A stretch of 36,704 nucleotides of DNA, taken from Flavobacteriales bacterium (GTDB lineage: Bacteria; Bacteroidota; Bacteroidia; Flavobacteriales_D; Crocinitomicaceae). The position numbers and the translations under genes are program-made. The stretch spans positions 1-36,704 of the forward strand of contig JADFAL010000115.1 in the NCBI GenBank assembly GCA_015665275.1, given 5' to 3'. Positions 1 to 36,704 of the stretch are shown here, piece by piece (within the stretch, counting starts at the first letter, position 1; the number at the start of each line of letters is the position of its first letter). A model generated the notes under the pieces. That model worked only from the letters and a program-made list of their open reading frames with translations. It did not search any database and was not told where the DNA came from.

Positions 1-396
1 GAAGCCATTTTAGCGTACAATCAAAACGTGCAACGCATAACTTCAAACGATGAATTTATTCAAACCGTGGAATACGACACACCTGCGAATCGAACGACGG
101 AACGCATGTACTTCCGGGTTTGGTTGGAAAAGAAATCGAAACAGCCACTGGAAAATGTTTCGTTGGTAATTCATGCGACTGATAGTGATTCGGACTTCAA
201 TCACTACCATGCTATTCCTCTCTACAACGATCGTTTCGCCGGAATCAACAACTGGACGTCGTTATCGTTTAGCGGGCAAATTCCAGACCATTTCAACGAT
301 TTTGAGAAAGTTAAAATCTACATCTGGAATCAAGGAAAAGAAACCTTTGAATTGCGAAACATTCACATTTTTATAGACACGTACAAATCATTATAA
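1..396 (+). CDS. C-terminal part of an unidentified protein (cut by window edge)
   Basis: The reading frame is open to the first base of the window, so this is the last 131 codons of a longer gene; the GTG at 28 is probably an internal Val. The visible part is soluble, rich in aromatic and beta-branched residues, and looks like an all-beta domain (pattern FRVWLEKKS...VSLVIHATDSD...KVKIYIWNQGKETFELRNIHIFID), as found at the C-terminus of some Bacteroidota membrane or carbohydrate-related proteins. I do not recognise the family. It ends two bases before the next ATG, so it is very probably co-transcribed with the ExbD-like lipoprotein. Confidence 0.8.
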   Translation, partial: EAILAYNQNVQRITSNDEFIQTVEYDTPANRTTERMYFRVWLEKKSKQPLENVSLVIHATDSDSDFNHYHAIPLYNDRFAGINNWTSLSFSGQIPDHFNDFEKVKIYIWNQGKETFELRNIHIFIDTYKSL

Positions 397-398
397 CT

Positions 399-1277
399 AT
401 GAAGTTTCACCATTTGTTGGCTGCGACATTGTTTACTTTACTTAGTTCTTGTGGGGGAGAATCTGAAAAGGAGGAAACCGCCAACAACGAGAAGAATGAT
501 TTTATCGCTCCGGTAACGGAAGACTACCAGCATATCATTGCGGAATCTACGAATGATTATCCGCTTATTTTACGATCGGAGATGGACATTGAAATACTTG
601 ATCGTAACATAATGGAAATAGTGATTGGTCTTGACGGATCATTTACCATCGAAGGAGATAGCGCAGATTGGGATGATTTGGACGAAGAAGTTCGTATGTT
701 TTTTGAGATCAATCGAAGACTGAGCGCCGATCAATATTCAAAGTTGAAAAATGATAAATACTACAAAGGAGTTTCTTATCCATTCTTTACTCGTTTTACA
801 CGGGAATCATATCAAAGTTATATCAATCAGCTCACTAAAATGGCGGAAACGGATGCGAAAGCTGGTCTTTATCTTCAACGTCATGTTAGGCGTTTCAAAG
901 CGTTCGATGCGGTAGAAGATCAAGAATTACCATACATTAGCCCATTGGCCGTTATAAGATACGTCCATCCTGATGATTATCCACAAGAAAAACTTCTAGA
1001 ATTCGAAACAAAGTTGGCTCAAATCATTTATTCGCTTAGAGGAGATTTAGCCATTGATAAATTCAAAACAAATTACAGGAACATTAGGGCTAGAGTTGGT
1101 GCGGATGGAGATGCTAGAAGGCAATTGTTGTACTTACAAGAAATGTATCCGGCTTATTTATTGAGACTAAAAGAATCCGAAACGGAAGTTCTAGAACCTG
1201 CATTGGAGCCAATGCCTGTTCCAACTCCGGCACCCTCAGAAGATATCGAAGAAGAACCTTTGGTGCCTGTTCGTTAA
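399..1277 (+). CDS. Lipoprotein with an ExbD-like periplasmic domain
   Basis: This 292-residue protein has an SPII signal peptide with lipobox LSSC (Cys18), followed by an acidic tether. The body has no membrane helix. Residues about 69-250 match the periplasmic part of the large ExbD encoded at 14426-15217: RNIMEI against RNIFEI, FFEINRRLSADQ against FYRINRSLSGEQ, YYKGVSYPFFTR against SYKGYEFPFYSR, SPLAVIRY against HPQAHIRV, and LRGDLAIDKF against LRDEAAMKYF, in the same order and similar spacing. The ExbD transmembrane helix with its essential Asp is missing, so it cannot itself be a stator subunit. The tail is Pro/Glu-rich (about 268-292). It is joined to the gene upstream by a two-base gap and shares a TTAA stop overlap with convergent hemJ. 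Homology to ExbD is read from the sequence; the role (partner, decoy or regulator of the ExbB/D complex) is unknown. Confidence 0.85.
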   Translation: MKFHHLLAATLFTLLSSCGGESEKEETANNEKNDFIAPVTEDYQHIIAESTNDYPLILRSEMDIEILDRNIMEIVIGLDGSFTIEGDSADWDDLDEEVRMFFEINRRLSADQYSKLKNDKYYKGVSYPFFTRFTRESYQSYINQLTKMAETDAKAGLYLQRHVRRFKAFDAVEDQELPYISPLAVIRYVHPDDYPQEKLLEFETKLAQIIYSLRGDLAIDKFKTNYRNIRARVGADGDARRQLLYLQEMYPAYLLRLKESETEVLEPALEPMPVPTPAPSEDIEEEPLVPVR

Positions 1278-1831
1278 GATTTGGATCGAACGCGTTTATA
1301 CATCTTAATCAAAATCATTAGACCTATTGCAACGGCAAAAAAGCCAACTGTTCCTTTGATCCAATTCATGGAATCTTTCAGCATCACAATGAAAACGATA
1401 GCTACGAGTGCCAATGTCGCTACTTCGTTCCAGAGGCGCAGCATGTTCGATTTCCATGCGTACTTGCCTTTTTTCAGATCAAACATGATTTTCTGGCAAA
1501 CAAAATGGTAAACCAACAAAAGTCCCACAAAAGCCAATTTGATGTGCATCCAACGACCAGCTGGGGATTCAAAGAAATAGTCCCATCGTTCAAAGAGCAT
1601 CCAGAATCCAAAAACGAAGGTGAGAATCATGGCCGGTGTTGTGATAATCCACCACAAACGTTTCTCCATAATTTCAAACTGATCCGAAAGAATTTTTCTT
1701 GCCGTTTCCTCCTTTTGCTGGGCTTCCGTATGGTAAATGAACAAACGAACGATATAGAAAAGCCCTGCAAACCAGCTCACCATGAAGATAATGTGCAACG
1801 CTTTAATAGTCTGATAGGATTCGTATTCCAT
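1274..1831 (-). CDS. hemJ: HemJ-type protoporphyrinogen IX oxidase
   Basis: The 185-residue membrane protein has about five hydrophobic helices and starts with the family signature: ALHIIFMVSWFAGLFYIVRL near the N-terminus, then IYHTEA, a Trp-rich second segment (WWIITTPAMILTFVFGFW) and a third containing WMHIKL. This is the HemJ (UPF0093) family, which oxidises protoporphyrinogen IX to protoporphyrin IX in the inner membrane during haem synthesis; the His of ALHIIF and the Arg/Lys residues are the conserved ones. Length is close to normal for the family. The 3' end overlaps the convergent lipoprotein gene by four bases (both stop in TTAA). A promoter box lies only four bases before the ATG. 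No other haem gene is next to it. Confidence 0.88.
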   Translation of the reverse strand: MEYESYQTIKALHIIFMVSWFAGLFYIVRLFIYHTEAQQKEETARKILSDQFEIMEKRLWWIITTPAMILTFVFGFWMLFERWDYFFESPAGRWMHIKLAFVGLLLVYHFVCQKIMFDLKKGKYAWKSNMLRLWNEVATLALVAIVFIVMLKDSMNWIKGTVGFFAVAIGLMILIKMYKRVRSKS

Positions 1832-1835
1832 AAGG

Positions 1836-1843
1836 CAAAGATA
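1836..1843 (-). promoter_or_regulatory. Promoter -7 box of hemJ, almost touching the start codon
   Basis: On the minus strand this reads TATCTTTG, an exact match to the Bacteroidota -7 consensus TAnnTTTG. Only four bases separate it from the hemJ ATG at 1831, so transcription should start at or next to the A of the start codon, giving a leaderless or nearly leaderless mRNA. The start codon itself is well supported because the family signature begins about ten residues later. Confidence 0.6.
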
Positions 1844-1926
1844 ATTAGAAATTAGGGTGAAACCTGCGGTTTCTTTTCGATCGCAATACTTTTGGATCGA
1901 CCTAAGGTCTTTTCGACATCCAAGCG

Positions 1927-1954
1927 TCTAAAAGGCGCAGCCGATCTAAAAGGC
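1927..1954. repeat. Direct repeat TCTAAAAGGC x2 upstream of lysS
   Basis: Two identical ten-base copies, at 1927-1936 and 1945-1954, are offset by 18 bases, close to two helical turns. They lie between hemJ and lysS, together with a possible second promoter box TACTTTTG (1887-1894) and the small palindrome GACCTAAGGTC (about 1899-1909). They could be paired binding sites or part of a leader RNA; no function is shown by the sequence. Confidence 0.4.
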
Positions 1955-1975
1955 AACTTGATGCCGAATCTAGGA

Positions 1976-1992
1976 GTGAATCTATGATTCAC
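1976..1992. promoter_or_regulatory. Perfect palindrome in front of the lysS promoter
   Basis: GTGAATC-TAT-GATTCAC has two perfect seven-base arms around a three-base centre. It sits just upstream of the TATCTTTG box, about where the -33 element would be, which suits an operator. An ATG inside it (1984) opens an in-frame extension of lysS, but that ATG lies upstream of the promoter box and is unlikely to be used. Confidence 0.45.
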
Positions 1993-2006
1993 GATCTAAT
2001 TTCTAC

Positions 2007-2014
2007 TATCTTTG
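2007..2014 (+). promoter_or_regulatory. Promoter -7 box of lysS
   Basis: TATCTTTG matches the Bacteroidota -7 consensus TAnnTTTG and lies 20 bases before the ATG at 2035. I see no clear -33 TTG; the expected region is occupied by the palindrome at 1976-1992. Confidence 0.6.
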
Positions 2015-2034
2015 CTTCTTCAAAAAATGTCGAT

Positions 2035-3747
2035 ATGAGTGCACTAGAACTTTCAGATCAGGAAATCCAGAGACGTGAAACTTTGGACAAACTGAGAGCA
2101 TTGGGAATCAATCCGTATCCTGCGGCTTTGTACCCCGTAACACATAAATCTGCCGACATCAAGAACAACTTCAAGGAAAACGAAGAGGTTGTAATTGCTG
2201 GGCGATTGATGCGAAGAAAGGTTCAGGGTAAAGCTTCTTTTGGTGAATTACAAGATTCCGAAGGGCGTATCCAAGTGTATTTCAATCGAGATGAAATTTG
2301 CCCAGGTGAGGACAAAACAATGTACAATGAAGTATTCAAGCGTCTTTTGGACCTTGGAGATTTTGTTGGTGTTGAAGGAACGGTATTCAAAACGCAAACG
2401 GGTGAAATAACTGTGGCGGTGAAAGAATTCAAGCTTTTGAGTAAAGCTTTGAAACCGCTTCCATTACCCAAAACGGATGCTGAAGGAAACGTACATGATG
2501 CCTTCACAGATCCTGAATTACGGTACCGTCAGCGTTATGTTGATTTGACCGTGAATCCGAATGTGAAGGAGATCTTCATGAAGCGTACGAAGTTGTTTAC
2601 AGCAATGCGAAACTTCTTCAACGATGCTGGATATATGGAGGTTGAAACTCCAGTATTGCAGTCCATTGCTGGTGGAGCAGCCGCACGACCATTTGAGACG
2701 CATCACAACGCCTTAGACATTCCATTGTACATGCGAATTGCTAACGAATTGCACCTGAAACGACTTATCGTAGGTGGATTTGAAGGTGTTTACGAATTCT
2801 CCAAAAACTTCCGAAACGAAGGAATGGATCGCACGCACAATCCGGAGTTTACGGCGATGGAAATTTACGTTTCCTACAAGGATTACAACTGGATGATGGA
2901 ATTTACCGAAAGCTTGTTGGAACATTGTGCCATGGAAGTAAACGGAACTACCGAGTGTACTTTCGGGGAGCATCAAATTAACTTCAAAGCTCCGTACAAA
3001 CGTATTACTATGCGTGATTCCATTTTGGAATTCACTGGATACGATATCAATGGTAAATCAGAAGAAGAACTTTTCGCCGCATGCAAAGAAATGGGCATCG
3101 ACGTAAATGAAACCATGGGGAAAGGAAAGTTGATTGATGAAATTTTCGGTGAGAAATGTGAAGGGAATTACATCCAGCCTACATTCATCACAGATTATCC
3201 AAAAGAGATGTCACCGTTGTGTAAAGAGCACCGTGACAACCCTGAATTAACGGAAAGATTTGAGTTAATGGTTTGTGGTAAAGAGATTGCCAATGCGTAC
3301 TCTGAGTTGAACGATCCAATTGATCAACGCGAGCGATTCGAAGATCAGGTTCGCTTGGCGGAAAAAGGAGACGACGAAGCAACAGGAACTATTGATCAAG
3401 ATTTCTTGCGCGCTTTGGAATACGGAATGCCACCAACATCTGGATTGGGAATAGGAATGGATCGATTGATTATGTTCTTAACAAACAATCCAGCAATTCA
3501 AGAAGTATTGTTCTTCCCTCAGATGAAACCTGAGGTTTGGGGAGCACAAGGACCGGAATTGAACGAAAATGAGCAAATCATCTTCGATATTCTTTCGAAA
3601 GAGAAATCAATGGATCTTAACGCTTTGAAAGAAGCAGCGGGACTTTCAAACAAGCAGTGGGATAAATCCATCAAAGGATTGGCGAAACATGGATTGACGA
3701 AGGTGACGAAGACGGATGATGCTTTGATAGTTGACGTAGTTGAATAA
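2035..3747 (+). CDS. lysS: Lysyl-tRNA synthetase (class II)
   Basis: LysRS charges tRNA-Lys with lysine using ATP. I start it at the ATG at 2035 (570 residues), giving MSALELSDQEIQ; the upstream in-frame ATG at 1984 precedes the promoter box. The N-terminal OB-fold anticodon domain covers about residues 50-150 (VVIAGRLMRRK, GKASFGELQD). Class II motif 2 is FRNEGMDRTHNPEFT at about 260-274, and motif 3 is GLGIGMDRLIMF at about 469-480. After motif 3 there is an extra C-terminal segment of about 60 residues (about 511-570), Lys-rich and helix-turn-helix-like; extensions of this kind are common in Bacteroidota LysRS. The gene stands alone, with a regulatory-looking upstream region. Confidence 0.97.
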   Translation: MSALELSDQEIQRRETLDKLRALGINPYPAALYPVTHKSADIKNNFKENEEVVIAGRLMRRKVQGKASFGELQDSEGRIQVYFNRDEICPGEDKTMYNEVFKRLLDLGDFVGVEGTVFKTQTGEITVAVKEFKLLSKALKPLPLPKTDAEGNVHDAFTDPELRYRQRYVDLTVNPNVKEIFMKRTKLFTAMRNFFNDAGYMEVETPVLQSIAGGAAARPFETHHNALDIPLYMRIANELHLKRLIVGGFEGVYEFSKNFRNEGMDRTHNPEFTAMEIYVSYKDYNWMMEFTESLLEHCAMEVNGTTECTFGEHQINFKAPYKRITMRDSILEFTGYDINGKSEEELFAACKEMGIDVNETMGKGKLIDEIFGEKCEGNYIQPTFITDYPKEMSPLCKEHRDNPELTERFELMVCGKEIANAYSELNDPIDQRERFEDQVRLAEKGDDEATGTIDQDFLRALEYGMPPTSGLGIGMDRLIMFLTNNPAIQEVLFFPQMKPEVWGAQGPELNENEQIIFDILSKEKSMDLNALKEAAGLSNKQWDKSIKGLAKHGLTKVTKTDDALIVDVVE

Positions 3748-3850
3748 TCTTCATGGATAGAGGCGGGTACCGATAAATTCGTTCTACTAATCCATCATTT
3801 ACTTCATAGAATACCACAGTAAGGCAACTCGAGCACCTATGTTAGCTTAA

Positions 3851-4081
3851 ATTTTAGCAGAGTTTTCTATTTATCCCGACCCATCAAACGGATCCTTCAT
3901 CCTAGAAGTGCCTATTTCAGGAACATATAGCTTACTACATGCTCTGGGGCAGAGTTTAAATAAAGGATCATTGAAAGCAGGACAAAACATCCTATCGCCT
4001 GAACTAAATTCAGGAATATATTTCATCCAGGTGACACTGAAAAATCAAGGAACTATGCAGCAACAAATTCAACTGTACTAG
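3851..4081 (+). pseudogene. Orphan T9SS type A sorting-domain fragment
   Basis: An open stretch of 76 codons without a usable start reads as a complete T9SS C-terminal sorting domain: FSIYPDPSNGSFILEV (the YPNPSNG-type motif), then LLHALGQSL, LSPELNSGIYFIQV and a final QQQIQLY before TAG. This is the domain that sends proteins through the type IX secretion system. An in-frame TAA at 3848-3850 closes the frame, and nothing recognisable precedes it back to lysS. I read it as the surviving 3' end of a lost secreted-protein gene. The original terminator (4103-4138) is still in place directly behind it. No gene is seen in 3748-3850. Confidence 0.75.
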
Positions 4082-4102
4082 TAAATAACATAGAAAAGAG
4101 AG

Positions 4103-4138
4103 AGAAATCCGGGCATTGCTGTCCGGATTTCTTTTTTT
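4103..4138 (+). terminator. Rho-independent terminator
   Basis: The perfect ten-base stem AGAAATCCGG / CCGGATTTCT (4103-4112 and 4123-4132) has a ten-base loop and a run of T at 4132-4138. It follows the orphan sorting domain by 21 bases and would also end lysS transcripts. Confidence 0.9.
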
Positions 4139-4178
4139 GAAAATTCAACGTTTCCAAAGTATTCGGCGTTCTATCAAT

Positions 4179-4415
4179 ATGCACGCTATTCTGCCTATTT
4201 TCTTGGTTTTACTTATTTCTTTATCCTGCCAAAAAGAAGTGAAACCGGACTATCAAGGCGACTATGATCCGTATGACATTTCTTACGATTATTACTATTT
4301 AAAGGGAGTTGTAAAAGACACATTCGGCATTCTAATGAACTATGGCTACTGCAAAGCTGCTGGCGTCATTCGCTATACTATTCTTTACTACAACTGCTCT
4401 CACCTGTCCATTTGA
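4179..4415 (+). pseudogene. Truncated lipoprotein gene overlapping the next start
   Basis: From the ATG at 4179 the frame encodes a clean SPII signal peptide (MHAILPIFLVLLISLSC, lipobox LSLSC) and a Tyr/Asp-rich tether, then YYLKGVVKDTFGIL, which resembles the first strand of a carboxypeptidase-regulatory-like domain (GxVxDxxG). After about residue 50 the sequence stops looking like protein (NYGYCKAAGVIRYTILYYNC) because it is reading the signal-peptide codons of the following gene (ATG 4342) in another frame. The simplest reading is a lipoprotein gene cut by a deletion around 4330. It may still be translated as a short lipopeptide of 78 residues. Confidence 0.5.
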
Positions 4416-6366
4416 TGGCAATGAGATCAACGCTGGAACGTTAACACCTACAGCAGGATACCAAACTGTAAACACTTCCAATGGAGACTATTGGGTAATC
4501 AATGTAAACTGTGGTGATACCTACAATTTCAACTTTTGTAACAACGGAGGTACAGCAACTTGGGATACACAAATCACTATTCTTCAGACCAACGGAATCA
4601 CAGAATTGGCCTACAACGATGATAATTGTGGATTGCAATCCGATGTTTCATGGCAAGCGACTTTCACAGGGACTGTATACGTTTTGGTAACCGAATACTT
4701 TTGCAATCTCGACGGAACCTTCAACGGCACTATGGCCTATAATGTCACCTCAGGATCCATTGTCGGAAATGCTTCATTCAATCTCACAGCTAACAATTGT
4801 CTCTCAGCGTCTGCCACAATTATAGGAGACACTGGGGGTACTTTTTCATTCAATCCGGCACCGATGGATGCAGCGACAATTAATCCAACTACCGGAGCGA
4901 TTTCCAATGGAACTGCGGGCGCAACATATAACGTAGATTATACAGTTAACTGTGTTACAACAAATGAATCGGTAACATTATTGAATTCTGGGAATGCTGC
5001 CTTCGCGCTCACTGTTGTTTGTGGTGGAGCTACGGCTAACATAACTGGAGACACGGGAGGAACGTTCGTCTTTAATCCCGTTCCAACAGATGGAGCACAG
5101 ATTAACGCATCTACAGGAGCACTCACTAATGGAACGGCCGGTAATTCATATACGGTGGAATACACCATTTGTGGGGCTACAACTTCGCAATCTGTGACCG
5201 TTCTTACGAATGATTGTTGGACCTTAAATGGAAACGCTACAAATATAACAGTTGGATCAGATGATTGTATTCAGCTAACCGCGGCGGTCAATGGACAACT
5301 AGGCTGTGCATGGAGCGGTTCTCAAATCGATTTTGCAACTGATTTCAACTTGATATTGGACTACTACTTCGGAAACAACATCAATGGAGCCGATGGAAAT
5401 ACCTTTACTTTCCAACCGAGTGCTTCAACCGCATGTGGAACAGCTGGTGGTCAGCTAGGTGCCGGAGGATTGACAAACGCGCTGTCCATCGAATTTGATA
5501 CTTACGACAACGACAACCCAGCGCATATTTATGATATGGCCTGTGATCATATTGCCGTTGAAATTGATGGTGATCATCAAAACGCAGCGCCAGCCGCAGG
5601 CCCCGTTTGTGCCAAAACAAGTATGGGAAATATTGATGACGGAGGAACGTATGAAGTAATCATCGATTGGAATGCAACTACGCAAACATTGGAAGTATTC
5701 TTTGATGGCGTATCCAGATTGACGTATAACAACGACATCGTCAACAACGTATTTGGTGGGCAAAGTCTGGTATACTGGGGAGCAACCGCTGCAACTGGAG
5801 GACTCAACAATCAGCAGTATTTCTGCCCAAGTTCTGTAGTTATTCTTCCTGTTGGGCTGACCTCTTTCTCTTCGGAGTGTCTTGGAACTGAAGAAGTATT
5901 CACTTGGAAAACAAGCACGGAACAAAACGCAAGTCATTTTATGTTGGAGTATACGTATGACGGATATATCTTCTATCCAGAAACAAGCGTGCAAGCTATC
6001 GGGAACTCCAATACGGAACAAACGTATCAGGTGCTCGTTACCACGATAGATCCGAACACTCGCTATTACCGATTGAAAGCGGTGGACCTAAATGGAAGCT
6101 TTGAAACATCCGATTTGATTTCAGGGAAGGCATGCATGAATGCTTCGTTATTGCAATCGGTGTATCAGGACGGAAATATCGTTCACGTAAAAATGAATCA
6201 ACCAGCAACTGTGCAATTGGTAAACAATATGGGGCAAATTCTTCTTACAGATGCATCTGATGATTCCTTGAGCTTTGAAACTTCTCAATTGGCGGCCGGA
6301 ATGTATCAACTAGTTTTGACAGGAGCAGACGGAACAAAAGAGGTGGAATCGATTATGGTGCGGTAG
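4342..6366 (+). CDS. T9SS-exported surface protein with lectin-like domain
   Basis: This 674-residue secreted protein has a signal peptide (about 1-21), a pre-peptidase-C-like beta domain (about 22-138), two tandem homologous modules (141-216 and 217-289, sharing GDTGGTF.FNP and NGTAG..Y.V.YT), an L-type lectin-like domain (about 291-495, with LSIEFDTYDNDN and DHIAVEIDGDH as likely sugar/Ca-binding parts), a module starting LPVGLTSFSSECLGTEEVF and containing RYYRLKAVDLNG (about 502-590), and a C-terminal T9SS type A sorting domain (about 600-674: VQLVNNMGQILL, LAAGMYQLVL). It should cross the outer membrane by the type IX system and be anchored or released at the surface. Binding of glycans is inference from the lectin fold. 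Cysteines are frequent, fitting an extracellular protein. Its start overlaps the truncated lipoprotein, so its native promoter may have been lost. Confidence 0.85.
   Translation: MATAKLLASFAILFFTTTALTCPFDGNEINAGTLTPTAGYQTVNTSNGDYWVINVNCGDTYNFNFCNNGGTATWDTQITILQTNGITELAYNDDNCGLQSDVSWQATFTGTVYVLVTEYFCNLDGTFNGTMAYNVTSGSIVGNASFNLTANNCLSASATIIGDTGGTFSFNPAPMDAATINPTTGAISNGTAGATYNVDYTVNCVTTNESVTLLNSGNAAFALTVVCGGATANITGDTGGTFVFNPVPTDGAQINASTGALTNGTAGNSYTVEYTICGATTSQSVTVLTNDCWTLNGNATNITVGSDDCIQLTAAVNGQLGCAWSGSQIDFATDFNLILDYYFGNNINGADGNTFTFQPSASTACGTAGGQLGAGGLTNALSIEFDTYDNDNPAHIYDMACDHIAVEIDGDHQNAAPAAGPVCAKTSMGNIDDGGTYEVIIDWNATTQTLEVFFDGVSRLTYNNDIVNNVFGGQSLVYWGATAATGGLNNQQYFCPSSVVILPVGLTSFSSECLGTEEVFTWKTSTEQNASHFMLEYTYDGYIFYPETSVQAIGNSNTEQTYQVLVTTIDPNTRYYRLKAVDLNGSFETSDLISGKACMNASLLQSVYQDGNIVHVKMNQPATVQLVNNMGQILLTDASDDSLSFETSQLAAGMYQLVLTGADGTKEVESIMVR
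4762..5208 (+). repeat. Two tandem modules inside the surface protein
   Basis: The two modules of 73-76 codons (4762-4989 and 4990-5208) are clearly homologous in protein and still recognisable in DNA (GGAGACAC.GG.GG, AATGGAAC.GC.GG). Divergence is too high for a recent duplication. Confidence 0.7.
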
Positions 6367-6479
6367 GTGAAATTATCGGATATATGATTCCTTCTGTTGT
6401 GCCTTGGCATTGATGACCAGAACAAATAGAAAAAGCTAAAGTGCTTTTCATTAAAAGACCGTGAAATTAAGGCATTTAC

Positions 6480-7472
6480 TTAATGCGACTCACGCTTCTG
6501 AAAATCACATTCCAAAATGAAGTGTTCTCCCGGGGATTTCGACTTCGTCAATCGTTCATACATACGATCAACTGTTTGCAAACCAATTTGAACAATCGGT
6601 TGACGCAATGCAGAAATTGGCGGATTCATGTATTGGAATGCTTCGCTGTCATCAAACGAAATCAAACGAACGTCTTCTGGAATTCGAACACCTGCCTTAT
6701 TCAAAGCCGATAGCGCAATCAAAGTACATTTATTATTCAATGCAATAAACGAATCCGTTCCGGCATCTAACTCTTGCTGAATCAACTTATCGACCTCTGC
6801 TTGATCTTCAGGCAAGTCAACGTAATTATAGTCAACTCCTCCCGCCTCGCACGCCTCTTTCGTACCCTCGATGCGTTCCTGAATCGTAGAAACATTCTCT
6901 GGATATGGCACCAAAGCAGACAGACGCTTTGGCTTCTTGGTAAACGAATTGATCAACTTTTCAGATTCTGCGCGGTTATCTACCCCAACAAAATCGGCAT
7001 TTTCATCTCCCGGACGATCTGTAAAAACTACCGGAATGTGTGTTTCCAAAAGAATTGGAATTAACTGCTTGATGTTATTACTCGGAGCGATGATCATACC
7101 ATCAATAGAACGTTGAATCAACTCACGCATCAATGCCTTCTCTAACTCTACATCATCGTTCGTATTTACAATGAATGTATTGTATCCCGTATCGTATAAT
7201 TTTTCTTGAATCGTCTTACAAATCTCAGCATAGAATGGGTTGGAAATATCCGGTAATACCAATCCGATTGTCTTGGTTTCGCCTTGACGCAGACTCTTCG
7301 CAAAGAAGTTAGGAACGTATGACAATTCCTTTGCCTTTTCTTTGATCAATCGCTGCTTTTCCTTGCTGATATTGAATTGATCCCCCTTACCATTCAGGAC
7401 AAAGGATACCGTTGCTTTGGAGACATTCAGCGCCTTCGCAATATCGTTGAGGGAGGTTCTTTTGGTTTTCAT
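6480..7472 (-). CDS. LacI-family transcriptional regulator
   Basis: The 330-residue protein has the LacI layout. The N-terminal helix-turn-helix with hinge runs over residues about 5-60 (SLNDIAKALNVSKATVSFVL, then ELSYVPNFFAKSLRQGETKTIGLVLPD), followed by a periplasmic-binding-protein-like sensor domain (about 62-330). A sugar or related ligand is expected to control binding to a palindromic operator. There is no sugar transporter or glycosidase beside it, so the target is not local and the ligand cannot be named. The gene stands alone between the surface protein (convergent) and the M48 gene. I see no clear TAnnTTTG box upstream. Confidence 0.93.
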   Translation of the reverse strand: MKTKRTSLNDIAKALNVSKATVSFVLNGKGDQFNISKEKQRLIKEKAKELSYVPNFFAKSLRQGETKTIGLVLPDISNPFYAEICKTIQEKLYDTGYNTFIVNTNDDVELEKALMRELIQRSIDGMIIAPSNNIKQLIPILLETHIPVVFTDRPGDENADFVGVDNRAESEKLINSFTKKPKRLSALVPYPENVSTIQERIEGTKEACEAGGVDYNYVDLPEDQAEVDKLIQQELDAGTDSFIALNNKCTLIALSALNKAGVRIPEDVRLISFDDSEAFQYMNPPISALRQPIVQIGLQTVDRMYERLTKSKSPGEHFILECDFQKRESH

Positions 7473-7521
7473 GCTATTCCAGGTAGAGTAAGACTCTTAA
7501 TGTACAAATAATTCCTGATAA

Positions 7522-8364
7522 TCAGTTGCGTCCTGATCGTGGAGTTGAAGGAGCTGACGGTTCCGTTGGAAGTTTGGCAATCATTTGCTCGTAACGTGTT
7601 TTGAACGTTTCCGCGCCCGCACATTGCAAGGTTTCCTTATGCTCATTGAATTTTTCAATGCGCCCATCTGGGCTCGGGTGGGTGCTTAGGAATTCTGGTG
7701 GGTTCTCACTTCCCATCTCCTGTAATTTCTCGAAGAACCCTGCGCCACCTGCAGAATTGTAGTCGGTAGGACACAAATATTGAACCGAACGTTCATCGGC
7801 TTCATTCTCATGAGCACGCGAAAAACTCAAGTTAACGAGAGCTGAAGTCACCTGCCCTAACATTTCACGATTTCCGGCAATGATACTGATGAGTGACTGA
7901 ACACCAAACATTTTCGTCATCTGACGCGTTGAATGGCGCATATCTGCATGTCCAATTTCATGCCCAAGAACTCCTGCAAATTCATCCTCAGATTCCAAGA
8001 ACTTTAATATTCCAGTGTAGATATAGATGTATCCTCCTGGGGTACAGAAAGCATTTAAGGTACTATCATCATGAATGATGCGCAATCTCCAATCAAAATC
8101 GTCTTTGTAATCCACTTCTCCTGAGTTCAAAATGTTGTCTCGAACCTCATAGATGTAATCGTATACTTCCTTATATTCTACAGAGTCTAGTAGTGGGAAA
8201 TTTTCATTATCCGCATCGATCTCTGCCGCAACTTGAGCGCCCAGAGCTTTGTCATCTTCAATGGTAAAAAGGTTAAAGCCTTTTCCTTTGTTTTTTTCAT
8301 TTACAAGTCCACAAGCTGTGAGAATTGCAAGCATTGCAAGAAATGGGAGAATGTTCTTCTTCAT
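7522..8364 (-). CDS. M48-family zinc metallopeptidase lipoprotein
   Basis: I start at the ATG at 8364 (280 residues), which gives MKKNILPFLAMLAILTAC with the lipid-accepting Cys18; an upstream in-frame ATG would spoil the signal peptide. The catalytic motif HEIGH is at 135-139 (GVLGHEIGHADMRH), and the third zinc ligand is in AHENEAD (about 184-190). This is the BepA/LoiP-like M48 group of periplasmic proteases that look after envelope proteins. THPSPDGRIEKF near the C-terminus is typical of the family, and the last 15 residues are Pro/Ser-rich. It is the last gene of the rpoN operon, 46 bases after the PAP2-like gene. Confidence 0.93.
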   Translation of the reverse strand: MKKNILPFLAMLAILTACGLVNEKNKGKGFNLFTIEDDKALGAQVAAEIDADNENFPLLDSVEYKEVYDYIYEVRDNILNSGEVDYKDDFDWRLRIIHDDSTLNAFCTPGGYIYIYTGILKFLESEDEFAGVLGHEIGHADMRHSTRQMTKMFGVQSLISIIAGNREMLGQVTSALVNLSFSRAHENEADERSVQYLCPTDYNSAGGAGFFEKLQEMGSENPPEFLSTHPSPDGRIEKFNEHKETLQCAGAETFKTRYEQMIAKLPTEPSAPSTPRSGRN

Positions 8365-8410
8365 ATATTTGATTTGTATTGAAAACGGCAAAACTCCTGC
8401 CAACGATATA

Positions 8411-9061
8411 TTATAACCAATAATTTACGGCAAAGGTAACAAAAGTTGCTACGCTCCATCCTACTGAAACCTCAGTTAATGAGTGTTTTTCAAGGTACAA
8501 ACGTGCCGTCATAACTGTTCCAGAAACTACCAATGCTAGCGGTGCCAACCAAATGGAAAAATACATGTGTTGCGCAAGATACGCTAACAAAAATCCTGTG
8601 AAAATTCCGGCCCCGGCAGCGTGAACGCTTACCTTCTTCCATCGGTTTAATGGAACAAAGCACAGCGAGACCAAAATTCCTGCCAAGGCTAAATTCTCAA
8701 TGTACTTCGGAGCCTCGTCAATAGGTGCAAAAGCGCGTGCCATAAAAAAGTACAACAGGGCCGTAAAAAGAATGGTTACTGACATTGGAAGCCAGCGTTC
8801 TTTGCGGTCATCCATCTCAGGTGTTGAGACAATTCCCGTTTTATACATTACCAAAAATGCGATGCCTGGCAATAAGGTGGTTCCTATGAAGTAAGCCACT
8901 AAAATTATGCGCTTCCAATCGCCATCAAGTGAGTACATGCAATACATCTGCATTTCTTCGAAGGCATGCCCAGAAGGAATAAACATTACGGCCGCTAGTG
9001 CGTAAACCGGCATAAAAAGCGGTAGGAAAACCCAAGATGCGATTTTAGAGAATAATTCCAT
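8411..9061 (-). CDS. PAP2-like membrane protein
   Basis: This 216-residue protein has about six hydrophobic helices. The C-terminal half resembles type 2 phosphatidic acid phosphatases: a motif-1-like DDRKERWLP (84-92), VSVHAAG (144-150) where the family has PSGH, and ARLYLEKHSLTEVSVGW (186-202) where the family has SRxxxxxHxxxD. The Ser and Asp of the last motif are replaced by Ala and Glu, so activity on a lipid phosphate is not certain. Its ATG overlaps the rpoN stop (TAATG), so the two are translationally coupled. Function is family-based inference. Confidence 0.7.
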   Translation of the reverse strand: MELFSKIASWVFLPLFMPVYALAAVMFIPSGHAFEEMQMYCMYSLDGDWKRIILVAYFIGTTLLPGIAFLVMYKTGIVSTPEMDDRKERWLPMSVTILFTALLYFFMARAFAPIDEAPKYIENLALAGILVSLCFVPLNRWKKVSVHAAGAGIFTGFLLAYLAQHMYFSIWLAPLALVVSGTVMTARLYLEKHSLTEVSVGWSVATFVTFAVNYWL

Positions 9062-10497
9062 TAGAGTTCTTTGCGCAATCGTGCTACGGGAATATTTAGT
9101 TGTTCTCGATATTTCGCCACCGTTCTTCGGGCGATATTGTAGCCTTTATCCTTTAACAGATTGGCCAATTTTTCATCCGTCAGTGGTTTTCGCTTTTCTT
9201 CGCCATCAACTGCTTCACTTAGGATTTTCTTTACTTCACGTGTAGAAACTTCTTCTCCTGAATCTGTAGAAAGCGACTCTGAGAAAAAGAATTTCAAGGA
9301 GAAAATTCCATGATCCGTTTGAACATACTTACTGTTCGCTACACGAGAAATTGTAGAGATGTCTAAATGCACTTGCTCAGCAATGTCCTTTAGAATCATC
9401 GGTTTCATATTGGTCTCATCACCTGTTAGGAAGAAACTCTTCTGATACGTCATGATAGCGTCCATGGTAAGCAATAAAGTGTTCTGACGTTGTTTGATCG
9501 CATCGATGAACCATTTCGCTCCATCCAATTTTTGCTTCACAAAACTCAATGCTTCTTTGTCGGATTTCGAACTTACGGCACCTTCCGCGTACTTCTTCAG
9601 CATGTTTTTGTAATCTCCGCTAACGCGAAGTTCAGGTGCATTTCGACCATTCAATGCGAGTTGCAATCTTCCTTCGTTCTCCGTAATGATGAAATCCGGA
9701 ATGATTTGCTGGAAATTTCCCGATGCTTCCTTCATAGAACCACCCGGTTTTGGATTCAATTTCACGATTTCATCAATCGCTTCTTTTAAATCTTCGTCGT
9801 CGATTTCCAATTTCTTTAAAATCTTGGAGTAATGCTTCTTCGTAAACTCTTCGAAGTGATCTTCCAAAATCTTTAATGCTGTATATTTTGTGATATCGCC
9901 GTTCTGCTTTCGCTTAATCTGCAGCAACAAACACTCTTGTAAATCTCTTGCTCCAACTCCTGCTGGGTCTAACTCTTGGATTACTCCAAGAACATGCTCC
10001 ACTTCTTCTTCGTTCGTAGATACATTTGATGAAAAGGCAAGGTCATCCACAATCGCTTCAATCTCACGATTCAAGTATCCAGATTCATCCAAATTCCCGA
10101 TAATCGTAACGGCAATCATGAACTGCGTTTCGTCGAAACCGAGCAAATGCAGCTGCTCCGTCATTCGTTCCTGAAATGTTTGATCTCCAGAAAGCGGAAT
10201 TACTTTCTCTTCGTCGTCTTTTCCTTTGTTGGAAACGCGTGTTTTATAATCGGCATCGTCAGAAAGGTAATCTCCAATGTCAAAATCTTCATCTTCTCGG
10301 ATTTCCTGCTCCTCGTTGCCTTCAAATTCTTCGTCTTCCCGATCAGCGCCTTCTTCCAACGCAGGATTCTCTTCAATTTCTTGTTTAATACGTTGGTCTA
10401 ACTCCATAGTAGGCACTTGCAACAGTTTCATTAGCTGAATCTGCTGTGGAGAGAGTCGTTGCTCCAATTTGTGTGCAAGTGTCTGTTTTAAAGCCAT
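9061..10497 (-). CDS. rpoN: RNA polymerase sigma-54 factor
   Basis: Sigma-54 directs RNA polymerase to -24/-12 promoters and needs an AAA+ activator. The 478 residues show region I (LEQRLSPQQIQLMKLLQVPTM, about 11-31, followed by EIEENPALEE), an acidic region II (about 47-90), the core-binding domain (LDPAGVGARDLQECLLLQI, about 172-190) and the RpoN box ARRTVAKYRE at 456-465, followed by the usual NIPVARLRKEL end. Length is normal. It heads an operon with the PAP2-like and M48 genes. No activator gene is in the window. Upstream, TACCTTTT (about 10522-10529 on the minus strand) is a weak promoter candidate. Confidence 0.97.
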   Translation of the reverse strand: MALKQTLAHKLEQRLSPQQIQLMKLLQVPTMELDQRIKQEIEENPALEEGADREDEEFEGNEEQEIREDEDFDIGDYLSDDADYKTRVSNKGKDDEEKVIPLSGDQTFQERMTEQLHLLGFDETQFMIAVTIIGNLDESGYLNREIEAIVDDLAFSSNVSTNEEEVEHVLGVIQELDPAGVGARDLQECLLLQIKRKQNGDITKYTALKILEDHFEEFTKKHYSKILKKLEIDDEDLKEAIDEIVKLNPKPGGSMKEASGNFQQIIPDFIITENEGRLQLALNGRNAPELRVSGDYKNMLKKYAEGAVSSKSDKEALSFVKQKLDGAKWFIDAIKQRQNTLLLTMDAIMTYQKSFFLTGDETNMKPMILKDIAEQVHLDISTISRVANSKYVQTDHGIFSLKFFFSESLSTDSGEEVSTREVKKILSEAVDGEEKRKPLTDEKLANLLKDKGYNIARRTVAKYREQLNIPVARLRKEL

Positions 10498-10553
10498 AAA
10501 CTAAATCGCGGATTAAAAGGTACTTTATTTTTTACGAAAACCGTGCCGTTCTT

Positions 10554-11993
10554 TTAAAATTCTGCGTTTTGCGGTGTTCGCGGGAATGGAATTACGTCAC
10601 GAATGTTCGTCATTCCAGTTACAAACATCACCATTCGTTCAAACCCCAATCCGAAGCCAGCGTGTTCAGCTGTTCCGAATCGACGTGTATCTAAATACCA
10701 GTCCAATTCTTCTTCAGAAACATTGAAATCTCCACATTTCTTACGAAGCATATCCAATCTCTCCTCACGCTGAGAACCTCCTACAATCTCTCCGATTCCC
10801 GGGAACAAGACATCCATCGCTGCTACTGTTTTTCCATCATCGTTCTGTCGCATGTAGAATGCTTTAATTTCTGATGGGTAGTCTGTCAAGATCACCGGGC
10901 ATTTGAATTCCTTCTCAACTAAGTAACGCTCGTGCTCACTTTGCAAGTCAATTCCCCATTCCACATCGTATTTGAACTTTCCTTTTTTGTAAGGCTTCGA
11001 TCGTTTCAATACCTCAATGGCTTCTGTATATGTCAATCGCTTGAATTCGTTATCAACTACAAATTTCAATCGATCCATTAAATTCAATTCGTTTCGCTCT
11101 GCTGTTGGTTTCTGAGAATCTTCCTTTACTTCGCGATCGTGCAAGAATTGAAGATCATCTTCGCAATTCGTTAATACGTAATCAGCGATGTACTTGAGGA
11201 AATCTTCCGTCAAATCCATGTTGTCCTTCAAATTATTGAAAGCTACTTCTGGTTCAATCATCCAGAATTCAGCCAAGTGGCGTGATGTATTGGAGTTTTC
11301 AGCACGGAACGTTGGTCCAAATGTATAGACCTGCCCCAAAGCCATAGCTCCCAACTCAGCTTCCAACTGACCGGATACGGTAAGGTTTACCTGCTTTCCG
11401 AAGAAATCTTGCTTATAGTCTACCTCTCCATCTTCAGTCAATGGTGGATTGATTGGGTCCAAGGTTGAAATCCGGAACATTTCTCCTGCTCCTTCGGCAT
11501 CAGAACCGGTAATAATTGGTGTGTGCAAGTAGAAGAATCCACGGTCATTAAAGAACTTGTGAATTGCAAATGCAACAGCATGTCGAATACGAAAAACGGC
11601 ACCGAACGTATTTGTTCTAAAACGAAGATGCGCTTGTTCTCTAAGAAATTCCAAACTGTGACGTTTGGGCTGCATTACTGTTTTACGAAGTTCTTCCGGA
11701 TCTGCCTCTCCTAACACTTCAATTTCCTTTACTTGGATTTCAACGGCCTGACCAGACCCTTGAGATGCTATCAAAGTACCTGTAACCGCCAAAGCTGCTC
11801 CAGTAGAAATCTTTTTCAAAATGGCTTCATCGAAATTTTCGAAATCCACAACGGCCTGGATGTTTTTGATTGTAGATCCGTCATTCAAAGCAATAAAACG
11901 ATTTGCTCTAAACGATCGTACCCAACCCTTCACAAGGACATCACTTCCGGTTGCTTCACTTCGCAACACATCGATAATTTTCGTTCTTTCCAT
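10554..11993 (-). CDS. asnS: Asparaginyl-tRNA synthetase (class II)
   Basis: AsnRS charges tRNA-Asn. The 479-residue protein has an N-terminal OB-fold ([22 protein letters not shown], about 19-40), the catalytic domain with [27 protein letters not shown] (motif 2 region) and motif 3 [12 protein letters not shown] at 446-457, ending in [11 protein letters not shown] as usual for AsnRS. The [17 protein letters not shown] signature separates it from AspRS. It has its own promoter box 19 bases upstream and is separated from pth by a large inverted repeat. Confidence 0.97.
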
Positions 11994-12012
11994 TTGATAA
12001 ATATTGAAGATT

Positions 12013-12020
12013 CAAATATA
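12013..12020 (-). promoter_or_regulatory. Promoter -7 box of asnS
   Basis: The minus strand reads TATATTTG, an exact TAnnTTTG match, 19 bases before the asnS ATG at 11993. Confidence 0.6.
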
Positions 12021-12106
12021 CAGAATTCGATATGTTCGGCGCATACTCAACTGCGAATTATAGTTGTGAATTCGAGGAAAATTAGTTTCCCCCGAAGAGA
12101 TGTACC

Positions 12107-12153
12107 CTTCGAGTGCCTCAGGGTACAATTTTCGTAGACTGAGGCACTCGAAG
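12107..12153. repeat. Perfect 15-bp inverted repeat between pth and asnS
   Basis: CTTCGAGTGCCTCAG (12107-12121) and CTGAGGCACTCGAAG (12139-12153) are perfect inverted copies around a 17-base spacer. The right arm ends one base before the pth stop codon. There is no T run on the pth-reading strand, so it is not a standard terminator. The left arm is also framed by TGTACCC / GGGTACA (12101-12107 and 12121-12127), giving an alternative hairpin. Relatives occur at 22232-22338 and in the loop at 13841-13856. Confidence 0.85.
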
Positions 12154-12154
12154 T

Positions 12155-12718
12155 CTACTTATTATTCCAATTCGACATCGTTCGTTGCAAGCCGATTGTG
12201 GTAAACCCTTTAATGAACTCTTTCGAAGTATTGATGCGTTCTTCCATATGCTCGTTCTCTTCTGCCGACCATTCGCCAAGCACATAATCGACCTGACGGC
12301 CCTTGTTGAAATCACTTCCAACGCCGAAGCGCAAACGGGCATATTGTGCAGAATTGAGGGTAATTTGAATATCTTTCAATCCGTTATGTCCACCATCTGA
12401 TCCCTTTCCTTTCATGCGCAATTTTCCGAATGGCAAAGCAATATCATCGGTAACGATTAACACATTCTCAATAGGAATTTTCTCCTGTTGCATCCAGTAA
12501 TTGACCGCCTTGCCCGAAAGGTTCATGAAGGTGGTTGGCTTGACAAGAATAATGGTTCTCCCTTTAAATTTGACCGTAGCAATTTCCGCTTGTTTGTCCA
12601 ATGAGAATTTACCATCAAACTCCTTCGCAAAAGCTTCTACCACTTTAAATCCGATGTTATGACGTGTATTTTCGTACTTCGCACCAGGATTTCCCAAACC
12701 AACTATCAAATACTTCAT
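12155..12718 (-). CDS. pth: Peptidyl-tRNA hydrolase
   Basis: Pth releases tRNA from stalled peptidyl-tRNA in the cytoplasm. The 187-residue protein begins KYLIVGLGNPG and has all key residues of bacterial Pth: Asn10, catalytic His20 in NTRHNIGF, Asn66 in FMNLSG, Asp91/Asp92 in IVTDDI, and GGHNGLKD with Asn112. Length is normal. It starts nine bases after the GNAT-like gene stops, so the two are probably co-transcribed. Confidence 0.97.
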   Translation of the reverse strand: MKYLIVGLGNPGAKYENTRHNIGFKVVEAFAKEFDGKFSLDKQAEIATVKFKGRTIILVKPTTFMNLSGKAVNYWMQQEKIPIENVLIVTDDIALPFGKLRMKGKGSDGGHNGLKDIQITLNSAQYARLRFGVGSDFNKGRQVDYVLGEWSAEENEHMEERINTSKEFIKGFTTIGLQRTMSNWNNK

Positions 12719-12727
12719 AGGTCAAAA

Positions 12728-13756
12728 TTACACAAAATCGAATCCGCAGGTGTATACCGGAATCGAATTATCATAATGGAAATCTTTGTTGTGCTTAACG
12801 ACTAGGTTCGCATTATTAACGCCCACCAACTTGTGCAGCATTCCCCATCTAACTTCGTCTTTCGTTGCACGGTACAATGGAGCAATTTCATCTATCCACC
12901 AAAGCAGTAAGTGCTCGTTTTCTAAAGCAAGTATTCCTTCAAAAAGTTCTTGTAGCAATTGAGGATCGTGGTTCTTTACGACAACTGCTTCCGGCACTAA
13001 AAACGAATGCTTTTTTGGTCGAATAATTTTTCTCAATCCAGGGATTAAGGGAATTACTTTTGGCAACCACCCTCCCATTTTACCGGGCAAACGTTCAATG
13101 GCCCAAGTTGCTTTGGTGGCCTTTGTGCAAGCCACAATTTCACCATTCTTATTTCTTAGTATGTAAAAAGGGCCTTGTTGAAGATGATGCTCGAAGTAAT
13201 AATTGTGATCCCCATATTCTGAACGAATCATTTCAGAAACGAGGCTCCAATCGTTGCTCTGTTCTACCTTGGTCTGCTTTGGTAAACGAGATCGACTGAA
13301 AGTTTGCGTAGCAATGGTAGCTTTGGTGTCGAAGCCAAAATTTTCGCTCATCCAGAGGCTTTTCTCGTTGTTTGGATCAATATAGGCATAGAAGGAATTT
13401 ACTTCTCCATGCAGCTGTCCCGAATCAATCACCTCATTAAAAAAGTGCTGCAATTCGAGTTTCAACTTCCCGCGGCCGCTCTTCGATCTTTTCTGTCCCG
13501 TTCCTTGAATAACTCTATCAAATGCGAAGTACCGCACGTACCAAGTTTTCTTTCTTCGGCAAAAAGAAACATTGCCAATTGCACGTTCGTTTCGCTCCAT
13601 AACGAGGTGCAGTGGATTGTCTGCCGAATGAATGCGTTCCCGCGTATCCAAATGGCGGTAATGCGCACCATTGGTACCAAGGGTAACCGACTCTAATAAT
13701 TCGATTAAAGCTGGTGTGGTTTTTTCTCTGAGTTGGAATATGGGAGAGAGCTTCAT
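12728..13756 (-). CDS. GNAT-like hypothetical protein
   Basis: The soluble 342-residue protein has a first half that resembles a GNAT acyltransferase fold: a strand pattern LHLVMERNERAIGNVSFCRR, later FYAYIDPNNEKSLWMSENFGFD, where ENFGFD fits the final GNAT beta segment. The second half (about 165-342) may be a second, degenerate GNAT unit: PFYILRNKNGEIVACTKA, then EHLLLWWIDE and KLVGVNNANLVVKH. No acyl-CoA loop is convincing, and substrates cannot be named. It is the first gene of a two-gene unit with pth. Fold assignment is moderate and function unknown. Confidence 0.8.
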   Translation of the reverse strand: MKLSPIFQLREKTTPALIELLESVTLGTNGAHYRHLDTRERIHSADNPLHLVMERNERAIGNVSFCRRKKTWYVRYFAFDRVIQGTGQKRSKSGRGKLKLELQHFFNEVIDSGQLHGEVNSFYAYIDPNNEKSLWMSENFGFDTKATIATQTFSRSRLPKQTKVEQSNDWSLVSEMIRSEYGDHNYYFEHHLQQGPFYILRNKNGEIVACTKATKATWAIERLPGKMGGWLPKVIPLIPGLRKIIRPKKHSFLVPEAVVVKNHDPQLLQELFEGILALENEHLLLWWIDEIAPLYRATKDEVRWGMLHKLVGVNNANLVVKHNKDFHYDNSIPVYTCGFDFV

Positions 13757-13825
13757 GTGAATTCGCTAACTCTCGATATCTCGACAAGCTAGATTACCGA
13801 GTGTTCAAAGCGCTTTAGATTGCAT

Positions 13826-13870
13826 AAAAAAAACCCGGCACTTCGAGAATCCTCAGTGACCGGGGTTTTT
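13826..13870 (-). terminator. Terminator of the exb operon (probably bidirectional)
   Basis: The stem AAAAACCCGG-CACT / AGTG-A-CCGGGGTTTTT has A and T runs on both sides, so it can act on both strands. It follows the last exbD by 16 bases on the minus strand. Its loop region contains CTTCGAGAATCCTCAG (13841-13856), a variant of the inverted-repeat core found at 12107-12121. Confidence 0.85.
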
Positions 13871-13886
13871 ATAAACTTAGATTTGA

Positions 13887-14399
13887 TTAAAATGCTGACT
13901 TATCCTCTACAGCGTATGCTATTTTCAAGGCGTCAATATCTTGTAGTGCGTCTCGGATATCAAAGATTAGAATCGTTGGCACACCTTCGTCGGCTTTGAT
14001 ACAAGTGATCACATTAGAGATCGGCTCGTTCATATTCGACGGTTTCGTGTTCATTTTGTCTAGCTTCCAATCTGCAACACTGTTCGTAGAATAAAGATCT
14101 CCTGGTTGTGGTTGTGCTACGTTATCAAGGAACAAAGCATGCCCCAACTTGAAATCAGCTGCTCGTTTCTTGTTACGCGGCTCCCCAATATAAAGGAAAT
14201 CAATCTCAGAGCGCTGTTTGTACGGTGTTAAATCCGTTGCACTTACTCCTTGCGGTCTTTGTACATCTACCGTTGGATCTGATTCTTTTGTAGTTGTTGC
14301 TACCATGAAGAAGAACAACAACATAAATACGATATCCGGAAGGGACGAGGTATTTACCCCTGGTGCTCCTTTCTTATTTTCTTTTCTAAACTTTGACAT
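13887..14399 (-). CDS. exbD: ExbD/TolR-type protein (second, short)
   Basis: The 170-residue protein has a short cytoplasmic N-terminus and one membrane helix, SSLPDIVFMLLFFFMVATTT (18-37), with the ion-path Asp22 placed as in ExbD/TolR. The periplasmic domain (about 38-170) is compact. With ExbB it would turn the proton gradient into force on TonB-dependent receptors or a Tol-like partner. It is unlike the larger ExbD upstream apart from the helix, so the two are probably different stator subunits. It is the last gene of the operon, 26 bases after the other exbD and just before the terminator. Confidence 0.92.
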   Translation of the reverse strand: MSKFRKENKKGAPGVNTSSLPDIVFMLLFFFMVATTTKESDPTVDVQRPQGVSATDLTPYKQRSEIDFLYIGEPRNKKRAADFKLGHALFLDNVAQPQPGDLYSTNSVADWKLDKMNTKPSNMNEPISNVITCIKADEGVPTILIFDIRDALQDIDALKIAYAVEDKSAF

Positions 14400-14425
14400 C
14401 TCTAAATGTTTTTGTTTTAGGAAGA

Positions 14426-15217
14426 TTAACCTTTCGGTTTCACCTCAATAATGCTCTCTGGGAACAATACGTCGATGGCTCTGATCTTCTTACCGTCACC
14501 TTTTTTGTCTTCCTTATCCTGATCCAGACGCTTACTCATTTTAGCATACGATTCTCCGAAATATTTCATGGCTGCTTCATCGCGCAATTCAATCAATGCT
14601 TCTTGAATTTCTGAGTGAATTTTCGCGAAGAGTTTGTACTCCGTTTCCTGCTGTACTACCACACGGATGTGCGCTTGCGGGTGAATCTCTACCAACTCTT
14701 TTTCCTTAAGCATTTTGATTGCCTGTTCTTTTTTCTGCCACTTTGTAAGTAGATCTAAATAGAACACAACAAAATCTTCCTCTTCATCTGCTTCGGCACG
14801 CTCCAAGTCCTTTTCATTCTTATCGATCTCTTTGACAATTTGGTCCAAGGTCACGCGACTGTAGAATGGGAATTCATATCCCTTGTAACTCTCATTCTGA
14901 ATTAGACTTTTCGTTTGCTCTCCACTCAAGCTTCGGTTAATTCGGTAGAACTCCAAAACGCGATCGGAAATGTCGTCAGGATTTTCAATAATCTCTCCAC
15001 GAATCATCAAACGGTTCGCGGCATTCGCTCGAATTTCGAAAATGTTACGGTTTTCAATGTCTGGTGGAGGTTGCGGAATATCAATCTTCTTCGGGATATA
15101 GCGAATGTATGCCGTATCCTTTTCCATCGTTGTTGTTACAAGGAAGAAAATTAGAAGAAGGAAGGCGATGTCCGCCATCGATCCTGCGTTAATTTCCGGT
15201 ATATCTCTCTTCGCCAT
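14426..15217 (-). CDS. exbD: ExbD/TolR-type protein (large periplasmic domain)
   Basis: This 263-residue protein is about twice the usual ExbD length. The helix GSMADIAFLLLIFFLVTTTM (12-31) carries the ion-path Asp16. The periplasmic part has a Pro-rich linker (IPQPPPDI, 47-54), a first beta unit (RNIFEI, 57-62), an inserted acidic helical stretch (about 128-178, rich in Glu/Lys), the strand HPQAHIRVVV, a helix ending LRDEAAMKYF, and the C-terminal VLFPESIIEVKP. This same periplasmic domain is seen without the helix in the lipoprotein at 399-1277. It starts six bases after the 4-TM gene stops. Confidence 0.93.
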   Translation of the reverse strand: MAKRDIPEINAGSMADIAFLLLIFFLVTTTMEKDTAYIRYIPKKIDIPQPPPDIENRNIFEIRANAANRLMIRGEIIENPDDISDRVLEFYRINRSLSGEQTKSLIQNESYKGYEFPFYSRVTLDQIVKEIDKNEKDLERAEADEEEDFVVFYLDLLTKWQKKEQAIKMLKEKELVEIHPQAHIRVVVQQETEYKLFAKIHSEIQEALIELRDEAAMKYFGESYAKMSKRLDQDKEDKKGDGKKIRAIDVLFPESIIEVKPKG

Positions 15218-15223
15218 AAATGT

Positions 15224-15703
15224 TTATTTTCTGTATTTCCCAAGAAGGAAAGGTCCAAGAATCGCCAAAAGAATTCCCAAAACGATTCCGATGATCACTA
15301 CCCACAAACCTGCTGTCGTTGCATCCAACGTAGCATCGCTTACATGGTAGTTATCTGTTAATACAAGGCTTTCGTTTGTATCAGATGTTCCCATCAATCG
15401 AAGAATCCAGTACAATACAAATGCAGCAACAATTCCAATGATTGATAATGCTGTTTTCTTTGTGTTGGTGATCAATTGGAACAAGAAGAACAAAAGAACT
15501 CCAACTATGGCAGCAACGATAATGATCACTGTATAGTTAATCGCCAATCCCATTTGCGGTGAATCCGCATATTGGTCCTTCACTACTTCCGTAGCTTCTG
15601 ACCCCGGGCTGGTTGAAAGCACCCAAATACATGCGAACGCTCCGATGGCGCCGATCACGTATTTGATGGCGTTCATTGCCAAGTCAAATTTTTTAGTATC
15701 CAT
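15224..15703 (-). CDS. Four-helix membrane protein of the exb operon
   Basis: The 159-residue protein has four predicted membrane segments (about 15-32, 56-77, 85-102 and 131-154). The loop between helices 1 and 2 is acidic (EATEVVKDQYADSPQ), and the C-terminus is basic (LLGKYRK). I do not recognise a named family. Its place between exbB and two exbD genes, with gaps of 38 and 6 bases, points to a role as an accessory subunit of the same motor. Such proteins are known as unnamed neighbours of ExbB/ExbD in Bacteroidota; the function is not established. Confidence 0.85.
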   Translation of the reverse strand: MDTKKFDLAMNAIKYVIGAIGAFACIWVLSTSPGSEATEVVKDQYADSPQMGLAINYTVIIIVAAIVGVLLFFLFQLITNTKKTALSIIGIVAAFVLYWILRLMGTSDTNESLVLTDNYHVSDATLDATTAGLWVVIIGIVLGILLAILGPFLLGKYRK

Positions 15704-15741
15704 TTTTAATCTTTTTTCAAGTTTCTTAACTACTGATAGGC

Positions 15742-16578
15742 TTAGGCGTTTGCCTTGTGCTTCAACATCATATCGATCAATGAGATTGATGCATCTTCCA
15801 TATCATTTACCAAACCGTCTACTTTAGAAACGATGTAGTTGTAGAATACTTGCAATACGATCGCTGCGATCAAACCGAATACTGTTGTCAATAGGGATAC
15901 CTGAATACCGCCTGCAACTGTAATTGGTGATACTTGACCATCTTTTACAATTTGATCGAAGGCGAAGATCATACCGATTACCGTTCCCAAGAACCCGAGC
16001 ATTGGCGCAAGAGCGATGAACAATGATAACCATGACAAGCCTTTCTCTAGAAGTCCCATCTGAACTCCACCATAAGCAACAACGGACTTCTCGACGACGT
16101 CTATACCTTCATCGGCTCGATCGAGTCCTTGGTAGAATATAGATGCAATTGGTCCACGTGTGTTACGGCAAACATCTTTCGCAGCGTCAACACCTCCATT
16201 TTTCAAAGCTGTTTCAACCTCATCCAAGAAACGTTTCGTGTTGATTGTTGAAAGGTTCAAATAAACGATACGCTCGATTGAAAGTGCCAATCCAAGAATC
16301 AAACAGATCAATACTGGTGACATCCAAACGGGATCTCCTTGAATGAATTTTTGCTTGATTGTAGCAATGATTCCCAATTCTGGCTCTTCTTTCGTTTCAT
16401 CATCCTTAGCAGTTTCTACTTGGGAAGCTGCTTCCGAAGCCGGATCTTCAGCCTGAGTTGAATCAACCACTTCTGTGCTATCCTGCCCTTCTAATTGATC
16501 TTCTTGAGCATATGTTACTCCGGTAAATCCAAATGTGATTGCCGCAGCAATGGCTAGTGAACTAATTACTTTTTTCAT
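15742..16578 (-). CDS. exbB: MotA/TolQ/ExbB proton channel family protein
   Basis: The 278-residue protein begins with a cleavable-looking signal peptide (1-24, ending VTYAQ) and an acidic low-complexity stretch (25-67) before the ExbB core. Helix 1 is WMSPVLICLILGLALSIERI (85-104). The family block ALAPMLGFLGTVIGMIFAF lies at 189-207 and TTVFGLIAAIVLQVFYN at 231-247. The core is the stator channel that passes protons with ExbD. Standard ExbB lacks the secreted acidic N-terminus, but such extensions occur in Bacteroidota. It is the first gene of the operon, with a promoter 45 bases upstream. Confidence 0.94.
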   Translation of the reverse strand: MKKVISSLAIAAAITFGFTGVTYAQEDQLEGQDSTEVVDSTQAEDPASEAASQVETAKDDETKEEPELGIIATIKQKFIQGDPVWMSPVLICLILGLALSIERIVYLNLSTINTKRFLDEVETALKNGGVDAAKDVCRNTRGPIASIFYQGLDRADEGIDVVEKSVVAYGGVQMGLLEKGLSWLSLFIALAPMLGFLGTVIGMIFAFDQIVKDGQVSPITVAGGIQVSLLTTVFGLIAAIVLQVFYNYIVSKVDGLVNDMEDASISLIDMMLKHKANA

Positions 16579-16623
16579 GTTTGTAAAAGTTAATTTAATC
16601 GTATTCTAAGTTTAAAATCTAGC

Positions 16624-16631
16624 CAAATTTA
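16624..16631 (-). promoter_or_regulatory. Promoter -7 box of the exb operon
   Basis: The minus strand reads TAAATTTG, matching TAnnTTTG, 45 bases before the exbB ATG at 16578. The surrounding sequence is very AT-rich. Confidence 0.55.
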
Positions 16632-16956
16632 ATAAAATTTATTTCACAGAACGGGCAAGGTGTCGTTATCATTGTATCAACCGTAGTTTCAAGGAATTTA
16701 ACGGTAACCATGGCTACTTAAAGTGAGCCTTAAATGGGATAAAATGGAGCCTTTTTTAGCTGTTTTTGAGTGGTTTTGGTGTGGAAATCGCAGAAAATTG
16801 AGATTCTCTGAGATAAAAGCTGTGTGAATAACTTGGATTTTAATCGTGAATAAGTTGTTGAGACCTGTCAAGTAATTAGTGCGAACAAAATTTGCCGGAC
16901 TCTCATTAGAAAAAACGTTGCTTTTGCAAAGGCTGAGCCATGTACAAAATAATAAA
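16632..16956. other. Long non-coding stretch between exbB promoter and relics
   Basis: I see no gene, tRNA or convincing terminator in these 325 bases. The sequence is AT-rich with short T runs. No recognisable coding remnant was found when I read likely frames, although the neighbouring 16957-17519 is clearly decayed coding DNA, so this may be further-eroded material. Confidence 0.5.
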
Positions 16957-17111
16957 TCAACCCATTTCTCGGTATTCCTTAGGACTCATACCAATCTTCG
17001 ACCACAACAGATTGCTAAATTGCAAGGGGGATTCGAAACAAGAGGATAAGCAATTCCACTAGTGTTGTCTTTTGAATTAAACAAAGTGTTTTTTGCAAGG
17101 AAAAGCATCTC
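16957..17111 (-). pseudogene. Relic of an AraC-family regulator (C-terminal helix-turn-helix)
   Basis: On the minus strand, one frame from about 17111 reads MLFLAKNTLFNSKDNTSGIAYP and the next frame continues FESPLQFSNLLWSKIGMSP and KEYREMG before TGA (16957-16959). Together this is the standard second helix-turn-helix and end of an AraC/XylS regulator (consensus IAyxvGFeSxxxFsxxFKxxxGxSPxeYR). A frameshift falls at about the GF position, and nothing upstream of residue 1 is recognisable. It is a dead gene, lying back to back with the recombinase relic. Confidence 0.7.
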
Positions 17112-17120
17112 ATTTGATGA

Positions 17121-17551
<431 letters not shown>

Positions 17552-17586
17552 GTATATTTTGCTTTCACAAGTAGTGGAAGCGGATG

Positions 17587-17617
17587 CAAATATAAGGTGC
17601 AGATATGGTTCTTGCAA
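17587..17617 (-). promoter_or_regulatory. Promoter of tRNA-fMet
   Basis: On the minus strand TATATTTG (17594-17587) is an exact -7 match, with TTG (17617-17615) 20 bases further upstream as the -33 element. Spacing and both boxes fit the Bacteroidota consensus. The tRNA starts 35 bases after the -7 box. Confidence 0.7.
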
Positions 17618-17717
17618 GTTTTCTCTTCCTTTTTTTAGTAATTGAGTCCGTAAACACGAACCCGATCAACAGATTGAACAATCCCTAATCTCTTTTCTAA
17701 CCTCGGAATTAGTTTGT

Positions 17718-17725
17718 TACTTTTG
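17718..17725 (+). promoter_or_regulatory. Promoter -7 box of the lipoprotein gene at 17762
   Basis: TACTTTTG matches TAnnTTTG and lies 36 bases before the ATG. No clear -33 TTG is seen at the expected distance. Confidence 0.5.
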
Positions 17726-17761
17726 CTTGAAGAAACATTATCCTTCAAAAGCCCCCTGAAT

Positions 17762-18580
17762 ATGAAAATCAAAACATTCCTAATCCTTGTTTCAGTAGCA
17801 CTTTTGTGGACAGCATGTTCCGATTCAACACCTGCCAAGGAAATCAAGAAAACCAAGAACGAGAAATCTCCCGAAGAATTGGGAGTAGATGACGGAACTG
17901 GAGGAGAATATGAGGACTACATGGCCATTATTGATGCCAGCGATTCACTTTTAATAGGCAGTTCTATGTACTATGCGAAGAATCCAGATCTTTCCAATGA
18001 GACCTATCAGGTGTACCTTTTGTTGGATGATTCTTCAAACATCCTACGGATTGAAGAACGCTATACAAAAGGAAATGTCGGAAGCTTACTAACTAATTTT
18101 CATTACTTCAGAGATGGTGAAAGAATAGCATCGAAAGAAATCTACAATGAAGGCGAAGGCGAAAGCGAGATGTTTTATGAGCGCGTAACCTATTATGAGG
18201 GCCAAACACCAATTGCCTCTAAGAAACGTGGGCATAGATTTGAGGAATACCTAGAAAATGAACTCTTTCAGATGATAAGTCCAATAGGCTGTTCTTTTGA
18301 AAAGGCGCAGCGCGCTATAGCTCAAGAAGGAGAGTTCCAAACAAATTTCTTGGATGTTCTTCGAATCGGAGGATTGATCTACATTGAAGTTGGCGAGGGA
18401 GATCCATACGGCTTCAGTACCACTTTATTGGTTCAACAAGTTACACCAGTGATTCAGGATCTGATTAGCAATCGTGATAAACACGTTGGCAAGAAAGTAA
18501 AGGTAGACTTTCGTGAAATGCCAGACGGACAGGGATTCACCTTTCAAGCATTACTTGGGATTGAGATCGTTGAAGAATAA
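17762..18580 (+). CDS. Lipoprotein of unknown function
   Basis: Starting at the ATG at 17762 gives a 272-residue protein with a clear SPII signal peptide (MKIKTFLILVSVALLWTAC, Cys19); upstream in-frame starts would precede or overlap the promoter box. The mature part opens with a Lys/Glu-rich tether and then an all-beta-looking domain with repeated strand-turn patterns (YQVYLLLDDSSNILRIEERY, LLTNFHYFRDGERIASKEIY, MFYERVTYYEGQTPIASKKR), resembling periplasmic repeat proteins that read like YD/MORN-type strands. The C-terminal 70 residues form another domain (VTPVIQDLISN..VGKKVKVDFRE). I do not recognise the family. Confidence 0.85.
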   Translation: MKIKTFLILVSVALLWTACSDSTPAKEIKKTKNEKSPEELGVDDGTGGEYEDYMAIIDASDSLLIGSSMYYAKNPDLSNETYQVYLLLDDSSNILRIEERYTKGNVGSLLTNFHYFRDGERIASKEIYNEGEGESEMFYERVTYYEGQTPIASKKRGHRFEEYLENELFQMISPIGCSFEKAQRAIAQEGEFQTNFLDVLRIGGLIYIEVGEGDPYGFSTTLLVQQVTPVIQDLISNRDKHVGKKVKVDFREMPDGQGFTFQALLGIEIVEE

Positions 18581-18697
18581 TCTCACCCTTTACTTTGACC
18601 CTTTTGTGCGGCAAATTGCGCCTTTAAACATTTTTAACGCTAGCTAGGAAAAGAGATTATGTACTATTGTCTTGCGAAACAATGTAGCAGACAGATT

Positions 18698-21478
18698 ATG
18701 AAGGTCAGATTTCTATTATTAATGTTGGTCATGTTCCTCGGATCATCCGCCTTTGCACAGGAAATGAGTGTGAAAGGTACAGTGTATGACACAACAGGTA
18801 CTAAACCATTGAAGAACGCATTGGCAATGGCCGTGCGTGTAAGCGACTCCATGTTATTGGATTTTCAGCGTACGGATGAGAACGGTCAATTTGAGATTTC
18901 AGGATTTGAACTCGATACATTCTCGTTGATCATTAGCCATCCCGATGCAGACGATAAAACGTACTTCATTTTTGGTGCAGCTGATAATTTCGACATTACA
19001 ATTCCATCCGTAGTATTGCCTCCGAAATCACAGGATTTTGAAGAGGTTGTCATATATGCCTACAAAGATCCCATTTATTACAAAGGAGATACGCTCGTAT
19101 ATATTGCTGATTCCTTCAACGTTGATGAGAACGCAGTGGTAGAAGACCTTCTGAAGAAATTGCCAGGAGTAACCGTCGACAAAGATGGGAAAATCACCAC
19201 GCAGGGAGAAGAAATTGCGAAAGTCCTCGTGGATGGAGATGAATTCTTTGGAGACGACCCAACAATTGCGACAAAGAACCTTGGAGCCGATGGTGTAGAA
19301 ACTGTTGAGATTTACGAAAAGGAAAACGAAGAAGGAATTGGAGGAGATGATGAAAAAATCAAAGTCCTCGACTTACGACTCAAAGAAGACGCCAAGAAAG
19401 GATACTTCGGTCGAATTTCCGGAGCTTCGGACTTTGCACTCACACCAATAAATGGGGAAATTGGAACCAATCCTTTCTACGAAGGTGAATTGCTCTTCAA
19501 TAAGTTTAGCGGATCTCAGAAGATTTCAGTTTTTGCGCTTGGATCGAATACACCACGTTCGAATTTCGGATTCGGAGATGCACGAAAGTTCGGATTGGAG
19601 AATGAAAGTACAGGAGGTAACCGTTGGAACCCAGGTGCACAGAACAATGCCAGTGGAATTCCGCAAACATTCAAATCTGGGATTTACTACACAGATAAAT
19701 TCGGTAAGAGAAAGCAACACAAAATCACGGCAAATTATTCATTCTACAGAGATGAACTAGATGCACGATCAGCTCAGAATTCATTCTACATCTTGCCAGA
19801 TACATCTTATATCACGGACGATTCTACGCGTGATTACACACTGAATACATCGCACCGATTTAACTTGAACTTTGAGTCGCAAATTGATTCGTTGACGTTC
19901 ATTCAGATTAAGCCTAACTTCTCAATTGATGCTAGAACGGCTGAATCGTCTAATATTTCGGATTTCTTCACGTCAACTGGAGTTCGAACCATTGGAACGG
20001 AAGTATTCAACAATTCCGAATCGGATGGATTGAGCGGAGGAGGATTTGCACGCCTCGTTCGCGAGTTTAAAAAACCAAAACGTGAGTTAGAGGTTCGATA
20101 CGATATGTCAATGACAGACAACCGTACCACTAGCTTTCTGGATTCTTACACAGAGTATACAGGGGGAATAATCCCGAATGATTCTCTGTACCAGCAGAAG
20201 TTCAATAATAACGCATCTAACAATCATTACGCTCAGGTGACATACGTTGAACCACTTGCCAATAAGCTTCGTTTGCAAGCAGAATATTTGTTCGAATACG
20301 GTACGGGTAATCAGGACATCATCACACTAGATCGAAATGCAGCTGGGGTATACGCAGATACAAATGACAACCTTACCAACCTATTCGATAATGTTAGAAC
20401 GCAGCATCGCGGTGGGTTGAAATTGATCTTTGAACCCAAGAAGCACAGAGTTGCTGCCGGTGTGCGTGTTCGTAACATTGTTTTGGATAACACGGATCGT
20501 GAGAATGGAAATGTCATCAATCAGAATTTGACCAACATTCTTCCATCTTTTGAATACCGCTACCGTCCATCGATGAGTAAACAGTTCCGATTCAATTATC
20601 GAACAAGTTCTCAGCAGCCAGATGTGTCAGCTTTGCAGCCGATTCCGGATAACACCAATCCAAACCGAATCTTGGAAGGAAACCCTGAATTGCAGCCAAA
20701 CTATGTACATAATTTCAATGCAATGTTTAACAAATGGGAAGCATTGTCAGGACGTTACATTTGGTCTGGTGCTAATGTGATCCTTACACAAGATGCATTC
20801 GGAGATTCCACCACATACGACAACTTTGGTCGTCAAACGACACGAACGGTGAATGTTGATGGAAACATTATCGCTAACGTTTACGGAGGGGCTGGATTGC
20901 CAATCCTGGGGCGTAAAATTGAATTCCGACCAGGACTAACAGGATCATTCTTCCGTGGCGTGAGTTATATCGAGGCTTTGGAGAACACCACAGATAACTT
21001 CTCCGTGGCACCAAGCCTAGGAATCACCTTCCGTTTCTTCAACGATTCATTGGAAATTTATTCAGAGAATAGTTATTCCTACAGTAATACCACAACCTCA
21101 TTTAATGCAACTACAACACCATTTACTACACTGACGAACAACGTTGGATTCAAATGGAGATTTAAAGGTGGTTGGACATTAGGCACAGACGGAACGTATA
21201 CAAGAAATGCCATTCCAGGGGATGCAGACGGGTTCTTCAACACAGATTTCTTCGTTTTGAACGCGGAGTTCAGCAAGAACTTCTTGAAGACGAAAAACTT
21301 GAATGTGGCACTCCAAGGAAACGACATTTTCAACCAAAACGTAAACGCAAGACGTGAAGTAACGGGAACCATAATCACGGATTACCGAACGCAAATCATT
21401 TCGCGCTATTTCTTGCTGAAAGTTACATTACGATTTAATAACAGACGAGCTCCTGAAGAGGACTTTAAAATGTTCTAG
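18698..21478 (+). CDS. Outer-membrane beta-barrel protein, TonB-receptor-like
   Basis: The ATG at 18698 gives 926 residues with a proper signal peptide (MKVRFLLLMLVMFLGSSAFA, ending before Q). An N-terminal carboxypeptidase-regulatory-like beta domain (about 22-105) is followed by a plug-like region with YYKGDTLVYIADSF, VVEDLLKKLPGVTVDKDGKI and VDGDEFFGDDP (about 125-190), then a long beta-barrel rich in aromatic-ended strands. This is the OMP_b-brl_3 type of outer-membrane protein in Bacteroidota. It ends two bases before the GLPGLI gene, its usual partner. A substrate cannot be predicted. A weak promoter candidate, TACTTTGA, is at 18591. Confidence 0.9.
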   Translation: MKVRFLLLMLVMFLGSSAFAQEMSVKGTVYDTTGTKPLKNALAMAVRVSDSMLLDFQRTDENGQFEISGFELDTFSLIISHPDADDKTYFIFGAADNFDITIPSVVLPPKSQDFEEVVIYAYKDPIYYKGDTLVYIADSFNVDENAVVEDLLKKLPGVTVDKDGKITTQGEEIAKVLVDGDEFFGDDPTIATKNLGADGVETVEIYEKENEEGIGGDDEKIKVLDLRLKEDAKKGYFGRISGASDFALTPINGEIGTNPFYEGELLFNKFSGSQKISVFALGSNTPRSNFGFGDARKFGLENESTGGNRWNPGAQNNASGIPQTFKSGIYYTDKFGKRKQHKITANYSFYRDELDARSAQNSFYILPDTSYITDDSTRDYTLNTSHRFNLNFESQIDSLTFIQIKPNFSIDARTAESSNISDFFTSTGVRTIGTEVFNNSESDGLSGGGFARLVREFKKPKRELEVRYDMSMTDNRTTSFLDSYTEYTGGIIPNDSLYQQKFNNNASNNHYAQVTYVEPLANKLRLQAEYLFEYGTGNQDIITLDRNAAGVYADTNDNLTNLFDNVRTQHRGGLKLIFEPKKHRVAAGVRVRNIVLDNTDRENGNVINQNLTNILPSFEYRYRPSMSKQFRFNYRTSSQQPDVSALQPIPDNTNPNRILEGNPELQPNYVHNFNAMFNKWEALSGRYIWSGANVILTQDAFGDSTTYDNFGRQTTRTVNVDGNIIANVYGGAGLPILGRKIEFRPGLTGSFFRGVSYIEALENTTDNFSVAPSLGITFRFFNDSLEIYSENSYSYSNTTTSFNATTTPFTTLTNNVGFKWRFKGGWTLGTDGTYTRNAIPGDADGFFNTDFFVLNAEFSKNFLKTKNLNVALQGNDIFNQNVNARREVTGTIITDYRTQIISRYFLLKVTLRFNNRRAPEEDFKMF

Positions 21479-21480
21479 AT

Positions 21481-22200
21481 ATGAAAGTTTTAATCACAAT
21501 ATTCAGTTTAGTTGTAACGGCAAATTCTTTCGCGCAGCTTACGCAAGGTCGTGTGGTCTTCGAACGACGTACCAACCTGAAGAAAACATTGAAGGGAAAT
21601 CCGCGTGCAGAGCAATTCATTACAGAAAAAAACAAGATTCGCAAAGAGAATTTCGAACTGTTTTTCAATGAGAAGGGGTCATCATTCACCTACATTGAGC
21701 CTGAAGTGGAAGAGGGAGGGTTCATGAAGTTCATGACACAGAGAAATATGGTACATCATGATTTGGAGAACAACGAAATCATGGTAACCATGAACCTGTG
21801 GGGAACGCCAGCGTATATGAAGGATACACCAGCTGAACGCAAATGGAAGATTACCGATCGATCAAGAGAGTTTGACGGTTACAAGGGAATTCGCGCTATT
21901 TGGCAAATGAATGATTCTACTAGAATCTACGCATGGTTCTGTCCTGATATCGTACCTGTTTCCGGGCCGGAAGGATTCCGTGATTTGCCCGGACTTATTT
22001 TGGGCATAGCTAGTGAAGACGGAAGTGTGGTGTACTTTGCCAAAGAAGTCGAAGTAATGGAAGTTCCAGACGAAAAAGTAGCCTACCCTGAAACGAAGGA
22101 CGACATTTATAACAAGGAAGATTTGAAAGCCCTTCTATTGGAGAAAATGGGGCAGTGGATCAAGCCAGATGATTTGGACGCAATGTTCGCCTGGTATTAA
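21481..22200 (+). CDS. GLPGLI-family periplasmic protein
   Basis: The 239-residue protein has a signal peptide (about 1-18, ending NSFA). The family signature is present as GPEGFRDLPGLILGI (about residues 160-174), with Asp in place of the first Gly of GLPGLI. The preceding AWFCPDIVPVSGPEGF fits the family pattern in which the mature protein has an extended beta sheet. GLPGLI proteins are Bacteroidota-specific, of unknown activity, and commonly sit next to TonB-like outer-membrane barrels, as here: the gap is two bases, so the pair is co-translated or coupled. Confidence 0.88.
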   Translation: MKVLITIFSLVVTANSFAQLTQGRVVFERRTNLKKTLKGNPRAEQFITEKNKIRKENFELFFNEKGSSFTYIEPEVEEGGFMKFMTQRNMVHHDLENNEIMVTMNLWGTPAYMKDTPAERKWKITDRSREFDGYKGIRAIWQMNDSTRIYAWFCPDIVPVSGPEGFRDLPGLILGIASEDGSVVYFAKEVEVMEVPDEKVAYPETKDDIYNKEDLKALLLEKMGQWIKPDDLDAMFAWY

Positions 22201-22231
22201 ACACAGAATTGAATTAAAATTTGAGAGTGGG

Positions 22232-22338
22232 CTTCGAGTACCTCAGTCCTCGTTATCCCAAATAAATGGAAGAGGCATTAAGATATTCTCCCGTAAGCAG
22301 CTAATGGGGTCTCTCGTCGTTTGCTGAGGCTCTCGAAG
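22232..22338. repeat. Imperfect inverted repeat of the CTTCGAG family
   Basis: CTTCGAGTACCTCAG (22232-22246) and CTGAGGCTCTCGAAG (22324-22338) match as inverted copies at 13 of 15 positions around 77 bases. The arms match those at 12107-12153 except for one or two bases. It lies between the convergent GLPGLI and small lipoprotein genes, which makes a transcription-end role possible. Confidence 0.7.
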
Positions 22339-22345
22339 TAAACGA

Positions 22346-22645
22346 TTAAAAAATCTCGGTCACTTCAATCTTCCCTTCGAAAGTAAATTCATCTGGACAT
22401 GTCGGTTCTTCAATGAGTCCGAAGCACTCCTCCAAGTTGTCGAAAGTCACTTTGATTTTGGTGCCGGTTGCATACGAACTTAGCTTGTCATCATTACAAA
22501 CTTTGTAGTCCTTTCCAGATCGATCACGTAGGAAGGTTCCATGGCAATTTTTGATCACTTCCATGCGAACACGCTCTTTGTTACAAGATTCCAAGGTTGG
22601 AACAAGCAATGCACCAAGAAATAAGATCAAAAATAGCTTCTTCAT
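22346..22645 (-). CDS. Small Cys-containing lipoprotein
   Basis: This 99-residue lipoprotein has the signal peptide MKKLFLILFLGALLVPTLESC (Cys21). The mature part of about 78 residues contains five Cys including Cys21 (KNCHGTF, YKVCND, EECFG, EPTCPDEF), a strand-rich composition and an Asp/Glu-rich surface. It resembles small OB-like or beta-barrel lipoproteins (TKIKVTFDNLEEC). The gene starts two bases after the nfu-type gene stops and is co-transcribed with it. No named family is recognised. Confidence 0.8.
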   Translation of the reverse strand: MKKLFLILFLGALLVPTLESCNKERVRMEVIKNCHGTFLRDRSGKDYKVCNDDKLSSYATGTKIKVTFDNLEECFGLIEEPTCPDEFTFEGKIEVTEIF

Positions 22646-22647
22646 AA

Positions 22648-23244
22648 TTATTCGTTTTCTGCAACCACTTCCTCTACTTCAGGGAAATGTTGTTTCAATA
22701 AGGTTTCAATACCCCCTTTCAACGTAGCTGTACTTGATGGACAACCGGAACAAGATCCTTTCAATAAAACGTTAACCGTTCCATTTTCGTATCCCAAAAA
22801 GTCAATCGCCCCCCCATCATTAGCAACGGCTGGAGCCACGTACTCATCCAAACAAGCACGAATTGCATCATCCAATTCAGATGGCTCATACGTTTTTGTT
22901 GGTTTGCTTTCATCTGTTGACTGTGGTGCAATAGGAGGCATCATAACCAAGATGTCCTTTCCATCCTCAATCCAATTTTTGATGAATTCACGCAATTCCA
23001 TCGTGATAAAGTCCCACGACAAGTTGTCCGTTTTCGTTATTGTCACAAAGTTTGATGCAATAAATACGCCATTCACAAACGGTAAATTGAACAATTCTTC
23101 TGCCAATGGTGAATACCCCTTCGCCTCGGCCTTGCTATTAAACTGAGCAGAATCTCCCGTCCCAAGCAAATGCTTGTTGGCAACAAACTTCATCGTCGCC
23201 GGATTCGGAGTCATTTCTGCATATATAGATACTGGCACTTTCAT
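22648..23244 (-). CDS. Nfu-type Fe-S cluster scaffold/carrier
   Basis: The 198-residue protein has two domains: an N-terminal Nfu domain (about 5-90, beginning IYAEMTPNPATMKFVANK) and a C-terminal NifU domain (about 122-195) with DEYVAPAVANDGGAIDFLGY and the cluster-binding CSGC (Cys165, Cys168). Such proteins hand assembled 4Fe-4S clusters to target enzymes. Length and layout fit the Nfu group of Bacteroidota. It has a promoter box 16 bases upstream and heads a two-gene unit with the small lipoprotein. Confidence 0.93.
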   Translation of the reverse strand: MKVPVSIYAEMTPNPATMKFVANKHLLGTGDSAQFNSKAEAKGYSPLAEELFNLPFVNGVFIASNFVTITKTDNLSWDFITMELREFIKNWIEDGKDILVMMPPIAPQSTDESKPTKTYEPSELDDAIRACLDEYVAPAVANDGGAIDFLGYENGTVNVLLKGSCSGCPSSTATLKGGIETLLKQHFPEVEEVVAENE

Positions 23245-23260
23245 AAACCTGATTTTAAAA

Positions 23261-23268
23261 CAAAATTA
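23261..23268 (-). promoter_or_regulatory. Promoter -7 box of the nfu unit
   Basis: The minus strand reads TAATTTTG, matching TAnnTTTG, 16 bases before the ATG at 23244. Confidence 0.55.
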
Positions 23269-23325
23269 CGGGAAACAATCCAAGAATTAGACGAAAAGCG
23301 TTTGAATTTCTGACAATAATTGCTG

Positions 23326-23333
23326 TATTTTCG
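23326..23333 (+). promoter_or_regulatory. Promoter candidate of the Cys-rich membrane protein gene
   Basis: TATTTTCG differs from TAnnTTTG at one base. A TTG at 23302-23304 lies 21 bases upstream as a possible -33 element. If real, transcription starts at about the GTG at 23338, giving a very short or absent leader. Confidence 0.4.
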
Positions 23334-23337
23334 CATT

Positions 23338-23778
23338 GTGAATTGGATAAAATCCATAGTATTCGTTGCCATTGCTTCTTTTCTTTTTGTGGGAAGTATC
23401 GGCGTGAGCATTTTCTCTAAGGTTTGCCCGGAAGAAGGAGTGAATATCTCTTATTTCGTGCCAGGAGAGAACGAATGCTGTAAGCGTGAGGCGAATCCTA
23501 GCCACGGTGAAGAAAGCTGTGGAGATCATTGCACTAAGAAGCAAGAAGCTACGGAAGATGACTGTTGCAGCACCAGTTCTGAATTGATTCAGGTGAAACT
23601 TGATTTTCTCAACAAGGTTCAAGTAAAGGCCGTTTCATTCGAGATGGCAGAAGTACAACCCGTTTGGATTGTTGACGCGCCAATTGTCTCAAAGGATATA
23701 CGCACTGCCTCTGGCTTAGACCCTCCGCCGAAACTCAGAAAGGAGATTCTCACAGATTTCCAACAATGGTTGATTTGA
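23338..23778 (+). CDS. Cys-rich membrane protein (HYC_CC_PP-like)
   Basis: I take the GTG at 23338 (146 residues), because it places a basic residue before the single membrane helix (IVFVAIASFLFVGSIGVSIF); a TTG at 23320 is an alternative. The following domain has paired Cys (ECC, DDCC), further Cys and His residues (ESCGDHC) and ends in a Pro-rich DPPPKLR motif. This resembles the HYC_CC_PP family, Bacteroidota proteins often found near TonB-dependent receptors; the HYC motif itself is not evident here. Metal binding is likely from the Cys/His content. It lies 50 bases upstream of the receptor gene. Family assignment is moderate. Confidence 0.65.
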   Translation: MNWIKSIVFVAIASFLFVGSIGVSIFSKVCPEEGVNISYFVPGENECCKREANPSHGEESCGDHCTKKQEATEDDCCSTSSELIQVKLDFLNKVQVKAVSFEMAEVQPVWIVDAPIVSKDIRTASGLDPPPKLRKEILTDFQQWLI

Positions 23779-23828
23779 TACACGACGTTCGGATGTAATC
23801 GAAAGTTCAACGTATTAATGAAATCAAA

Positions 23829-26039
23829 ATGAAACTTACACTTTTTATTATTTGCGCACTCTGGTTCGGTGCGGCGCACGGTCAAATCAAGGGGATAGTC
23901 CTTGGAGAAGGTGCCGATGGCAAGAAAGAACCTGTTTACGGAGCCAAAGTTCGATTGTTGCAATCGGGGCTCCGCGACATCACTAGCGAAAGTGGTGAAT
24001 TCCGAATAATTCTCCCTAAGGAACTCCCAGATACCATGGTCGTTTCGGCCTTTGGTTTTTATAACGATACCATCATCGTAACGAAAGAAGATCGATTTAC
24101 AGGAATGGCGATTACGCTCTTCTCCGATATGTTGCTACCGGATGTTGTTATTTCTTATTGGAAATCGTCTCGAAATATATCTCGAATGAAGGTATTGCAC
24201 GTCGAGGAGCTAACGGAGCAAGAGTTGAGAAAAGCTGCTTGTTGTAATTTATCCGAATCGTTCGAAACCAATGCCTCCGTGGATGTTAATGTGACGGATG
24301 CGGTATCTGGAGCGAAGAAAATTCAAATGATGGGGCTCGATGGAGTTTATACGCAAATCCAGATGGAAAATATCCCATACTTGCGTGGATTGGAAAGCTC
24401 TTTTGGTCTTGGGGCCATTCCTGGCACCTGGATTCAATCCATACAGATAACCAAAGGAACCGGAAACGTGGTAAATGGTTATGAATCCATGGCAGGATTG
24501 ATTAACCTCGAACTGAAAAAGCCGGAACAAATGGAGCGCATTTATCTAAATGCCTACGTAAATGGCATGGGTCGGAATGAACTTAATTTCAATTCAGGGT
24601 TTAAACTCAATGAAAAATGGTCTTCTGGATGGTTTGCCCATTTCTCTTCCATGCCGCTTGAAATGGATCGGAATGATGACGGATTTCGTGATTTCCCCAA
24701 CGGATTTAATGTGGCGGTATTGAACCGATACAATTATGAAGGGGAGAAGATGGAGGCACAATTTGGGGTAAATGCTCATATGGATTCCAAAACCGGTGGT
24801 CAGATGTCTCGTATGGATGTTATTGGAGATCGCTATTTGGTAAATGTTGAATCGAAGCATATAGACTTTTTCGCCAAGACAGGATTCTTCATGGAAAAGC
24901 CGTACAACTCTATTGGAGTCGTATACAACTTGAAGTATCAATCAGTAGATGCGAATTTTGGTCCTCGTACATTTACAGGAGAGGAAAAGCGCGGCTATGT
25001 GAATGCCATTTACGATGGAATTTTCGGAAATACCGACCACAAATATAAAGTGGGTCTTAGCGGCGTTTATATTGATATTTCTCAGCAAGCAGACTCTTTG
25101 GTACAAGATCGGCTGGAAATAGTTCCCGGTGCCTTTTTCGAATATACGATGACAAGTTCACGTCATTCATTGGTAGCTGGAGTTCGTGGAGATTACCACA
25201 ACCTTTACGGCTTTCAATATGCGCCCCGTGTGCATTACAAGTTTGCTTTGTCTGAATACACGGATCTTCGAGCAACCGGAGGAAAAGGATGGCGAGTTCC
25301 CAATTTCATGATTGATAATATTTCCTTGTTGGCGAACAATCAGCAGTGGATTGCTCCTTCTGAGACGCAACCAGAGGTTTCTTGGAACGTCGGTGGGAGT
25401 TTTGTGCAGCGATTTAAGTTGTTCAAGCGTCAAGGTTCCTTGACTTTGGATTATTATCACACTCGTTTTGAAAGCCAGTTGATTGTAGATCGAGATTTGA
25501 GTACGTCTTCCATCACTTTCGCAAATCTGGAAGGAACTTCCTATTCCAACAGTTTTCAAACAGAGTTGACATTTCGACCGTCTAAGACAATTGAACTGCG
25601 TTTCGCCTACAAATATTTGGATGTAAAATCTAGTTTTGGAGGAGTTTTACAGCAGCAAGTAATGGTTCCAAACCACCGTGGATTTGCAAACCTTGGACAT
25701 ATTTCAAGAAACAAGCGTTGGGAATTTGATATTACGGCTTCGGTATTCGGACAGGCACGTTTGCCGCAGGTAATGCTTCCTAATGGGATAATATCGCAAG
25801 ACAACGTAAGTGAAATTTTCGCCATCGTTAATGCACAGATAACTCACGTCTACAAGCGCTGGGATTTCTATTTAGGAGGGGAAAACTTGGGGAATTACCG
25901 CCAACCGAATCCAATTATTGATGCGGAAAATCCATTCAGTGATACCTTCAATGCGAACCGTGTTTGGGCGCCGATTTTTGGTGTGAATATATATGCAGGA
26001 ATTCGCTTCTCTATTGATCAACCGGAAGAGAAGGATTGA
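23829..26039 (+). CDS. TonB-dependent receptor with Cys-Cys plug motif
   Basis: The 736-residue protein has a signal peptide (1-18), a carboxypeptidase-like beta domain (about 20-105), a plug domain (about 120-230) and a barrel ending at an aromatic strand (IYAGIRFSI). The plug has KAACCNLSESFETNASVDV (Cys138, Cys139), then TDAVSGAKKIQMMGLDG and NGYESMAGLINLELK. This AACCNLSESF plug is a recurrent type in Bacteroidota and is suspected, from context and Cys content, to handle metals such as copper; that is inference. Energy would come from TonB with ExbB/ExbD. It follows the Cys-rich membrane protein gene and is closed by a terminator. Confidence 0.92.
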   Translation: MKLTLFIICALWFGAAHGQIKGIVLGEGADGKKEPVYGAKVRLLQSGLRDITSESGEFRIILPKELPDTMVVSAFGFYNDTIIVTKEDRFTGMAITLFSDMLLPDVVISYWKSSRNISRMKVLHVEELTEQELRKAACCNLSESFETNASVDVNVTDAVSGAKKIQMMGLDGVYTQIQMENIPYLRGLESSFGLGAIPGTWIQSIQITKGTGNVVNGYESMAGLINLELKKPEQMERIYLNAYVNGMGRNELNFNSGFKLNEKWSSGWFAHFSSMPLEMDRNDDGFRDFPNGFNVAVLNRYNYEGEKMEAQFGVNAHMDSKTGGQMSRMDVIGDRYLVNVESKHIDFFAKTGFFMEKPYNSIGVVYNLKYQSVDANFGPRTFTGEEKRGYVNAIYDGIFGNTDHKYKVGLSGVYIDISQQADSLVQDRLEIVPGAFFEYTMTSSRHSLVAGVRGDYHNLYGFQYAPRVHYKFALSEYTDLRATGGKGWRVPNFMIDNISLLANNQQWIAPSETQPEVSWNVGGSFVQRFKLFKRQGSLTLDYYHTRFESQLIVDRDLSTSSITFANLEGTSYSNSFQTELTFRPSKTIELRFAYKYLDVKSSFGGVLQQQVMVPNHRGFANLGHISRNKRWEFDITASVFGQARLPQVMLPNGIISQDNVSEIFAIVNAQITHVYKRWDFYLGGENLGNYRQPNPIIDAENPFSDTFNANRVWAPIFGVNIYAGIRFSIDQPEEKD

Positions 26040-26061
26040 TAATTAATTTGGATTAATGTTT

Positions 26062-26092
26062 AAACCACCTTGCAGTATTGTAGGGTGGTTTT
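26062..26092 (+). terminator. Terminator of the TonB receptor gene
   Basis: Perfect eight-base arms AAACCACC / GGTGGTTT (26062-26069 and 26084-26091) with a 14-base loop are followed by only a short T run (TTTT). It follows the receptor stop by 22 bases. Confidence 0.7.
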
Positions 26093-26302
26093 GTAAGGAA
26101 TTCTGTGAAGCGTATAGAAAATGAAGTGCTTCAGTGCTATCTGAATCAGCAGATGTTCCAATTTAGTGATACGATTGAAATTATTCCAATTCAATCCAAC
26201 CAGGTGGCGACTGTTTCTGACAAAAAGAGAACAGTATTTATTATGGGCAATGGCAAGACATATAAAAAAACTAAACAATACCCATACTTCTCCGCACGTT
26301 TC

Positions 26303-26310
26303 TATCTTTG
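26303..26310 (+). promoter_or_regulatory. Promoter -7 box of the fusion-protein gene
   Basis: TATCTTTG is an exact TAnnTTTG match, nine bases before the ATG at 26320, implying a leader of only a few bases. Confidence 0.5.
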
Positions 26311-26319
26311 AATTAACGT

Positions 26320-28962
26320 ATGAGAAAATGCCTTTTGCAGTGGAAGTTTTGGTTGGGATGTCTGACGACAATTCTCTTGTTGTCCGCGAATGCGCGGGCC
26401 CAATTTTCGCTTCCTAAAGCAAGATTCGTTGCCAGCGAAGCACAGCAATTCGGATTTGATGATTATCGCATTTCCCAATGGCGTGATAATTACGAGGTGC
26501 TCACGTTTAATGACTCATTAAAACAACCCATTCCTTATAAATCCATGCTGCGCGGCAGCGTAGATCATGTGAACCTTGTTTTAGACAAGTCTATTGACAC
26601 GCTTTCACAATTACGTTTTGAAATTGCCGATACCAATGTAGTATTGAATTTCACACGACTTAGTCGTGATACATTGGAACTAGAATTGCCCGCAACGGAT
26701 TCCAGCTATCTGCTAAAAGTGTATTACAAAGGTGAGTTGGAAACCGCCTTGAACGTAATCAATTTCGATGAACTTACCTACAAGGTAAAGGTGATTCCGC
26801 TCTCAGGGAAATTTGAAAACGACAGTTTGAGTCATTATCTCAATAGTGTTTATGCTCAAGCCGGAATCAGTTTGGACGTATCGTTTGAGAAACGCTACAA
26901 ATTGAACAGTGAAATTGACAGCATTTTTACCAACCCGAGTGTCAATCACGATCAGTATACCGAACAAATGATCGAGGTACGCGACGATTACTTTGATCAA
27001 TTCGGTAAGGATAAAGGAACGTATTACATGTTCATTGTTGCCGATTTTGTTTCGCCGGAATTTGAAGGCTATATGGTCAGGAACAAAGGGGTTGGTTTTG
27101 TAAAACGCACAGCGAAAGACCTTTACTATGAAATTGCGCACCAATTCGGATATGGGATCGGGCAATTCAACGATTTATGGAAGGAAGACGGACCATCTAA
27201 AGGAGCTACGCAAAACCTTATGGATCTTCAGGGCACGCATCTGACCTATGCGCAATGGATTATGATCCGTACCAATGGTGAAATGGTTTCCTTCTACGAC
27301 GATTTTGAGGATGTTCGTGCCAACAACGGAATTATCGCCTATTATCTTTGGGAGGAGAACAAAGACGGAACCATCAAGGTTAAAGGCGACAACCTCCTTG
27401 GAGCTGTTTCGCGTCCCTTTAAGCGAAATACTTATTCACTTTATTTAGACATTGATAACTTTCTGTTTTATCAATTATTCAATATTGGACCGTACTCTAT
27501 CTGTTTGTTACATATTCTGTCATTTTTGGTTATGGCTATAAGCTCCGTCTGGATTCGTAGAAGAGTTGTTCGGCGAGTAGGCTTCATTAAGAAAAGAAGG
27601 ATTTTCCGTTTTATTACGCGACTTACTAGTTTTGGCGCTCATGCCGCTCTTTTTTGGTTGTTGTTCTTAGCTGTCAACCAAGGATATTACATGTTCGAGG
27701 TTCACAACGGTAAGATTGATAGTTTGGAAGGAGAATCGCTATTCCGGACGAATCGTGAATTGTTCAAAAACCAAAACTTACGTCGACAGGCAGAAGATAA
27801 GATTGGATCTGAGGTCCTGATTAAAAAAAGCAACGGGGAGTGGTTTCTTGAGAAACGCAAACCCGTACTCTATTTTACGGTGCATGAAAAGAACGGGAAA
27901 CGAACGCTTCGTTTTCAGGAAGATTCGGAAACCCTGTATCTTCCAACGTTGAATTACAGGCGCACAGTTCAAACGCACTATTTCGTTTACAGATACTACG
28001 ACGAGAAGAACAAGTTGATAGAGGAACGCGTATTCAATCACCTGGGAAATAATATTTCCGACAAATTGGAGTTGGATGATCCGGCGGAGCGCATCGTACT
28101 ATTTGTGAACGGTTACAGGCCTACGTCTCTTGGTGGATCATTTGAAGACAATTTCCATGACCTTAGGGAAAAGGGATTGGAGTTCAGGAATTCATCTAAT
28201 GTGATTCATTCAGATGATCGCTACGAGTATTGGCGCCCATATCGAGAAATCGATTTAAAGTTCTCCAAACGATTGAATGCTACAGCTTCTTACTATGCAG
28301 ACGGGCACCATTCGGTAACAACTTCCAATCATGAGACTTTAATTGACTTTACGGAACATTCCTTGAAGTATCCCAAGCGGTGTCGAAATAAGAATCGTCA
28401 TGTCTGTAAACATCAGAAAAAGGGATGGAAATGGTTAGGGTTGGAGCGGAAAGTACCAACTTATGAAACGCAACCCTTGGAACCGAATAAGAAAGGATTT
28501 ATTGAGCGCAGAGATAACGGGAAAATTGCGGGAAGAAATCTTTTGCAATTATTGAATGAAATCCCGAGCAAATCGGATAATGATACTTTGTTTATCGTAG
28601 CGCACAGCATGGGGTATGCATATGCGCTTGGAATTATAGAAGAAATGCGTGGCAACATCAACTTTGGTGGATTCTATATCATTGCTGCGGAGAATGCTGA
28701 AACCGGCAAGGTGAGAGAAGACGAGTGGAAAGAGATTTGGCAATTTGGAAGTGATTTCGAAGCACACAAGAAATCAGCGCCTTGTCTTTTGGATGGAATC
28801 GCTCCTCAAACAAAAGCAGCAGGATTATCTCCTCGGAACCGAATCTATATTCCTGAGGAGTATTACAACCGAATGGGCTTTTTTGATTCACACTTTGTGG
28901 GCCATTACACATGGATTTTCGATATCCCGAAAGACGCACCAGGTTATATTGAGCAGAGGTAG
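26320..28962 (+). CDS. Pseudo-metallopeptidase / two-TM / lipase-like hydrolase fusion
   Basis: The 880-residue protein has four parts. Residues 1-28 are a signal peptide. Residues about 150-320 follow a Bacteroidota secreted metallopeptidase domain (YKVKVIPLSGKFENDSLSHY, later TQNLMDLQGTHLTYAQW), but where active members have an AHExGHG zinc motif this has AHQFGYG (273-279): the catalytic Glu is Gln and the second zinc His is Tyr, so it should be inactive. Two membrane helices (about 391-412 and 438-458) flank a very basic loop (RRRVVRRVGFIKKRR), placing both large domains outside the cytoplasm. Residues about 588-870 look like an alpha/beta hydrolase: strand with oxyanion-type loop RIVLFVNGYRP (591-601), nucleophile Ser763 in FIVAHSMGYA, and late His858/His862 in DSHFVGHYTW. 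A long insertion (about 640-735) may be a lid. Substrate unknown. Confidence 0.8.
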   Translation: MRKCLLQWKFWLGCLTTILLLSANARAQFSLPKARFVASEAQQFGFDDYRISQWRDNYEVLTFNDSLKQPIPYKSMLRGSVDHVNLVLDKSIDTLSQLRFEIADTNVVLNFTRLSRDTLELELPATDSSYLLKVYYKGELETALNVINFDELTYKVKVIPLSGKFENDSLSHYLNSVYAQAGISLDVSFEKRYKLNSEIDSIFTNPSVNHDQYTEQMIEVRDDYFDQFGKDKGTYYMFIVADFVSPEFEGYMVRNKGVGFVKRTAKDLYYEIAHQFGYGIGQFNDLWKEDGPSKGATQNLMDLQGTHLTYAQWIMIRTNGEMVSFYDDFEDVRANNGIIAYYLWEENKDGTIKVKGDNLLGAVSRPFKRNTYSLYLDIDNFLFYQLFNIGPYSICLLHILSFLVMAISSVWIRRRVVRRVGFIKKRRIFRFITRLTSFGAHAALFWLLFLAVNQGYYMFEVHNGKIDSLEGESLFRTNRELFKNQNLRRQAEDKIGSEVLIKKSNGEWFLEKRKPVLYFTVHEKNGKRTLRFQEDSETLYLPTLNYRRTVQTHYFVYRYYDEKNKLIEERVFNHLGNNISDKLELDDPAERIVLFVNGYRPTSLGGSFEDNFHDLREKGLEFRNSSNVIHSDDRYEYWRPYREIDLKFSKRLNATASYYADGHHSVTTSNHETLIDFTEHSLKYPKRCRNKNRHVCKHQKKGWKWLGLERKVPTYETQPLEPNKKGFIERRDNGKIAGRNLLQLLNEIPSKSDNDTLFIVAHSMGYAYALGIIEEMRGNINFGGFYIIAAENAETGKVREDEWKEIWQFGSDFEAHKKSAPCLLDGIAPQTKAAGLSPRNRIYIPEEYYNRMGFFDSHFVGHYTWIFDIPKDAPGYIEQR

Positions 28963-29098
28963 TAATGCAGGAATCGCTCCTGTAAGTCGAATCAATCCGT
29001 TCGTTCCAAATGTCCAACAGTCCACTTCGAGATTTCGATAAACTCAATCCAACGGAGCCTCAGTACACAATTCTATCGAAAGTCAAAAAGCAAAAAGT

Positions 29099-29509
29099 CT
29101 ACTTCACCTTCCTTAATACCAGTCGTGAAAATTCCCCAACGGACGCGTTATTTGTTTCCAATACCATTTTCCAAGGGGTTAACCGCACGATAGTGTATTC
29201 CCGATACTCGAACCCAAAACAATTTGAAACAGCCATTTCCAGTGTTGTTCCTCTGGTACTGATTCGATAAATCCCAGTGCTTAAATCGTCTGTTTCGAAA
29301 TTATGAACGGAGAAATCACAGAATTTATCTTGCCGCAATTTGCAAAATTCAAACTCGTAAATAACGTCAGGATCGGCGTTCCCAAATCCCTGTATTTCAG
29401 CATCTACAACATTCCATTTCCCGTCAATTCGATTTACTTTTCGTTGATTTTTACTACAGGCAGAGCCAATTAGGAGGAAAAGAATCAGAAAGGGTAAAAT
29501 TGTTTTCAT
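29099..29509 (-). CDS. Lipocalin-like lipoprotein
   Basis: The 136-residue lipoprotein has the signal peptide MKTILPFLILFLLIGSAC (Cys18). The mature part opens with IDGKWNVVDAEIQGFG, the G-x-W start of a lipocalin-like barrel, followed by short strands (IYEFEFCKL, FCDFSVHNF, GIYRISTRGTTLEMAV, EYTIVRLTPWKMVLE) as in the lipocalin-like small lipoproteins of Bacteroidota. Binding of a hydrophobic ligand is possible but not shown. The gene stands alone, divergent from metK. A TACTTTTTG sequence in its upstream region resembles the -7 box with one extra base. Confidence 0.8.
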   Translation of the reverse strand: MKTILPFLILFLLIGSACSKNQRKVNRIDGKWNVVDAEIQGFGNADPDVIYEFEFCKLRQDKFCDFSVHNFETDDLSTGIYRISTRGTTLEMAVSNCFGFEYREYTIVRLTPWKMVLETNNASVGEFSRLVLRKVK

Positions 29510-29592
29510 AAGATCGTTTTTAAGAAGACAACAAAAAGTATTCCGTACCCCTACTCATGCTTCAAAATCAGGTGCGATTAAGATTAAATTGT

Positions 29593-29600
29593 TACTTTCG
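29593..29600 (+). promoter_or_regulatory. Promoter candidate of metK
   Basis: TACTTTCG differs from TAnnTTTG by one base and lies 25 bases before the ATG at 29626. I see no SAM riboswitch in the 116 bases upstream. Confidence 0.4.
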
Positions 29601-29625
29601 CACTTCTAAAAGAAAATCGAATAAT

Positions 29626-30882
29626 ATGTCATATTTGTTTACTTCTGAGTCAGTTTCAGAAGGACATCCAGATAAAGTTTCAGATCAGATTTCTGATGCA
29701 TTGATTGATCATTTTATGGCCTTCGATCCAGAATCAAAAGTGGCTTGTGAAACTTTGGTTACCACAGGTCAGGTTGTATTGGCTGGAGAGGTAAAAACGA
29801 ACACGTACTTGGATGTTCAATCCATTGCGCGTGAAACGATCCGTCGAATCGGTTATACGAAATCAGAGTATATGTTTGACGCAAATTCTTGTGGAATTCT
29901 ATCTGCTATTCACGATCAATCTGAAGATATCAATCAAGGAGTTGAGCGCGATAATCCTGAAGATCAGGGAGCGGGAGACCAAGGAATGATGTTCGGATAT
30001 GCAACGCGTGAAACGGAGAATTACATGCCGTTGGCGCTAGATTTGGCACATAAGATTTTACAGGAAATGTCGGATATCCGTAACAACGAACCGTCAATCA
30101 TTCCTTACTTGCGTCCAGATGCGAAGTCACAGGTAACAATTGAGTATTCCGATGACAACGTGCCACAACGTATTGATACGATTGTAGTTTCAACACAGCA
30201 CGATGATTTCGCATCAGAAACGGCGATGTTGGACAAAATCAAGCATGACATTATAACACTTGTAATTCCCCGAGTTAAGGCAAAATTGACTCCGGAAATT
30301 CAGGCATTGTTCACAGATGATATCCAATACCATATCAACCCAACTGGAATTTTCGTAATCGGAGGTCCACACGGAGATACAGGATTGACAGGTCGTAAGA
30401 TTATTGTTGATACGTACGGTGGTAAAGGAGCACACGGTGGAGGAGCATTCTCAGGAAAAGATCCTTCTAAAGTAGACCGTTCTGCAGCGTACGCAACGCG
30501 TCACATTGCAAAGAACATGGTTGCAGCTGGATTGTGTGATGAGGTACTTGTTCAAGTTTCTTACGCGATTGGTGTAGCAAAACCTTGTGGATTGTTCATC
30601 GATACATACGGAACTTCGAAAGTAGATATGACAAATGGCGAAATGGCTGACAAGATTTCTGAAATCTTTGACATGCGTCCTTACTTCATCGAACAACGAT
30701 TGAAATTGCGTAACCCGATTTATTCGGAGACAGCGGCATACGGTCACATGGGGCGTAAGAACGAAGTTGTATCGAAAACGTTTACAGCACCAGACGGATC
30801 AACAGTAACCAAAGATGTTGAATTGTTTACTTGGGAAGCTTTGGACTACGTAGATAAGATCAAAGAGGCGTTCGGTTTGTAA
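29626..30882 (+). CDS. metK: S-adenosylmethionine synthetase
   Basis: MetK makes S-adenosylmethionine from methionine and ATP. The ATG at 29626 (418 residues) gives [17 protein letters not shown], the standard beginning; the frame extends upstream but that part overlaps the promoter. Signatures: [15 protein letters not shown] (11-25), [13 protein letters not shown] (about 119-131), and [19 protein letters not shown] (about 270-288) with the Lys/Asp of the active site. Length is somewhat above the 385-400 usual elsewhere. It stands alone with a strong terminator downstream. Confidence 0.98.
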
Positions 30883-30910
30883 GAAAAACAGAACATCAAT
30901 AACTTTATAT

Positions 30911-30944
30911 AAACCCTGATGGCACTTAAGCATCAGGGTTTTTT
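30911..30944 (+). terminator. Terminator of metK
   Basis: The perfect 11-base stem AAACCCTGATG / CATCAGGGTTT (30911-30921 and 30931-30941) with a nine-base loop is followed by T to 30944. It starts 29 bases after the metK stop. Confidence 0.92.
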
Positions 30945-30991
30945 ATGCATTAGAAGTCCGAACTAATCAAGAAACTTGTAGCTTTACAAGC

Positions 30992-31963
30992 ATGAAGATT
31001 TTCAAATTCGCTTTCTTCATCTGTTTGCTCGGGATTGCCCACTGCGGGTATAGCCAAGATTCACCTAAGGTTGATATTAAGATTGACCGATTATTGGATG
31101 CTATCTATGAGTACCACTTCATGCCTAGAAAAATTGACGAGGCCTTTATCTAAGATTTTCAAGAACTTTTTTTTGAGGCAATTGATCCCGTAGAGATCAT
31201 TCTTACGGAAGAGGAGGTTGTAACCATTCGCAATATGTCTAACCAATTGGAAGGCACTTTCCGAATGGATGCAGCGGCATTTGTCGATTCAACTTATGCC
31301 ATTTGGTCAAAAGGGATTGAGCGAGCTCAAAGATTAGTTGCGAAGGCACAAGAAAATCCAATGAATTTTGATGTTCCGACCGACAGCGCCTTATTCAACA
31401 CTTTTGTTCTGGAACATCAGTTAGCTGAAAAAATTCAAGCGTACCAAAAATTGCAAACGCTTTCGGAAGCTGTTGATGCAATGGCAGATGCAGAGAATTA
31501 TAACGAACCAGAAGCATTCTTGGACTCTGCGCAAACAACTGTGCAAGAAGGAATCACCTTTTATTTTGAATCGCTTTCAGGCGACCGCGACTGGTTCGAT
31601 GAGGTTTTCTTGAATGCCTTAGCCAATACTTTTGATCCTCATACTGCTTATTTCAACAACTCGGAGTACGAAGACTTTAAAGAAGAACTTTCCAGCGAGC
31701 GAGAACGGTTCGGAATTAGTTATAAAAAGAACAACAATGGTGTTATCGAAATCTCCGCATTAATGCCAGGTAGTTCAGCTTGGTTGTCCGGTGAAATTCA
31801 TGTTGGTGACATTGTGATAGGAATAGATTTCGGTAATGAGAAGCACTCTTTGGAGGGAAAAGCACCAAAGGAATTAGGAGAGTTGTTTAAGGATAATGAT
31901 TCCAAGGAGATCATACTTACAGTTCGAACTTCGGAGGGTCCGACACCTCATCCATATCCCTAG
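30992..31963 (+). pseudogene. Broken carboxy-terminal processing protease (Prc/S41-like)
   Basis: The ATG at 30992 starts a signal peptide (MKIFKFAFFICLLGIAHCGYSQ) and the family-typical beginning IDRLLDAIYEYHFMPRKIDEAFI, which is cut by an in-frame TAA at 31151. The same frame continues at once with the next family element (DFQELFFEAIDP) and runs to 31963 with FNALANTFDPHTAYF-type sequence (here LNALANTFDPHTAYF) and a PDZ beginning (PGSSAWLSGEIHVGDIVIGID). It ends inside the PDZ domain (ILTVRTSEGPTPHPYP), so the S41 catalytic Ser/Lys domain is entirely missing. The stop codon and the 3' truncation together make a pseudogene. A short hairpin CTTGTA-GCTT-TACAAG (30975-30990) precedes the ATG. 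Confidence 0.82.
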
Positions 31964-32081
31964 TAAATACTGGTGTTCTAGCTATGGGTTATTCGAGGGT
32001 AACTCATAGGGTAACTGAACTCTGTAAAGCTTCAGCATAATGTTTACCACTAGAGGTTAAAGTTAACTGATAGTTTATTAA

Positions 32082-32101
32082 CTTGAAAGCATGCTTTCAA
32101 G
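32082..32101. promoter_or_regulatory. Perfect 20-bp palindrome upstream of the response regulator
   Basis: CTTGAAAGCATGCTTTCAAG is its own reverse complement with no spacer. Position, 30 bases before a micro-ORF and 108 before the response regulator ATG, fits an operator. It lies in an otherwise AT-rich stretch, and nothing in the flanks suggests an insertion sequence. Confidence 0.6.
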
Positions 32102-32131
32102 GAATTATTAAAACCTTAAAAAGTAAACAAA

Positions 32132-32185
32132 ATGGCAAGACCAGGAAGACCAAAGAAAAAGACAACCGGATTCACCAAAAATTGA
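32132..32185 (+). CDS. Micro-ORF with AT-hook-like peptide
   Basis: The 17-codon frame encodes MARPGRPKKKTTGFTKN. It begins with a GRP core flanked by basic residues, the AT-hook pattern, and stops 24 bases before the response regulator ATG. Preceding bases (AAAAAGTAAACAAA) are A-rich, as is common before Bacteroidota starts. It may be a real leader peptide, a small DNA-binding peptide, or the truncated beginning of a longer gene. Confidence 0.35.
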   Translation: MARPGRPKKKTTGFTKN

Positions 32186-32209
32186 GATCAAAACGCCCGT
32201 AATCGCACT

Positions 32210-32863
32210 ATGAGCAAAAGCATTCGAATCGCCATAGCTGAAGATCATGATTTAATGCGACAAGGACTTGTTTCCTTGTTGGATGCAGAGGAGAATATTA
32301 GTGTTCTCTTTGATGTAGAGAATGGTGCAAGACTCTTCGATGAATTAAAGAAAAAGAAGGTAGACGTGATCTTGTTAGATCTCGAAATGCCTGTCTTAAA
32401 CGGTCATCAAGCCTTAAAAATCCTTTCTTCCCGATATCCTGAGATCTCAGTGCTTGTTGTAAGTATGCATTATTCTGATGGTTTTATTTCAGAGAGTATT
32501 GCGGCTGGAGCAAAAGGTTTTCTGCCCAAAAATTGTGATATCGATAAGGTCGTAGATGCCATTTACGCAGTACAAGAGCAGGGGTATTATTTCGATGATA
32601 AAATCTCTAAGGCCTTACTGAACCGGATTATGAGTAATGAGACTCAGAAGAACAACTTTAGTCAGGATCCACTTACGAGTAGAGAACATCAAATAGTAGA
32701 ATTGGTTTGTTCTGGTAAAACAAATAAAGAGATTGCCAATCTGCTATGTTTGAGTGTTCGAACAGTAGAGGTGCATCGAAATACGATCAACAAGAAAACC
32801 AACACAAAGAATATTGCCAGTTTGGTAACGTACGCCATTAAAAACGGACTGTACACAGTCTAG
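32210..32863 (+). CDS. LuxR/NarL-type response regulator (orphan)
   Basis: The 217-residue protein has a receiver domain (about 1-125) and a C-terminal LuxR helix-turn-helix (about 150-215). The receiver has the acidic pair Glu11/Asp12, phospho-acceptor Asp57 (VILLDLEMP), Ser85 (VVSMHY) and Lys107 (KGFLPKN). The output domain reads LTSREHQIVELVCSGKTNKEIA and LSVRTVEVHRNTINKKTNTK. It should be activated by a histidine kinase, but none is nearby. Its stop overlaps that of the convergent radical SAM gene in the palindrome CTAG. Confidence 0.95.
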   Translation: MSKSIRIAIAEDHDLMRQGLVSLLDAEENISVLFDVENGARLFDELKKKKVDVILLDLEMPVLNGHQALKILSSRYPEISVLVVSMHYSDGFISESIAAGAKGFLPKNCDIDKVVDAIYAVQEQGYYFDDKISKALLNRIMSNETQKNNFSQDPLTSREHQIVELVCSGKTNKEIANLLCLSVRTVEVHRNTINKKTNTKNIASLVTYAIKNGLYTV

Positions 32864-33810
32864 GCCCACACTTTCGTTCCTTCTGAACAATTCTGACAGA
32901 TATCAATCTGCTCCCGATGATTTAGAACAGCATTTCTGAACGCACGGTATTGCGGATGACGCCAAATTTCTTCGAAAGAACTTGTCTTCAAATCGCCAAG
33001 AACGTGCTTTGCGTCTTTATCAAAACAGCACGGAACTACTTGTCCATCCCAAGTGAAAACTGAAGAAGACCACATACGCCAGCAATGATTCCCCAATGCA
33101 TATTTCAGTTTGTAAGTCCCATTCGATTGTAATTTGTACCGACTGTATTTTTCGTTTTCTGGCATTAGCGGATTGCCATTTTTGTAATCATACAATTGAG
33201 CTGTTTTGATGCGCACTTCATCAATATTCATCTTCTTTCCAAGCTTGAAAACTTCAGGGATTTCATGTTCATTCTGCTTTACCGCCAAGAACTGGAAGAT
33301 CAAATGAGGAGTATGGGAATTCAATTCTTTCTTGGCAGCCAATAAATGTTCGGTTCCTTCAATTACCTTCTCTAACTTCCCATGCACGCGATAATTCTCG
33401 TACGTTGCTTGGGTCAATCCATCAATAGAAATAATGAGTCGGTCTAAGCCAGATGCAACGATCTCTCGCGCCTTTTCTTTTGTTATGAAATGAGCGTTGG
33501 TAGATGTAGCGGTATAAATGCAACGTTTTTTAGCGGCTTTGATCAAGTCTAGAAAGTGTGGATGCAAGAAAGGCTCTCCCTGAAAATAGTAGTTAATGTA
33601 GAAAACAGATTTCTTTGTCTGATCTAGCATCGTCTCGTGCAAATCTTGTTGGATTTTCCCCGTTGGACGTGTAAATTGTTTCAATCCGCTGGGACATTCT
33701 GGACAACCCAAATTGCACGCAGTTGTCGGTTCAATGCTCAAAGAAAATGGCAATCCACGATGCTTGGATTTTTTTCTAATTCGAGAGTTCCAATAGCTAA
33801 AATAAAGCAC
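32860..33810 (-). CDS. Radical SAM protein with SPASM domain
   Basis: The 316-residue reading from GTG at 33810 has the radical SAM motif CNLGCPEC (Cys32, Cys36, Cys39), FQGEPFLHP, a TATSTNAH segment, and IISIDG. The C-terminal SPASM-like region has CWRMW, VVPCCFDKD and IDICQNCSEGTKVWA. This family is seen in Bacteroidota and often lies near lipopolysaccharide or polysaccharide genes; the reaction is not known. The frame stays open and family-like for more than 20 codons upstream of the GTG (NIVKHLSFFRIWNVFVLYFS) with no ATG, GTG or TTG, so the true start may be an ATT/ATC codon or lost. Confidence 0.9.
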   Translation of the reverse strand: MLYFSYWNSRIRKKSKHRGLPFSLSIEPTTACNLGCPECPSGLKQFTRPTGKIQQDLHETMLDQTKKSVFYINYYFQGEPFLHPHFLDLIKAAKKRCIYTATSTNAHFITKEKAREIVASGLDRLIISIDGLTQATYENYRVHGKLEKVIEGTEHLLAAKKELNSHTPHLIFQFLAVKQNEHEIPEVFKLGKKMNIDEVRIKTAQLYDYKNGNPLMPENEKYSRYKLQSNGTYKLKYALGNHCWRMWSSSVFTWDGQVVPCCFDKDAKHVLGDLKTSSFEEIWRHPQYRAFRNAVLNHREQIDICQNCSEGTKVWA

Positions 33811-33945
33811 AAATACATTCCAAATCCGGAAGAAGGAGAGATGCTTTACAATATTGATATTGTCACGAGTAGTTGCGATGGAGTAAAGTTACGGATTATT
33901 GGATAGACAGTATAGACTCGACAGATTAGACATAACAGCCATACA

Positions 33946-33956
33946 GGCACTCGAAG
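33946..33956. repeat. Half-site of the CTTCGAG repeat family
   Basis: GGCACTCGAAG matches the right arm of the inverted repeat at 12139-12153 (CTGAGGCACTCGAAG) over 11 bases, with no partner arm nearby. Related sequence also occurs around 29023-29074 (CACTTCGAG ... CCTCAGT). The rest of 33811-34076 has no gene; a 16-base palindrome ACAATAT-TG-ATATTGT lies at 33848-33863. Confidence 0.4.
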
Positions 33957-34076
33957 TGGACGGATGTATTGATTATGCTGGTTACGTTGTATGAGTTGCA
34001 CTAATTCACGTTGGATTGAACGAGCCCCTCAGCGCATTTTACGTTCTCACTTTATCTAATTCATCTAAAAGTACAA

Positions 34077-36245
34077 TCAACTCACTTTTACGGCAACAAC
34101 ACAAACATCATCGACTTGTTCTAGGTCTCCGCGCCAGTTGGAGAAATTCTGAGCTAGGACTTCATATTGCTGATCGAATTGCAAGGATTGCATTTCAATT
34201 AATGCACGTTTCATCGGTGCGTATTTCAATTTCTTACCATTTGGACCACCGAATTGGTCGGCATATCCATCTGTGAGTTGCACGATGGTATCTCCCGAAA
34301 ACAATTGAATGGTTTTATTCGTGAAGGGTTTATTGTTACCATCAACGAACCCCACAGGCATTTTGTCCGGTTCAATTTCCAATAATTGCAGGGCGCTGTT
34401 CTCCGTGGTTGTAATGCGTTTCACTGATGTTGGAGCTTCAGAACTTTTATGTCGAATGATCCACAATGGATTGTTGGCTCCTGCATATTGCATTTCATTC
34501 GTTTTTCTATTCCAAACACATATGGATACGTCCATTCCATCGCGTGCCTGATTTTCGCCCTTTTCTCCCAATGCCGCGATAATTTTAGATCGAAGTAAAT
34601 TGAGCGTTTCAGCCGCATCAGAACAATCCCGTTCAATGACAATTTCATTCAAGAACCCGAAACCAAGCATACTCATAAAGGCTCCAGGAACACCGTGCCC
34701 TGTGCAATCAGCAACTACCCAAATAGACAAATCGCCCTTGTTGTGCGCCCAGTAAAAATCACCACTCACAACATCTTTCGGTCTGAAAAAAATGAAGTGC
34801 GAACCTAGTTTGTCCCACTCCGATCGTTTGTTGATCATTGCTGCCTGAATCCGTTGCGCGTAGTCAATAGAGTCGCGAATTTCCGAGTGCTGCAGTTGAA
34901 TTTCCTCTTTTTGACTATTCACCAGAGCGTTTTGTGATTTGATGAGTCGGTTGCTTTTAAGGATAAAATATCCAGCAATTAGAAACAAGACAATTGCGCC
35001 CACAAAAATCCAAATCAAACGATCTCGAGAAGCGAGACGTTCCTTATTAATCTTGTCTTTGTTCTCTAGTTCTAATTCTTGTTGCTCGTTTTTGAGTGAA
35101 TCCTGAATTAGTCTTGCCTCCTCTTTAAAATCAGTTTCGGCTTGATCTGCAAAGTCATTGAGCTGCGTAATATTCATACTATCTTGATAGGTAAAAGCCG
35201 CCGTCATGCAGGCCCAAGCCGTATAGTAATCTTTCTGTTCACCAGCAATATTCCCACGATTGCTGCAGGTAGCAGAGAGCACCTCAAAATTGTTGGATAG
35301 AATGGCATATTCAATAGCGCTATCTGCTGCTACTGCTGCTTTATTTAGTTGGCCCAATTCCCAATAACTGAAGGCTAGCGCATGGAAATTAATGGCAGTT
35401 CCCGTGTAAGTGTCATTACCCTTACTCAGTTCAATGCTTTTATTCAAATATTCAACACTTTTCTTTTTGTCTCCTAGCTTGCTCAGTACATTGTACATAT
35501 TGAAGAGCGTTTGAGATTCACGTAGGATATTTCCACTTTCCCGGGAAAGCTGTAAGCTCTCTTCAAAAAGTTCCATGGCCTCCTCGAGTTGATTGGTATT
35601 CTTTTTATTTAGTGAAAGTACGTTCAAAGTGCTCAGAACAAGCCCTGTATCTTTATGACTTATAGCGAGGTTGTATGCTGTTTGACTGTATTCATTGGAT
35701 CGATCGAAATCCTGAAGCTTCATAAAGGCAAACCCTAAAGTTGCAGTAGAGCGCATGGTTGCTTTTTTATCGATATTCTTAGCTTTTTTAATTGCTTCGA
35801 AACACGTTTTTGTGCACTTGTCGTATTGTTCATCAAATGCATATACAATCGCTTCTTGATCGATACAACCAACAACTAACCTCGGAAGCTTCCCTTTTGC
35901 AGCAATAGGCTTGGCAACGTTCACATAAAATAAAGCCGAGTCGTTTTGATTTTGGTACACTTTGGAACTACTCAATCCCAAATAAGATCTACCTCTTCCT
36001 TCCGTAGACTCTACCTTTTCAGAAATGCTCAACGCCACACGACACAAACGTTCTGAGCGCTTTGCTTAAATAGATACAATTTTACGTGCCTTTTCAATTA
36101 TCGAAAAAACAATTTCGGTATCCTTCAACGACCAATTGTCACGATTATAGTATCCAATCTGCTCCAGATAAGGATCCTGATCTGTACTTTGGGCAACACT
36201 TCCGAAAGAAGACAAGAATAGAATGAAAAGTACAAGAATTCTCAT
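34077..36245 (-). pseudogene. TPR / SpoIIE-type phosphatase interrupted by a TAA
   Basis: The gene begins at ATG 36245 with a signal peptide (MRILVLFILFLSSFGSVAQ), runs 59 codons, meets TAA at 36066-36068, and continues in the same frame to 34077. The continuation carries TPR repeats (about 350 residues), a coiled-coil linker, one membrane helix (LIWIFVGAIVLFLIAGYFIL), a second coiled coil (NALVNSQKEEIQLQHSEIRDS), and a C-terminal PP2C-like SpoIIE phosphatase domain (FRPKDVVSGDFYW, VADCTGHGVPGAFMSMLG, LTDGYADQFGG, VDDVCVVAV). Such proteins dephosphorylate anti-sigma-factor antagonists or act in stress and biofilm signalling. The stop falls in the first TPR helix (KARKIVSI then AKRSERLCRVALSI). 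Without readthrough, only a downstream TTG (36047) could start the rest, and without a signal peptide. It could be a recent pseudogene, a recoded gene or a sequence error. Confidence 0.75.
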
Positions 36246-36322
36246 GGTATTGGTTTCGAGATAAATATAACGAACTTCTTGCACGAAATCTGCGATTTAT
36301 ACGTTTTCGCCACCAATCCTAG

Positions 36323-36330
36323 TATATTTG
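36323..36330 (+). promoter_or_regulatory. Promoter -7 box of the DUF5686-type gene
   Basis: TATATTTG matches TAnnTTTG exactly and is six bases before the ATG at 36337. Transcripts would have almost no leader. Confidence 0.55.
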
Positions 36331-36336
36331 ATAACT

Positions 36337-36704
36337 ATGAAAACAAGCTTATCGCTATTCATCTTTTTTTTCACGTTCATCTCCTTCGGACAAAAGACCC
36401 TATTCGTTGCTGATGACGAATCATTAGAGCCGATTCCCTTCGTTAAAGTAACTCCAGACAATGGAAAGCCTTCGCTTGCCGATTTGGCTGGGATGTTTGT
36501 ATTGATGGACAATGTCAACGAAGTTACTTTGCATTTCAATGGTTATGACGACACGACTTTCTCCGTTAATAATCTTGCCGACTCTACCGTTATTTTGATG
36601 CAATTGTCTGCACAGCAATTGGATCCAATTAGGGTGACTCCTGGAATCAATCCGGCGCATCGAATTATGCGAAATGCCATTGCAAATAGACGTATGAACC
36701 ATCC
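36337..36704 (+). CDS. DUF5686-type outer-membrane protein (N-terminal part, cut by edge)
   Basis: The first 122 codons encode a signal peptide (about 1-18, ending ISFG), a carboxypeptidase-regulatory-like beta domain (about 20-95: EPIPFVKVTPDNGK, ADLAGMFVLMDNV, LHFNGYDDTTFSV) and the characteristic link NPAHRIMRNAIANR (about 106-119) that opens DUF5686 proteins, which are beta-barrel outer-membrane proteins of Bacteroidota. The frame runs past the right end of the window. Confidence 0.8.
   Translation, partial: MKTSLSLFIFFFTFISFGQKTLFVADDESLEPIPFVKVTPDNGKPSLADLAGMFVLMDNVNEVTLHFNGYDDTTFSVNNLADSTVILMQLSAQQLDPIRVTPGINPAHRIMRNAIANRRMNH

Follow-up and report, generated by a model that had tools for sequence, protein, structure and literature searches.

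Can the periplasmic domain of ExbD serve a cell without the motor? ExbD, TolR and their relatives are motor subunits, in which this domain does the coupling. The question is raised by a lipoprotein gene in a 36,704-nucleotide stretch of DNA (the window), which is contig C36 of the 3.64-Mb genome of a Flavobacteriales bacterium (genome G000). The initial annotation described its product as a tethered copy of the periplasmic domain of an ExbD (ExbD1) encoded in the same window. We report here that it belongs to a set of motor-less, mostly lipid-anchored ExbD domains, with which the question can be asked and which provide natural separation-of-function material for dimer formation, TonB binding and wall binding.

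A lipoprotein homologous to the periplasmic domain of ExbD

The reading frame of the lipoprotein (Table 1) starts with MKFHHLLAATLFTLLSSCGGES, and its signal sequence ends in LLSSC. Cys18 lies in a lipobox according to a PROSITE-type pattern. In ExbD1, the corresponding region near the start is GSMADIAFLLLIFFLV with D16. The replacement of the ExbD transmembrane helix and its Asp by a lipoprotein signal with Cys18, as initially proposed, was confirmed on the sequence. After export, the product would receive a lipid at Cys18 and stay anchored in the envelope, where it would display an ExbD-fold domain on a linker of ~45 residues, together with a flexible Pro/acid-rich tail.

Table 1. Features of the window discussed in the text
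Feature	Positions	Strand	Remarks
Upstream gene, C-terminal end	1..396	+	Ends 2 bases ahead of the lipoprotein ATG
Lipoprotein gene	399..1277	+	292 aa; signal with Cys18, linker, ExbD-like domain, Pro/acid-rich tail
Lipoprotein signal sequence to lipobox Cys	399..452	+	MKFHHLLAATLFTLLSSC; lipobox pattern; stands where ExbD has its transmembrane helix
ExbD-like periplasmic domain	603..1172	+	About residues 69-258; BLASTP, hhalign, AlphaFold2
Helical insert	726..911	+	Residues 110-171; found also in ExbD of this clade
Loop	969..983	+	Residues 191-195, from strand 185-190 to helix 196-222; invariant ExbD T-x-Y missing
Pro/acid-rich C-terminal tail	1191..1274	+	Residues 265-292; low model confidence; ExbD1 has no tail
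hemJ-like gene (UPF0093)	1274..1831	-	Convergent; right flank of the insertion site
Second ExbD (ExbD2)	13887..14399	-	170 aa
ExbD1, homologue of the lipoprotein	14426..15217	-	263 aa; transmembrane helix with D16, then long periplasmic domain
ExbD1 periplasmic domain DNA	about 14429-15061	-	
Hydrophobic membrane protein between ExbB and ExbD1	15224..15703	-	Pfam DUF4064 under the cut-off
ExbB / MotA-TolQ-ExbB proton channel	15742..16578	-	

The five sequence blocks said to be shared by the lipoprotein and ExbD1 are all present and in the same order (RNIMEI/RNIFEI, INRRLSADQ/INRSLSGEQ, YKGVSYPFFTR/YKGYEFPFYSR, AVIRYV/AHIRVV and LRGDLAIDKF/LRDEAAMKYF, lipoprotein/ExbD1). BLASTP aligned the two proteins with 26% identity over 188 aa (E 5e-13), and their Smith-Waterman score was 169, as compared with a mean of 38.7 (sd 6.4, maximum 79) for 2000 shuffles. 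When the lipoprotein was searched against its own genome at E <= 10, only itself and ExbD1 were retrieved. In the profile-profile comparison that had been put forward as a check, the three orthologous lipoproteins (see below) matched 18 ExbDs with an hhalign probability of 99.1% (E 1e-18); ten detached domains matched 13 ExbD domains at 100% (E 2e-50). These comparisons confirmed that the lipoprotein domain is homologous to the periplasmic domain of ExbD1. A chance likeness of unrelated helical proteins, to which the low identity and the lack of any Pfam or NCBIfam family in the lipoprotein at E <= 1 might point, is refuted by the BLASTP E value, a score far beyond the shuffles and the hhalign match, and can practically be dismissed.

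The lipoprotein shares with ExbD/TolR (PF02472) the homologous periplasmic domain, which contains the long insert seen in the ExbD of this clade. Unlike ExbD/TolR, it has neither the transmembrane helix nor the Asp, gives no Pfam match (46.4 bits for ExbD1, with the cut-off at 25.4), carries an extra tail and has lost residues of a loop and of the end strand. It is also encoded outside the exb operon, the gene order of which is ExbB, the hydrophobic membrane protein, ExbD1 and ExbD2. Linkage of the lipoprotein to this operon was rejected: the two are on the same contig in three genomes, yet are separated by 13 kb, on opposite strands, in the window and by about 23 and 24 kb in genomes G020 and G025, respectively. 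We found no genetic linkage of the lipoprotein to exbB or tolQ.

Structure models

Much of the lipoprotein domain was modelled with confidence by AlphaFold2, with ten-residue means of 90-92 for residues 71-100, 56-85 for residues 101-180 and 83-93 for residues 181-260; the whole-chain mean is 69.5. In the model of ExbD1, the elements follow nearly the same order, but three elements of the lipoprotein are not called there, namely two short strands (131-134 and 176-179) and the last helix (259-265). This agreement is not independent evidence for a common fold because both models used the same four sequences, each alignment including the other protein.

A Foldseek search of the PDB with the lipoprotein model gave no significant match. 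The best ExbD chain was 8pek at rank 3 (E 0.86, probability 0.21), and the ExbD/TolR chains 8pek, 8p9r, 8vgc and 5by4 were among the best 50 of 133 matches (E 0.86-5, probability <= 0.28). In the control with the ExbD1 model, 8pek ranked first, also without significance (E 0.24), indicating that the search has little power even when the query is a genuine ExbD of this type. Sequence searches of the PDB returned no match at E <= 1 for the ExbD profile and four unrelated matches, all at E 0.22 or worse, for the profile of detached domains.

Gain of the lipoprotein gene ahead of hemJ

The upstream gene encodes a hydrophobic protein of about 583 aa in relatives, which belongs to no Pfam family. 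In the genome studied here, it is split between positions 1-396 of the window and G000:C46:2-1369, and contigs C46 and C36 therefore probably adjoin in the genome.

We read 14 of 30 upstream-gene loci; the other 16, left out, were mostly weaker matches. The lipoprotein gene stands between the upstream gene and hemJ at two of the 14 loci (L186 and L187, in genomes G020 and G025). At four loci (L189, L192, L193 and L195, in genomes G004, G010, G014 and G031), the site is empty and the upstream gene and hemJ adjoin, with their open frames ending 2 bases apart; the same distance of 2 bases separates the end of the lipoprotein frame from hemJ in the window and in G020. These six loci are in other genomes of the genus. 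The remaining eight loci have other neighbours, with no adjacent hemJ and no lipoprotein match. Using the three orthologues as query, we searched GTDB 220, in which each species was represented by one genome, and found two loci, both already known; distant relatives would be missed because the seed consisted of two short patterns. By this pattern of occupied and empty sites, the lipoprotein is a gene gain restricted to three genomes, namely the window genome, G020 and G025.

From the homology, the empty site and the restriction to three genomes, all of which are observed, we infer the donor ExbD and the exact steps as follows. In the common ancestor of the three-genome clade, the periplasmic domain of this lineage's long-insert ExbD would have been copied, the motor helix being left behind, and placed after a lipoprotein signal at the site between the gene for the membrane protein and hemJ. 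The direction from ExbD to lipoprotein is suggested by two observations. The ExbDs of the three carrier genomes group with the lipoprotein L066 (94/84, or 100/100 without the other detached rows of the tree described below), and ExbD is nearly universal in the genus: its domain profile matches 32 of 34 genomes, and the two without a match are 72% complete.

Detached ExbD domains elsewhere in Flavobacteriales

The lipoprotein has the form that the initial annotation gave it, but it is not a lone protein. Detached ExbD domains, mostly lipoproteins, occur in 10 of the 34 genomes of the genus (G000, G003, G004, G008, G014, G019, G020, G022, G025 and G028). The one of G014 is truncated where its contig ends, those of G028 are a tandem pair, and the protein of G003 has a signal with no recognised lipobox. 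Further examples were found beyond the genus in the same family (G063, G209, G078, G086, G109 and G081) and in other families of the order (G058 and G054), in a survey that covered mainly genomes with at least two profile matches and is not a census. All but one of the order-level proteins read in one check were ExbDs or pieces of ExbD. Taking the genus and beyond together, a lipobox is present in 17 of 23 detached proteins, which are not independent and include two truncated ones, as compared with 36 of 222 neighbouring ORFs. Several weak profile matches were dropped: L125 and L127 are tetratricopeptide-like proteins, L117, L123 and L124 are ExbDs, and no related open frame was seen at L116 and L119. 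G019:C6 (E 0.002) and some other profile matches above about 1e-3 were left out of the reading.

The window lipoprotein is thus confirmed, at the level of sequence, as an unusual architecture of a known domain within a recurrent set, with a putative function. Among the papers listed in our searches of a literature collection with few subscription journals, none was on a lipid-anchored ExbD lacking the motor, in line with the earlier statement that no protein of this form had been described.

The detached domains fall largely into two classes. Class I is the long-insert form and includes the window lipoprotein; Pfam was blind to this long form in the proteins scanned. Class II has the ExbD loop motif T-x-Y/F, which is matched by six of its seven members (L115, L118, L120, L121, L126 and L177, not L170). 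The long insert is missing in most class II proteins and present in L121. L118 and L120 are short, and the rest carry an N-terminal domain that is also found on its own. L062 bridges the classes, with an N-terminal domain of the class II type and a class I domain, and L163 and L122 fit neither class clearly. Since the class II proteins L120 and L126 pass the Pfam cut-off for ExbD, databases may already label such proteins ExbD/TolR.

The two short proteins L120 (G000:C26, 1965-2414, + strand; Pfam ExbD 30.0 bits, above the cut-off) and L118 (G020:C2, 2024-2515, + strand; 21.0 bits, under the cut-off) resemble the window lipoprotein in combining a lipobox with an ExbD-like domain. They differ from it in lacking the insert and in keeping the loop motif T-E-F-G-M-F and the end R-I-I-E. 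Both, of about 150 aa, lie in a conserved gene order, with a MORN-repeat protein on one side and a TetR-like regulator and an ABC1 kinase on the other. Secreted proteins of the L115 type likewise have an ExbD domain without the motor, and several have a lipobox. Unlike the window lipoprotein, they carry an extra N-terminal domain, and L115 keeps the ExbD linker EKDTSYIRSIPKK (E 8e-14 against ExbD1, with 42% identity over 66 aa). Several Flavobacteriales have lipoprotein-like proteins of about 190-230 aa that consist of an uncharacterised domain by itself (L176-L185), and this domain is fused to an ExbD domain in other proteins, e.g. L177.

The window genome itself has three further detached loci, on C26 (L120), C10 and C2, two of which are broken. 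L175 (G000:C10, 1444-2355, + strand) consists of an N-terminal lipoprotein domain, the ExbD linker and a short ExbD domain and contains an in-frame TAG; L115 of G025 is an uninterrupted relative of this chimera. L059 (G000:C2, 9137-9691, - strand) is a C-terminal remnant of an ExbD lipoprotein of the L066 type, and its open frame also includes a segment similar to the end of the upstream gene next to it, as would result from a deletion. Tandem second copies of a detached lipoprotein were seen at L065 (1-639 and 643-1494, - strand) and L064 (9337-9627, + strand), one of them cut by the contig end and the other a short piece.

We built a tree of 44 ExbD and 12 detached rows, the latter including the bridge L062 but no class II rows. 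The detached rows appear in three or more places, three changes are needed, and a single group of detached rows was found in 0% of 200 bootstrap trees. The starred branches alone force just one change, and long branches were flagged. A single origin of all detached domains was rejected at a borderline level (one-clade tree worse, p-AU 0.0376). The AU test did not reject pairing L066 with type A (p 0.156) or with the seven-row clade (p 0.127). In a tree without the other detached rows, L066 groups with its own clade's ExbDs (100/100). The tree places type A outside its own clade's ExbDs, which counts against the copying proposed above, with the inside placement not rejected (p-AU 0.406). Repeated origin of detached domains is likely but not proven.

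Conserved residues kept and lost

At 51 positions that are conserved in ExbD (ExbD1 numbering), we examined which residues of 44 ExbDs are also present in 12 detached domains of class I. N94, R212 and Y224 are kept in all 12 detached domains, and P117, P253 and L175 in 10, whereas 15 positions are kept in at most two. The losses concentrate in a loop and at the end strand: T192 is kept in two of the 12 domains, V259 in one, and Y194, F197, E258, P261 and K262 in none. T192, Y194, E258 and P261 are among the positions invariant in the 44 ExbDs, and the window lipoprotein has the ExbD letter at none of T192, Y194, F197, E258 and P261. No more than two domains retain the ExbD residue at seven of the eight positions in the loop and end strand, as compared with eight of 43 others (Fisher p 0.0004, with the zone picked after seeing the table, related sequences and an alignment that is gappy in the loop). 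Losses also occur elsewhere (A64, P80, V188 and E206 kept in none; S84, R95, E203 and A247 in one), and general divergence may therefore explain part of the pattern.

In the ExbD1 model, T192 and Y194 are located between strand 183-188 and helix 194-220, at the start of the helix, and E258-K262 are at the C-terminal strand and its end. In E. coli, the two ExbD chains of the dimer touch each other through the loops that join strand 3 to helix 2, and residues 130-134 of ExbD are the binding site of the TonB D-box (PMC10907165). PMC10771500 describes the TonB strand as replacing N-terminal ExbD residues at the dimer interface, and ExbD as binding glycan chains. By the order of elements and not by superposition, we map the lost loop and end-strand positions to the ExbD dimer contact and the TonB-binding strand described in these sources. 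Class I domains keep N94, R212 and Y224 but have lost most of the residues so mapped, and would therefore not be ExbB/ExbD subunits or direct docks for TonB.

Neighbouring genes and C-terminal tails

Using the window ExbB, ExbD1 and ExbD2 and the three TonBs of its genome as BLASTP queries, we searched the ORFs of 20 loci of 4-21 kb each, 19 of them around detached genes or remnants and the other L119. No homologue of ExbB, motor ExbD or TonB was found at any of the 19 loci, in targets that held no TonB positive control, and the only matches at the 20 loci were the detached domains. A Pfam scan of 20 neighbouring proteins from 11 loci showed a mixture of housekeeping and envelope genes. At L113 (G209), the detached lipoprotein gene (3717-4610, + strand) adjoins a convergent gene for a TonB-dependent receptor (4904-7162, - strand), and a PorP/SprF protein adjoins L060. 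We do not read these two neighbours as a pattern.

Tails with at least three Pro and at least three acidic residues among the last 25 were found in eight of 18 detached proteins, seven of 201 neighbouring genes and 15 of 95 ExbD records, duplicates included in the last count. The enrichment over neighbouring genes gave a Fisher p of 2e-6, for rows that are not independent. On reading, the detached tails shared no motif with the TonB linkers of the window genome. The tail was rejected as a copy of the TonB D-box, there being no common motif, some of the ExbD records passing the same criterion and an unrelated secreted protein carrying a similar tail, and is kept only as an idea. That protein, encoded near a detached ExbD lipoprotein at L064 (14003-14791, - strand), ends in PPIPPPPPPMRVEED, and Pro/acid-rich tails may therefore be a wider envelope feature in the genus.

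Possible functions

The reading that we favour, with about even confidence, is that the window lipoprotein is a putative repurposed and fast-evolving binding module of the envelope and not a part of the motor. Independently of the motor, the module would keep a peptide strand or some component of the wall at the membrane. The initial annotation had offered two possibilities, and a separate periplasmic module with the same fold fits better than a protein that caps, competes with or localises the ExbB/ExbD complex. The latter is weakened by the loss of the loop and end-strand residues, the distance of 13 kb between the genes and the absence of ExbB, motor-ExbD and TonB homologues, by BLASTP, from the 19 loci.

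Pal, an outer-membrane lipoprotein, uses an OmpA-like domain. Could the window lipoprotein be a comparable anchor, tying a membrane to the wall independently of Ton through the peptidoglycan binding reported for ExbD/TolR? Its lipid anchor joined to a wall-binding domain would follow the plan of Pal, N94, R212 and Y224 are kept throughout class I, and no Bacteroidetes pal was detected in the database that PMC12204202 searched. The likeness to Pal and to other lipoproteins tethering the outer membrane to the wall is one of general plan only, namely a lipid anchor with a small periplasmic domain. The lipoprotein gene, moreover, is accessory and evolves fast, which would be unusual in a structural tether. 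We regard the wall anchor as possible but unlikely.

A broader and somewhat more doubtful idea is that Flavobacteriales repeatedly free the periplasmic half of ExbD as mostly lipid-anchored docks or decoys acting in trans on TonB or ExbD, some with a TonB-like, Pro-flanked strand in the tail. Besides motor and transporter, the Ton system would thus have partners of a third kind, with class II (L115, L118/L120) as the active competitor and class I as its diverged form. Because it keeps the ExbD loop motif, class II is the better candidate than class I for acting on Ton. Should class II indeed bind TonB or ExbD, it would regulate how nutrients are taken up through the outer membrane.

That the window lipoprotein itself acts on the Ton motor in trans, as its partner or competitor, by pairing with ExbD or taking the TonB strand and thereby capping or localising the complex, is more doubtful still. 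The clear homology to ExbD is consistent with it, as are the loop motif kept in class II and the linker kept in L115, and the recurrent Pro/acid-rich tails recall the Pro-flanked D-box strand of TonB (PMC10907165). The receptor gene at L113 also counts for this role, yet it is a single locus and leaves our estimate unchanged. However, the 12 long-type domains, among them the window lipoprotein, have lost most of the conserved positions in the loop and end strand, such tails are also present in some ExbD records and in an unrelated secreted protein, and BLASTP found no ExbB, motor-ExbD or TonB homologue at the 19 loci.

Rate of change and constraint

The three lipoproteins share 47-51% amino-acid identity. 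Between the same three genomes, identity is higher in the upstream gene (71-81%), hemJ (73-91%), lysS (92-96%) and ExbD1 (73-77%). This fast divergence, the damaged or incomplete copies at other sites (G000:C2 and G000:C10) and the patchy distribution of detached domains would all be expected if the lipoprotein were a functionless, drifting by-product of gene copying. We consider this improbable because, despite the low identity, the reading frame, lipobox and tail are intact in all three genomes and the codon positions do not differ equally. The three lipoprotein genes differ by 0.35-0.39, 0.26-0.31 and 0.62-0.65 at first, second and third positions, respectively, and third positions differ most and second positions least in all three pairwise comparisons. 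This pattern suggests some constraint on the lipoprotein at the protein level.

Follow-up and report, generated by a model that had tools for sequence, protein, structure and literature searches.

ExbD is known as a moving part of the Ton motor. The periplasmic domain of ExbD forms a dimer that binds a strand of TonB, is held by an interface centered on Tyr112, and touches peptidoglycan (PMC10771500). Two outer-membrane lipoproteins, Pal of the Tol system and PorE of the T9SS, are tied, or proposed to be tied, to machines of the ExbB/ExbD class. Both carry OmpA-like peptidoglycan-binding domains, and an ExbD domain is not described for either in the available portion of the source (PMC12204202). 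The same paper discusses other motor-linked lipoproteins and helix-bearing variants (PMC12204202), and the "ExbD domains" of another report are ordinary ton proteins (PMC6851124). A search of the open-access literature found no paper on ExbD-domain lipoproteins, in agreement with the preliminary description of the present locus, which knew of no described protein of this form.

The window analyzed here is a stretch of 36,704 nucleotides from the genome, designated G000, of a Fluviicola-like bacterium (class Bacteroidia, family Crocinitomicaceae). At 399-1277 on the forward strand, it encodes a protein of 292 amino acids, the type A ExbD-domain lipoprotein. A hydrophobic signal peptide (residues 1-17) ends in a lipobox, LSSC, read by eye (399-452), with Cys18 encoded at 450-452. 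A spacer (residues 19-62) leads to a region homologous to the periplasmic half of ExbD (residues ~63-259; 585-1175), which includes the large insert common to the ExbDs of this group, and the protein ends in a proline/acidic tail (residues ~263-292; 1185-1274) recalling a TonB linker motif by a loose pattern only, defined post hoc. The N-terminal membrane helix of ExbD and its conserved Asp are missing, and the signal peptide and Cys18 occupy their place. Reading the sequence thus bears out the coordinates, strand, and cysteine given in the preliminary description, as well as the exchange of helix and Asp for a lipobox signal. The lipid anchor is putative, being read from the lipobox; Cys18 is invariant in all 11 aligned lipoproteins of type A and of the related type B described below. 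No Pfam or NCBIfam family matches the protein up to an E-value of 1, and the cut-off of PF02472 is not reached. Scans for promoters and terminators near the gene gave no more signals than shuffled sequences did.

The homology of residues ~63-259 to the periplasmic half of the large ExbD encoded in the same window is confirmed and lies far beyond chance. In a single-pair BLASTP comparison, lipoprotein residues 63-233 align with ExbD residues 53-231 over 188 columns at 26% identity (E 5e-13). When the lipoprotein was searched against the whole genome up to an E-value of 10, the large ExbD was the sole other match (E 3.8e-12). Profile-profile comparison of three lipoproteins with four ExbDs gave a probability of 98.5 (E 2.9e-15), and hhalign with 31 ExbDs against 11 such lipoproteins gave 99.95 (E 1.1e-37), with a match that reaches the end of ExbD. 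The likeness over about 180 residues first noticed by eye is significant both pairwise and between profiles, and the five shared blocks on which it was based (RNI[MF]EI, INR.LS..Q, YKG...PF..R, A.IR.V, and LR....A...F) are all present in both proteins. AlphaFold2 models were poor, with a mean pLDDT of 35.4 for ExbD alone and 38.6 for the lipoprotein with its XM-24bin1 orthologue. Sequence searches of the PDB with three profiles (A4, A2, and A7) returned no credible relative, and a scan of a viral collection with the ExbD alignment found none. Compared with ExbD/TolR proteins (PF02472) in the large form of this group, the lipoprotein shares the periplasmic half, insert and C-terminal end included, but lacks the membrane helix, the ion-path Asp, and the interface Tyr; it adds a lipobox and a tail, and it falls below Pfam detection.

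The large ExbD (263 aa; 14426-15217, reverse strand; PF02472, E 5e-12), the closest relative of the lipoprotein found in the genome, retains the membrane helix and its Asp16. It belongs to an operon on the reverse strand (13887-16578) that also encodes a second, smaller ExbD (13887-14399; PF02472, E 8e-8), a small hydrophobic membrane protein between exbB and exbD (15224-15703; no Pfam match above cut-off), and an ExbB of the MotA/TolQ/ExbB family (15742-16578; PF01618, E 5e-26). A signal-like start and then an acidic N-terminal extension precede the channel part of this ExbB. The operon pairs a large, insert-bearing ExbD with a small ExbD whose periplasmic part is different; the two might form an asymmetric pair within the motor. 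It is the large ExbD that the type A and B lipoproteins resemble.

The type A gene is not encoded with exbB in the window or in either of the two genomes that hold an orthologue, G187 and G153. The large exbD lies about 13 kb away on the opposite strand in the window, about 23 kb away in G187, and about 24 kb away in G153; in G187, it stands in the order exbB, small membrane protein, exbD, exbD, as in the window. Immediately upstream of the lipoprotein gene and in the same direction is a membrane protein gene (1-396, forward strand, C-terminal end only) that is cut by the contig start and encodes 581 amino acids in G187. The lipoprotein gene begins 2 bases past it in the window and 5 bases past it in G187 and G153. 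The first 455 residues of this membrane protein match contig C46, so C46 and the window contig probably adjoin. Downstream, a convergent UPF0093 (hemJ-like) gene (1274-1831, reverse strand) overlaps the end of the lipoprotein gene by 4 bases.

In G187 and G153, the type A orthologues lie between the same two neighbor genes as in the window. The three proteins share 48-51% amino-acid identity. They evolve more rapidly than ExbD, which has 73-77% identity, and more rapidly than the two neighbors tested. Synonymous sites are saturated (pS 0.78-0.79) at a pN of 0.30-0.35, and the gene is under amino-acid constraint. The upstream-gene homologue was read in 13 relatives. In four of them (G295, G231, G304, and G312), the site is empty and the homologue directly abuts the 3' end of the hemJ-like gene; in the other nine, the homologue lies elsewhere. 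The four empty sites imply that the type A gene was either gained in the trio or lost in other lineages.

A reading of the lipoprotein as a single oddity is not supported: other exported ExbD domains occur in the same taxonomic family and, more distantly, in four further families of the class. A profile built from four lipoproteins and four ExbDs matched 95 of 200 genomes of the family, many of which carry ExbD but no such lipoprotein. Eighteen further places were fetched and read; five encode ExbDs with a membrane helix and 13 lack it. Among these 13, 11 have a lipobox-type Cys (one, L055, is cut by a contig end), the signal peptide of L045 shows no lipobox, and L053 resembles a remnant. Counting the type A trio, exported ExbD domains devoid of the motor helix are present in at least 13 of the 200 family genomes, a lower bound because only part of the matches in the 95 genomes was read. 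The reading leaves aside seven low-scoring matches taken as small ExbDs (frames of 119-151 aa covering only the first 50-96 profile positions), a G285 match at the start of its contig, and a short match in G218. Any match that began at the first positions of the profile was classed as ExbD; of these, only the ones entering the identity comparison were read.

These exported domains fall into several architectures. Type B (eight complete proteins) has a spacer of roughly 50-80 residues before the ExbD domain, and type C carries an extra N-terminal domain of about 150 residues ahead of it. The N-terminal domains of type C are related to different degrees, clearly between G416 and G457 (E 1e-14) and between G153 and G416 (E 1e-7), with only 0.001 between G153 and G173 and 0.05 at best for G316. 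The lipoprotein profile was also run against the order (399 genomes) and the class (395 genomes), with the best six candidates per genome scored; among the matches listed, those at full length all fell in this family. A type C profile (G153, G416, and G173) gave near full-length matches in four of the 395 class genomes: G416, itself a member of the profile; G000, where the match has a stop inside; G457, with a lipobox; and G599, with a Cys in a looser lipobox. A partial match in G553 has a signal peptide without Cys. G416, G457, G599, and G553 represent four other families of the class. Against the Pfam ExbD cut-off of 25.4 bits, the G416 protein (29.6) lies above and the G153 type C protein (15.9) below.

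The window's own genome holds further members or traces of this set. A protein of 150 amino acids on contig C26 (37464-37913; L013) has a hydrophobic start, a Cys at position 16 in a loose lipobox, and an ExbD domain that scores above the Pfam cut-off (30.0 bits); the Pfam alignment starts within this hydrophobic peptide, as though a motor helix had turned into a signal peptide. Like type A, the C26 protein and type C are exported ExbD domains without a motor helix, but the C26 protein lacks the insert, and type C adds its N-terminal domain and does not form one clade with types A and B. On contig C2 (95184-95429; L053), an apparent type B remnant, reduced to its C-terminal part, stands where G153 has a whole gene, and its frame opens with the apparent end of the upstream gene. 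A type C gene on contig C10 (52081-52983; L214) is split by one in-frame stop and has a maf-like neighbor, as in G153. Elsewhere, G276 carries type B genes in tandem (L046, 1-1458), with the second copy truncated at the contig end, and in G253 a type B gene has a fragment beside it (L051, 4095-5127). All eight type B and three type C genes lie on contigs other than that of the matched ExbD, and the loci read place none of them close to ton genes.

A tree of 64 domains, whose bootstrap had yet to converge and which carried flagged long branches, places type A in one clade (100/100) on a very long branch of 4.27 changes per column and type B in another (88/75). The G173 type C domain nests among the ExbDs from its genus group (98/95). 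For some type B and C domains, identity to ExbDs from the same genome or genus is 38-48%; the nearest ExbD to the G153 type B protein is its own, and the nearest to the G173 type C protein are those of its genus. Constraining the 14 exported domains to one clade was rejected (p 1.7e-5); the same constraint on types A and B was not (p 0.386), and type A may derive from type B or directly from ExbD. This rejection means that helix-less export arose at least twice or that the domain was later replaced from a resident ExbD. On a plain reading of the tree, ExbD periplasmic domains would have become exported and helix-less at least twice; the alternative would be one origin followed by domain replacement from the resident ExbD. 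Related type C N-domains joined to different, locally similar ExbD domains would fit either origin.

A comparison of 50 ExbDs with the 11 type A and B lipoproteins and three of type C separates the residues that were kept from those that were lost. Asp16 is present in 50/50 ExbDs and falls in a gap in 11/11 lipoproteins of types A and B. Asn94, Thr192, and Tyr194 are present in every ExbD. Types A and B keep Asn94, Arg212, and Tyr224 in 11/11 proteins, have Thr192 in 1/11, and have Tyr194 in none. By alignment, Tyr194 corresponds to the interface residue Tyr112; an alignment matched the DY motif of a solved ExbD chain to a different ExbD of the genome, and the remaining step is our own. The interface Tyr is kept in two of the three type C proteins aligned, and no strand-swap segment was seen in types A and B. 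Judging by these residues, types A and B have probably lost ExbD-like pairing, which some type C proteins might retain. The ExbDs are most alike in the core (positions 177-212, 58%) and less so in the insert (positions 77-176, 35%), whereas the type A trio shows the reverse (core 42%, insert 54%), although this sets three orthologues against 50 varied ExbDs and is a rough comparison. Type B shows no reversal within the group (core 25%, insert 23%). Only 21-29% of the insert is common to type A and the ExbD of the respective genome.

The type A tail extends about 30 residues past the ExbD region. A loose pattern describing it occurs in the C-terminal 45 residues of 3/3 type A, 0/8 type B, and 1/3 type C proteins. 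It is found at the C-terminus of none of 439 other open reading frames in the fetched loci and none of 324 others in 400 kb of G187. Counted over whole proteins, the pattern occurs in four of the 439, three of which are TonB, and in one of the 324. A strict version is present in two of the 14 lipoproteins, including one of the three type A tails and none of the eight of type B. Among 40 TonB_C frames from six genomes, three carry the loose pattern (one each in G153, G194, and G201), and none of these is from G000 or G187. A shorter core (PPP, two acidic residues, and I or V) is present in one TonB each of G000, G187, G153, G194, and G201 (5/40). This proline/acidic core, chosen post hoc, resembles a stretch in the type A tails. 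Unlike TonB, the type A lipoprotein has neither a TonB_C domain nor the TonB membrane helix; Pfam gives no TonB_C match in it, and it is not among the ten TonB_C places of the genome. One of those ten is on a frame of 516 amino acids (L067) that appears kinase-like by eye. Both sides had been seen when the patterns were drawn up, and stretches of this kind have a simple composition, so the likeness is a lead rather than proof. The type A tail is suggestive of a TonB linker motif, weakly so for the window's own genome.

We propose, with a probability of roughly 0.35, that the type A protein is a static, membrane-tethered binding protein that meets a component of the Ton system outside the ExbB-ExbD motor. 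The signal peptide and Cys18 would stand in for the motor helix and leave the periplasmic half of ExbD tethered. Such a protein can neither carry protons nor turn in ExbB, and instead of entering the motor, it would hold or position Ton components at its membrane. Given some retained landmark residues in the insert and the C-terminal helices, the lost Tyr, and the TonB-like tail, the likeliest partner would be a component that ordinarily contacts either the ExbD insert or the linker of TonB in the periplasm.

About as likely as this binding role is a wholly different duty, in which the ExbD fold has been fully repurposed as a periplasmic or surface receptor, or as a peptidoglycan-binding lipoprotein, with no link to Ton. 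The fast divergence seen in the long type A branch and the loss of the interface Tyr both favor such a change, as does the genomic setting, in which the genes are not beside ton genes in the loci read and a co-directional gene for the 581-residue membrane protein ends 2-5 bases upstream. The peptidoglycan contact described for the ExbD periplasmic domain (PMC10771500) points the same way. However, the three type A proteins share a tail that recalls TonB, and the identity of some type B and C domains to local ExbDs, 38-48%, argues against complete repurposing.

A role as cap or competitor, in which the lipoprotein pairs with ExbD in the ExbB complex, was raised in the preliminary description and now seems rather improbable. 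The lipoprotein is a true homologue of the large ExbD, the G153 type B and G173 type C domains are closest to ExbDs of their own genome and genus, respectively, and two of three aligned type C proteins keep the interface Tyr. However, a protein missing the membrane helix cannot sit in the ExbB pore, and ExbD-like pairing is weakened for the window protein by the loss of the Tyr, which 0/11 type A and B proteins have retained, and by the lack of any visible strand-swap segment. Judged on these residues, capping or competition is possible for type C and disfavored for the window protein. It is very improbable that the lipoprotein is a relic in decay, left by duplication of part of ExbD and exported by chance. 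G000 does hold the apparent type B remnant on C2 and the split type C gene on C10, but type A is intact in 3/3 genomes, with a lipobox and amino-acid constraint.

On a wider reading, these bacteria may repeatedly build a second Ton layer that has no motor, in which lipid-anchored ExbD domains, some with TonB-like tails, are seated at a membrane and hold, gate, or recycle TonB or its clients without the proton motive force. We regard this wider idea as unlikely. The occurrence of the periplasmic half of ExbD alone behind lipoprotein signals, in several architectures, suggests that this half can be useful without the motor. Motor-free ExbD halves bear on what is contacted by the periplasmic domain of ExbD and by this group's insert, and exbD assignments made by domain alone will include proteins unable to be motor parts.
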